In this document: positions 1 through 38,926 of the stretch, one piece after another | Layout: the number at the start of each line of letters is the position of its first letter | Position numbering within the stretch: the first letter of the stretch is position 1 | Assembly: GCA_017561025.1 (NCBI GenBank) | Contig: JAFZDU010000080.1 | Location: forward strand, 1 to 38,926 | Reading direction: 5' to 3' | Length of the DNA stretch: 38,926 nt | Origin: Bacteroidales bacterium | GTDB taxonomy: Bacteria; Bacteroidota; Bacteroidia; Bacteroidales; F082 | Notes under the pieces: model-generated | The model's database searches: none | The model's input: only the letters and a program-made list of their open reading frames with translations | What the model was told of the DNA's origin: nothing | Made by a program: the position numbers and the translations under genes

Positions 1-1
1 G

Positions 2-1081
2 CACACCAATGCTTTGGACGAAGCTATCGCTCTTCCTACAGACTTCTCAGCACGTATCGCTCGTAACACTCAAATCTACATCCAAGAAGAAACTAACGTA
101 TGTAGAGTAGTTGACCCATGGGCAGGTTCATATTACATTGAATCATTGACAAAAGAAATCGCCGACAGAGCTTGGGAACATATCATGGAAATCGAGGCTA
201 TGGGCGGTATGGCAAAAGCTATCGAGACAGGTCTTCCAAAGATGCGTATCGAAGAAGCAGCAGCTCGCAAACAAGCTCGTATCGACGCTGGCAGCGAAAT
301 CATCGTTGGTATCAACAAGTTCCGTCTCGAACATGAAGACGCTATCGAAACTCTCGAAGTCGACAACACTGCAGTTCGCGACTCACAAATCAAACGTCTC
401 AACGAACTCCGCGCTAAACGTAACCAAGCTGACGTCGACCGTTGCTTAGCAGCTATCACTAAAGCAGCTGAAACAGGCGAAGGCAACTTGTTAGAATTAG
501 CCGTTGAAGCAGCTAAATGCCGCGCAACATTAGGCGAAATCTCTATGGCTTGCGAAAAAGTAGCAGGACGTTATAAAGCAGTTATTCGTACAATCTCAGG
601 AGTTTATTCTATGGAAACAAAAGGTGATGCTAAGTTCGCTGAAGCAGTCGCTAAAGCTGACGAATTCGCTAAGATCGAAGGACGCCGTCCTCGTATCATG
701 ATTGCTAAGATGGGTCAAGACGGTCACGACCGCGGAGCTAAAGTCGTAGCAACAGGTTACGCTGACATAGGTTTCGACGTCGATATGGGACCATTGTTCC
801 AAACACCAGCAGAATCAGCACGTCAAGCAGTTGAAAACGACGTTCACATCCTCGGCGTTTCAAGTTTGGCAGCAGGTCACAAGACTCTCGTTCCTCAAGT
901 TATCGAAGAACTTGAAAAATTAGGTCGCCCTGACATCATGGTAGTCGTTGGTGGCGTTATCCCTCCACAAGATTATCAATTCTTATACGACGCTGGCGCA
1001 GCAGCTATCTTCGGACCAGGCTCAGTCATCAGCGAATCAGCAATAAAGATGTTAGATTTACTTTTAGCAGCAGCTAAATAA
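2..1081 (+). CDS. mutB: Methylmalonyl-CoA mutase large subunit, C-terminal part (5' end outside window)
   Basis: Converts succinyl-CoA and (R)-methylmalonyl-CoA into each other with adenosylcobalamin, a cytoplasmic step of propionate formation. The reading frame is open from base 2 and begins inside the catalytic barrel, with the family string [21 protein letters not shown], so the true start lies upstream. The cobalamin-binding domain covers about the last 135 residues. Its DxHxxG motif reads [10 protein letters not shown], with the cobalt-ligand histidine at 725-727, followed by GVSSLAAGH and [12 protein letters not shown]. The cobalamin domain marks this as the large (alpha) subunit; the small subunit gene normally lies just upstream and cannot be seen here. 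Codon use (GCT, CGT, ATC) resembles that of aspS at the other edge, consistent with high expression. A strong hairpin terminator follows, so this is probably the last gene of its operon. Confidence 0.97.
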
Positions 1082-1101
1082 AAATAACACTATATAAATA
1101 T

Positions 1102-1139
1102 AAATGCCGCCTATATGAATTTATGGGTGGCATTTTTTT
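1102..1139 (+). terminator. Intrinsic terminator of mutB
   Basis: A 10-bp stem (1102-1111 with 1126-1135, one G-T pair, core ATGCCGCC/GGTGGCAT) is followed by a T tract at 1133-1139. It begins about 20 bases after the mutB stop codon. Confidence 0.85.
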
Positions 1140-1233
1140 ATTATTTACAAAGCAAAACAACAACTTACATCACTCAATATTATTTAATTATTTATCAATA
1201 TATATATCATTAATATTTTTTTTAAATAAATCA

Positions 1234-1263
1234 TTTGTATTTTCCAAAAAAACATTATCTTTG
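1234..1263 (+). promoter_or_regulatory. Bacteroidota-type promoter of the ClpX-like/SecB-like pair
   Basis: TTTG at 1234-1237, 18 bases, then TATCTTTG at 1256-1263 fits the -33/-7 consensus of the Bacteroidota housekeeping sigma factor. The predicted transcript would start near 1268-1270, leaving an AT-rich leader of roughly 195 bases before the ATG at 1464. The rest of the 1082-1463 gap is very AT-rich and shows no other gene. Confidence 0.7.
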
Positions 1264-1463
1264 CGGCCCGCTTTTTACGAAACATACTCTTTATAAACAG
1301 GTGATTATTAGTGTTTAGATTTTATTTTGTCAATTTATTCAAAAAAATTGATAAAATATATTTTTTTGCACCATATAAACAATAAAAACGAAGGTATATC
1401 ATAAGTATTTGAATATTGTCCATATTCTTAGCGGTATATTTATATAACATAAAACATAAAAAA

Positions 1464-2855
1464 ATGAAAAAGACTTATTTTGGAATCCCACTTAACTGTG
1501 AGAATGAGCTTGATGCTTTTAACCTTGCTGCCAGATTATTCTTATGTCCACGTATCAGCGCACAACATGTTGCTGCCTATCTTAACATGTTGTCAAACAA
1601 CGGTATCTCCATAGAAAAGATGCTGGAAAAAACCAATCATGTCATACCCGACTTCAGAGCATCTTTGGGAAACGGAGAAGACGTATCCTCAATCATTAAC
1701 AACAAACTGAAAGAGTGGACCAATATCTTCGCTGCTCCTGACAAAGAGGACTTCGAATTTCTCGAGACCAATTTCGGCATTTCAGAAAAACACCTCTTTA
1801 CAAATAACACAAAGGTGCCAAGGACATTAAGACCTAAAGACATAAACAGCCCACGACTAATGGCAGATTATGTCAAACAATACATCAAAGGTCAAGACGA
1901 CGTTATAGAAAAACTTGCTGTGACTTTTTACCATCACCTCGATAGCCTGAACAAAGGTTACACCAGCTACATAAAGTCGCCTGCAATACTCATCGGTCCA
2001 ACTGGATGCGGTAAAAGTGAAATGCTGAGACATTTTTCCAATGCATGCCGCTGCCCTATCATAAGAATCAACACCAGTGAAATAACACCCACAGGATGGA
2101 GAGGCTTGAATTTGACAGATATCCTAAGAAAAGAAATCGAGATATACGACGACCCCAACAAACTGAAATATGCCATTCTGGTCTTTCATGAATTTGACAA
2201 AATAACACACTATGGAACTCGTGTAAATAAGAGTGATGGAAATGCCAGCGATTTAGATATGATTCGCGACATTATGAGGCTGTTTGAAAAAGACCATCCA
2301 TTAACCATTGAAACAGGAAAGAGTTTTTCTACTACATGCTGCGAACTGCCAACCGACAACTTTCTCATCATCTTCGACGGTGCGTTCTATGGCATTGAAG
2401 AAATAGTAAAAAAACGTTTAAATATCAATAAGACCATCGGATTCTCTTCTAAAGCCAATGACAACAACATCAATTATCAGAAAATGGTGACAGAAGAAGA
2501 TCTTATTGAATGGGGCTATCCTCCTGAATTACTAGGAAGAATAGGCGAGGTTCTTGCGCTGAATCCTTTGTCGTCTGAGACGATTTTCGAAATAATGAAG
2601 ACTACTAAAGACAACATCCTCAATTATCATATCGAATACTGCTCTAATAACAATATCGACCTTAGCTTCTCGGATGACGCCCTGCAATATGTCGCCGACA
2701 AGGCTTATAGTTCAGGACTAGGATTCCGTAATGTGAAGACCATTTTATCTAAAGCACTAAACAATTTATATTACGAATTATCAGAAAATCAGACTTCCAA
2801 CAACAGAAGATCTATAGAAATAGATAAAGAATATTTTAAAAAATCAATAGGCTGA
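1464..2855 (+). CDS. ClpX-like AAA+ unfoldase with a novel N-terminal region
   Basis: 463 aa from ATG 1464; an in-frame TTG at 1416 would add 16 residues but looks unlikely. Residues about 135-463 follow ClpX in order: KQYIKGQDDVIEKLAV (compare YVIGQ), Walker A GPTGCGKS 178-185, a pore-1 loop GWRG 211-214 in place of GYVG, Walker B HEFDK 242-246 (catalytic Glu kept, preceding Asp replaced by His), FLIIFDGAF (sensor 1), a ClpP-docking loop IGF 325-327, the arginine-finger region ELLGRIGEV, and sensor 2 GFR 420-422. ClpX's N-terminal zinc-binding domain is absent and replaced by about 130 residues I do not recognise. Known family role: ATP-driven unfolding of proteins into ClpP. Inferred: the IGF loop means it still docks to ClpP. 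It is followed after 18 bases by a SecB-like gene, which suggests the two act together. It is probably not the housekeeping ClpX. Confidence 0.85.
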   Translation: MKKTYFGIPLNCENELDAFNLAARLFLCPRISAQHVAAYLNMLSNNGISIEKMLEKTNHVIPDFRASLGNGEDVSSIINNKLKEWTNIFAAPDKEDFEFLETNFGISEKHLFTNNTKVPRTLRPKDINSPRLMADYVKQYIKGQDDVIEKLAVTFYHHLDSLNKGYTSYIKSPAILIGPTGCGKSEMLRHFSNACRCPIIRINTSEITPTGWRGLNLTDILRKEIEIYDDPNKLKYAILVFHEFDKITHYGTRVNKSDGNASDLDMIRDIMRLFEKDHPLTIETGKSFSTTCCELPTDNFLIIFDGAFYGIEEIVKKRLNINKTIGFSSKANDNNINYQKMVTEEDLIEWGYPPELLGRIGEVLALNPLSSETIFEIMKTTKDNILNYHIEYCSNNNIDLSFSDDALQYVADKAYSSGLGFRNVKTILSKALNNLYYELSENQTSNNRRSIEIDKEYFKKSIG

Positions 2856-2873
2856 AACATAAAACCATAAGAC

Positions 2874-3944
2874 ATGAACATAAATATTTTCTTGGACCAA
2901 CTTGAATTCGAAAACCTCACCGCTCCCAAATCTTCCATGGAGGCGGACGACATCAGTGTAAGCATCGAATCAAATCATATAAAAAAAAGAAATAGAACGT
3001 CTATATACATCGTTGAAATATATGTATATGTAAAGGCAAAATATAAAAATGAAGAAATCTACACAATATCTTGCAATTATAGTGCGAACGTAAACTTTGA
3101 AGGCAAAACTCCAAATGAGGATGATCTTAATCAGATACTTGAGGATGATGTCCCTCGCAAACTATACAAACATGCACAAGCTTTGGTATGGACACTGTCA
3201 TCAGAATCCGGATTTCCCCCAATTATGCTGAAAAACTATGACGAAGCAAAGCAGACAGCAGATGATAAAGATGAAGCGAAGGACGACAAAAAAGAGTCCA
3301 TCGCTTCAGAGACTCAATGTCACGAACCCTACAACAGTTTCGGTATAAGCCAAGAGCTAGAACAGATCAATGATTTCTTGAATTACACACAGACCTCCAA
3401 CTTCTTTGATGCTCTGAAATCAATTGAAAATATTGATTTAAGCTCTTTCGAGCATTTGACAATTTACAGATATTTGAAACTATTCAGACCTATTGAATAC
3501 CATCACCCTAACTTTAAAAAATGCAATGAGAGTTTTTGGATGATTTTGCCACAATTATTGTTCGCGGCAGGAAAAAAAGTAGAAGTCGTTACAGGCAAAA
3601 GCAAATTCCCTGAAATAGAGTTTGATTCTGAAGACATATTCAGTTATTCTAAAAACAAAAGACGCACTATTTCCAGCCTGAGATTACTCGAACTGAAAAC
3701 CTTGATATCTCATCTGGAAACTAAAATACAGGAAGAAATACCATACGAAATAATGAATATGGATATTTACAATGATTACGCCGACAAGCTCAGCAAGCAC
3801 AAATCCATTTCAAAAGAAGATCTGCTCCGCATTTTAAATGTCAACGAAGATAGTACAGACGCAAATATTACATGCTTTATCAACAAATCATTTGAACGTA
3901 TCGCATACTACGAACTACAAACGCTTCCATATTGCAAGCTATAA
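2874..3944 (+). CDS. Protein with N-terminal SecB-like chaperone domain and unknown C-terminal domain
   Basis: 356 aa, starting 18 bases after the ClpX-like gene and clearly co-transcribed. Residues about 10-125 resemble SecB. Alternating beta-strands (IYIVEIYVYVKAKY, EEIYTISCNYSANV) are followed by VPRKLYKHAQALVWTLSSES and then GFPPIML at 113-119, which matches the SecB signature of a helix and the GFPPL loop. A charged, low-complexity linker (KQTADDKDEAKDDKKES) leads to about 215 residues of mostly helical sequence that I cannot assign. Canonical SecB is about 150 aa, so this is a chimeric or extended form. There is no signal peptide, so it should act in the cytoplasm. Inference from context: it binds unfolded clients and may pass them to the neighbouring unfoldase. 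The SecB-like assignment is by eye and needs profile confirmation. Confidence 0.7.
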   Translation: MNINIFLDQLEFENLTAPKSSMEADDISVSIESNHIKKRNRTSIYIVEIYVYVKAKYKNEEIYTISCNYSANVNFEGKTPNEDDLNQILEDDVPRKLYKHAQALVWTLSSESGFPPIMLKNYDEAKQTADDKDEAKDDKKESIASETQCHEPYNSFGISQELEQINDFLNYTQTSNFFDALKSIENIDLSSFEHLTIYRYLKLFRPIEYHHPNFKKCNESFWMILPQLLFAAGKKVEVVTGKSKFPEIEFDSEDIFSYSKNKRRTISSLRLLELKTLISHLETKIQEEIPYEIMNMDIYNDYADKLSKHKSISKEDLLRILNVNEDSTDANITCFINKSFERIAYYELQTLPYCKL

Positions 3945-4003
3945 TCTCTAGGGCGCCAAAGGGTAGCCAAAAACAACAACATCCCTGCTTTTATAGGAAT
4001 ACA

Positions 4004-4032
4004 AAATAAAAAGGCACTTTTTTCAAGTGCCT
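4004..4032 (-). terminator. Terminator of tRNA-Glu
   Basis: A perfect 8-bp stem, AGGCACTT (4012-4019) with AAGTGCCT (4025-4032). On the minus strand the hairpin is followed by a T tract (4004-4011 read in reverse). It lies about 50 bases past the tRNA 3' end. Confidence 0.8.
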
Positions 4033-4080
4033 CATTTTGTGTCTTTTAGCGATTTTGCTTTCTCTTATTTTTGCCCCTAG

Positions 4081-4153
4081 TATCGGGTAGGGGATTCGAA
4101 CCCCTGTTTCGACAGTGAGAGTGTCGTTACCTGACCGACTAGTAGAACCCGAC
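4081..4153 (-). tRNA. tRNA-Glu (anticodon CTC)
   Basis: The reverse complement folds as a complete 73-nt cloverleaf. Acceptor stem GTCGGGT/ACCCGAT, anticodon stem CGACA/TGTCG around loop CTCTCAC (anticodon CTC, reads GAG), T-arm AGGGG-TTCGAAT-CCCCT, discriminator A. The 3' CCA is not encoded. The T-arm matches that of known bacterial tRNA-Glu. Confidence 0.95.
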
Positions 4154-4169
4154 ATTATTTTTTGCGCTG

Positions 4170-4177
4170 CAAAGATA
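4170..4177 (-). promoter_or_regulatory. Promoter -7 box of tRNA-Glu
   Basis: CAAAGATA on the plus strand reads TATCTTTG on the minus strand, 16 bases upstream of the tRNA 5' end. No clear -33 TTTG is seen. Confidence 0.6.
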
Positions 4178-4251
4178 ATTATTTTTCTTTTTTTGGAATC
4201 ATAATACTTAATATTTTTTTAGAAAAAAATCGAGCATCTTGGCTAATTACT

Positions 4252-4259
4252 TATCTTTG
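4252..4259 (+). promoter_or_regulatory. Promoter -7 box immediately before the HsdR-N gene
   Basis: TATCTTTG lies only 6 bases before ATG 4266. A transcript starting the usual few bases after the box would have essentially no leader. It also argues against the TTG start at 4239, which lies upstream of this box. Confidence 0.6.
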
Positions 4260-4265
4260 CATCAA

Positions 4266-4691
4266 ATGAATTGGTTTAACACTATAATAGAAGACGGCAA
4301 GACGAAAGTCTTTGATCCTGTAAGAAAAATCTACTGTACCCTTACTCCAGAAGAAAAAGTAAGGCAGATGACTTTGTATTACCTGGTAGAGAAGAAAAAC
4401 ATTCCTGCAGGACTCATTGCGGTAGAATATTCCATCAAGGTCAACAATTTACCCAAACGCTGCGACATAGTGATATTCAATAGACAAGCGAAGCCAATAA
4501 TGATAGTCGAGTGCAAAGCTGAGACTGTGAGCATAACAGAAAAAGTCCTTGATCAGGCAATAAGATATTACTCCGGACTTAATGTCAATTACCTTTTACT
4601 TACAAACGGCAAGACGATGTACTGCTATCACATCGACATTGAAAACAACAAGATAGAAGCTCTAAGGGAGATTCCAGAGCTTTTAGGCTAA
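4266..4691 (+). CDS. Stand-alone HsdR N-terminal (PD-(D/E)xK) domain protein
   Basis: 141 aa. It matches the small 'type I restriction enzyme HsdR N-terminal domain' proteins common in Bacteroidota: the opening with KVFDPVRKIYCTLTPEEKVRQ, then a PD-(D/E)xK core with D67 (RCDIVIFN) and E82-x-K84 (IVECKAE), followed by LDQAIRYYSGLNVNYLLLTNG. The catalytic triad is complete, so nuclease activity is possible. No helicase (HsdR), methylase (HsdM) or specificity (HsdS) gene is nearby, so it is not a working type I restriction system here. The in-frame TTG at 4239 was rejected because it precedes the promoter box. The cellular role of this family is not established. It converges with the DUF1294 gene. 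Confidence 0.85.
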   Translation: MNWFNTIIEDGKTKVFDPVRKIYCTLTPEEKVRQMTLYYLVEKKNIPAGLIAVEYSIKVNNLPKRCDIVIFNRQAKPIMIVECKAETVSITEKVLDQAIRYYSGLNVNYLLLTNGKTMYCYHIDIENNKIEALREIPELLG

Positions 4692-4727
4692 AGACGAATT
4701 ACAAAAGGCTAAGGGATAATTGGGTCT

Positions 4728-4991
4728 TCAGAAAATAATCAGGAATGCTATCATAAGATGTATAAGCAATAATGCTGGAAGTCCTAAAAAGAATTTCGCA
4801 TGTTTTGTCTTATGCCTGAAAAGATACATAGCAGCAAGCCCGCCTGCCGCACCGCCTAATGCCGACAATAATATCAGCGAAGACTCCTGCACTCTATTAC
4901 GCTTTTGCTGAGCCAGACGTTTGTCAATCCCAAAAGTTATAAGAGTAACTATGTTTATCAGGAAGAAATAAACTATTAAAAATCTTAACAT
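4728..4991 (-). CDS. DUF1294 family small membrane protein
   Basis: 87 aa. Three hydrophobic segments (residues about 2-20, 41-60 and 66-87) flank the DUF1294 signature: TFGIDKRLAQQKRNRVQE, then LSALGGAAGGLAAMYLFRHKTKHAKFF. The family is integral to the cytoplasmic membrane and its function is unknown; in other bacteria the domain sometimes follows a cold-shock domain. Its start lies 72 bases past the rocD stop on the same strand, with a hairpin between them, so it is probably expressed separately or by readthrough. Confidence 0.85.
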   Translation of the reverse strand: MLRFLIVYFFLINIVTLITFGIDKRLAQQKRNRVQESSLILLSALGGAAGGLAAMYLFRHKTKHAKFFLGLPALLLIHLMIAFLIIF

Positions 4992-5020
4992 ATTCTAAGT
5001 CTTTGCTATTATGTTAAAGA

Positions 5021-5062
5021 AATGGCTAAGGGCCAAAGAATAAACTTCAGTCCTTAGCCATT
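5021..5062 (-). terminator. Hairpin downstream of rocD
   Basis: A perfect 11-bp inverted repeat, AATGGCTAAGG (5021-5031) with CCTTAGCCATT (5052-5062), lies 16 bases past the rocD stop. On the minus strand it is followed by TCTTTAAC, a weak T tract. The arms use a GGCTAA word that recurs at 4704 and inside a gene at 31442-31473. Confidence 0.6.
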
Positions 5063-5077
5063 AGCCATTTGTCATTA

Positions 5078-6301
5078 TCAGAATGATAATATTGTTTCTT
5101 TGATGATTTCTATTGCTGCGCGCAATTCTTCTTCAGTTATTACTAAAGGTGGGGCGAAGCGGATGATATGTTGGTGAGTTGGTTTAGCCAAAACGCCGTT
5201 TTCTTTCATCTTCATACATACGTCCCATGCTTCTTTACCGTCTTTAGGTTTGATGATTACCGCATTGAGGAGACCCTTGCCTCGTACCAATTCAATCATA
5301 GGGCTGTCTATCTTCATCATTTCTTCACGGAAAATCTTGCCGAGATATTCTGCTCTTTCCATGAGATTCTCATCTTTAACGACTTGAAGAGCTGCCATAC
5401 TTACCTTGGCGGCGATAGGGTTGCCACCGAATGTTGAACCATGTTCACCTGGCTTGATATTCATCATGATATAGTCATCAGCCAAAACTGCTGACACAGG
5501 AACAACACCGCCGCTCAATGCCTTACCTAAGATAAGGATGTCAGGACGAACGTTTTCATGGTCACATGCCAACATCTTGCCTGTACGAGCAATACCGCTT
5601 TGTACTTCGTCGGCCATGAACAAGACATTGTATTTCTTACAAATGTCGTAACATTTTTTAAGATATCCTTCATCTGGAACATAAACGCCGGCCTCGCCTT
5701 GAATTGGTTCTAACAAGAAACCTGCGATTTTATGTCCGTGTTCTGCCAATACTGCTTCCAATGCGTCAGGGTCATTATATGGGATACGGATGAAACCAGG
5801 AGTGAGCGGACCATAATTTGCGTATGAATCAGGGTCGTTAGACATTGTGATGATAGTGATTGTACGTCCGTGGAAGTTACCCTCACAGCATACTATTGTA
5901 ACTTCATCATTAGGAATGCCTTTGCATACTGTTCCCCAACGGCGAGCCAATTTCAAAGCTGTTTCATCAGCTTCAGCGCCAGTGTTCATAGGAAGGACCT
6001 TATCGTAGCCGAAATATTCTGTGATATATTTTTCCCAAACACCTAGGCTATCGTTATAGAAAGCACGTGAGCTCAAAGTGAGGTTCTGTGCCTGGTCGCA
6101 TAATGCTTTTATAATTGCAGGATGACAATGTCCTTGGTTTACTGCTGAATAAGCGGACAAAAAGTCGTAGTATTCTTTTCCTTCAACGTCCCATACCTTG
6201 GCACCTTTGCCTTTAGCCAGAACGACAGGAAGTGGATGGTAGTTGTGAGCACCGTATTTAGCCTCTAACTCCATTGCTAGTTGTGAAGTCATTTTTTCCA
6301 T
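5078..6301 (-). CDS. rocD: Ornithine aminotransferase
   Basis: 407 aa, full length for the family. This class III PLP-dependent aminotransferase converts ornithine and 2-oxoglutarate to glutamate semialdehyde and glutamate, linking arginine and proline metabolism in the cytoplasm. Visible signatures: [11 protein letters not shown] 51-61, the cofactor loop [15 protein letters not shown] 106-120, NFHGRT 142-147, the PLP-contacting Asp in [15 protein letters not shown] 228-242, and the Schiff-base lysine K260 in [10 protein letters not shown]. Two in-frame ATGs (6301 and 6292) are equally plausible starts. It is transcribed away from yicC from a shared intergenic region with back-to-back -7 boxes. 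Confidence 0.95.
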
Positions 6302-6361
6302 GTTATGTGTTTTAGTTATTAATTATTTAATAGTTTGAAATTATCATTCAAAAGATACTGA

Positions 6362-6369
6362 CAAAGATA
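6362..6369 (-). promoter_or_regulatory. Promoter -7 box of rocD
   Basis: The minus-strand TATCTTTG box lies about 60 bases upstream of the rocD ATG, back to back with the yicC promoter. Confidence 0.6.
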
Positions 6370-6403
6370 TATTTTTTTTTATTTAAACACAAGATTTTTG
6401 ATT

Positions 6404-6411
6404 TATCTTTG
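6404..6411 (+). promoter_or_regulatory. Promoter -7 box of yicC-nadD
   Basis: TATCTTTG, 17 bases before the yicC ATG. No convincing -33 TTTG at the expected distance. Confidence 0.6.
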
Positions 6412-6428
6412 TAGCAAAAGAAAAAATT

Positions 6429-7301
6429 ATGATTAAATCAATGACAGGCTACGGTAAGGCCGAACAGATATATAAGACAAAAAGAATTGTTGTAGAAGTC
6501 AAGACACTGAACTCTAAACAATTAGACTTGTCATTAAAATTACCACAGGAGCTTCGTCCTCAGGAATTGGACTATCGTAATGAAGTAGCCAATATCTTAC
6601 AAAGAGGCAAAATAGATGTCTCAATAAACGTGACTGACACCAATGTGGAACAAAATACTCACATCGAAAAGGAAGTCATCGCTTCATACCTCAAACAAAT
6701 CAAGGAAATTTCTGAAGAATATAACATCCCTGCTTCTGCCGATATGGCGATGCTCTTATTCAAGATGCCGGGAATATTCGTCACTCCAGAACAAGAATAT
6801 GACGAGACATTTATAGAAAAGGTAAAAGAGACCTTGCTTGAAGCTTTAAAAATAACAGATGAATTCAGAAGACAAGAAGGCGAAGTCCTGAAAACAGATC
6901 TCTTGAAGAGAAAGAATCTAATACTAGAATATCTTGGAGAGGTAGATCCTTTTGAGACAGGCCGTCACGAGAATATCAAGAACAAACTCATCAAGAATCT
7001 GACCGAGTTGACTCAGTCTGGCAAATATGACGAAAACCGTTTTGAGCAAGAGCTCATCTTCTATCTCGAAAAGCTCGATATCACAGAAGAAAAGGTACGT
7101 CTTGCAAAACACTGTTCCTATTTCGACGAGACCATCGATGAAGAAGGCGCAGGAAAGAAACTCGGATTCATCTCTCAGGAAATGGGACGTGAAATCAACA
7201 CTCTTGGCTCTAAGGCCAATGATGCCGACATACAACGTCTCGTCGTTAAAATGAAAGACGAACTCGAAAAGATAAAAGAGCAACTCTTCAATATTTTATA
7301 A
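6429..7301 (+). CDS. yicC: YicC family endoribonuclease
   Basis: 290 aa, the usual family length. N-terminal YicC domain (MIKSMTGYGKAE, VEVKTLNSKQLDL, LPQELRPQELDYRNEV) and C-terminal DUF1732 domain (EEKVRLAKHCSYFDETIDEE, GKKLGFISQEMGREINTLGSKAND). Known for the family: YicC proteins are endoribonucleases involved in RNA turnover. The nadD start follows 1 base after the stop, so the two are co-transcribed. In many bacteria gmk (guanylate kinase) follows yicC; here it is not next to it. Confidence 0.93.
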   Translation: MIKSMTGYGKAEQIYKTKRIVVEVKTLNSKQLDLSLKLPQELRPQELDYRNEVANILQRGKIDVSINVTDTNVEQNTHIEKEVIASYLKQIKEISEEYNIPASADMAMLLFKMPGIFVTPEQEYDETFIEKVKETLLEALKITDEFRRQEGEVLKTDLLKRKNLILEYLGEVDPFETGRHENIKNKLIKNLTELTQSGKYDENRFEQELIFYLEKLDITEEKVRLAKHCSYFDETIDEEGAGKKLGFISQEMGREINTLGSKANDADIQRLVVKMKDELEKIKEQLFNIL

Positions 7302-7302
7302 T

Positions 7303-7884
7303 ATGATAAAATCTAAAATCGGTCTATTCTTCGGTTCGTTCAATCCTGTACACAACGGGCACCTCATGCTCGCGAACTATATCGTGGAATATACCGATTT
7401 AGATTCTGTCTGGTTCGTTGTCAGTCCTCAAAACCCATTCAAAGACAAGAAGTCATTGCTTGAAGACCATCATCGACGCGACATGCTGGAGATGGCCGTG
7501 CAAAACGACGAGCGTTTTGAGGTATGCGACATCGAATTCTATATGCCAAAACCATCGTATACAATAGACACACTCGTACGTCTCTCCGAACGTTATCCCA
7601 ACACAGAGTTCTACCTAATATGCGGAATGGACAACCTGGTCAGTTTCAAGAAATGGAAAAACTACCAGGTAATACTCGACAACTACCATCTCATGGTATA
7701 TCCAAGAAAAAACTACGATGGAGGAGAACTCTTAAATCATAAATCGGTATGTGTGATAGATGCTCCTGAGATAGAAATATCATCTACATTCATAAGAAAA
7801 GCCGTATCTGAAAACAAAGACGTAAGATACTTCATGCCAGAAAAGTCATATAAATATATGACAGACATGAATTTCTACAAATAA
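7303..7884 (+). CDS. nadD: Nicotinate-nucleotide adenylyltransferase
   Basis: 193 aa. Transfers AMP from ATP to nicotinate mononucleotide in NAD synthesis. The nucleotidyltransferase signature GSFNPVHNGHL (11-21, catalytic histidines 17 and 20) opens the protein, and the second motif ISSTFIR (159-165) is near the end. PSYTIDTLVRL (84-94) and FYLICGMDNL (103-112) are also typical of NadD. Start ATG 7303 lies 1 base after yicC, indicating coupling. Confidence 0.96.
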   Translation: MIKSKIGLFFGSFNPVHNGHLMLANYIVEYTDLDSVWFVVSPQNPFKDKKSLLEDHHRRDMLEMAVQNDERFEVCDIEFYMPKPSYTIDTLVRLSERYPNTEFYLICGMDNLVSFKKWKNYQVILDNYHLMVYPRKNYDGGELLNHKSVCVIDAPEIEISSTFIRKAVSENKDVRYFMPEKSYKYMTDMNFYK

Positions 7885-7947
7885 CAATATTTCTTATTAT
7901 CTAAAACTTTATCTATATAATGTTGTTTTGTGTTAAAAATCATTAAC

Positions 7948-8748
7948 ATGAAAACAACGAAGACACTCGACGCCCTTATGTCGCTCACCGACGAGCCCGA
8001 CGAACACCTTTTTATTAATATAGCAGAAGCCATAGTATCATATGGGGAACAGGCCATGCCTTCGTTGCAGGAAAAGCTGGAACACACTCACGACATCATA
8101 TTACAGCATCGTCTAGAGTCAATGATAGATAGCATAGAACGCAACTGCCTAAGCCAAAAACTGAAGATGTGGCGAGACAAACAAGTACACGACCTCATGG
8201 AACCATGCTTCATATTGGCAAAAGATCGTTTCCCCAATGCCGACTGGTCCTTGCTCGGTATCAAGATTATGATGCTAATAGAACAGGCAGAAGGAGAGAT
8301 GAATCAAGAGCTCACGCCATTAGACCAGGTCAAGACTCTCAATCATATCATTTACGACGTCAACAAGTTCAGAGGAGAGGCTTACACAATCAACAAGACG
8401 GATTATTATTTCATCAACACTCTATTAGAGACTCACATCGGCAACCCTCTCTCACTAGGCCTTCTATACTGCATAGTAGCGCAACGACTTGAAATCCCGA
8501 TCTACGGCATTGACCTGCCTAATCATTTCATACTGGCATTTTGCAAGAAGACCGAACATTTTCCTCAACTTGAAGATGTGCTTTTCTATATCAACCCATT
8601 CAACAGAGGCAGCGTGCTCATGAAAAAAGACATTCGCAACTACCTATATGAACTTGACATACGTCCAGAACTAAGACACTTTGAGCCATCAAACAATATT
8701 CTAGTTATAAAAAAACTGCTTAACGCCTTGAGGAACCTAGAAGGTTGA
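7948..8748 (+). CDS. SirB1/transglutaminase-like family protein
   Basis: 266 aa from ATG 7948; a GTG at 7930 would add only six residues. A helical N-terminal region is followed by the SirB1 (transglut core 2) pattern: LTPLDQVKTLNHIIYDVNKFRGEA, INTLLETHIGNPLSLGLLYCIVAQRLEIPIYGIDLPNHFILAF. The GNPLSL motif and the NHFILAF motif are diagnostic. The usual catalytic cysteine of true transglutaminases is not obvious, as is common in this family, so the activity is unknown. It is probably cytoplasmic, with no signal peptide. It follows nadD by 63 bases and is succeeded by a long repeat-rich gap. Confidence 0.8.
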   Translation: MKTTKTLDALMSLTDEPDEHLFINIAEAIVSYGEQAMPSLQEKLEHTHDIILQHRLESMIDSIERNCLSQKLKMWRDKQVHDLMEPCFILAKDRFPNADWSLLGIKIMMLIEQAEGEMNQELTPLDQVKTLNHIIYDVNKFRGEAYTINKTDYYFINTLLETHIGNPLSLGLLYCIVAQRLEIPIYGIDLPNHFILAFCKKTEHFPQLEDVLFYINPFNRGSVLMKKDIRNYLYELDIRPELRHFEPSNNILVIKKLLNALRNLEG

Positions 8749-8765
8749 CAAGTTTTAGACGGCCT

Positions 8766-9026
8766 CCTACAGGTTTTATTGTCCCACATGATTTTGTAGG
8801 GACGCATCGAATGCGTCCAAGTGCGGCGTCGAATGCTTTCAAAAGCTATAAGGACACATTCGATGTGTCCCTACAGATTTTTTGTCCCGCATGATTTTGT
8901 AAGGCCGCATTGAATGCGTCCAAGTGCAGCGTCGAATGCTTTCAAAAGCTATAAGGACACATTCGATGTGTCCCTACAGGTTTTATTGTCCCGCATGATT
9001 TTGTAGGGCCGCATCGAATGCGTTCA
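8766..9026. repeat. Tandem repeat, period 103-104 bp, 2.5 copies, with internal palindromes
   Basis: Copies begin with CCTACAG at 8766, 8870 and 8973; the third stops near 9026. Each full unit has two near-palindromes, GACGCAT-CGA-ATGCGTC and GGACACATTCGATGTGTCC, joined by CGTCGAATGCTTTCAAAAGC. Copies differ at only a few bases. There is no ORF and no CRISPR-like spacing. Gap 8749-9170 otherwise holds only the long hairpin at 9031-9124. Confidence 0.9.
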
Positions 9027-9030
9027 AAAT

Positions 9031-9124
9031 AAAGAGGCCGTTTAACAAAAAAAAGTGAAGTGAGCCCCAAAGTTTTTTGTCCAAACTTTGTGGCTCACTT
9101 CACTTGTTAGACAGCCTCTTTTTT
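9031..9124. terminator. Very long bidirectional hairpin between convergent genes
   Basis: A nearly full-length inverted repeat of about 92 bases: AAAGAGGC/GCCTCTTT outer arms, GTTTAACA/TGTTAGAC, then GTGAAGTGAGCC/GGCTCACTTCAC and an inner CAAAGTTT/AAACTTTG. A T tract follows on the plus strand (9119-9124). It sits between the SirB1-like gene (plus) and purC (minus), so it can terminate both. Its length and clean ends also resemble a small inverted-repeat (MITE-like) element. Confidence 0.75.
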
Positions 9125-9170
9125 GAGTCTATGAGTCAATATGTCTACATATACTTGTTGTTTCGCAGTC

Positions 9171-10121
9171 TTATTCAAGACCTTCAAGGCATTTTTCGAT
9201 ATTTGTTTCGATACGTTTCAATATATCGTCTGAATCGTCGGCTTTTTCGAATTTATTGCCTGTAACTTTTTCGTAAAGCTCGATATAACGTTCTGAGATG
9301 CTGCTTACGATTTCAGGTGTCATTTCTGGGACTTGTTGTCCTTCTTGACCTTGGAATCCGTTAGCCATCAGCCATTCACGTACGAATTCTTTTGAAAGCT
9401 GTTTAACAGGAAGACCTTTTTCGAAGCATTCTTCATATTCGTCAGCGATGAAATAGCGTGATGAGTCAGGAGTATGGATTTCGTCCATGAGATAAATCTG
9501 GTCGCCTATCTTACCGAACTCGTATTTTGTGTCAACGAGGATAAGTCCGTGTTTAGCAGCGATTTCACTTCCGCGTTGGAACAATTTGTAAGTAATTTCT
9601 TCGATTTGTTTGTAATCTTCTTCGCTGATAAGACCTTGACGGATTATTTCTTCACGTGAGATGTCTTCGTCGTGACCTTCATCAGCTTTTGTTGTTGGAG
9701 TGATGATAGGTTTTTCGAAGCGTTGGTGTTCTTTCATTCCATCAGGAATTGCTACGCCGCAGATAGAGCGTTGTCCGCTTTTATAAGTACGCCATGAGCT
9801 ACCTGTGAGATATCCGCGGATAATCATTTCAACTGGGAATGGCTTGCAGAGGTGACCTACAGTTACCATTGGGTCTGGAGTAGCTATCTTCCAATTAGGG
9901 ACGATGTCTTTTGTTTCGTCTAAGAACAATGTAGCTATTTGGTTCAACACCTGTCCTTTGTATGGGATACCTTCAGGAAGAATTACGTCAAATGCAGAGA
10001 TACGGTCGCTAGCAACCATAACGAGATATTTATTATCAATAAAATATACGTCACGAACTTTACCGTGATATACTTTAGTCTGACCTTTAAAATTAAAATC
10101 TGTTCTTGTTAAAGCTTTCAT
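9171..10121 (-). CDS. purC: SAICAR synthase (phosphoribosylaminoimidazole-succinocarboxamide synthase)
   Basis: 316 aa. Joins CAIR with aspartate using ATP in de novo purine synthesis. Start chosen at ATG 10121 because [14 protein letters not shown] matches the usual beginning of Bacteroidota PurC; the longer reading from 10160 needs a TTG start. Motifs: GKVRDVY 20-26, SDRISAFD 38-45, [27 protein letters not shown] and [11 protein letters not shown]. It follows phoH by 35 bases on the same strand, a gene order common in Bacteroidota, and converges with the gene at 7948 across the long hairpin. Confidence 0.96.
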
Positions 10122-10156
10122 ATTAAATTTATTATTAGATATTATTTGTATAGTTT

Positions 10157-11152
10157 TCAATCGTTTCTTTCTTTGTTTTCTGCCTTATCATCCGCCTCTT
10201 CATTATCGTTATAGTATTTTTTATATGCATTGACGATATCTGTCACCAGCTTATGTCTGACGACGTCTTTTTCATTGAGGAAAATGAATTCTATTCCATT
10301 AACGTCTTTCAGGACTTCTGTTGCCTGTGGCAGACCTGAAGGCTGATTTTTAGGCAGGTCTATTTGAGTTATGTCTCCAGTGATGACGAATTTAGCGGAG
10401 CGTCCCATTCTAGTCAGGAACATCTTGAGTTGAGAGCGTGTTGCGTTCTGAGCCTCATCCAATATCACGAAGGCATGGTCGAGAGTACGTCCGCGCATGA
10501 AGGCGAGCGGAGCTATTTCGATGGTACCGTCGGCCATAAAAGCCTCGAGCTTTGCCTGAGGCAACATATCGCGCAAGGCATCATAGAGAGGCTGCAAGTA
10601 AGGATCCAGTTTCTCTTTCAAGTCGCCAGGCAAGAAACCAAGGTTCTCCCCTGCCTCTACAGCAGGACGTGTCAAGATGATACGTCTGACTTCCTTGCTT
10701 TTAAGAGCTCTTACCGCCAAAGCTACAGCAGTATAAGTCTTGCCTGTTCCAGCAGGACCGATGGCGAAAATCATATCTTTTTCTTCGGAAGCCTTGACCA
10801 TCAGCTTCTGATTCGCTGTCATAGCCTTGATCTGAAGTCCGTTACGACCATAAACCAAGACATCGCTGTCATTAATATTTTTTATGAAATCAGATTCACC
10901 AGCACAAAGCATAATGTCTTCTATGACCTTAGCGCTGATATTACCGTAACGTTCTAGATGTAAAATCAATAAATTGAGACGATTGATGAAATATTCCACC
11001 TCATCATCATTGCCAATAATCTTGATATAATCGCCGCGAGCAATAATCTTTATCTTTGGAAATAAAGACTTTATCATTGTAAGATGTTGATCGTTAGCAC
11101 CATACAAATCACTTGGATTGACATTTTCTACATGAACAATTTGTTCTGACAT
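10157..11152 (-). CDS. ybeZ: PhoH-like ATPase
   Basis: 331 aa, cytoplasmic. The PhoH domain covers residues about 110-315: Walker A GPAGTGKT 132-139, [17 protein letters not shown] 161-177, Walker B VILDEAQN 229-236 and [11 protein letters not shown]. The N-terminal 100 residues contain the small KH-like region typical of YbeZ. The family binds nucleotides and is linked to RNA metabolism and ribosome maturation with YbeY; the exact role is unclear. The C-terminus is an acidic and basic tail ([17 protein letters not shown]). It heads the phoH-purC unit, driven by a minus-strand promoter at 11183-11190, and is divergent from the SAM hydrolase gene. Confidence 0.93.
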
Positions 11153-11182
11153 TATATAGTATAGTTGTTTTAAAAATATTTA

Positions 11183-11190
11183 CAAATATA
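11183..11190 (-). promoter_or_regulatory. Promoter -7 box of phoH-purC
   Basis: CAAATATA on plus reads TATATTTG on minus, about 30 bases upstream of the phoH ATG. Confidence 0.55.
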
Positions 11191-11266
11191 GTAGTAAAGA
11201 GAATAAGAATTATAAAAATGTTGATAAAAATTTTAATTTCAGCTTTTATGGCTTTTTTTTTAAACG

Positions 11267-11274
11267 TATCTTTG
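11267..11274 (+). promoter_or_regulatory. Promoter -7 box of the SAM hydrolase gene
   Basis: TATCTTTG, 40 bases before ATG 11315. Confidence 0.55.
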
Positions 11275-11314
11275 CAATTCATCTGTCGAGATTTGTATTT
11301 AACAATCAATCATT

Positions 11315-12133
11315 ATGGCAATCATAACATTAACAAGCGACTGGGGTCTCTCTGGCTACTACGTTCCTTCTGTAAAAGGAGCGATATATTCTGCATTGCC
11401 AAATGCCAATATCGTCGACATCTCACATGAGATTGAACCTTTTGACATCCGCTCGGCAGCTTTCATAATCAAGAATTGCTACAACAATTTCCCTAAAGGC
11501 ACAATCCATATAATAGCCGTCGACACTGAGGAATCTTCCACCAATCCGCATATCGTCGTCAAATATGACGACCATTATTTCATTGGAACAGACAACTCCA
11601 TATTCTCACTCATCATAGGCCAGAACGACTACGAAGCCGTAACTATCGAAGTGGTGCAAGATACCGACTTCTTCACTTTCAGTACAAGAGACCGCTTCGT
11701 TAAAGTAGCAGTGATGATTCACAACGGAGTTTCTCTGTCAGACATAGGCGGACCTTATGACATCAAGGAAAGGATAGAAATCAAGCCTTCATACACATCA
11801 AATGAAATCCATGGATTGGTCAACTACATTGACAATTACGAAAATCTTATCACCAATATACCAAAGTCACTCTTCGACAAAGTCAGAGGCGGACGCAATT
11901 TCACCATCAAAATATGCAGCGGAATATACAAGATCAATGAAATCAGAAACGCATATCAGGAGAAAGATGTACAGATTGCCGACCTCATCGCTCTGTTCGG
12001 CACTCACGGTTTCCTTGAGATAGCCATGAACCGCGGTAAAGCATCCTCATTGCTCGGCATGGAACGCGACTCCGCCGTCGACATCTATTTCGAAGAAACA
12101 AAGACAAATACCGCAGCCAACACATTATTCTAA
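11315..12133 (+). CDS. SAM hydroxide adenosyltransferase (SAM hydrolase, DUF62)
   Basis: 272 aa. The family splits S-adenosylmethionine into adenosine and methionine using an activated water and is related to fluorinase and chlorinase. Signatures: ITLTSDWGLSGYYVPSVKGAIYSALP (SAM-binding Asp in the TSDWG region), VDISHEIEPFDIRSAAFII, HIIAVDTEE, FIGTDNSIFSLI (compare the family's PDNG loop) and a C-terminal beta-barrel region ending in LEIAMNRGKASSLLG. Nothing points to a halogenase: no extended loop is visible. It is divergent from phoH and followed after 166 bases by gldB with its own promoter. Confidence 0.88.
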   Translation: MAIITLTSDWGLSGYYVPSVKGAIYSALPNANIVDISHEIEPFDIRSAAFIIKNCYNNFPKGTIHIIAVDTEESSTNPHIVVKYDDHYFIGTDNSIFSLIIGQNDYEAVTIEVVQDTDFFTFSTRDRFVKVAVMIHNGVSLSDIGGPYDIKERIEIKPSYTSNEIHGLVNYIDNYENLITNIPKSLFDKVRGGRNFTIKICSGIYKINEIRNAYQEKDVQIADLIALFGTHGFLEIAMNRGKASSLLGMERDSAVDIYFEETKTNTAANTLF

Positions 12134-12237
12134 TGTCATAACTGGCTATTTGTTAATATTTCTATGTAATATCATACGACAAAAACATCAAAATTCTTAA
12201 TTAATGTTAAAAACGGAAAAAGCATTGTTTTTCGTTG

Positions 12238-12245
12238 TATATTTG
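12238..12245 (+). promoter_or_regulatory. Promoter -7 box of gldB
   Basis: TATATTTG, 54 bases before ATG 12300. Confidence 0.55.
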
Positions 12246-12299
12246 CACAGAAGCACATGTAATAAGCATAGAAATTCAGAATAACAAAAACTCAGAAAT

Positions 12300-13316
12300 A
12301 TGAAAAAGGCTTTTATAATATTGACGATTTTAATTTCAATAATGGCAATATCTTGCCAAAGAAGCAAGACTTATAAAGACAAGCTACAAGTTCATCACGA
12401 ACACCTGGAACCACAGCACCTCAATATTAAGAATTATTCCAAGGCTCTTTTCTCTATCGACACAGCCAATTTTGCAGAAGGACTTAAAGCAATGCAAGAT
12501 GAATTCCCTATTTTTCTTGAAGGTGACCTTGACAACGTCAATGCAGTAAATTTCATAAAGGAATTTGCCACCGACACCTTCTGTGTCAGAGTCAATGATT
12601 TGGCAGAGAAAAGGTTTTCCGATATAAGCAACTTGTCGAAAGACATAAAGTCTGTCTACCAAAGATTCAGCTATTACTACCCTGAGATACGTGTTCCTTA
12701 CGACACATATCTGTATATATCTGGCATAGATTATGAAATGCCTGCAGTGATGATTCAAGAAGGCGGCATTCTAGTCAGCCTTGATTTCTATCTCGGCAAC
12801 GAAGACAAGATTTACGACTACATAGGAATGCCTCGTTACCGTTCAACAAGATGCCAACCATCATATATCACACGTGACATAGCAGAGTCTTTATATCATA
12901 CATATGTTAATAAGAGACAATATCAAAAAGACGTTTTGACAGAAATGATAAAGGCTGGAAAACAACTTTATTTCATTGAAGCGCTCAATCCTTCATTGCC
13001 AGATTCCATACTTCTCGGCTACAGCGAGAAACAGATGAATTGGGCGGAACAATATGAAGGCGACGTATGGGCATCCATCATAGGTAACCAGATGCTATAT
13101 GCCAAAGGAGCCGAGATATTCCGCAGTCTCTTCGGTGACGCTCCTTTCACACAGGCATTCTCCAATGAATCGCCGGCACGACTAGGAGAATATATCGGAC
13201 TACAGATAATACGTTCTTATATGAACAACAATGATGTAAGCCTTCAAGAGATGCTTAACGACAACGACACACATCGAATATTCCAGGCTTCTCAATATAA
13301 ACCTAGAAAAAGTTAA
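12300..13316 (+). CDS. gldB: Gliding motility lipoprotein GldB
   Basis: 338 aa. A lipoprotein signal (MKKAFIILTILISIMAISC, lipidated Cys 19) is followed by the GldB pattern: YYYPEIRVPYDTYLYISGIDYEMP, GGILVSLDFYLGNED, VLTEMIKAGKQLYFIEALNP, LGYSEKQMNWAEQYEGDVWASIIGNQMLY and a C-terminal DAPFTQAFSNESPARLGEYIGLQIIRSYM. Known: in Flavobacterium GldB is needed for gliding, and it occurs widely in Bacteroidota with T9SS, including non-gliders. The usual neighbour gldC is not present here. Presence of gldB fits with the T9SS cargo genes 2 kb downstream. The ComM gene follows after 65 bases, probably in the same transcript. Confidence 0.88.
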   Translation: MKKAFIILTILISIMAISCQRSKTYKDKLQVHHEHLEPQHLNIKNYSKALFSIDTANFAEGLKAMQDEFPIFLEGDLDNVNAVNFIKEFATDTFCVRVNDLAEKRFSDISNLSKDIKSVYQRFSYYYPEIRVPYDTYLYISGIDYEMPAVMIQEGGILVSLDFYLGNEDKIYDYIGMPRYRSTRCQPSYITRDIAESLYHTYVNKRQYQKDVLTEMIKAGKQLYFIEALNPSLPDSILLGYSEKQMNWAEQYEGDVWASIIGNQMLYAKGAEIFRSLFGDAPFTQAFSNESPARLGEYIGLQIIRSYMNNNDVSLQEMLNDNDTHRIFQASQYKPRKS

Positions 13317-13381
13317 GCGCTTTTCATAACAATTGGCATTGCCTGTTGTAAACAAAAAATTAAACCTAAAAACCAAACATT

Positions 13382-14914
13382 ATGTTAGTAAAAACCTTTG
13401 GAAGTGCCTTGAACGGCATTGAAGCTATTACTGTAACCATAGAGGTCAACATCGACAGAGGAGTACAGTTTTTCTTGGTAGGATTACCTGACAGCGCTGT
13501 GAAAGAAAGCCAGCAACGTATTGAAGCAGCACTGACCAACAACGATTTAAAATACCCAAAAAAGAAAGTCACCATCAATATGGCCCCGGCGGACATAAGA
13601 AAAGAAGGCTCGTCATACGATCTTCCCATCGCCATTGCCATATTAGCAGCATCGGAACAGATAAGCAGCGAGCTTCTTGACCAATATATCATCATGGGAG
13701 AATTGTCGTTAGACGGCAGCCTCAATCCTATCAGAGGCGTTCTGCCCATCGCAATACGTGCAATGCAAGATGGCTTCAAAGGTCTGATATTACCATCCGC
13801 CAACGCACAAGAAGCTGCCGTTGTTGAAGACATCGATGTTTATGGCGTCGACAACATAATGGACGTCATCTCATTTCTTAATGGCGCCTCTAACATAAAA
13901 CCTATTGAAATATCAAGATACGACCAGAATATCGAAGACGTCTATGCCTTCGACTTCGCCGATGTCAAAGGACAGGAGAATATAAAAAGAGCGCTGGAGG
14001 TGTCGGCAGCTGGTTCACACAATGTGATTCTTATCGGCAGTCCAGGAAGCGGCAAGACTATGCTAGCCAAACGTCTTCCCACCATAATGCCTCCTATGAC
14101 ATTAAGAGAAGCACTGGAGACTACCAAGATACATTCTGTGGTTGGATTATTGGGTAATGGCTTGTCCTTGCTGAAGTCACGACCATTCAGAAGTCCGCAT
14201 CATACCACGTCATACGTTGGACTTGTAGGAGGAGGCGCATATCCTCAACCCGGAGAGATTTCTCTGGCGCACAATGGCGTACTTTTTCTCGATGAGCTCC
14301 CGGAATTTAAACGCAACGTCCTTGAGGTGCTGCGTCAACCTATGGAAGACCGCGTCGTGACCATAGCACGAGCCAAACAGACTATAGAGTTTCCGGCAAG
14401 TTTCATGCTCGTGGCAGCAATGAACCCCTGCCCCTGCGGATATTACAACCACCCTACTCAAGAATGCACATGCCAGCCTGGCGCAGTGGAGAAATATCTT
14501 AACAGAATATCAGGACCTCTGCTCGACAGAATAGACCTGCATATAGAAGTAGTCCCAGTGCCTTTTGAGGAATTGTCCAAGAAAAGCCCTGGAGAGAAAA
14601 GCAGCATAGTGAGAGCCAGAGTGACACGTGCACGACAGAAACAGACCGAACGCTTCGCTGACATTCAAGGCATACACTCCAACTCTCAGATGAACTCCAA
14701 AATGATACAAAAATACTGCGCACTCAACGAAGAGTGTTCAAAACTGCTGAAAGGAGCCATGGACAGACTCAATCTGTCAGCACGTGCGTACGATAGGATA
14801 TTAAAAGTGGCAAGAACAATAGCCGACCTCGATGATTCTGAAGACATCAAAGAAGAACATCTCGCCGAAGCCATACAATATAGGAGCCTCGACAGAGAGA
14901 ACTGGGGAAAGTGA
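13382..14914 (+). CDS. comM: YifB/ComM family Mg-chelatase-like AAA+ ATPase
   Basis: 510 aa, full length. An N-terminal LonC-like ChlI domain (residues 1-170, with VGLPDSAVKESQQRIEAAL), then Walker A GSPGSGKT 219-226, the family string SRPFRSPHHTTSYVGLVGGG, Walker B LFLDELPEF 301-309, a four-cysteine zinc-like site (C350, C352, C362, C364) and a C-terminal Mg-chelatase domain (LSARAYDRILKVARTIADL). Known: ComM is a hexameric helicase that drives branch migration of DNA during natural transformation in Vibrio and relatives. It is often retained in bacteria not known to be competent, so its presence does not prove competence here. Confidence 0.94.
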   Translation: MLVKTFGSALNGIEAITVTIEVNIDRGVQFFLVGLPDSAVKESQQRIEAALTNNDLKYPKKKVTINMAPADIRKEGSSYDLPIAIAILAASEQISSELLDQYIIMGELSLDGSLNPIRGVLPIAIRAMQDGFKGLILPSANAQEAAVVEDIDVYGVDNIMDVISFLNGASNIKPIEISRYDQNIEDVYAFDFADVKGQENIKRALEVSAAGSHNVILIGSPGSGKTMLAKRLPTIMPPMTLREALETTKIHSVVGLLGNGLSLLKSRPFRSPHHTTSYVGLVGGGAYPQPGEISLAHNGVLFLDELPEFKRNVLEVLRQPMEDRVVTIARAKQTIEFPASFMLVAAMNPCPCGYYNHPTQECTCQPGAVEKYLNRISGPLLDRIDLHIEVVPVPFEELSKKSPGEKSSIVRARVTRARQKQTERFADIQGIHSNSQMNSKMIQKYCALNEECSKLLKGAMDRLNLSARAYDRILKVARTIADLDDSEDIKEEHLAEAIQYRSLDRENWGK

Positions 14915-15003
14915 AAATAGAACTTTAAATTGCTAGAGTTTAACAATTGCTTGTCAACATTCATTTCTTTGCTTTGTTTTCTTATCAATAAAAACAAAAA
15001 GCT

Positions 15004-15444
15004 ATGAAAAAGACTATCTTATTAATCGGATTAATCATCCTATCATTATCGGCAATCCTCACAAGCTGTGACGATGATGATGAAAACGTAATTTTAACCA
15101 ACAATGTCATCACAATCGGTGATGCCATCTCTCCTATCACATCAGTAAATAGCAAGACTGAAAATGATGCCACATTCATTATCATCAATACTGATGCGAT
15201 GGAATTGATATTCGAATTCGATGGAAAACAAAGCATCCCAACAGGAGACTTCAGACTCACTTTCGATGGAAAAAATACAGGTGTTCTAACAATGGTATGG
15301 TCCGGAATTGAATATGTCCTGATTGGAGACCTTAGCATTTCCAAATCCAATGGCGCTTATACACTGAATGCTAGCGGCAATGCCTTCTCCGACTATTACA
15401 CCTTCGTGCCTTTTGGCATATACTACAACGGCAGCATCAATTAA
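15004..15444 (+). CDS. Small surface-exposed lipoprotein, unknown function
   Basis: 146 aa. A lipoprotein signal peptide with lipobox LTSC (lipidated Cys 22) is followed directly by DDDDE (23-27), which matches the acidic lipoprotein export signal that sends Bacteroidota lipoproteins to the cell surface. The mature part is a short beta-rich domain (ATFIIINTDAMELIFEFDG, VLTMVWSGIEYVLIGDLSISK). I do not recognise a family. It lies 89 bases after comM on the same strand and converges with the first T9SS gene across a hairpin terminator. Confidence 0.8.
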   Translation: MKKTILLIGLIILSLSAILTSCDDDDENVILTNNVITIGDAISPITSVNSKTENDATFIIINTDAMELIFEFDGKQSIPTGDFRLTFDGKNTGVLTMVWSGIEYVLIGDLSISKSNGAYTLNASGNAFSDYYTFVPFGIYYNGSIN

Positions 15445-15450
15445 AAACAA

Positions 15451-15503
15451 AAACCTCAGAATCTCAGAACCTCAAAAGAAATCTGAGACTCTGAGGTTTT
15501 GAA
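15451..15503. terminator. Bidirectional terminator built from CTCAGA repeats
   Basis: AAACCTCAGAATCTCAGA (15451-15468) pairs with TCTGAGACTCTGAGGTTT (15482-15499), one internal mismatch, followed by TTTT on the plus strand. It lies between the lipoprotein gene (plus) and the T9SS gene at 15510 (minus). The same CTCAGAACCTCAG theme recurs after the next two T9SS genes. Confidence 0.8.
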
Positions 15504-15509
15504 TTTCTT

Positions 15510-16262
15510 CTATTCTATAATGAGTTTTTCAACTTTACCTGCAAGTTCAATAAAGTAAACTCCTTTATCTAAATCCTCTATGTTGATTATCGCATCACTA
15601 ACATCTTCTACATAAACGCTTTTCACGCAGCGTCCTGTCATATCGAAGATATTGATATCACAGCTTCCACTTGCTGATGACTTGATATTGACGAACGATG
15701 TTGCAGGATTTGGATATAAGCCTAAACTCTCATCATTTACTTCAGCGATATTGTCAACAACCATCTTGTCTTCTATCTCAGCAATGAGTTCTTGAGCATC
15801 CATGATAGGCCATATATTATCAATAAGGATTCGTTTGTCTGGAGCTATAAGAACAAATGTTGAGAATATTATCACCCCATAATCCTCGCAGATCTCATGA
15901 GCATCGTCGCCTACAGATATTCTGTTAATGACAGGAAAATCGACTTCATATTCCATTCTCCAGTTAGCAATGCTGAGGCTGTCGTCAGAAGGAGCTACAC
16001 CAACGAAATAAACATCACCTTGGTTGTCACCGAAATGATGATATGCCTGCGCAATATTAGGATCGAAATAAGGTGAAGTCTCAGCATCTGAGAAAAAGAA
16101 ATACATAACCACGTTCTGTCCTCTTTCAAGGATTTCAAACAAATGAACGTTTGTACCATAATCATCTATTGACTGAAAATCGACAGCTTCTGTCAATGAA
16201 GTCTGAGCTTTGACATTAAAACTGAAAAGCAAAGCGAAAACAAAAAGTAAAACTCTCTTCAT
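15510..16262 (-). CDS. T9SS cargo, thioredoxin-like domain without CxxC (paralog 1)
   Basis: 250 aa, the shortest of four paralogs. Signal peptide to about residue 19 (SFNVKAQ). A thioredoxin/TlpA-like domain follows (HLFEILERGQNVVMYFFFSDAETSPYFDPNIAQAYHHFG, STFVLIAPDKRILID), but the active-site CxxC found in paralogs 3 and 4 is replaced by DAETSP, so no redox activity is expected. It lacks the fibronectin-like middle domain and goes directly to a type A T9SS sorting domain: LGLYPNPATSFVNI, INIFDMTGRCVK, INIEDLDKGVYFIELAGKVEKLIIE. The protein should cross the outer membrane by T9SS and be surface-anchored or released. It is likely a decayed or repurposed copy. Confidence 0.85.
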   Translation of the reverse strand: MKRVLLFVFALLFSFNVKAQTSLTEAVDFQSIDDYGTNVHLFEILERGQNVVMYFFFSDAETSPYFDPNIAQAYHHFGDNQGDVYFVGVAPSDDSLSIANWRMEYEVDFPVINRISVGDDAHEICEDYGVIIFSTFVLIAPDKRILIDNIWPIMDAQELIAEIEDKMVVDNIAEVNDESLGLYPNPATSFVNIKSSASGSCDINIFDMTGRCVKSVYVEDVSDAIINIEDLDKGVYFIELAGKVEKLIIE

Positions 16263-16302
16263 AACTTTATCTTTATTTGATTAAACATTTAAAGAAATTC
16301 AG

Positions 16303-16341
16303 AACCTCAGAACCTCAAAAAAACTCTGAGGTTCTGAGGTT
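16303..16341 (-). terminator. Terminator after T9SS paralog 2 (CTCAGAACCTCAG type)
   Basis: A perfect 15-bp stem, AACCTCAGAACCTCA (16303-16317) with TGAGGTTCTGAGGTT (16327-16341), lies 11 bases past the stop of the gene at 16353. T-rich flanks occur on both strands. Confidence 0.8.
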
Positions 16342-16352
16342 TTGAATTTCTT

Positions 16353-17720
16353 CTATTCTATAATAAGTTTCTCAACTTTACCATTAACATTAACGAAATA
16401 GATTCCTTTATTCAAGTCTTCAACGTTGATTGTCGCGTTGTCCACAGCGCTAACTTCTTTCACACAACGACCTGTCATATCGAAGATTCTTATTTCTGCG
16501 CTGCCTTTCAAATTAACACAAACTGTCGACTTAGCAGGATTTGGTGTTATTTCTAACTTAACATCTTCCAATTCCATACATGATTCCATCTCTGTTCTGA
16601 ATGGCACCACTGTCAATTCTCCCATAACATCGTCTGTATTCATTCCGACTGCAACAGCATATAAATCTGTCAAAGGAGGAAGTTCGTCCCAAATCCATTC
16701 GTCTACATCATACAAAGGGAATTCGTCATCAAAGAGAATATCTATTATCTCCGACTCTTCAAGTTCTTCATATTCTTCTTTCAAGAACAATCCATAATGA
16801 TATTCGCCTGTAAATTCATTAGGTGTCGCCTTTGTATATACCTGAGTCTCGCTCATCACTTCCACTTCCAGTTCTATCACAGATGGTCCTGCCACCGCCA
16901 AAGTTGCCACGCTCATCTTCTGGATTTCGCCATGAGTACCTTCAAAGTTTTCAGGAAGCACATAAATATTATATGTCGTCTCTGGTGTCAAGTCGCTCCA
17001 GATATATGTGCAGTTACCTGATTTCTCAACACCTTGTTCGTCCAAGATCTGCTCAAGAGGAATGTCCTGCTCTTCCAAGATATCGCCTTCGCCCATCAGG
17101 AAATGATATGACTCACAGACGAAGTTAGGCTCGAACTCCACAATCATAGATGTAGAAGATTTTTTCATAACTTCCATTGACACTTCTGGCAACACAGTGC
17201 TGCATTCATGTTCTTCGATGCCGAATGGAGTAAGAGCGTCGATGATGTTTTCCACATACATGACAGGGTAAATCTGCTGAAGCACGATCTCGCGGTTTGG
17301 AGCAATCAATATCACGGTAGGATAAATAGGAATCTGATACATCTGGCATATCTCGTCACCCGAATCGCCTTCCGATTCAGTATGTATCGTTGGGAACATA
17401 ATTCCATATTCGTTGCACCATGCTCTTGCACCTGCCTCATTATCAAAACGAGATATCTCCATATAATATACATCATGCTCGTTACATCCGAAATATTGGT
17501 ATGACTGTATCATTTTATTAACGTATGTCAAAGCTCCTGATGAGGTGCTGTAGAAAAATTCAATAAGCACATACTGACCGCCATCCAATATCTCGAACAA
17601 ATCTATATGTTCGCCATTGAGAGCAACTGATGTAAAGTTAACTGCTTCTGTCAAAGGTGTCTGCGCCTTTACGTTAAAACCGAAAAGCAATGCAAAAAGT
17701 AATGGTAAAATTCTCTTCAT
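16353..17720 (-). CDS. T9SS cargo, thioredoxin-like domain without CxxC plus fibronectin-like domains (paralog 2)
   Basis: 455 aa from ATG 17720; the reading from 17726 needs a TTG. Signal peptide to about residue 20 (FGFNVKAQ). The thioredoxin-like domain matches paralogs 3 and 4 (HIDLFEILDGGQYVLIEFFY, GCNEHDVYYMEISRFD, PIYPTVILIAPNREIVLQQIYP), but the CxxC position reads STSSGAL. Two fibronectin-like segments follow (CESYHFLMGEGD to YNIYVLPENFEGTHG, and GPSVIELEVEV to LYAVAVGMNTDD). It ends with a type A T9SS sorting domain (EITPNPAKSTVCVNL, IRIFDMTGRCVKEV, NKGIYFVNVNGKVEKLIIE). Predicted to be exported and non-redox; perhaps a binding or scaffold protein. Confidence 0.85.
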   Translation of the reverse strand: MKRILPLLFALLFGFNVKAQTPLTEAVNFTSVALNGEHIDLFEILDGGQYVLIEFFYSTSSGALTYVNKMIQSYQYFGCNEHDVYYMEISRFDNEAGARAWCNEYGIMFPTIHTESEGDSGDEICQMYQIPIYPTVILIAPNREIVLQQIYPVMYVENIIDALTPFGIEEHECSTVLPEVSMEVMKKSSTSMIVEFEPNFVCESYHFLMGEGDILEEQDIPLEQILDEQGVEKSGNCTYIWSDLTPETTYNIYVLPENFEGTHGEIQKMSVATLAVAGPSVIELEVEVMSETQVYTKATPNEFTGEYHYGLFLKEEYEELEESEIIDILFDDEFPLYDVDEWIWDELPPLTDLYAVAVGMNTDDVMGELTVVPFRTEMESCMELEDVKLEITPNPAKSTVCVNLKGSAEIRIFDMTGRCVKEVSAVDNATINVEDLNKGIYFVNVNGKVEKLIIE

Positions 17721-17759
17721 AAGCAAGTGTTTATTTGATTTATTAACTTTTAAAAACTC

Positions 17760-17801
17760 AAAAACTCAGAATCTCAAAAATTTCTGAGGTTCTGAGTTTT
17801 T
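17760..17801 (-). terminator. Terminator after T9SS paralog 3 (CTCAGAACCTCAG type)
   Basis: AAAAACTCAGAATCTCA (17760-17776) pairs with TGAGGTTCTGAGTTTTT (17785-17801), one G-T pair, 24 bases past the stop of the gene at 17826, with T-rich sequence after the stem on the minus strand. Confidence 0.8.
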
Positions 17802-17825
17802 GATATTTTGTGTTAATGAATTTTA

Positions 17826-19253
17826 TTATTCAACAACGAGTTTTTGAACATTACCGTTGACGTTAACAAAGTAGATACCTTTGTTTAAGTCTTCGATATT
17901 GACTGTTGTGTTACCAGAAACATTAACTTCTTTTACGCAGCGGCCTGTCATGTCGAAGAATTTAACTTGAGCGTCGCCGTTTAAGTTAACGTTAACTGAT
18001 GATTTTGCTGGGTTAGGGTTAACTGTGAATTCGATGCTTGAATTTTCAGCGATGTAATCTGGATCTTCTGGATCTTCTGGATCTTCTGGATCTTCTGGAT
18101 CGTCGCCGCCTTCACCAACTTTAAATCTTACGTATACTGGTTCACCTAATTCTGCTTCAGCATTGTAACCGATACCATAGCAATAGTATTCAACGCCTTC
18201 TTCGAAGTAAGCGATATCTAATTGCCAGAAGTCGTCACCGCAAACAGGATGTTGGTCGCGTAATAATTGGAAGATAGCGTATTCTTCGCCCCATTCTTCG
18301 AATTTAGAAACTTTAACGAAAGCGTAGTGGTATTCTGATGTTGAGCTATTTGGGAAAGCGTCAGCGATAACGAAACCAGGAACTACAGCAACATTAAGTT
18401 CGAGAACTGCTACACCAGCTGTTGCTTCACATTTTGTTTTAGCTGTTTCAACTTTAACTGTACCGAAGTCACCTTCTGCGCTTACTGGAAGAGCGTAGAT
18501 GTTATATTCTGTTGAAGCTGATAATTCTGTGAATGTGTGTAAGCCACCTTCTGTGAGTTCTGTACCTTGAGCTTTTACTTCTTCAGCGCTGAGGTTTGCT
18601 GATGTGCTTGCTAAAACATAGTATTTAGCAGTTGATGCGTTTGGAGTGAACTTAACATCGATAGCATATGAAGCTTCTCTTTCAACTTCGAAAACGATAG
18701 CTGGAGCTTGAGCATCTTCGCATTCGTGTTCTTCAATGCCAAATGGAGCGAGAGCGTCAACGATTGTTTGTCCAGATGAAATAGGCCAAATATCTTGGAG
18801 TAAGATTTCACGGTCTGGAGAAATGAGGATCATTGTTGGGTAACCTGCTGGGTTATACATATCGCAGATGTCACCACCACTTTGTTCACCACCGCTTGTC
18901 AAGTAGATTGTTGGATATTCAACACCGTATGTTTCAATCCAGTTATCGATGAAGTAGTAAGGTGCGTCATTGTGGTCTATTGGAGAGATTTCCATGAAGA
19001 AAACATCATGTTGGTTGCAACCTAATGAGTAGTAAGCGTCAACAACACTTGGAAGAGCATTTTGGCATGGTTGACATGATGTAAAGAAGAAGTCAATCAA
19101 AACATATTGGCCGCCATCGAGGATGTCGAACAAATGAATTTCTTGGCCATGATGGTCAACTGTTTTAAAGTCGATAGCTTCTGTGATAGAGACTTGAGCT
19201 CTAACACCAATGCTCAATACGAGAGCGAAAAATAATGTAAAAAGCTTTTTCAT
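17826..19253 (-). CDS. T9SS cargo, thioredoxin domain with CQPC plus fibronectin-like domains (paralog 3)
   Basis: 475 aa. Signal peptide to residue 20 (SIGVRAQ). TlpA/thioredoxin-like domain with an intact active site C60-Q-P-C63 (IDFFFTSCQPCQNALPSVV), the VFFMEISPID segment, and the cis-Pro strand AGYPTMILISPDREIL. Fibronectin-like domains follow (YAIDVKFTPNASTAKYYVLAS, AVLELNVAVVPGFVIADAFPNSSTSEYHYAFVKV). Then come an EDP tripeptide repeat (DNA 18058-18102) and a type A T9SS sorting domain (FTVNPNPAKSSVNVNL, VKFFDMTGRCVKEV, NKGIYFVNVNGNVQKLVVE). Its codons (GGT, GTT, TCT, CCA) look more uniform than in the sister genes, consistent with stronger expression. Likely a surface or secreted disulfide-active protein; substrate unknown. 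Confidence 0.9.
   Translation of the reverse strand: MKKLFTLFFALVLSIGVRAQVSITEAIDFKTVDHHGQEIHLFDILDGGQYVLIDFFFTSCQPCQNALPSVVDAYYSLGCNQHDVFFMEISPIDHNDAPYYFIDNWIETYGVEYPTIYLTSGGEQSGGDICDMYNPAGYPTMILISPDREILLQDIWPISSGQTIVDALAPFGIEEHECEDAQAPAIVFEVEREASYAIDVKFTPNASTAKYYVLASTSANLSAEEVKAQGTELTEGGLHTFTELSASTEYNIYALPVSAEGDFGTVKVETAKTKCEATAGVAVLELNVAVVPGFVIADAFPNSSTSEYHYAFVKVSKFEEWGEEYAIFQLLRDQHPVCGDDFWQLDIAYFEEGVEYYCYGIGYNAEAELGEPVYVRFKVGEGGDDPEDPEDPEDPEDPDYIAENSSIEFTVNPNPAKSSVNVNLNGDAQVKFFDMTGRCVKEVNVSGNTTVNIEDLNKGIYFVNVNGNVQKLVVE
18058..18102 (-). repeat. 9-bp tandem repeat encoding (EDP)n
   Basis: Five units of TCTGGATCT on the plus strand encode a Glu-Asp-Pro tract on the minus strand, a linker between the fibronectin-like region and the T9SS sorting domain of paralog 3. 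Confidence 0.95.
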
Positions 19254-19298
19254 TTTAAAATTGTTAATGAATTAAATAAATGTTAATGAAATTTTCTG

Positions 19299-19306
19299 CA
19301 AAGTTA
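19299..19306 (-). promoter_or_regulatory. Promoter -7 box of T9SS paralog 3
   Basis: CAAAGTTA on plus reads TAACTTTG on minus, about 45 bases upstream of ATG 19253. Confidence 0.5.
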
Positions 19307-19310
19307 ACTT

Positions 19311-19356
19311 ATTTTTCCGTTTAAATAAATATAAAAATATATAAAACGGAAAAAAT
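19311..19356. repeat. Dyad just upstream of the paralog 3 promoter
   Basis: ATTTTTCCGTTT (19311-19322) pairs with AAACGGAAAAAAT (19344-19356) across an AT-rich loop. It directly abuts the -7 box at 19299, so it could be an operator or part of the upstream promoter region. A related ACGGAAAAA word occurs before gldB (near 12214). Confidence 0.55.
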
Positions 19357-19389
19357 TTATGTTGAACTAAATTTTGGGGTATTTGTGGT

Positions 19390-19434
19390 TTCGACAGGCT
19401 CAACCACCGCCTGTTGATGCCTGAGCTTGTCGAA
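19390..19434 (-). terminator. Hairpin after T9SS paralog 4 (GCCTGTCGAA-type palindrome)
   Basis: TTCGACAGGCTCA (19390-19402) pairs with TGAGCTTGTCGAA (19422-19434), one G-T pair, 13 bases past the stop of the gene at 19448. This palindrome family reappears inside the U32 gene at 37553-37585. There is no strong T tract, so it may be a mobile palindrome acting as a terminator. Confidence 0.65.
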
Positions 19435-19447
19435 GGCATTTATATAT

Positions 19448-20524
19448 TTATTTCACCACCAACTTCTTGACGCTTTCGTTAACATTGATGAAATAAACGC
19501 CTTTGTTCAAATCTTCAATGTTTATTGTTGTATTAACGCCTTCAATTTGCACTTCCTTAACACAGCGCGATGTCATGTCGAAGATTTTGACGATGCCTTT
19601 AGTGTCTGATATTATGTTAATTGATGAAGAAGCTGGATTTGGATAAATGCTGAAGTTTGTCTTTACAAATTCGTCGAAGCCATCCACTTCAGTTCTGAAA
19701 GGAACTATCGTTGTCTCGCCCCATTCGCCTTCTGAGTTCTGACCTGTTGCTATTGCGTAATAATCTGTTTCTGGAGTAAGGTCAATCCATTCCCAGATAT
19801 CAACTTCGTAGAATGGATATGAATCTTCGCGGAACATCTGTACCGCTGCTTCCTCGCCGATTTCATCGAAGTATGATTTCTCCATCAATCCATAATGATA
19901 GACAGATGTCTCTTCATTTGGAGTTGCTGTGGTCTTTACAGAAGTATTTGACAACACTTCAACGAGGAGTTCAATCACTGAAGGTCCAATTTCCGGAGCG
20001 TCTTCGCAGCTATGTTCTTCAATGCCGTAAGGTGCTAAATAATCGATGATTGTCTGAGCATCAGGTATTGGATATATGTCGATATCTTGAAATGCTATTG
20101 ATCTGTCAGGAGCGATAAGGACGAAAGTAGGATAAGAATGAATGTCATAAATCTCATCAACTTCCAATCCGCCGCCTGCTGAACCTATCGTTGGATATTC
20201 CACGCCATAACGTTCTGCCCACCATTGACATACATCGTTGTTATCGACAGGAGAAATTTCCATGAAGAAAACATCATGCTTGTTGCAGCCTAACGCCTTG
20301 TATGCCTCAACGACTTTAGGCGCCACTGTCTGACAAGGAGTGCAATTCATGAAAAAGAAATCGATAAGAACATATTGACCTCTGTCCAATATATCAAAAA
20401 GAGTGATTTCTTCTTCGCCGTAACATTCTGTAACCGTGAAGTTAACAGCTTCTGTAAGCGATGTTTGAGCCTTAATATTTATACATAAAAAAATCGCAAT
20501 GATAAGGGTAAATAATTTTTTCAT
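19448..20524 (-). CDS. T9SS cargo, thioredoxin domain with CTPC plus one fibronectin-like domain (paralog 4)
   Basis: 358 aa. Signal peptide to residue 20 (CINIKAQ). Thioredoxin/TlpA-like domain with active site C61-T-P-C64 (IDFFFMNCTPCQTVAPKVVEAY), VFFMEISPVDNND and SYPTFVLIAPDRS. A shared EEHSCED segment leads to one fibronectin-like domain (GPSVIELLVEVLSNTSVKTTATPNEETSVYHYGLMEK to YYAIATGQNSEGEWG) and a type A T9SS sorting domain (FSIYPNPASSSINI, VKIFDMTSRCVKEV, NKGVYFINVNESVKKLVVK). Likely redox-active outside the outer membrane. It has its own promoter at 20556-20563 and is divergent from the mevalonate operon. Confidence 0.9.
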   Translation of the reverse strand: MKKLFTLIIAIFLCINIKAQTSLTEAVNFTVTECYGEEEITLFDILDRGQYVLIDFFFMNCTPCQTVAPKVVEAYKALGCNKHDVFFMEISPVDNNDVCQWWAERYGVEYPTIGSAGGGLEVDEIYDIHSYPTFVLIAPDRSIAFQDIDIYPIPDAQTIIDYLAPYGIEEHSCEDAPEIGPSVIELLVEVLSNTSVKTTATPNEETSVYHYGLMEKSYFDEIGEEAAVQMFREDSYPFYEVDIWEWIDLTPETDYYAIATGQNSEGEWGETTIVPFRTEVDGFDEFVKTNFSIYPNPASSSINIISDTKGIVKIFDMTSRCVKEVQIEGVNTTINIEDLNKGVYFINVNESVKKLVVK

Positions 20525-20555
20525 TCGTGATAAGATTTTGTAAATAATTTGTTGG

Positions 20556-20563
20556 CAAAGATA
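20556..20563 (-). promoter_or_regulatory. Promoter -7 box of T9SS paralog 4
   Basis: CAAAGATA on plus reads TATCTTTG on minus, about 32 bases upstream of ATG 20524. Confidence 0.55.
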
Positions 20564-20597
20564 TGTTTTTTTACGCTTTTTTAAGATAATAATTTAT

Positions 20598-20605
20598 TAT
20601 TTTTG
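20598..20605 (+). promoter_or_regulatory. Promoter -7 box of the mevalonate operon
   Basis: TATTTTTG, 16 bases before the HMG-CoA reductase ATG. Confidence 0.55.
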
Positions 20606-20621
20606 TGCAATTTAATTTATT

Positions 20622-21965
20622 ATGGAAGAAAGCACACCTTTGAGAAAAAGAGACATCATATTGAAAGGATTTTCCAAGCTTCTTAAGGAAGATAAGCTGA
20701 AAGCGGTGGCAGAATATATTGAAAATCCTAGTGAGTTTATCAATCTGTTAAAAAGTTTTTGGTATCAGGACAAGGACAAGCAGAAGCAATTTGACGAATT
20801 CAGCGAGAACACTATCTCCAACTATCACGTGCCTTACGGCGTATCGCCCAACGTCATCATCAACGGCAAGACTTATATCGTTCCAATGGTTATCGAAGAG
20901 AGTTCTGTGGTTGCAGCGGCATCGGCGGCAGCCAAGTTCTGGGGCGAACGCGGAGGTTTCCACGCTGAAGTCGTCGATGTTAAGAAGGTTGGCCAAGTTC
21001 ATTTCTGCTGGAAAGGCGACAAGAAAATACTGAACGACCTTCTCCCTGAGATAAAATCAGAATTCCTGAAAAACACATCGTCGATAACAGAGAAGATGAC
21101 GAAACGCGGAGGTGGTATCATCGACATCGAACTCGTCGACCACACAGATAAAATCGATAATTATTACCAGTTTCTCGTCACTTTCAACACCTGCGACTCG
21201 ATGGGCGCCAACTTCATCAACTCTATATTGGAAACTTTCGGACGCACTTTGCAGGACTTCTTCCTCCGCCAGGAAAAATTGGAAGAGAAAGATAGAATGG
21301 TTGAAATAGTGATGTGCATATTATCCAACTACACACCAGAATGTCGTGTCAAGGTTTGGGTGGAATGTCCTACTAATCAACTTGATGGCATTGACGAAAG
21401 TCTCGACGGAAAAGCATTCGCAGAGAAATTCAAGAAAGCCGTCGACATCGCAATAATAGACCCTTATCGCGCAGCAACACACAATAAAGGCATATACAAC
21501 GGCATAGATGCTGTAGTCATAGCGACAGGCAACGACTTCAGAGCGACAGAGGCAGCAGGCCACTCCTACGCAGCAAGAGACGGACAGTACAGAAGCCTCT
21601 CTTACGCAGAGATTCATGACGATATATTCCGTTTCACACTCGACCTGCCTCTCGCATTAGGAACAGTAGGCGGACTCACATCATTGCATCCTTTGGCAAA
21701 GAAATCATTGGAACTGCTCGGAAATCCTTCTGCCAAAGAACTTATGATGATTGCAGCAACAATGGGTCTAGCCAACAACTACGCCGCTGTCAAATCGCTA
21801 ACTACAAAAGGAATACAACAAGGCCACATGAAAATGCACCTTGCCAATATCCTCAACCAACTCGGAGCATCAGAAGAAGAAAAGACTCAGGCAACAGAAT
21901 ATTTCAAAGACAAAACCGTCTCATATTCTGAAGTGGAAACGTTTTTGAAGAAAACTAGGAGTTAG
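20622..21965 (+). CDS. mvaA: Hydroxymethylglutaryl-CoA reductase, class II
   Basis: 447 aa, cytoplasmic. Produces mevalonate from HMG-CoA with NAD(P)H, the committed step of the mevalonate route to isoprenoids. The class II (bacterial) pattern is clear: LPYGV-like VPYGVSPNV, catalytic Glu in VIEESSVVAAAS (92/93), DSMGAN 192-197, K289 in DPYRAATHNKGIYNGIDAVVIATGND with Asp 305, and His 402 in GIQQGHMKMHL. No membrane anchor. Although class II enzymes can act in mevalonate breakdown, the three downstream kinases and decarboxylase show biosynthesis. The last codons (TRS) lie in an AGGAGTTAGGAGTT microrepeat that runs through the stop codon. Confidence 0.95.
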   Translation: MEESTPLRKRDIILKGFSKLLKEDKLKAVAEYIENPSEFINLLKSFWYQDKDKQKQFDEFSENTISNYHVPYGVSPNVIINGKTYIVPMVIEESSVVAAASAAAKFWGERGGFHAEVVDVKKVGQVHFCWKGDKKILNDLLPEIKSEFLKNTSSITEKMTKRGGGIIDIELVDHTDKIDNYYQFLVTFNTCDSMGANFINSILETFGRTLQDFFLRQEKLEEKDRMVEIVMCILSNYTPECRVKVWVECPTNQLDGIDESLDGKAFAEKFKKAVDIAIIDPYRAATHNKGIYNGIDAVVIATGNDFRATEAAGHSYAARDGQYRSLSYAEIHDDIFRFTLDLPLALGTVGGLTSLHPLAKKSLELLGNPSAKELMMIAATMGLANNYAAVKSLTTKGIQQGHMKMHLANILNQLGASEEEKTQATEYFKDKTVSYSEVETFLKKTRS

Positions 21966-22036
21966 GAGTTCAGGAATGAATCGTTTAACCTTAAACTTTT
22001 AACTTCAAAAATACTATAAACTATACACTAAAAACA

Positions 22037-22954
22037 ATGAACTATAAATCAAACGGCAAATTCTTATTGACAGGTGAGTATCTCGTTTTGAAAGGAGCTA
22101 CGGCTCTGGCTCTTCCTTTGAAATTGGGTCAGAGCATGGATGTTGAGATTTTGGATAAAAACGAGAATCTTATTTATTGGGACGCCTATCAGCCTTCACA
22201 CAATGGATATAAAGACTGGTTCTCAGCTGTTTTTGACAAGACAAACTTCAACGTCATCACTAGCGACGACATCGAAAAAGCCGAACGTCTGTCAAACATA
22301 CTAAAACAACTCAAAGCATTAAACAAGGATTCTTTTACAGAAGATAATGACTATAGATTCTGCTGCCACATGTATTTTGACCCACAATGGGGACTCGGTT
22401 CAAGCTCAACACTAATCAATAACCTATCAGAATGGGCCAATGTAAATCCATATCATCTACTGGAATCTACATTCAAAGGCTCTGGCTACGATATCGCCTG
22501 CGCAAAAGCCAGCGGTCCCATATTCTATGAAACTGAAGGTCCAAGCATAAGACCTGCCGAATTCAATCCCAATTTCAAAGACAACTTATTTTTCATATAT
22601 CAAGGCCATAAACAAAATTCTGCAAACGAAGTCAAAGCCTTCCTCGACAAGAAAAAAGACTTCGAAAGCGAAGTCCAGTCCATAACAGAAATAAGCATGA
22701 TAATGCCTGATTTACAGAGCCTGAGAGACTTCTGCTATTTCATCAAGGTTCATGAAGAAATAATGGCAAAATGCCTTGAACATAAAAGAATCAAGGATTA
22801 TTTCAGCGACTTTGAAGGCGAAATGAAATCATTAGGTGCTTGGGGCGGCGATTTCTTCATGGCTGCTACTGAATGGGAATTAGAAAAAGTAAAAGATTAT
22901 TTTGGCAACAAAGGACTTAACAAAGTCTTTAAATATAAAGACATAGTATTATGA
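22037..22954 (+). CDS. GYDIA family GHMP kinase, probable phosphomevalonate kinase
   Basis: 305 aa. GHMP kinase fold with an N-terminal NGKFLLTGEYLVLKGATALALPL, an ATP-binding loop WGLGSSSTL 118-126 and the family-naming motif GSGYDIACAKASG 148-160. The C-terminal region (LGAWGGDFFMAAT) replaces the usual GAGGGG loop. Known: GYDIA proteins are found in Bacteroidota mevalonate clusters. By elimination, since mevalonate kinase and the decarboxylase are both present, this should be the phosphomevalonate kinase; that is inference from context. It starts 71 bases after mvaA and overlaps the next gene by 4 bases (ATGA). Confidence 0.85.
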   Translation: MNYKSNGKFLLTGEYLVLKGATALALPLKLGQSMDVEILDKNENLIYWDAYQPSHNGYKDWFSAVFDKTNFNVITSDDIEKAERLSNILKQLKALNKDSFTEDNDYRFCCHMYFDPQWGLGSSSTLINNLSEWANVNPYHLLESTFKGSGYDIACAKASGPIFYETEGPSIRPAEFNPNFKDNLFFIYQGHKQNSANEVKAFLDKKKDFESEVQSITEISMIMPDLQSLRDFCYFIKVHEEIMAKCLEHKRIKDYFSDFEGEMKSLGAWGGDFFMAATEWELEKVKDYFGNKGLNKVFKYKDIVL

Positions 22955-23958
22955 TGGAAAACTTCAACAATCAGATAATAAAACGCAGCCCATCCAATAT
23001 TGCTATCGTTAAATATTGGGGCAAACATGGAAACCAACTTCCAAACAATCCATCAATAAGTCTTACCTTAAACAATTGTTATACTGAGACAAAAATCACA
23101 TACTCCAAAATCGAAAATCCCAATACATTAGAGATGGATTTCTATTTTGAAGGAAAAGAAAACCAGGCATTTAAATCAAAGATAGAGAAATACATCCAAG
23201 AAAACAACGAGCATTTCTCATTCCTGAACGGCCTTCATCTGAATATTGAAAGCCATAATTCATTTCCTCATTCTTCAGGAATAGCCTCAAGTGCATCTTC
23301 AATGAGCGCATTGGTTCTCTGCCTGTTGGGGATAAAAGACAAAGAGATAAACCTTCAAGAAGCCTCATTCCTATCAAGACTGGCATCTGGAAGCGCAGCT
23401 CGTTCCGTATATCCGACAATGACATTATGGGGCAAGACTCCCTCATTGGCAGAAAGCTCCGACGAATATGCCATTTCAATAGCAGACAACATACATCCTG
23501 TATTTAAATCATATCACGACAGCATATTGATTGTCAGTTCAAAAGAGAAAAGCGTCTCAAGCAGAGCAGGACATTCCCTGATGAACAATCATCCTATGGC
23601 AGAAAATCGTTATGCTACAGCAAGAAAAAACACAGAGGATTTATTAGCGATATTGAAACAGGGCGATTTGGATGGTTTTATAAAGATAGCCGAAAGCGAA
23701 GCCAACCAGCTCCACGACTTGATGGCGACTTCAACACCGTCTTACACCTTGAAAGAAGCCAACACTATCAACATAATCGAAAAGATTCTAGAATTCAGAA
23801 AAGAAACCGGACTCCCTATATGTTACACATTAGACGCAGGTCCGAATGTCCATCTTCTTTATCCGGATTCTTGTTCTGAAGATGTTCATGTCTTCATTGA
23901 AGATGTTCTGAAAAATTATTGTCACAACAACAAATGGATCGACGACCACAATGGATAA
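22951..23958 (+). CDS. mvaD: Diphosphomevalonate decarboxylase
   Basis: 335 aa (ATG 22951; a second ATG follows at once). Decarboxylates mevalonate diphosphate to isopentenyl diphosphate using ATP. Signatures: SNIAIVKYWGKHGNQLPNNPSISLTL (residues 15-40, Lys in KYWGK), the phosphate loop PHSSGIASSASSMSAL 106-121, GSAARSVYP, and the C-terminal CYTLDAGPNVHLL. The SAARS and LDAGPN motifs separate it from other GHMP enzymes. It overlaps its upstream neighbour by 4 bases and its downstream one by 8, so translation is probably coupled. Confidence 0.95.
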   Translation: MMENFNNQIIKRSPSNIAIVKYWGKHGNQLPNNPSISLTLNNCYTETKITYSKIENPNTLEMDFYFEGKENQAFKSKIEKYIQENNEHFSFLNGLHLNIESHNSFPHSSGIASSASSMSALVLCLLGIKDKEINLQEASFLSRLASGSAARSVYPTMTLWGKTPSLAESSDEYAISIADNIHPVFKSYHDSILIVSSKEKSVSSRAGHSLMNNHPMAENRYATARKNTEDLLAILKQGDLDGFIKIAESEANQLHDLMATSTPSYTLKEANTINIIEKILEFRKETGLPICYTLDAGPNVHLLYPDSCSEDVHVFIEDVLKNYCHNNKWIDDHNG

Positions 23959-24844
23959 TAGAAAATACAACGGCAAAGTCATTTTATTTGGCGAATATTC
24001 AATGATATTCGGTTCCGAAGCGCTAGTCATCCCATATTATTCTGCTGGAGGCGAATGGAGTTCTATCATAAACAGACCTTGCGAAAAAGGAATTGAATCC
24101 AACAGAGACATTTTCAAGTTTTTCGACTATCTCATAGATGACTATAAATTCAGGATTCTTGACTTAAGAAGAATGGAGATGGAACTTAACGCTGGCCTCT
24201 ACTTCGATTCTAACATTCCTAACGGCTACGGACTTGGCAGCTCAGGAGCATTGGTGGCAGCAGTCTACGACAGATACAAACTGGTCGATATTGAAGACTC
24301 TCATAAGCTAATAGAATTTTTAGCCGCCATGGAGAGTTATTTTCATGGCAGCAGCTCAGGCATCGACCCTTTGCAATGTTATTATGGAAAACCTTTCATC
24401 CTGAAAGACTCAGTGAAAATATTAGACCATGACTTTATGTCGGAAGACATCCATATCTTCCTGATTGACACTAAAGTCAAAAGCCCTACAGCTCCATTGG
24501 TCGAGAAATTCAAAGAGATGAGAAACAACGACATCTATCTCAAAAAATTCAACGATGAATATATCCCTCTCGTAAGCAACTGCATTTCAAACTTAACAGA
24601 AAAGAAAGATGAGGAATTCTTCTTCAATTTGTCGCACTTATCAAAAATGCAGACCGAGATGCTAGGACATACTATTCCTGAAAATGTCAAAGACTTTTTC
24701 TTTTACGATGTTGAGAAATACGGCTTCCAGGTGAAATTATGCGGCGCTGGCGGAGGTGGATACCTTCTTGGATTCTGCAATGATATAGAAAAAACCAACG
24801 ATTTTTGGCAAAACACCGAATATAAAATTCATTGGGTAAAATAA
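23951..24844 (+). CDS. mvk: Mevalonate kinase
   Basis: 297 aa. Phosphorylates mevalonate. GHMP kinase motifs: KVILFGEYSMIFGSEALVIP (9-28), IPNGYGLGSSGALVAAVYDRY (89-109), ESYFHGSSSGIDPLQCYYGKP (substrate and Mg contacts) and CGAGGGGYLLGF near the C-terminus. The HGSSSGIDP string is the best indicator of mevalonate kinase. It is the last gene of the operon, overlapping mvaD by 8 bases; no clear intrinsic terminator follows. HMG-CoA synthase and IPP isomerase genes are not in the window. Confidence 0.93.
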   Translation: MDNRKYNGKVILFGEYSMIFGSEALVIPYYSAGGEWSSIINRPCEKGIESNRDIFKFFDYLIDDYKFRILDLRRMEMELNAGLYFDSNIPNGYGLGSSGALVAAVYDRYKLVDIEDSHKLIEFLAAMESYFHGSSSGIDPLQCYYGKPFILKDSVKILDHDFMSEDIHIFLIDTKVKSPTAPLVEKFKEMRNNDIYLKKFNDEYIPLVSNCISNLTEKKDEEFFFNLSHLSKMQTEMLGHTIPENVKDFFFYDVEKYGFQVKLCGAGGGGYLLGFCNDIEKTNDFWQNTEYKIHWVK

Positions 24845-24933
24845 TATTATAAAAAGTTATCTGTTCGAACAAATTAAGATATAAAATCATTTACTAATAT
24901 TGACAACATCGATATTGTTATTAATTTTATCAA

Positions 24934-24965
24934 TTTGCTCAAAATTAAGAAATAGCATATTTTTG
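24934..24965 (+). promoter_or_regulatory. Full Bacteroidota promoter of the PepSY-like gene
   Basis: TTTG at 24934-24937, exactly 20 bases, then TATTTTTG at 24958-24965, the best consensus match in the window. The leader is about 50 bases. Confidence 0.75.
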
Positions 24966-25022
24966 TAAAACAATTTTTAATAAAACACAAACTAATTAAA
25001 AGCTAACTTAAAATCTATTAAC

Positions 25023-25460
25023 ATGAAAAAACAAATCTTAACATTAGCAGCAGCTATATTACTATTAGGCACAACTGCATTCGCTCAAAACGGAATGACA
25101 AAATTAGAACAACTTCCAGCAAAATCACAAGAGTTCGTCAAAACATACTTTAAAGACTACAAAGTATCTTATATTTTGACAGACAAAGAATTTGCTGATG
25201 TTGATTACAAAGTACGTTTTGAAAACGGAACAGAAATAGAGTTCAATGCAAAAGGCGAATGGACCGACGTCAGTGGAAAACAGAACTGTATCCCAACAGA
25301 ATTCATCATGGCAGAGATTACAGATTACGTTAAAGCTTATCACAACGACATGTGCATCACCGACGTAGAAAGAGAATTCAACCGCATTACAGTAGAACTC
25401 AACAACAATCTAGAATTAGAGTTCAATTCCAAAGGCAAGCTTGTTTCATACGACGATTGA
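25023..25460 (+). CDS. Periplasmic PepSY-like (DUF2874) protein
   Basis: 145 aa. A clear signal peptide ends at residue 22 (LLLGTTAFAQ). Two tandem PepSY-like units follow. Each pairs a helix (LPAKSQEFVKTYFKDYKVSYI; FIMAEITDYVKAYHNDMCIT) with a hairpin ending in similar words (VRFENGTEIEFNAKGEWTDVS; VELNNNLELEFNSKGKLVSYD). This matches the 'beta-lactamase-inhibitor-like, PepSY-like' family common in Bacteroidota; the family name does not mean it inhibits beta-lactamase. Function is unknown, possibly binding of small ligands or peptides in the periplasm. Monocistronic, with a strong promoter and a bidirectional terminator. Confidence 0.85.
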   Translation: MKKQILTLAAAILLLGTTAFAQNGMTKLEQLPAKSQEFVKTYFKDYKVSYILTDKEFADVDYKVRFENGTEIEFNAKGEWTDVSGKQNCIPTEFIMAEITDYVKAYHNDMCITDVEREFNRITVELNNNLELEFNSKGKLVSYDD

Positions 25461-25492
25461 TAAAGATTTTTAAACAACGAATATAAAAGCAA

Positions 25493-25536
25493 ATCGGCTT
25501 TTTGATATCATGAGAAATGATTTTCAAAAAGCCGAT
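25493..25536. terminator. Bidirectional terminator between PepSY-like and LRR genes
   Basis: A perfect 13-bp stem, ATCGGCTTTTTGA (25493-25505) with TCAAAAAGCCGAT (25524-25536), 18-base loop, lies between two convergent genes. Confidence 0.8.
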
Positions 25537-25565
25537 ATTGTTATTATCCTAGAACTATAAATCTA

Positions 25566-28205
25566 TCAATAATAGATCACATTAAGATCTGGCTTTCTTA
25601 ATTTCAGGAGTTCAATTTGCTTGTTTTTAACCTTTGTTTTATAAGCCTTCAAATGCTTCAAGGATGGAAGCGCCATCAAAGGCTCGACACTCTTTACTCC
25701 AGTATTCACTATAGACAAATCTTCCAAAACCTCATAGCCTGCCAATGGCTTCAAATTACGTACCGAAGTACCGCCAATATTGAGAACCTTGATGTTCTTC
25801 AAATCGATGATAGGATTCAAGTCACTAACAGGTGTGTTTTCTATGTTAAGATTTTTCAACAATGCAAGATTTGAAAGTGGCAAAATATTATCCACTGGGT
25901 TGCCGCTTACCGACAACACTTCAAGATAAGACTTATCGAACAAAGGACTGAGGTCCTGGATCTGATTGTTATTCACTATAAGTTTCTTCAAGAATGCCAT
26001 CTGTGTCAAAGGCTCAAGAGTATAGATGACATTGTCAGCATTGACCGTAATCTCTTCCAAGTCGATGATTGCCTGCAGCTGCTCTGCTGTAGGGTTAGAA
26101 TTGCACAAGAGATGAGCATTGAATATGTCGCGCCATGTGTCATCGAGATTGCCCCACCAAAGACGAAGGACATCGGTCTGATATATCACAGAGGCCTGAG
26201 GCTGTAGCTTTCTTAATTCTATTGCCTCAGCATTAGAGATATTGGCTCCGTCTGCATATATTTTTGTCAATGTTTTTGTCTCATGAAGAGGCTGCAATGA
26301 CTTGACCTTGGTATTTTCTATATTAAGTTCTCTGAGGTTTTTATTGCTTGCCAAAGCTGTCAGATCAGACACCTTGGTATTTCTTACATTCAGCGACTTA
26401 AGGTTATGCAATCCGTTGAGCGGTGACAAATCATCGATTTTAGAATCAGAAAGATCCAGGAACTCGAGATTTGTCAGACGGCTGATAGGCTCGGCATCCT
26501 GCATATAATGGTCCACCTTAAGATTACGTATATTGATAATCGAGTGCAATTCCTCTTTAGTTGGGTTGATACTAGTGCTAGCCTGATCCTTCAAGAGAGT
26601 CTTCCAGAAAGAAGGAAGCTCGTTCCACCAAGCGATGAGAGCATCACTTTCATTTATCACAAGGACATTAGGATTAGCAATTTTATATTCATTGGCCATA
26701 TCTTTAGACACCAAAGAATTGTCGCAATAAACCTTAGTAAGATGAGGCATGTCGTTCAATGCTGTGATGTCAGTGACTTGCGTGTTTGAGAAATTAATTT
26801 CATTAAGTCTGTCGAGATTGCCTAATGACGAGAGATCTGTCACCTGCGAACCTTCTATGTTCAAGAAATGAAGGTTGACAAGACCTTGCAATGGGGCGAC
26901 ATCATTGACGAAGGTGTTGCTTAAATCCAAGTCATAAAGTCTGAGAAGATCTTTCAGTGCTGCCAAGTCATTAACTTGAGTTCCTGACAAATCCAAAGTG
27001 CTTAAATTAGAACAATGTGACAAGGCATTGATATCATATACGCTTGTATTGGAAAGAGACAAACTGTTAAGATCCTTGAAGAATGACACTATAGAAATAT
27101 CATTGATACGGATATTGTCTGCCTTAAAATTCTGCACGACATTAGCGTATTTAAGGTTAGAGATGTCTGTTATATAAGTGTCGCTGATATTTAATTCTTT
27201 TATTTTATTCAAGTTACGAATAGGATTAATATCTTGCACACCAGTTCCAGAGCAATCGAGGGAACGAAGTTCAGACAGTTCAGACAAGGGATTAAGGTCT
27301 GTGATATTAGTATTGCCAGACACATTGACTTCAGTAAGCTTAGTCATCTGCTTAAGCACTTCATAAACAGGATCCAACGAAGTTGCTATAGTATCATAAA
27401 CCCATCTTGACACGACTTCGTCAATATATACTATTGTGTCAGGTCTATGACCGAAGAGCTCATCGATACGATCCATTGTCATAGTGTCGTTACCAACAAT
27501 CATAAACGTATCTTGAAGCAATATTTCTTTTTTATTTAGGATGGTGAATGCGTCATCGAGGATGAGATTTATCTTACTCATTTCCAGAGTGTCATAAACC
27601 AACAAGTCCTTACCCATATAGTCTTTCCAAGGCTTCGACATAGAGTTCCACCATGTATAGAGTTCTTCTTTAGCATTAGGTTTCGTTGTATAGAAACTGA
27701 CAATCTTGAGCTCTTTCTTATATGGATCGAGGTTGATTTCCAGGAATCTGCTTCTTGAATTGTTGATAGTATCGCCTATCACATTACGTCCTGCTATCGA
27801 GCGAATCATCTCAACTTTAAAGAATGTCTCTCCCATTTCATTGATTTGTGGTTTAACATCTTGAATATCAAAGTTAAACTTAACATTTTGGAAGAAGAAG
27901 TCGACATCTTTAAGATATGCTTGAACGTCTTTGTTAATTGTAGCTCCGCGATTTTCATCGAGGTCATCTTCAACTTGAACATTTTCGTCTCTGAATATCT
28001 TGTCATAACTTTCTTTGAAGATGATATCCTTTTCCTGAGCCGAGTTATTAGGATCGCCGATAAAGTTAAGAGTCTCTTGAAGATACTTAACCATTTGGGC
28101 TATCTGAGATTCATACTCCTTAATGTCGTTATCCGACAAGCTTATCTGAGCTTTAAGTATGGGTGTCGACAATAATAATATTAAGAATATCGCTAATTTT
28201 TTCAT
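25566..28205 (-). CDS. Large exported leucine-rich-repeat protein with a triplicated WW module
   Basis: 879 aa. Signal peptide to about residue 20 (TPILKAQ). An N-terminal region of about 280 residues has no family I recognise. SDS22/internalin-like repeats of about 22 residues follow (LTEVNVSGNTNITDLNPLSEL, LSTLDLSGTQVNDLAALKDL), in three blocks to the C-terminus. A short module precedes each block: ELYTWWNSMSKPWKDYM, ALIAWWNELPSFWKTLL, VLRLWWGNLDDTWRDIF; the last two are followed by a related NPT-(K/A)-E-(E/Q)-L segment. There is no T9SS sorting domain or transmembrane anchor, so it is probably periplasmic or released by another route. Likely a protein-binding protein. It starts 2 bases after the gene at 28208, so the two are translationally linked. 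Confidence 0.85.
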   Translation of the reverse strand: MKKLAIFLILLLSTPILKAQISLSDNDIKEYESQIAQMVKYLQETLNFIGDPNNSAQEKDIIFKESYDKIFRDENVQVEDDLDENRGATINKDVQAYLKDVDFFFQNVKFNFDIQDVKPQINEMGETFFKVEMIRSIAGRNVIGDTINNSRSRFLEINLDPYKKELKIVSFYTTKPNAKEELYTWWNSMSKPWKDYMGKDLLVYDTLEMSKINLILDDAFTILNKKEILLQDTFMIVGNDTMTMDRIDELFGHRPDTIVYIDEVVSRWVYDTIATSLDPVYEVLKQMTKLTEVNVSGNTNITDLNPLSELSELRSLDCSGTGVQDINPIRNLNKIKELNISDTYITDISNLKYANVVQNFKADNIRINDISIVSFFKDLNSLSLSNTSVYDINALSHCSNLSTLDLSGTQVNDLAALKDLLRLYDLDLSNTFVNDVAPLQGLVNLHFLNIEGSQVTDLSSLGNLDRLNEINFSNTQVTDITALNDMPHLTKVYCDNSLVSKDMANEYKIANPNVLVINESDALIAWWNELPSFWKTLLKDQASTSINPTKEELHSIINIRNLKVDHYMQDAEPISRLTNLEFLDLSDSKIDDLSPLNGLHNLKSLNVRNTKVSDLTALASNKNLRELNIENTKVKSLQPLHETKTLTKIYADGANISNAEAIELRKLQPQASVIYQTDVLRLWWGNLDDTWRDIFNAHLLCNSNPTAEQLQAIIDLEEITVNADNVIYTLEPLTQMAFLKKLIVNNNQIQDLSPLFDKSYLEVLSVSGNPVDNILPLSNLALLKNLNIENTPVSDLNPIIDLKNIKVLNIGGTSVRNLKPLAGYEVLEDLSIVNTGVKSVEPLMALPSLKHLKAYKTKVKNKQIELLKLRKPDLNVIYY

Positions 28206-28207
28206 TG

Positions 28208-29062
28208 TTATTTATTGAGATTTGGTTGATAGAATTTCAGAAGTTCGTCTTTTTCATTATCTTTCAAGAATACAAGATTTGATATTAGCCATCCGGTATT
28301 ATATCCTTCTCTGTTAAACCATGAAACTTCGAAATACCACTTATCAATTTGAAATACATGGAATTTCTCACTATTAACCTTTTCAAATACTAGGTTTCCA
28401 TTTTTGATTTCGTAGAAGAATAAGGTAAGATAATCTGTTGAATATGATTCAGATGCATAATATTCAACACATTCAGGGGTTTTAAATACCTTATGAATGT
28501 TCATAAAATCAAGTTCATGGCTCATTGGATGGAGAAAATGTTTTTGTTGTTCAGCTATATCACCTTTAGGGAATAGCTTATTGAATTCAGGGAAATAAAC
28601 ATTTGTCAAGACCCACTTGGATCCGAGATTTTCTTTTTCTATAGCGAATATCATACTGACATCCACACTTTTACCTTTCCACTTAAATGTAGCAGAGACC
28701 TCAGAATACCATTTGCCTCCTAGAAATTCAAAGTAGTTGGAGTCTTTTTCAGTGAGGTCAGAGATGAAGAAATCTCGCAACGAACCATTAGTTCTTTGAT
28801 TTTCCATATCGAAAAGAAGTGGCAGAACCGTCTTACGTTTATGTCTGTCGCGATAGTCAGGAGAATCAGGGCTGATTTTTTTTCCATATTGATCTTCTTC
28901 ATAGTTAAAACGACTGATAAACTGACTCATCTGCTTAGTCATGGTATACAATGCTCTCTCATCTGTCTGAACGTCACCTATATTAGTATACACTTGAGCA
29001 GCAGTTATTTTTGCAAAAGAAAACAAAAGAAATAATGTCAAAAGACGCAAAATATTCTTCAT
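28208..29062 (-). CDS. Exported protein of unknown function, operon partner of the LRR protein
   Basis: 284 aa. Signal peptide to about residue 23 (FAKITAAQ). The mature sequence is rich in aromatic residues and predicted beta-strands (FLGGKWYSEVSATFKWKGKSVDVSMIFAIEKENLGSKWVLTNVYFPEF, YWFEV-like KWYFEVSWFNREGYNTGWLISNLVFLKD). The pattern of strand-rich segments resembles NTF2-like or lipocalin-like domains, but I cannot assign a family. Two bases separate it from the LRR gene, so they probably function together at the cell envelope. It is separated from the upstream pair by an intra-operon hairpin. Confidence 0.75.
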   Translation of the reverse strand: MKNILRLLTLFLLFSFAKITAAQVYTNIGDVQTDERALYTMTKQMSQFISRFNYEEDQYGKKISPDSPDYRDRHKRKTVLPLLFDMENQRTNGSLRDFFISDLTEKDSNYFEFLGGKWYSEVSATFKWKGKSVDVSMIFAIEKENLGSKWVLTNVYFPEFNKLFPKGDIAEQQKHFLHPMSHELDFMNIHKVFKTPECVEYYASESYSTDYLTLFFYEIKNGNLVFEKVNSEKFHVFQIDKWYFEVSWFNREGYNTGWLISNLVFLKDNEKDELLKFYQPNLNK

Positions 29063-29080
29063 TGGCTATTATTTTAAAAA

Positions 29081-29121
29081 AGCAAAAAATAGCCCTGAAA
29101 ATCAACAATCAGAGCTATTTT
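29081..29121 (-). terminator. Intra-operon terminator or attenuator
   Basis: On the minus strand AAAATAGCTCTGA pairs with TCAGGGCTATTTT (one G-T pair; plus coordinates 29086-29098 with 29109-29121), followed by a T-rich run (29075-29089). It lies between the genes at 29135 and 28208; no TAnnTTTG box follows before 29062, so downstream expression may depend on readthrough. Confidence 0.75.
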
Positions 29122-29134
29122 AAATATTTAACAA

Positions 29135-29704
29135 TCAAAGAGTTGTTTCTTTAACTCTCATATCACCCAACAAAACATCCCAGAAGCCGATGAGACGGCC
29201 GCCGATTTGAGTTTCTTTACGTTTTACATAAACAGTGATGTCTTTCTTTGTTGTATCCTGATAGATGAGACGACCTTCCTTATCGAAGCCTTTAAATGTT
29301 TGAAACACAGTGATAACACCGACATATGTTCCATCAGGCTGACGTTGCAAGTCACTGACATACTCTATTTTATACCAGTCTATCTCAACGCGGTCGTAGT
29401 TGAGACGCATCAATCTTTCAAGATATTGGCGTACTTTATAGTACACAACTTCATTAGTTGTCAATGATGAAACGCCGATTTCTGCATCAGGAGCGAAGAG
29501 TTCTTCAGCGCGATCGATAACTCTGTTGGCTTCACTCCATGGGGTTTCTTTTGAACCGACGATTTTGATATATTTACTAAGGTCACGAACCTTTTCAAGA
29601 GCAAGACTGTCAACAGCTTGCTTACGTTCTGGACTTAACTCTTGTGCTTGTGTATTACCGATAAAGAAAATACCGAATAATAATGCCAATAATATCTTTT
29701 TCAT
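29135..29704 (-). CDS. Exported protein of unknown function
   Basis: 189 aa. Signal peptide to about residue 21 (FIGNTQAQ). Mature part has a helical start (ELSPERKQAVDSLALEKVRDLSKYI) and then a strand-rich region (RVEIDWYKIEYVSDLQRQPDGTYVGVITVFQTFKGFDKEGRLIYQDTTKKDITVYVKR) reminiscent of NTF2-like domains; no family assigned. It starts 6 bases after the lipoprotein gene at 29711 on the same strand, and a terminator follows it. Confidence 0.75.
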   Translation of the reverse strand: MKKILLALLFGIFFIGNTQAQELSPERKQAVDSLALEKVRDLSKYIKIVGSKETPWSEANRVIDRAEELFAPDAEIGVSSLTTNEVVYYKVRQYLERLMRLNYDRVEIDWYKIEYVSDLQRQPDGTYVGVITVFQTFKGFDKEGRLIYQDTTKKDITVYVKRKETQIGGRLIGFWDVLLGDMRVKETTL

Positions 29705-29710
29705 GGTATT

Positions 29711-30343
29711 TTATTTTTTAATTAATTCTAACTCAGTGATTTTATTATTGTTATCATATTTGATATTATATATCCCGACAGATACTTTCTTCTGGTCTTT
29801 TATATAATTCAAATATCTCTCCGCTGTTGTAGGTGCATCATAATCAATGATATCGCCTACGTGATAGATGATAATCAAAACTGGGACGTCAGGAGATGCG
29901 AACATCTTCAAGGCTTCAGCTATCTTTTCATTAGCAGTCTCAGCATCAGGAGCAGCTGCTATGATAGCGAAATAATCTTGCAATGACGCAACTGGCTTCA
30001 TCTTGTTCTGTTCTTCAAGCTGACGCAATCGTTCTTCTTCTGCAAGGCGAGCCTCTTCAGCAGCTTTACGATTAAGTTTTTCTTTTGCTTTGACAATCAA
30101 CTCGTCAATTTCAGGATTTTGGAAATCAGCTTTTTCAATTTCATCAACGCGAGCTTTCTGCTCTTCTAAAGTCCATAATGTCTCATCGTTGATAATAGCA
30201 TTCAAATCCTTCTTGGCTTGTTCAATTTTAGCCTCGTATTCTTTTTTGGCCATTTTTTTCTTGCTTCCACAACTAGTTGTTCCTCCGATAGTTACAAGAG
30301 CAATCATTGCAATCATAACCAAGTTCTTAATGTGTAATTTCAT
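29711..30343 (-). CDS. Lipoprotein with coiled-coil region, unknown function
   Basis: 210 aa. Lipoprotein signal with Cys 25 (IGGTTSCGSKKK); the residues after Cys are basic, not acidic, so it should stay on the periplasmic face. A highly charged helical or coiled-coil segment covers about residues 30-115 (KKEYEAKIEQAKKDLNAII, AAEEARLAEEERLRQLEEQ). The C-terminal domain (VPVLIIIYHVGDIIDYDAPTTAERYLNYIKDQKKVSVGIYNIKYDNNNKITELELI) looks like a small folded unit shared with similar Bacteroidota proteins, but I cannot name it. First gene of the envelope operon, promoter at 30372-30379. Confidence 0.78.
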   Translation of the reverse strand: MKLHIKNLVMIAMIALVTIGGTTSCGSKKKMAKKEYEAKIEQAKKDLNAIINDETLWTLEEQKARVDEIEKADFQNPEIDELIVKAKEKLNRKAAEEARLAEEERLRQLEEQNKMKPVASLQDYFAIIAAAPDAETANEKIAEALKMFASPDVPVLIIIYHVGDIIDYDAPTTAERYLNYIKDQKKVSVGIYNIKYDNNNKITELELIKK

Positions 30344-30371
30344 AGTCTTTTCAAATTAAATTTTAGCTACG

Positions 30372-30379
30372 CAAAGATA
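30372..30379 (-). promoter_or_regulatory. Promoter -7 box of the envelope/LRR operon
   Basis: CAAAGATA on plus reads TATCTTTG on minus, about 28 bases upstream of ATG 30343. Confidence 0.6.
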
Positions 30380-30481
30380 ATAATTTTGGGATTAAATTTG
30401 TAAGTTGTTTATATAAAAATAATTAACATTTTTACTATTAAAAACGGCTTCTTATTTCAATTCGTATAAAGAAAAAAGGAA

Positions 30482-30489
30482 TATTTTTG
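30482..30489 (+). promoter_or_regulatory. Promoter -7 box directly before the radical SAM gene
   Basis: TATTTTTG lies 4 bases before ATG 30494, implying a leaderless or nearly leaderless mRNA. Confidence 0.6.
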
Positions 30490-30493
30490 CAGC

Positions 30494-32245
30494 ATGATAA
30501 AACACTACAACATACCGATATTTTTACCCGAACTCGCTTGCCCTTATCGCTGCGTTTACTGCAATCAATTTAGCATAACAGGATTGAACGACATTGTTAA
30601 GGCAGAAGATGTCAAGCACATAATAGACAGTCATTTGGCATCGTTTAAAGAAGAAAACAGATTCGTTGAAGTAGCATTCTTCGGAGGTAACTTCACCGGA
30701 CTGCCACTGCAGATGCAGAACGAATACCTCGATGCGGTGCAGCCTTATCTCGACAAAGGATTGGTTAATGGTATTCGTTGTAGCACACGTCCCGATTATA
30801 TCACTCAACAACGCGTCAAGGAAATCAAGCAACTCGGGATGCTCAACATAGAACTCGGCGCTCAGAGCACCGACAACGAAATATTAAAACATTGCAAACG
30901 CGGACACACCTTCGAAGACATCGTTGAAGCGTCACAGATAATATTATCGGAAGGAATCACATTAGGACTTCAAATGATGATAGGACTTCCTTCAAGTTCG
31001 GAAGAAACAGACATGCAGACAGCGCAAGATATTGTCAGACTCGGAGCAAAAGAGACACGTATCTATCCATGTATCGTGGTGAAAGACACTGAGTTAGAAA
31101 TAATGCATAACTCTGGAGAATATAAGGCGCTCACCATCGAAGACGCCGTGAAGCGCTCCGCAAAATTATATACTTATTTCACTGAAAATGATGTTAAAGT
31201 CTTAAGGATAGGACTTCACACTTCCGACGAACTCGACAGCACCGCATACGTCGCTGGACCTTATCACAAGAACTTCGCCGAGATGGTGTTCAGTCATATC
31301 TGGAAAGAAAAGTTAACAAATATTAAGACAGAAAGCAAAGACATCATCATCAACGTTCCGGAATCGCAGATTAACCATGCCATAGGATGGAAGGGAGAGA
31401 ATAAGAAATTATTGTTAGAAAGGTTTGAGAGTGTTGAATTTAAGGCTAATGATGAAAGGCTAAAGGCTAAAGAAGATAGCTCAGTGACTGACTTTAACTT
31501 TACGATAACCACAAAAGAAGAGCTACCGACGATAATAGCGGATTCGAGGATGCCTGAGGAAGCGAAGAGGAATCTCAAGAAACTCGGTGATGTCTTGTTC
31601 TTAAATCCTACTGATATAACTTATAAATCAATATCTGCTCATCCCGACATTTTCTTCTTCCAAACAAAAGACGGACTTGTCTACGCGCCTAACGCGCCGA
31701 AGAGAATCGTCAAAGAACTGAAGAAAAAGAAGATAAAACTGACTGAAGGAAAGAAAGAAGTCGGAAGGAAATATCCTGAGACAGTGCCATATAACGCGGT
31801 TGGCATCGGCAACACTTTGATACATAATCTGAAACACACCGATGAAACTATTCTGTCATTATATGAAAATCATATTCATGTAAATCAAGGATATACGAGA
31901 TGTAATCTTGTGGCGTTGAAGGAAGGCGTTTTTATTACGTCGATTCCGGACAACAGACAACAGACAACAGACAACAGACTTTGTCCATCAGAATCTCACG
32001 TAGAGACGTACGGACGTACGTCTATCCTCTACATCGATCCTAAGCAGATAAAATTAGAAGGTCACGACCATGGATTTTTCCCTGGATGTTGCGGTGTTTG
32101 GAAGAACAATCTGATAGTCTGCGGCAGCACGAAACATTTAAAAGAGAAAGAAGAACTCGACAAATTCTTAAAAGACAACGGATTCAACCTCATTGAATTA
32201 TATGAAGGGGAGTTAGTTGATGTGGGAAGCGTTTTTTTCAATTGA
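30494..32245 (+). CDS. Radical SAM (Elp3-like) protein fused to a DUF6873-like domain
   Basis: 583 aa. Residues 1-310 form a radical SAM domain: C16-x3-C20-x2-C23 (CPYRCVYC) for the iron-sulfur cluster, VAFFGGNFTGLP, MLNIELGAQSTDNEIL, GLQMMIGLPSSSEE. It resembles the Elp3-like group without an acetyltransferase domain. Residues about 340-583 resemble DUF6873, a family given a GME (guanidine-modifying enzyme) fold: HPDIFFFQTKDGLVYAPNAP, YPETVPYNAVGIGNTLIHNLKHTDETIL, HVNQGYTRCNLVAL, DHGFFPGCCGVWKNNLIVCGS, LYEGELVDVGSVF. The linker (315-327) and a loop (486-514) contain repeat-derived inserts. The reaction is unknown. Both domains are usually separate genes, so the fusion suggests they share a pathway. 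Confidence 0.78.
   Translation: MIKHYNIPIFLPELACPYRCVYCNQFSITGLNDIVKAEDVKHIIDSHLASFKEENRFVEVAFFGGNFTGLPLQMQNEYLDAVQPYLDKGLVNGIRCSTRPDYITQQRVKEIKQLGMLNIELGAQSTDNEILKHCKRGHTFEDIVEASQIILSEGITLGLQMMIGLPSSSEETDMQTAQDIVRLGAKETRIYPCIVVKDTELEIMHNSGEYKALTIEDAVKRSAKLYTYFTENDVKVLRIGLHTSDELDSTAYVAGPYHKNFAEMVFSHIWKEKLTNIKTESKDIIINVPESQINHAIGWKGENKKLLLERFESVEFKANDERLKAKEDSSVTDFNFTITTKEELPTIIADSRMPEEAKRNLKKLGDVLFLNPTDITYKSISAHPDIFFFQTKDGLVYAPNAPKRIVKELKKKKIKLTEGKKEVGRKYPETVPYNAVGIGNTLIHNLKHTDETILSLYENHIHVNQGYTRCNLVALKEGVFITSIPDNRQQTTDNRLCPSESHVETYGRTSILYIDPKQIKLEGHDHGFFPGCCGVWKNNLIVCGSTKHLKEKEELDKFLKDNGFNLIELYEGELVDVGSVFFN
31442..31473 (+). repeat. GGCTAA microrepeat inside the interdomain linker
   Basis: Three AAGGCTAA words in a row, in frame, encode the linker FKANDERLKAKED between the radical SAM and DUF6873-like domains. 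The same word forms the hairpin arms at 5021-5062. Confidence 0.7.
31949..31979 (+). repeat. 7-bp tandem repeat (GACAACA)4 in coding sequence
   Basis: Four exact GACAACA units (31949-31976) lie within the DUF6873-like domain and encode DNRQQTTDNR. The unit length is not a multiple of three. A degenerate version sits in the U32 gene at 37509-37536. Confidence 0.95.
32000..32032 (+). repeat. In-frame palindrome (GTAGAGACG type)
   Basis: GTAGAGACGTAC (32000-32011) and GTACGTCTATCCTCTAC (32016-32032) form an inverted repeat with one 5-base interruption. It lies 20 bases past the 7-bp repeat and encodes VETYGRTSILY in the same protein loop. Confidence 0.75.
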
Positions 32246-32267
32246 AAACTGACAGTTGACAACCATC

Positions 32268-33443
32268 TTAATACAGCAATCCGAAAGTCCACAAAGGAAC
32301 TATATTTGAAGAACCATATTCTATATCATCTTTAACGAGATACGAATCTTTAATATCCTTTATCTGTTTCTGTTTCTTGTTTTTACCTCCCAATTCAAAT
32401 GTATATTTCTTATCTACAATAAAATCAGAATATGGAGATGATGTAATATCGTATATTGGCTTTAATAATGACAAAAATACCGTTTCTCTGGCATTTCCTA
32501 TATCAGTCATATCTCCCACCAAAGCATAAGACAAATTCGTGTTGTTAAGATATATTTTCTCAACTTTACCCAAAGAACTTATTCCAAAAGAATTATCGCG
32601 CAAAATATTGATAAGCTGAGCTTTTTCAAGGTATATCATCAGGTCGGAAACCAGTTTTCTATTTACATCTATATCATTGGAAATCTTGCTGTAATTAGGT
32701 TTAAACGGAACAGACTGCGCTATTATATACATCAATTTCTTCAAGGCATGAGCCGTTGATGTTGTCATCTCCGCAAAATCTTTTATATCATTTTCAAGTA
32801 TCTGATTTACAATTGAAGATAATCTCATATAATATCCATAATCCTTAAAGAATGGATAAAAACCTTCTTTCATATAATCTTTGAACAACGCCAAAGGTTT
32901 ATAGTCAGCGTATGGAAATTCTACATTATGTGACAATACCTCTTGCAAAGAATGTGTTTTCACATTGATATCACGCGAAATCATCAGATATTCTCTGAAC
33001 GACAGACCTGGCAATCTATATTCCAATTTTCGACGCGACAAATCAGCACCGCCTTTTTCAAGTTCCAAGATAGACGAACCTGTATATACGATTCTTAAGT
33101 CAGGAAACGAGTCATAAATATTTTTTATTTCTTGAGACCAATTCTTATACTTATGAATTTCATCTATATATAATGCCTTTCCACCTAAATTATAAAATTC
33201 ATTAGCTAACTCCAACAAAGAATGAGCTGAAAAATAAATATTATCAGCAGAAACATACAATGTTGTATTTATATCTTCATATAATTTGATATGCTGTAAA
33301 ACAAGTGTAGATTTTCCAACACCACGAGCGCCAAGAATTGCAATCAACCTCGACTTCCATTCAATTTCATCATGTAAATATCTCACATATTTTGTTGAAA
33401 CCAATTCTATTTCTTTCAAAAATACATTTTTCAAAGCATTCAT
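32268..33443 (-). CDS. DUF4143 family AAA+ ATPase
   Basis: 391 aa. AAA_14 ATPase domain at the N-terminus: Walker A GARGVGKST 38-46, Walker B ALYIDEIHKYKNW 90-102 and sensor motif RIVYTGSSILEL, then RLPGLSFREYL. A C-terminal DUF4143 nuclease-fold region follows (IYLNNTNLSYAL, ETVFLSLL, DFIVDKKYTFELGGKNKKQKQI). These ATPases are common and patchily distributed in Bacteroidota; some are linked with toxin-antitoxin-like or mobile contexts, but a clear function is lacking. Its promoter overlaps a pair of tandem dyads (33481-33542), suggesting dedicated regulation. It ends close to the radical SAM gene, with which it converges. Confidence 0.88.
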   Translation of the reverse strand: MNALKNVFLKEIELVSTKYVRYLHDEIEWKSRLIAILGARGVGKSTLVLQHIKLYEDINTTLYVSADNIYFSAHSLLELANEFYNLGGKALYIDEIHKYKNWSQEIKNIYDSFPDLRIVYTGSSILELEKGGADLSRRKLEYRLPGLSFREYLMISRDINVKTHSLQEVLSHNVEFPYADYKPLALFKDYMKEGFYPFFKDYGYYMRLSSIVNQILENDIKDFAEMTTSTAHALKKLMYIIAQSVPFKPNYSKISNDIDVNRKLVSDLMIYLEKAQLINILRDNSFGISSLGKVEKIYLNNTNLSYALVGDMTDIGNARETVFLSLLKPIYDITSSPYSDFIVDKKYTFELGGKNKKQKQIKDIKDSYLVKDDIEYGSSNIVPLWTFGLLY

Positions 33444-33470
33444 AACACAATGATTTTTAATTTATAAACG

Positions 33471-33478
33471 CAAAGATA
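33471..33478 (-). promoter_or_regulatory. Promoter -7 box of the DUF4143 ATPase
   Basis: CAAAGATA on plus reads TATCTTTG on minus, 27 bases upstream of ATG 33443 and directly next to the tandem dyads. Confidence 0.65.
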
Positions 33479-33480
33479 AC

Positions 33481-33542
33481 AAAAATTGCAATCTCCATCT
33501 TACAATTTTTGAAAAAATTGCGACTTGCATCTTACAATTTTT
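33481..33542 (-). promoter_or_regulatory. Two tandem 30-bp dyads, putative operator
   Basis: Copies at 33481-33510 and 33513-33542 differ at four positions. On the minus strand each runs AAAAATTGTAAGATG...GCAATTTTT with inverted ends (AAAAATTG/CAATTTTT). Start-to-start spacing is 32 bp, about three helical turns, and they cover the region where a -33 box should be. This looks like a regulator-binding site, possibly for autoregulation. Confidence 0.7.
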
Positions 33543-33606
33543 AAAATATCTTTGTAAAGAAATAATAACCAATATCTTATAAATATATTTTTTAGATTAA
33601 GATTTC

Positions 33607-34218
33607 TTACACCTCTAGGTATATTACTCTGAATTTGTATTCTTCATTATTTGCTTCTATGTATTTTTTCACCTGACGCAGATGGCGTTTCACATAATAT
33701 GCGGCGTAGCAAGTCCACACCACAACAATATTATAATCATACTCATCGATTGTTGTTATGATTTCATCTTTATTGCTTTCATCTACATCAAACAAATCAA
33801 CATAATTGTAAAAATTCACGACTTCAGAAATTGTATCGTTATAAATGTTTCTCTGAAAAATAGGGACATCATCATAAACGTCAAGGGATTTCGCATTCCC
33901 ATAACATAACTCATATCCACCTACACATTGAGCGTTTTTGTCAAACATAATTGTCTGTATAATTGATGCCGAAGACTTATACTTCAATCTCCATCTGTTT
34001 GTACAATATTGTTCGTCATACAAAAAACTATCGTAAAACGAAGTATCAATTTCACAAAAAATATAGTTGCAATCTGGGAGATATTTAGACCATTTAATAT
34101 CAGACTCTTCCATATCATATTTCACAAAAGGCAGCACCGCCATATCCCAAACAGCGCAGCATGACGACAGTGACAACGTAAAAACAAATGCCACAAAATA
34201 TAATAGTGTCTTTTTCAT
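33607..34218 (-). CDS. Lipoprotein of unknown function
   Basis: 203 aa. Signal with lipobox SLSSC (Cys 20), followed by CAVWD. The mature protein is rich in Tyr, Asp and Cys (YDEQYCTNRWRLKYKSSASIIQTIMFDKNAQCVGGYELCYG), with a C-terminal DEYDYNIVVVWTCYAAYYVKRHLRQVKKYIEANNEEYKFRVIYLEV that has the rhythm of a small alpha/beta domain. I recognise no family. Monocistronic; promoter at 34245-34252. Confidence 0.72.
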   Translation of the reverse strand: MKKTLLYFVAFVFTLSLSSCCAVWDMAVLPFVKYDMEESDIKWSKYLPDCNYIFCEIDTSFYDSFLYDEQYCTNRWRLKYKSSASIIQTIMFDKNAQCVGGYELCYGNAKSLDVYDDVPIFQRNIYNDTISEVVNFYNYVDLFDVDESNKDEIITTIDEYDYNIVVVWTCYAAYYVKRHLRQVKKYIEANNEEYKFRVIYLEV

Positions 34219-34244
34219 CAGATAAAAGAGAATGTTTCACATTG

Positions 34245-34252
34245 CAAATGTA
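34245..34252 (-). promoter_or_regulatory. Promoter -7 box of the lipoprotein gene
   Basis: CAAATGTA on plus reads TACATTTG on minus, 26 bases upstream of ATG 34218. Confidence 0.5.
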
Positions 34253-34327
34253 AAAAACTAATAGAAAAAACGATATTAAAAATCAGATTTTTTGTATCAA
34301 AGGAACAATTTTACAGAAATAAATAAT

Positions 34328-34335
34328 TATCTTTG
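34328..34335 (+). promoter_or_regulatory. Promoter -7 box of the AlbA_2/COG2865 gene
   Basis: TATCTTTG, about 110 bases before ATG 34446. Confidence 0.5.
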
Positions 34336-34445
34336 CAGAAGTAATTACTCGATATACATTTGTTTCGTTAAGTATATGAGATATAATGTATTCCAAATCT
34401 TTCAAACTAAATATTTTCAACCAATACAAACCAAAAATTAAAATT

Positions 34446-36053
34446 ATGAAAACAATAGAAAAAGAGATCAGAAATTTAATCAAAGAATCAGAAAATTGTG
34501 AATTAGAGTTTAAATCTGCAAAAGGAGGTTTTCCTGAAAGTTTCTGGGAGACTTTTTCTGCATTTGCAAACACTAATGGTGGTATTATTGTATTAGGAAT
34601 AAAACACAAAGACAAAAAATATATTCCCGACGATCTTACAGAAGAGCAAATAAACATCTATAAAAAACGTTTTTGGGACTGCGCACATAACAAAGAAAAA
34701 GTAAGTGCAACAATGTTAACCGAAAGAGACGTTATCGATCCTATTATTGACAACAATAGGATTTTAATATTTCGCATTCCAAGAGCAAGTTATGATATTC
34801 GCCCTGTTTTCTTAAGTAGAAATCCATTTGGGAATACATACAAAAGAAATCATGAAGGCGATTATCATTGTACAGAGACTGAAATCAGGCAAATGTTCGC
34901 TGATGCCCACCACACGACTTTACCATACGACAATCAGATTCTGATTAACTATTCAATAAAAGACATAGACATTCCATCATTGAAGGCATATCGGCAGCGT
35001 TTCTCATTAAAAAAAGAAAATCATCCATGGAACGAATTGGACGACTTCGATTTTCTTTGTAAACTAGGAGCATACCGTATTGACAGAGAAAACGGGAATG
35101 AAGGTTTTACAAGAGCAGGCATATTGATGTTCGGCAAAACAGAAAGTATTACAGATCAAGTTTGTGCCCCATGGTATTTTGTAGATTATCAAGAAAAAAT
35201 GAGCAATAATCTGCAACAACGATGGAGTGACAGAATATATCCCGATGGCACATGGGAAGCAAACCTATATCAATTTTTCTTCAAAGTTTACAACAAACTT
35301 ATACAAACACTACCAGTTCCATTTCAACTCGATGGAGCGATTAGATATGAAGAAACATCAGCTCATATAGCAATCAGAGAAGCATTAGCAAACACTTTGG
35401 TTCATTGTAATTATTCTGTGCAAGGCAACATTGTGATTATAAAAGAACAAGATAAAATTATTTTCCGCAATCCTGGATGCATGCTTGTTTCTGTAGATGA
35501 TTTTTACACTGGAAATCATAGTTTGTGCAGAAATCCTATTTTGCAGAAATTCTTCACACAACTCGGCATAGGAGAAAAAGCGGGAAGCGGTGCTGATTTC
35601 ATTATAAAAGGATGTGACGACAACAAATGGAATCATCCTATAATCGAAGAAAAAGTACAACCCGACAGAGTGACGATGACATTTTATATTAAAGAGACAG
35701 ATTTAGACCAGTCTGTCCCCAGTCTGTCCCCAGTCTGTCCTAAGTTTGTCCCAAGTCTGTCCCAAGTCTGTCCCAAGTCTGTCCTAAGTTTGTCCCAAGT
35801 CTGTCCTAAGATGGAAAAAGTTCATAAGGATAGTGCAGAAATAGTATTAGGATTATTATACAAAACAGATAATATGACTTTATTTTCTTTAATGGAAAAT
35901 GTAAATGAAAAAAATAGAAGTAGATTCAAACAAAACATTTTGAATCCACTTATTGAAGCTAATTTGATAGAACCAACAATCAAGGACAAACCTAATAGTT
36001 CAAAACAAGCATACAGATTAACCGAAAAAGCAAAAGAATTGATAAATTCGTAA
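34446..36053 (+). CDS. AlbA_2 DNA-binding/COG2865 (RecG-like) ATP-binding regulator with a repeat linker
   Basis: 535 aa from ATG 34446 (MKTIEKEIRNLIKESENCELEFKSA, the usual start of this family); a further ATG at 34386 is in frame but unlikely. AlbA_2 domain at residues about 1-130 (ELEFKSAKGGFPESFWETFSAFANTNGGIIVLGI). A GHKL-type ATPase domain around 295-400 includes ETSAHIAIREALANTLVHCNY and GEKAGSGADFI. A linker at 422-455 (QSVPSLSPVCPKFVPSLSQV...) is made of an 11-bp repeat, and a winged-helix-like C-terminus follows (VLGLLYKTDNMTLFSLMENVN...YRLTEKAKELI). These proteins are often called RecG-like or 'transcriptional regulators' but carry no helicase motifs. The role is probably DNA binding and regulation. 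The U32 gene begins 9 bases after its stop codon. Confidence 0.85.
   Translation: MKTIEKEIRNLIKESENCELEFKSAKGGFPESFWETFSAFANTNGGIIVLGIKHKDKKYIPDDLTEEQINIYKKRFWDCAHNKEKVSATMLTERDVIDPIIDNNRILIFRIPRASYDIRPVFLSRNPFGNTYKRNHEGDYHCTETEIRQMFADAHHTTLPYDNQILINYSIKDIDIPSLKAYRQRFSLKKENHPWNELDDFDFLCKLGAYRIDRENGNEGFTRAGILMFGKTESITDQVCAPWYFVDYQEKMSNNLQQRWSDRIYPDGTWEANLYQFFFKVYNKLIQTLPVPFQLDGAIRYEETSAHIAIREALANTLVHCNYSVQGNIVIIKEQDKIIFRNPGCMLVSVDDFYTGNHSLCRNPILQKFFTQLGIGEKAGSGADFIIKGCDDNKWNHPIIEEKVQPDRVTMTFYIKETDLDQSVPSLSPVCPKFVPSLSQVCPKSVLSLSQVCPKMEKVHKDSAEIVLGLLYKTDNMTLFSLMENVNEKNRSRFKQNILNPLIEANLIEPTIKDKPNSSKQAYRLTEKAKELINS
35709..35810 (+). repeat. 11-bp tandem repeat, nine units, in coding sequence
   Basis: Nine units of (C/A)AGT(C/T)TGTCC(C/T), ending with a partial unit, run through the gene at 34446. 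Because 11 is not a multiple of three, all three frames are used and the protein repeat is 11 residues. Changing the number of units by one or two would shift the reading frame and remove the C-terminal winged-helix region. Confidence 0.95.
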
Positions 36054-36062
36054 GATATTACT

Positions 36063-38027
36063 ATGAAAAAGATAGAACTTTTATCGCCGGCGAAGAACCT
36101 GGAAATAGGCATCGCTGCCATCAACCATGGCGCTGACGCAGTATATATAGGTGGACCTAGTTTTGGTGCGCGTGAGAAGGTGGGCAACAGCATCGAAGAC
36201 ATAGAGGCATTGTGCAGACACGCTGCTCTCTTCGATGCAAAAGTTTATGTCACAATGAACACATTGTTGTTCGACAACGAGTTGGATCAGGCTCGCAAGC
36301 TCGCCTACGACTGCTGGAACGCTGGCGTCGATGCACTCATCGTTCAGGATATGGCGCTGTTGAACATGGACGACATGCCTCCTATCGCTCTGCACGCCTC
36401 AACGCAATGTCATAACATAGAGGCAGAGAAAGTGAAGTTCCTCGAAGACGTCGGATTCTCTCAAGTGGTGCTCGCCCGAGAACTGAGCATCGACGAGATA
36501 AAAGACATACGCTCGAAAACCAGCGTGCCTTTAGAATATTTCATCCACGGCGCTCTCTGCGTATCATATAGCGGCCAGTGCTACCTCAGCCACGTCATCG
36601 GCGGTCGCTCTGCCAACAGAGGCGCATGCGCTCAGCCTTGCCGCCTCGCTTGGAACCTCGAGAACAAAGACGGCAAACGCCTGATCAGCAACAGACATCT
36701 TCTCTCATTAAGAGACTTGAATAACAGCAAAAACATAGAAGAACTCATCGACGCTGGCATCTCTTCCTTCAAGATTGAAGGCAGACTGAAAGACATCGAT
36801 TACGTCAAAAACGTCACTGCTTACTACAGAAATAAAATTGACGAAGTCATTGCAAAACGCGACGACCTCTGCAGAAGTTCACGCGGCGAAAGCAACCCTA
36901 CTTTCTACCCTGCTCCTGAGAAGTCATTCTCAAGAGGCTTCACCGACTATTTCATCCATGGCAGACAGAAATATATCGACGCTCCTTATTCCCCAAAATC
37001 AATGGGCGAATATCTCGGCACGATAGAGAAAGTCAAGAATAAATCTATCACCATCAGAACTGGAAAAGAACTCCATAACGGCGACGGACTTTGTTTCCTC
37101 GACAGAGAAAACAATCTCTTAGGTTTCAATGTTAATGCCGTTGCTGAAAACAAAACTCGTTCTCTTTCACAGACCATCACAAGCAATACTGACATCTCGA
37201 TGGCGACGAGATTCAAGATTGAAGGAAGCAAGATCTTCAGAAACCACGACAATGTATGGGAAAAAGAACTGGAGAAATCTAATGGCAACAGAAAGATCAA
37301 GATCAGTCTGAGATTCACCGACACAGAAGACGGATTCGCTTTGTCAGCAAAATTATATAATGAAGATTCAGAATACGTTACAACAAATATATCTATAGAA
37401 AAAGAAGTCGCCATCAACACAGAAAAGGCTCTTGACAACATCAAAAGCAAGTTGTCGCAATGGGGCGATACTGAGTTCTCTGTAGAAGAGATTGACGTTG
37501 ATTTTGAAGACAACGGACAACAGTCAACAGACAATAGATATAGGTGCCTGAGCCTGTCGAAGGCAGAACTTGGCACTTCGACAAGCACAGTGACCGAAGA
37601 ATCACAAATCGCCTATTTCATCAGAGCATCGGTCTTAGGTGAGATGAAGAAGGATTTGGTTGAAAAATTAAAATCTTATCTCGTTGAGAAACATCGTAAT
37701 GAGAGAGAGACGTTTGTAAGACCAGAGACAAATGCAATTTTCCCAAAAGATAATTTAAGTTATCTCGGCAATGTCATCAACAAGAAATCGAGAGAGTTTT
37801 ATGAACGTCACGGCGTTGAGATAATAGAAGACGGATTGGAGAAACTGCATTCTAATGAAGAGACTGTCGTGATGACGACAAAACACTGCGTTCGTTATGC
37901 TAACAATATATGTTGCAAGGAGATAGGCAAGCCTGCAGAATCTTTATATCTCTTCAACGAAAAAGGACGATTCAGATTGGATTTCGATTGCAGAAATTGT
38001 TGTATGAAAGTGATAAAAGAAAAATAA
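36063..38027 (+). CDS. U32 family protein (RlhA-like rRNA/tRNA hydroxylation type)
   Basis: 654 aa. The U32 domain covers residues 1-330: MKKIELLSPAKNLEIGIAAINHGADAVYIGG, IVQDMALLNM, LHASTQCHNIE, and a four-cysteine set typical of the iron-sulfur cluster (C166, C173, C189, C193 in GALCVSYSGQCYLSH and RGACAQPCRLAW). The long C-terminal part (residues 330-654) resembles the extra domain of RlhA, which is also about 650 aa. The peptidase name is historical; characterised members act in RNA hydroxylation or ubiquinone synthesis. A repeat-derived insertion lies at residues 483-510. A C-terminal pair of cysteines (FDCRNCCMKV) may extend the metal site. It starts 9 bases after the AlbA_2 gene. Confidence 0.87.
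   Translation: MKKIELLSPAKNLEIGIAAINHGADAVYIGGPSFGAREKVGNSIEDIEALCRHAALFDAKVYVTMNTLLFDNELDQARKLAYDCWNAGVDALIVQDMALLNMDDMPPIALHASTQCHNIEAEKVKFLEDVGFSQVVLARELSIDEIKDIRSKTSVPLEYFIHGALCVSYSGQCYLSHVIGGRSANRGACAQPCRLAWNLENKDGKRLISNRHLLSLRDLNNSKNIEELIDAGISSFKIEGRLKDIDYVKNVTAYYRNKIDEVIAKRDDLCRSSRGESNPTFYPAPEKSFSRGFTDYFIHGRQKYIDAPYSPKSMGEYLGTIEKVKNKSITIRTGKELHNGDGLCFLDRENNLLGFNVNAVAENKTRSLSQTITSNTDISMATRFKIEGSKIFRNHDNVWEKELEKSNGNRKIKISLRFTDTEDGFALSAKLYNEDSEYVTTNISIEKEVAINTEKALDNIKSKLSQWGDTEFSVEEIDVDFEDNGQQSTDNRYRCLSLSKAELGTSTSTVTEESQIAYFIRASVLGEMKKDLVEKLKSYLVEKHRNERETFVRPETNAIFPKDNLSYLGNVINKKSREFYERHGVEIIEDGLEKLHSNEETVVMTTKHCVRYANNICCKEIGKPAESLYLFNEKGRFRLDFDCRNCCMKVIKEK
37509..37536 (+). repeat. Degenerate 7-bp repeat in the U32 gene
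   Basis: Four units (GACAACG, GACAACA, GTCAACA, GACAATA) encode EDNGQQSTDNR, the same theme as 31949-31976 in the radical SAM gene. Confidence 0.85.
37553..37585 (+). repeat. In-frame palindrome (CCTGTCGAAGGC type) in the U32 gene
   Basis: CCTGTCGAAGGC (37553-37564) and GGCACTTCGACAAG (37572-37585) form an imperfect inverted repeat, 16 bases after the 7-bp repeat. It belongs to the same family as the intergenic hairpin at 19390-19434. Confidence 0.75.
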
Positions 38028-38034
38028 AAATCAT

Positions 38035-38042
38035 TATTTTTG
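38035..38042 (+). promoter_or_regulatory. Promoter -7 box of aspS
   Basis: TATTTTTG, 38 bases before the aspS ATG. Confidence 0.55.
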
Positions 38043-38080
38043 TAGGTCAAATTTGATTAAAAAACATAACAGATATAACT

Positions 38081-38926
38081 ATGTACAGAACACATACATG
38101 TGGAGAACTTCGTCTTGCTGATGCAGGAAAAGAAGTCGTTTTAAGCGGTTGGGTGCAACGCGTCCGTGACAAAGGCACTCTCTTATGGATCGACATCCGC
38201 GACAGATACGGATTGACACAGCTCTTCTTACAAGAAGGCGTCAGTTCAGCAGAAGTGATAGAAAAAGCTCGTACTTTAGGACGTGAGTTCGTCATCCAAG
38301 CAAAAGGAACAGTAATAGAAAGAGAATCAAAGAATCCAAATATCCCAACAGGAGAAATCGAGATTCAACTCAACGAGTTGAACATCTTGAATGCAAGTAA
38401 GACTCCTCCTTTCACAATTGAAGACAAATCAGACGGCGGCGACGACCTCCGCATGAAATATCGTTACTTAGACTTACGTCGTAATCCTTTGAAGAACAAT
38501 CTCATCATACGTCACAATGTTGCTATTGAGACAAGAAGCTATTTGTCAGAACAAGGATTTATCGAAGTAGAGACACCATGTTTGATTAAATCGACACCTG
38601 AAGGAGCACGCGACTTCGTTGTTCCATCACGTATGAATCCAGGCGAATTCTACGCTCTTCCACAATCACCACAACAATTCAAACAATTATTGATGGTTGC
38701 AGGTTTCGACAAATATTTCCAAATCGTACGTTGTTTCCGCGACGAAGACCTTCGTGCCGACCGTCAGCCAGAGTTCACACAAATCGACTGCGAAATGTCA
38801 TTCGTTGAACAAGAAGACGTTTTGAACACATTCGAAGGTTTGACAAAGCATCTCTTCAAGAAAGTCAAGGGATTGGAATTTGACAAATTCCCACGTATGA
38901 CATGGCACGACGCTATGAAATATTAC
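38081..38926 (+). CDS. aspS: Aspartyl-tRNA synthetase, N-terminal part (3' end outside window)
   Basis: 282 codons from ATG 38081 run open to the window edge, so the gene is cut (the family is about 585 aa). Attaches aspartate to tRNA-Asp; class IIb synthetase. The N-terminal anticodon-binding OB domain ([30 protein letters not shown]) covers residues about 1-105. The catalytic domain begins with [19 protein letters not shown] and motif 1 ([20 protein letters not shown]), then [11 protein letters not shown] 195-205 and motif 2 [18 protein letters not shown] 219-236. The QSPQ string identifies AspS rather than AsnS. Its codon use matches mutB, consistent with high expression. Confidence 0.97.

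What the first reader, a model, noticed from the sequence alone, without database searches (positions are those of the whole stretch)
1464..3944. ClpX-like unfoldase paired with a SecB-like chaperone-domain protein
Two co-transcribed genes, 18 bases apart. The first keeps ClpX's catalytic set and the IGF loop that docks ClpP (residues 325-327), but it has lost the zinc-binding adaptor domain and has an unfamiliar N-terminus, a GWRG pore loop and a His in place of the Walker B Asp. The second starts with what looks like a SecB domain (GFPPIML after an amphipathic helix), followed by about 215 unknown residues. SecB holds unfolded proteins and ClpX destroys them. A natural hypothesis is that the SecB-like protein acts as a client-collecting adaptor that feeds the unfoldase, replacing the lost adaptor domain. 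I know of no described system of this design.
Basis: partly seen in the sequence, partly recalled or inferred. Interest (0 to 1): 0.78.

Follow-up and report, generated by a model that had tools for sequence, protein, structure and literature searches.

The report
ClpX-like unfoldase with SecB-domain partner
A rare two-gene cassette in gut Bacteroidales encodes a ClpX-like protein-unfolding motor and a partner protein that usually starts with a SecB chaperone fold, which looks like an unfamiliar way of feeding chosen proteins to the cell's shredder, although no contact or substrate has been shown.

Summary
Gene 1 (1464-2855) is a ClpX-type AAA+ unfoldase of a lineage separate from the host's canonical clpP-clpX. 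The lineage keeps the catalytic Lys, Glu and Arg residues and a ClpP-type [IVM]G[FY] loop; it lost the zinc domain, the RKH loop and the pore-2 signature. Gene 2 (2874-3944) has a true SecB domain (Pfam 1.5e-11; predicted fold matches SecB and Rv1957), a low-confidence linker and a new helical C-terminal domain. In 20 of 21 testable loci the genes are adjacent; both are under purifying selection. One relative keeps only a scar of about the last 22 codons of gene 2, so the cassette is dispensable. Two loci (L072, L089) keep only the C-terminal domain, the better candidate for the AAA-docking part; the Walker-B His is one of four residues found at that site. Best explanation: a dedicated adaptor-unfoldase pair feeding host ClpP (0.5). 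Contact, ClpP docking and substrates are untested. Some loci add PP2C and/or KptA genes. No description was seen in the paper searches made.

The parts
1464..2855 (+). ClpX-like AAA+ unfoldase gene (463 aa)
   Evidence: ClpX profiles E 1.3e-46 (NF003745) and 8.6e-40 (TIGR00382), far below the equivalog cut-offs; family profile A8 against PDB ClpX E 1.5e-58
1464..1826 (+). family-specific N-terminal domain (residues 1-121) in place of the ClpX zinc-binding domain
   Evidence: G7, F26, W85 invariant in 18; model of residues 1-134 helical, mean pLDDT 76.4; best PDB match E 3.9
1995..2018 (+). Walker A GPTGCGKS (residues 178-185)
   Evidence: Lys kept in 20 of 20 with sequence there
2094..2105 (+). 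pore loop 1, GWRG (211-214), in place of GYVG
   Evidence: Trp and last Gly in 20 of 20
2178..2201 (+). Walker B LVFHEFDK (239-246); catalytic Glu243 kept, Asp replaced by His
   Evidence: Glu in 20 of 20; Asp position H, D, N or T
2436..2444 (+). IGF loop (325-327), predicted ClpP-docking
   Evidence: [IVM]G[FY] in 21 of 21; aligns with the IGF of a solved ClpX
2874..3944 (+). SecB-domain partner protein gene (356 aa)
   Evidence: matches a profile of the other 19 partners
2874..3275 (+). SecB domain (residues 1-134)
   Evidence: PF02556 1.5e-11; four strands then two helices; Foldseek 5mtw 4.2e-8, 1qyn 5.0e-8
3279..3428 (+). low-confidence (perhaps disordered) linker, residues 136-185
   Evidence: pLDDT below 50
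3429..3941 (+). C-terminal, mostly helical domain (186-356), kept also where SecB is missing; proposed AAA-docking domain
   Evidence: P206 Y209 P212 W222 L225 P246 L269 Y340 I343 at least 90% kept; no Pfam family
1149..3999 (.). stretch missing in relative G009 (L121), where only the 3' end of gene 2 remains

Best explanation
The two genes form a self-contained, accessory substrate-delivery module. Gene 1 makes a hexameric ClpX-type unfoldase that docks on the host ClpP through its IGF loop but no longer reads ClpX's own degrons. Gene 2 is its dedicated adaptor: the SecB head holds unfolded or newly made clients, and the C-terminal domain docks on the family-specific N-terminal domain of the unfoldase, which then threads the client through its Trp-lined pore into ClpP. 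Shown: the pair, its conservation, the SecB fold, the retained and lost motifs. Inferred: hexamer, docking, delivery, ClpP use and the clients.
For: AAA directly followed by the partner in 20 of 21 testable loci; each of the 20 partners matches a profile built from the other 19, weakest L086 at 2.4e-28. Distances within the two proteins correlate, r 0.75, 0 of 5000 permutations, n 16. The family is one side of a 100/100 branch against 22 ClpX. The ClpP-type loop is kept in 21 of 21, while the pore-2 signature and the GGRKHP loop, invariant in the 22 ClpX compared, are lost in 18 of 18, and the zinc motif in 18 of 18: the pattern expected if docking on ClpP is kept and substrate choice has moved elsewhere. 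ClpP in 10 of 10 carrier genomes. SecB fold (16 of 20 partners by Pfam). Purifying selection on both genes.
Against: No complex could be modelled. SecB is missing in L072 and L089; Pfam SecB was not found at E<=0.001 in G036 and G018 either, though their partners align there. L081 has the AAA without any partner. G089 has a related SecB-only protein with no family AAA in its genome. Canonical ClpX already serves ClpP. The distance correlation may come from joint inheritance alone, and some of the 22 loci are close kin.
Confidence: 0.5

Rival explanations
1. ClpP-independent remodeller: the AAA and the SecB-domain protein form a disaggregase or complex-remodelling machine, with SecB catching what the pore releases.
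For: Canonical ClpX already serves ClpP; ClpX is known to remodel without ClpP (recalled); no ClpP gene in the cassette.
Against: The ClpP-type loop is kept in 21 of 21, in a lineage where other substrate-handling loops have been lost.
Confidence: 0.2
2. Conflict or defence sensor: the SecB head recognises an invader's protein (as CmdC does with the T4 capsid protein) and the unfoldase destroys that protein or releases an effector.
For: Patchy distribution, deletion in G009, window grouping with a Tidjanibacter MAG, single loci beside restriction, TIR-like or SLATT-like genes, PP2C/KptA genes in some; CmdTAC precedent (PMC11618068, passages).
Against: No strong PADLOC hit for either protein (DolB 5e-5 on the AAA at best), no toxin in the window cassette, gene 2 not found in phage or plasmid records (gene 1 was not searched there). 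Only 10 hand-picked neighbours of 6 loci were scanned against PADLOC.
Confidence: 0.17
3. Regulated substrate: the partner is not an adaptor but the main client of the AAA, a switch protein that is degraded on a signal.
For: Operonic pairing; long low-confidence linker; the partner evolves faster (dN 0.206 against 0.103).
Against: A SecB chaperone fold with a folded C-terminal domain is more than a degron needs.
Confidence: 0.08
4. Chance neighbours or decaying genes.
For: L081 lacks the partner; the G037 AAA is split in two frames; G009 has a scar.
Against: 20 of 21 loci, open frames in the window, dN/dS 0.14 and 0.21.
Confidence: 0.02

Closest known systems
ClpX (TIGR00382 / NF003745)
   Same: AAA+ module over about 340 residues, Walker A Lys, catalytic Glu, Arg finger, sensor-2 Arg, [IVM]G[FY] loop
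   Different: 28% identity to the host ClpX; no zinc motif; GYVG replaced by [GQSA]W[KRS]G; SITRDVSGEGVQQ and GGRKHP loops lost; Walker B Asp variable; below equivalog cut-offs
SecB (PF02556) and SecB-like TAC chaperones (Rv1957, CmdC)
   Same: SecB fold; nearest solved structure is Rv1957 with its antitoxin peptide (5mtw)
   Different: followed by a linker and a new C-terminal domain; no toxin-antitoxin genes beside it; paired with an unfoldase
CmdTAC anti-phage system (PMC11618068, passages read)
   Same: SecB-like chaperone and ClpP act on the same client
   Different: there the chaperone protects the antitoxin from ClpP and the three named components include no unfoldase; here an unfoldase gene is encoded and the proposed flow is towards ClpP
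Clp adaptors such as SspB (recalled)
   Same: separate protein that delivers clients to ClpX
   Different: SspB docks on the zinc domain (recalled), which is missing here; it is not a SecB fold
Phage family phrog_4339 (unknown function)
   Same: matches the AAA at 1.7e-26, so ClpX-like AAA proteins occur in phages
   Different: 552-position profile; best stretch covers residues 233-448 only; no SecB-domain partner known to me, not followed up

Membership tests
ClpX | Equivalog profile score over the curated cut-off | tested here: not met
   137 against 370.75 (TIGR00382), 159.3 against 359 (NF003745)
ClpX | N-terminal C4 zinc-binding domain | tested here: not met
   motif in 0 of 18 family, 22 of 22 ClpX
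ClpX | Walker A Lys, catalytic Glu, Arg finger, sensor-2 Arg | tested here: met
ClpX | GYVG pore loop and RKH loop | tested here: not met
   Trp in place of Tyr in 18 of 18; GGRKHP lost in 18 of 18. The 22 ClpX were picked by a GYVGED motif, so GYVG in them is by construction
ClpX | ClpP-docking IGF-type loop | tested here: met
   21 of 21
ClpX | Binds ClpP and drives degradation | not testable with these tools
   no complex prediction or bench
SecB superfamily | Pfam SecB over the gathering score | tested here: met
   44.8 against 26; 16 of 20 partners match at E<=0.01
SecB superfamily | SecB fold (four strands, two helices) | tested here: met
SecB export chaperone (NCBIfam equivalog) | Score over curated cut-off | tested here: not met
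   best 47.9 against 143
SecB export chaperone | Tetramer, SecA binding, client groove | not testable with these tools
   monomer model only
Toxin-antitoxin-chaperone (TAC) system | Toxin and antitoxin genes beside the SecB-like gene | tested here: not met
   window neighbours are a mutase (named by eye), tRNA-Glu and an HSDR_N_2 protein

The most novel reading that the evidence does not exclude
A new class of AAA+ protease system in gut Bacteroidales, in which a SecB-fold holdase is hard-wired by a dedicated docking domain to its own ClpX-derived unfoldase and hands over nascent foreign (for example phage) proteins to the host ClpP, with PP2C or KptA modules as regulators or effectors in some lineages.
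Probability: 0.2. Interest if true: 0.85.

Novelty: new variant of a known kind. Interest (0 to 1): 0.62.

Why it matters
If true, a holdase chaperone is coupled to an unfoldase as its adaptor, a direct route from chaperone to protease that I know of in no described system. It would also mean that a ClpX paralog shares ClpP with the canonical ClpX through the same kind of loop while reading other clients. It is testable with three purified proteins.

Tried and rejected
Viral contigs scan with gene 2: no relative. Scan with A5 in viral contigs gave one locus (L092), a ClpX with a zinc-finger-like start by eye; dropped. Plasmid and phage records: no match to gene 2. Phylum-wide: no family AAA in 395 genomes besides the window's own; the partner profile gave four weak extra hits of 395, and in the family draw one weak hit in G087 besides G089 and the carriers. 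N-terminal domain fold search: no match at E<=0.001. C-terminal domain: no Pfam family; among the 50 of 1223 Foldseek rows shown for the whole protein I recognised no C-terminal match, but the table gives no ranges. Cassette-end repeats: only an 11-mer at 1154 and 3970, not taken as evidence. A TAC reading was rejected for want of a toxin-antitoxin pair. The Walker-B His as a mark of a dead ATPase was rejected: Glu is kept and the Asp site varies. L076 (titled Acholeplasmatales) and L086 (titled Clostridia) are short MAG contigs and may be mis-binned; they are counted among the 22 but not used to claim presence outside Bacteroidales.

Rows dropped: duplicates L051, L053, L073-L075, L083, L085 (same contig or same ORFs as a locus kept); L092; for the tree and the ClpX comparison L052, L084, L087, L088 (split or truncated AAA) were left out; the 22 ClpX came from 23 loci tried (L092 not picked up) and are those most similar to the query among the hits.

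Full report
OBSERVATION. The two ORFs are real and as described: 1464-2855 and 2874-3944, separated by 18 nt. The first matches ClpX profiles (NF003745 1.3e-46; TIGR00382 8.6e-40) but scores less than half of either equivalog cut-off. The second carries a Pfam SecB domain at residues 4-121, 44.8 bits against a cut-off of 26. The AlphaFold2 model (20-row alignment, mean pLDDT 75.8, pTM 0.48) gives four strands and two helices for residues 1-134, a low-confidence linker 136-185 and a mostly helical domain thereafter. Foldseek's best matches are Rv1957 (5mtw, 4.2e-8) and E. coli SecB (1qyn, 5.0e-8).

HOST AND SETTING. The window is contig C82 of a 2.79 Mb, 126-contig genome. Its first 9 kb are 99.97% identical to a contig of G077; the record with the same length and ORFs (L085) is titled Bacteroidales bacterium from water buffalo colon. 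The same genome has a canonical clpP-clpX pair with an intact zinc finger at C54, 28% identical to the window AAA. ClpP was found in 10 of 10 carrier genomes searched.

DISTRIBUTION. The partner was found in 10 of 199 relatives and the family AAA (E below 1e-50) in 9 of 199, the window's own genome included. All nine AAA genomes have the partner; the tenth partner genome (G089) has a SecB-only 167-aa protein in another neighbourhood and only a canonical-type ClpX hit. Wider draws at E<=1e-90: 3 of 393 in the order and 1 of 395 in the phylum, the window itself. A pattern scan of one genome per species for 84,980 species gave 19 loci, 17 of them titled as Bacteroidales lineages (mostly gut or rumen MAGs, plus the isolate Heminiphilus faecis AM35); this is a lower bound.

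CO-CONSERVATION. After removing duplicates there are 22 distinct loci (window, L046-L050, L052, L072, L076-L082, L084, L086-L091); some are close kin (L072 and L089; L048 and L049), so they are not 22 independent events. L078 ends 135 bases after the AAA and cannot be tested. In 20 of the other 21 the AAA is directly followed by the partner: 19 by BLAST clustering, and L086 by alignment. Each of the 20 partners matches a profile of the other 19, weakest L086 at 2.4e-28. Gaps are 2-96 nt in the 19 measured; L052, whose AAA is split in two frames, has 2 nt by its coordinates. The exception, L081, has the AAA ahead of a gene that clusters with the one after the pair in two other Alistipes MAGs (L084, L087; rimP by eye); no partner relic was found there. 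Distances within the two proteins correlate (r 0.75, 0 of 5000 permutations, n 16; three loci with truncated AAA dropped). This shows joint inheritance, not contact.

A SEPARATE UNFOLDASE LINEAGE. In a 40-row tree the 18 family proteins and 22 ClpX are split by a 100/100 branch; several branches are long and many inner forks open, so inner order is unsure. Kept: Walker A Lys, Walker B Glu, Arg finger, sensor-2 Arg, and an [IVM]G[FY] loop in 21 of 21, at the position of the IGF loop of a solved ClpX. The 22 ClpX have [IV]G[YF] there. Lost: the C4 zinc motif (0 of 18 against 22 of 22), SITRDVSGEGVQQ, and GGRKHP (0 of 18 each; invariant in the 22 ClpX). That the RKH and pore-2 loops handle degrons and that the IGF loop docks ClpP is recalled knowledge of ClpX. 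GYVG has become [GQSA]W[KRS]G; the ClpX set was picked by GYVGED, so its GYVG is by construction. The Walker-B Asp is His, Asp, Asn or Thr. The N-terminal region is a family-specific helical domain (mean pLDDT 76.4) without a PDB match at E<=0.001. A phage family of unknown function, phrog_4339, matches the AAA at 1.7e-26, not followed up.

THE PARTNER. 16 of 20 partners match Pfam SecB at E<=0.01. In L072 and L089 the SecB part is replaced by an acidic, low-complexity N-terminus while the C-terminal domain is kept. In the whole-genome search G036 and G018 gave no Pfam SecB match at E<=0.001, although their partners align with the SecB part. I therefore propose that the C-terminal domain is what binds the AAA and that SecB is its usual client-binding head.

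SELECTION AND LOSS. Window against G084: dN 0.103, dS 0.737 over 463 codons (AAA) and dN 0.206, dS 0.966 over 314 codons (partner). Relative G009 shares both flanks (mutase, tRNA-Glu, HSDR_N_2 gene) but lacks window 1149-3999. In its place is a remnant that reads, in frame, as about the last 22 codons of the partner and its stop (19-residue tblastn match to residues 335-353, 74%, E 8e-5 in a database of eight short sequences). So the cassette was once present there and was deleted: it is dispensable. The other six stretches fetched (one from the window's own genome) share only the mutase end and have other genes after it.

NEIGHBOURS ELSEWHERE. Three loci have a PP2C-type gene next (L079, L090, L091; Pfam on L091 only, the others by clustering). 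Three have a KptA/Tpt1-family gene (L077, L090, L091; Pfam on all three). L047-L050, L052 and L076 have a large protein next (cluster C3; three members scanned, no Pfam family over its cut-off), followed in five of the six by genes of cluster C2, of which the one scanned is BspA-type LRR_5. Calcineurin-like phosphoesterase genes lie near four (L049, L050, L086, L088; Pfam on L086 only). Of ten hand-picked neighbours from six loci, PADLOC gave restriction genes in L090, a TIR-like in L079 and weak hits in L048 and L088. None of these is in the window, where the pair stands alone, so the two genes look like the minimal unit.

MECHANISM. The loss of ClpX's own substrate-reading parts with retention of the ClpP-type loop, in a gene tied to a holdase-headed protein, is best explained by adaptor-driven proteolysis (0.5). 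Rivals are a ClpP-independent remodeller (0.2), a defence or conflict sensor in the manner of CmdTAC (0.17), and the partner as a regulated substrate (0.08).

LITERATURE. Six searches of open PMC papers combining SecB, SecB-like, ClpX, ClpX-like, ClpXP, adaptor, Bacteroidetes or Bacteroidales, PP2C, AAA+, anti-phage and unfoldase showed no description of such a pair in the titles and abstract starts listed; the lists were cut (15 of 922; 12 of 27; 12 of 19). I read passages of PMC7159879 and PMC11618068 and only listings of the others. Most subscription papers and all preprints are outside the library.

Noticed in passing
L121 (G009:C67), opposite window 1149-3999: Deletion scar: about the last 22 codons of the partner gene between mutase and tRNA-Glu.
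   Followed up: yes
L072 7819-8790 and L089 2444-3409: Partner proteins without the SecB domain, with acidic low-complexity N-terminus, beside intact family AAA; L089 has a gene of the LRR cluster C2 next.
   Followed up: partly
L079 9011-9766, L090 11462-12692, L091 11367-13608, L077 8214-8765: PP2C-type and KptA/Tpt1 (RNA 2'-phosphotransferase) genes next to the pair in some loci.
   Followed up: partly
L081, L084, L087: Three Alistipes MAGs carry the AAA ahead of the same three genes (rimP, nusA, infB by eye); L081 lacks the partner.
   Followed up: partly
window 4239-4691: Small stand-alone HSDR_N_2 (type I restriction R N-terminus) protein beside tRNA-Glu, also in G084 and G009.
   Followed up: no
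window 15510-20524: Four neighbouring minus-strand genes of one cluster (C5), secreted by eye; relatives in L046.
   Followed up: no
window 2-1081 and G000:C117 1687-2277: Two mutase copies in this draft genome, 99% identical over 197 residues, with different genes after them; may be a mixed bin.
   Followed up: no
L054 8550-15913 (G089) and L050 734-6749 (G018): Shared block of four gene clusters (C43-C46; Pfam on L050: transglutaminase, transglycosylase/transpeptidase) beside SecB-domain genes in two genomes.
   Followed up: no
window 1464-2852 against PHROGs: phrog_4339, a phage family of unknown function, matches the AAA at 1.7e-26.
   Followed up: no
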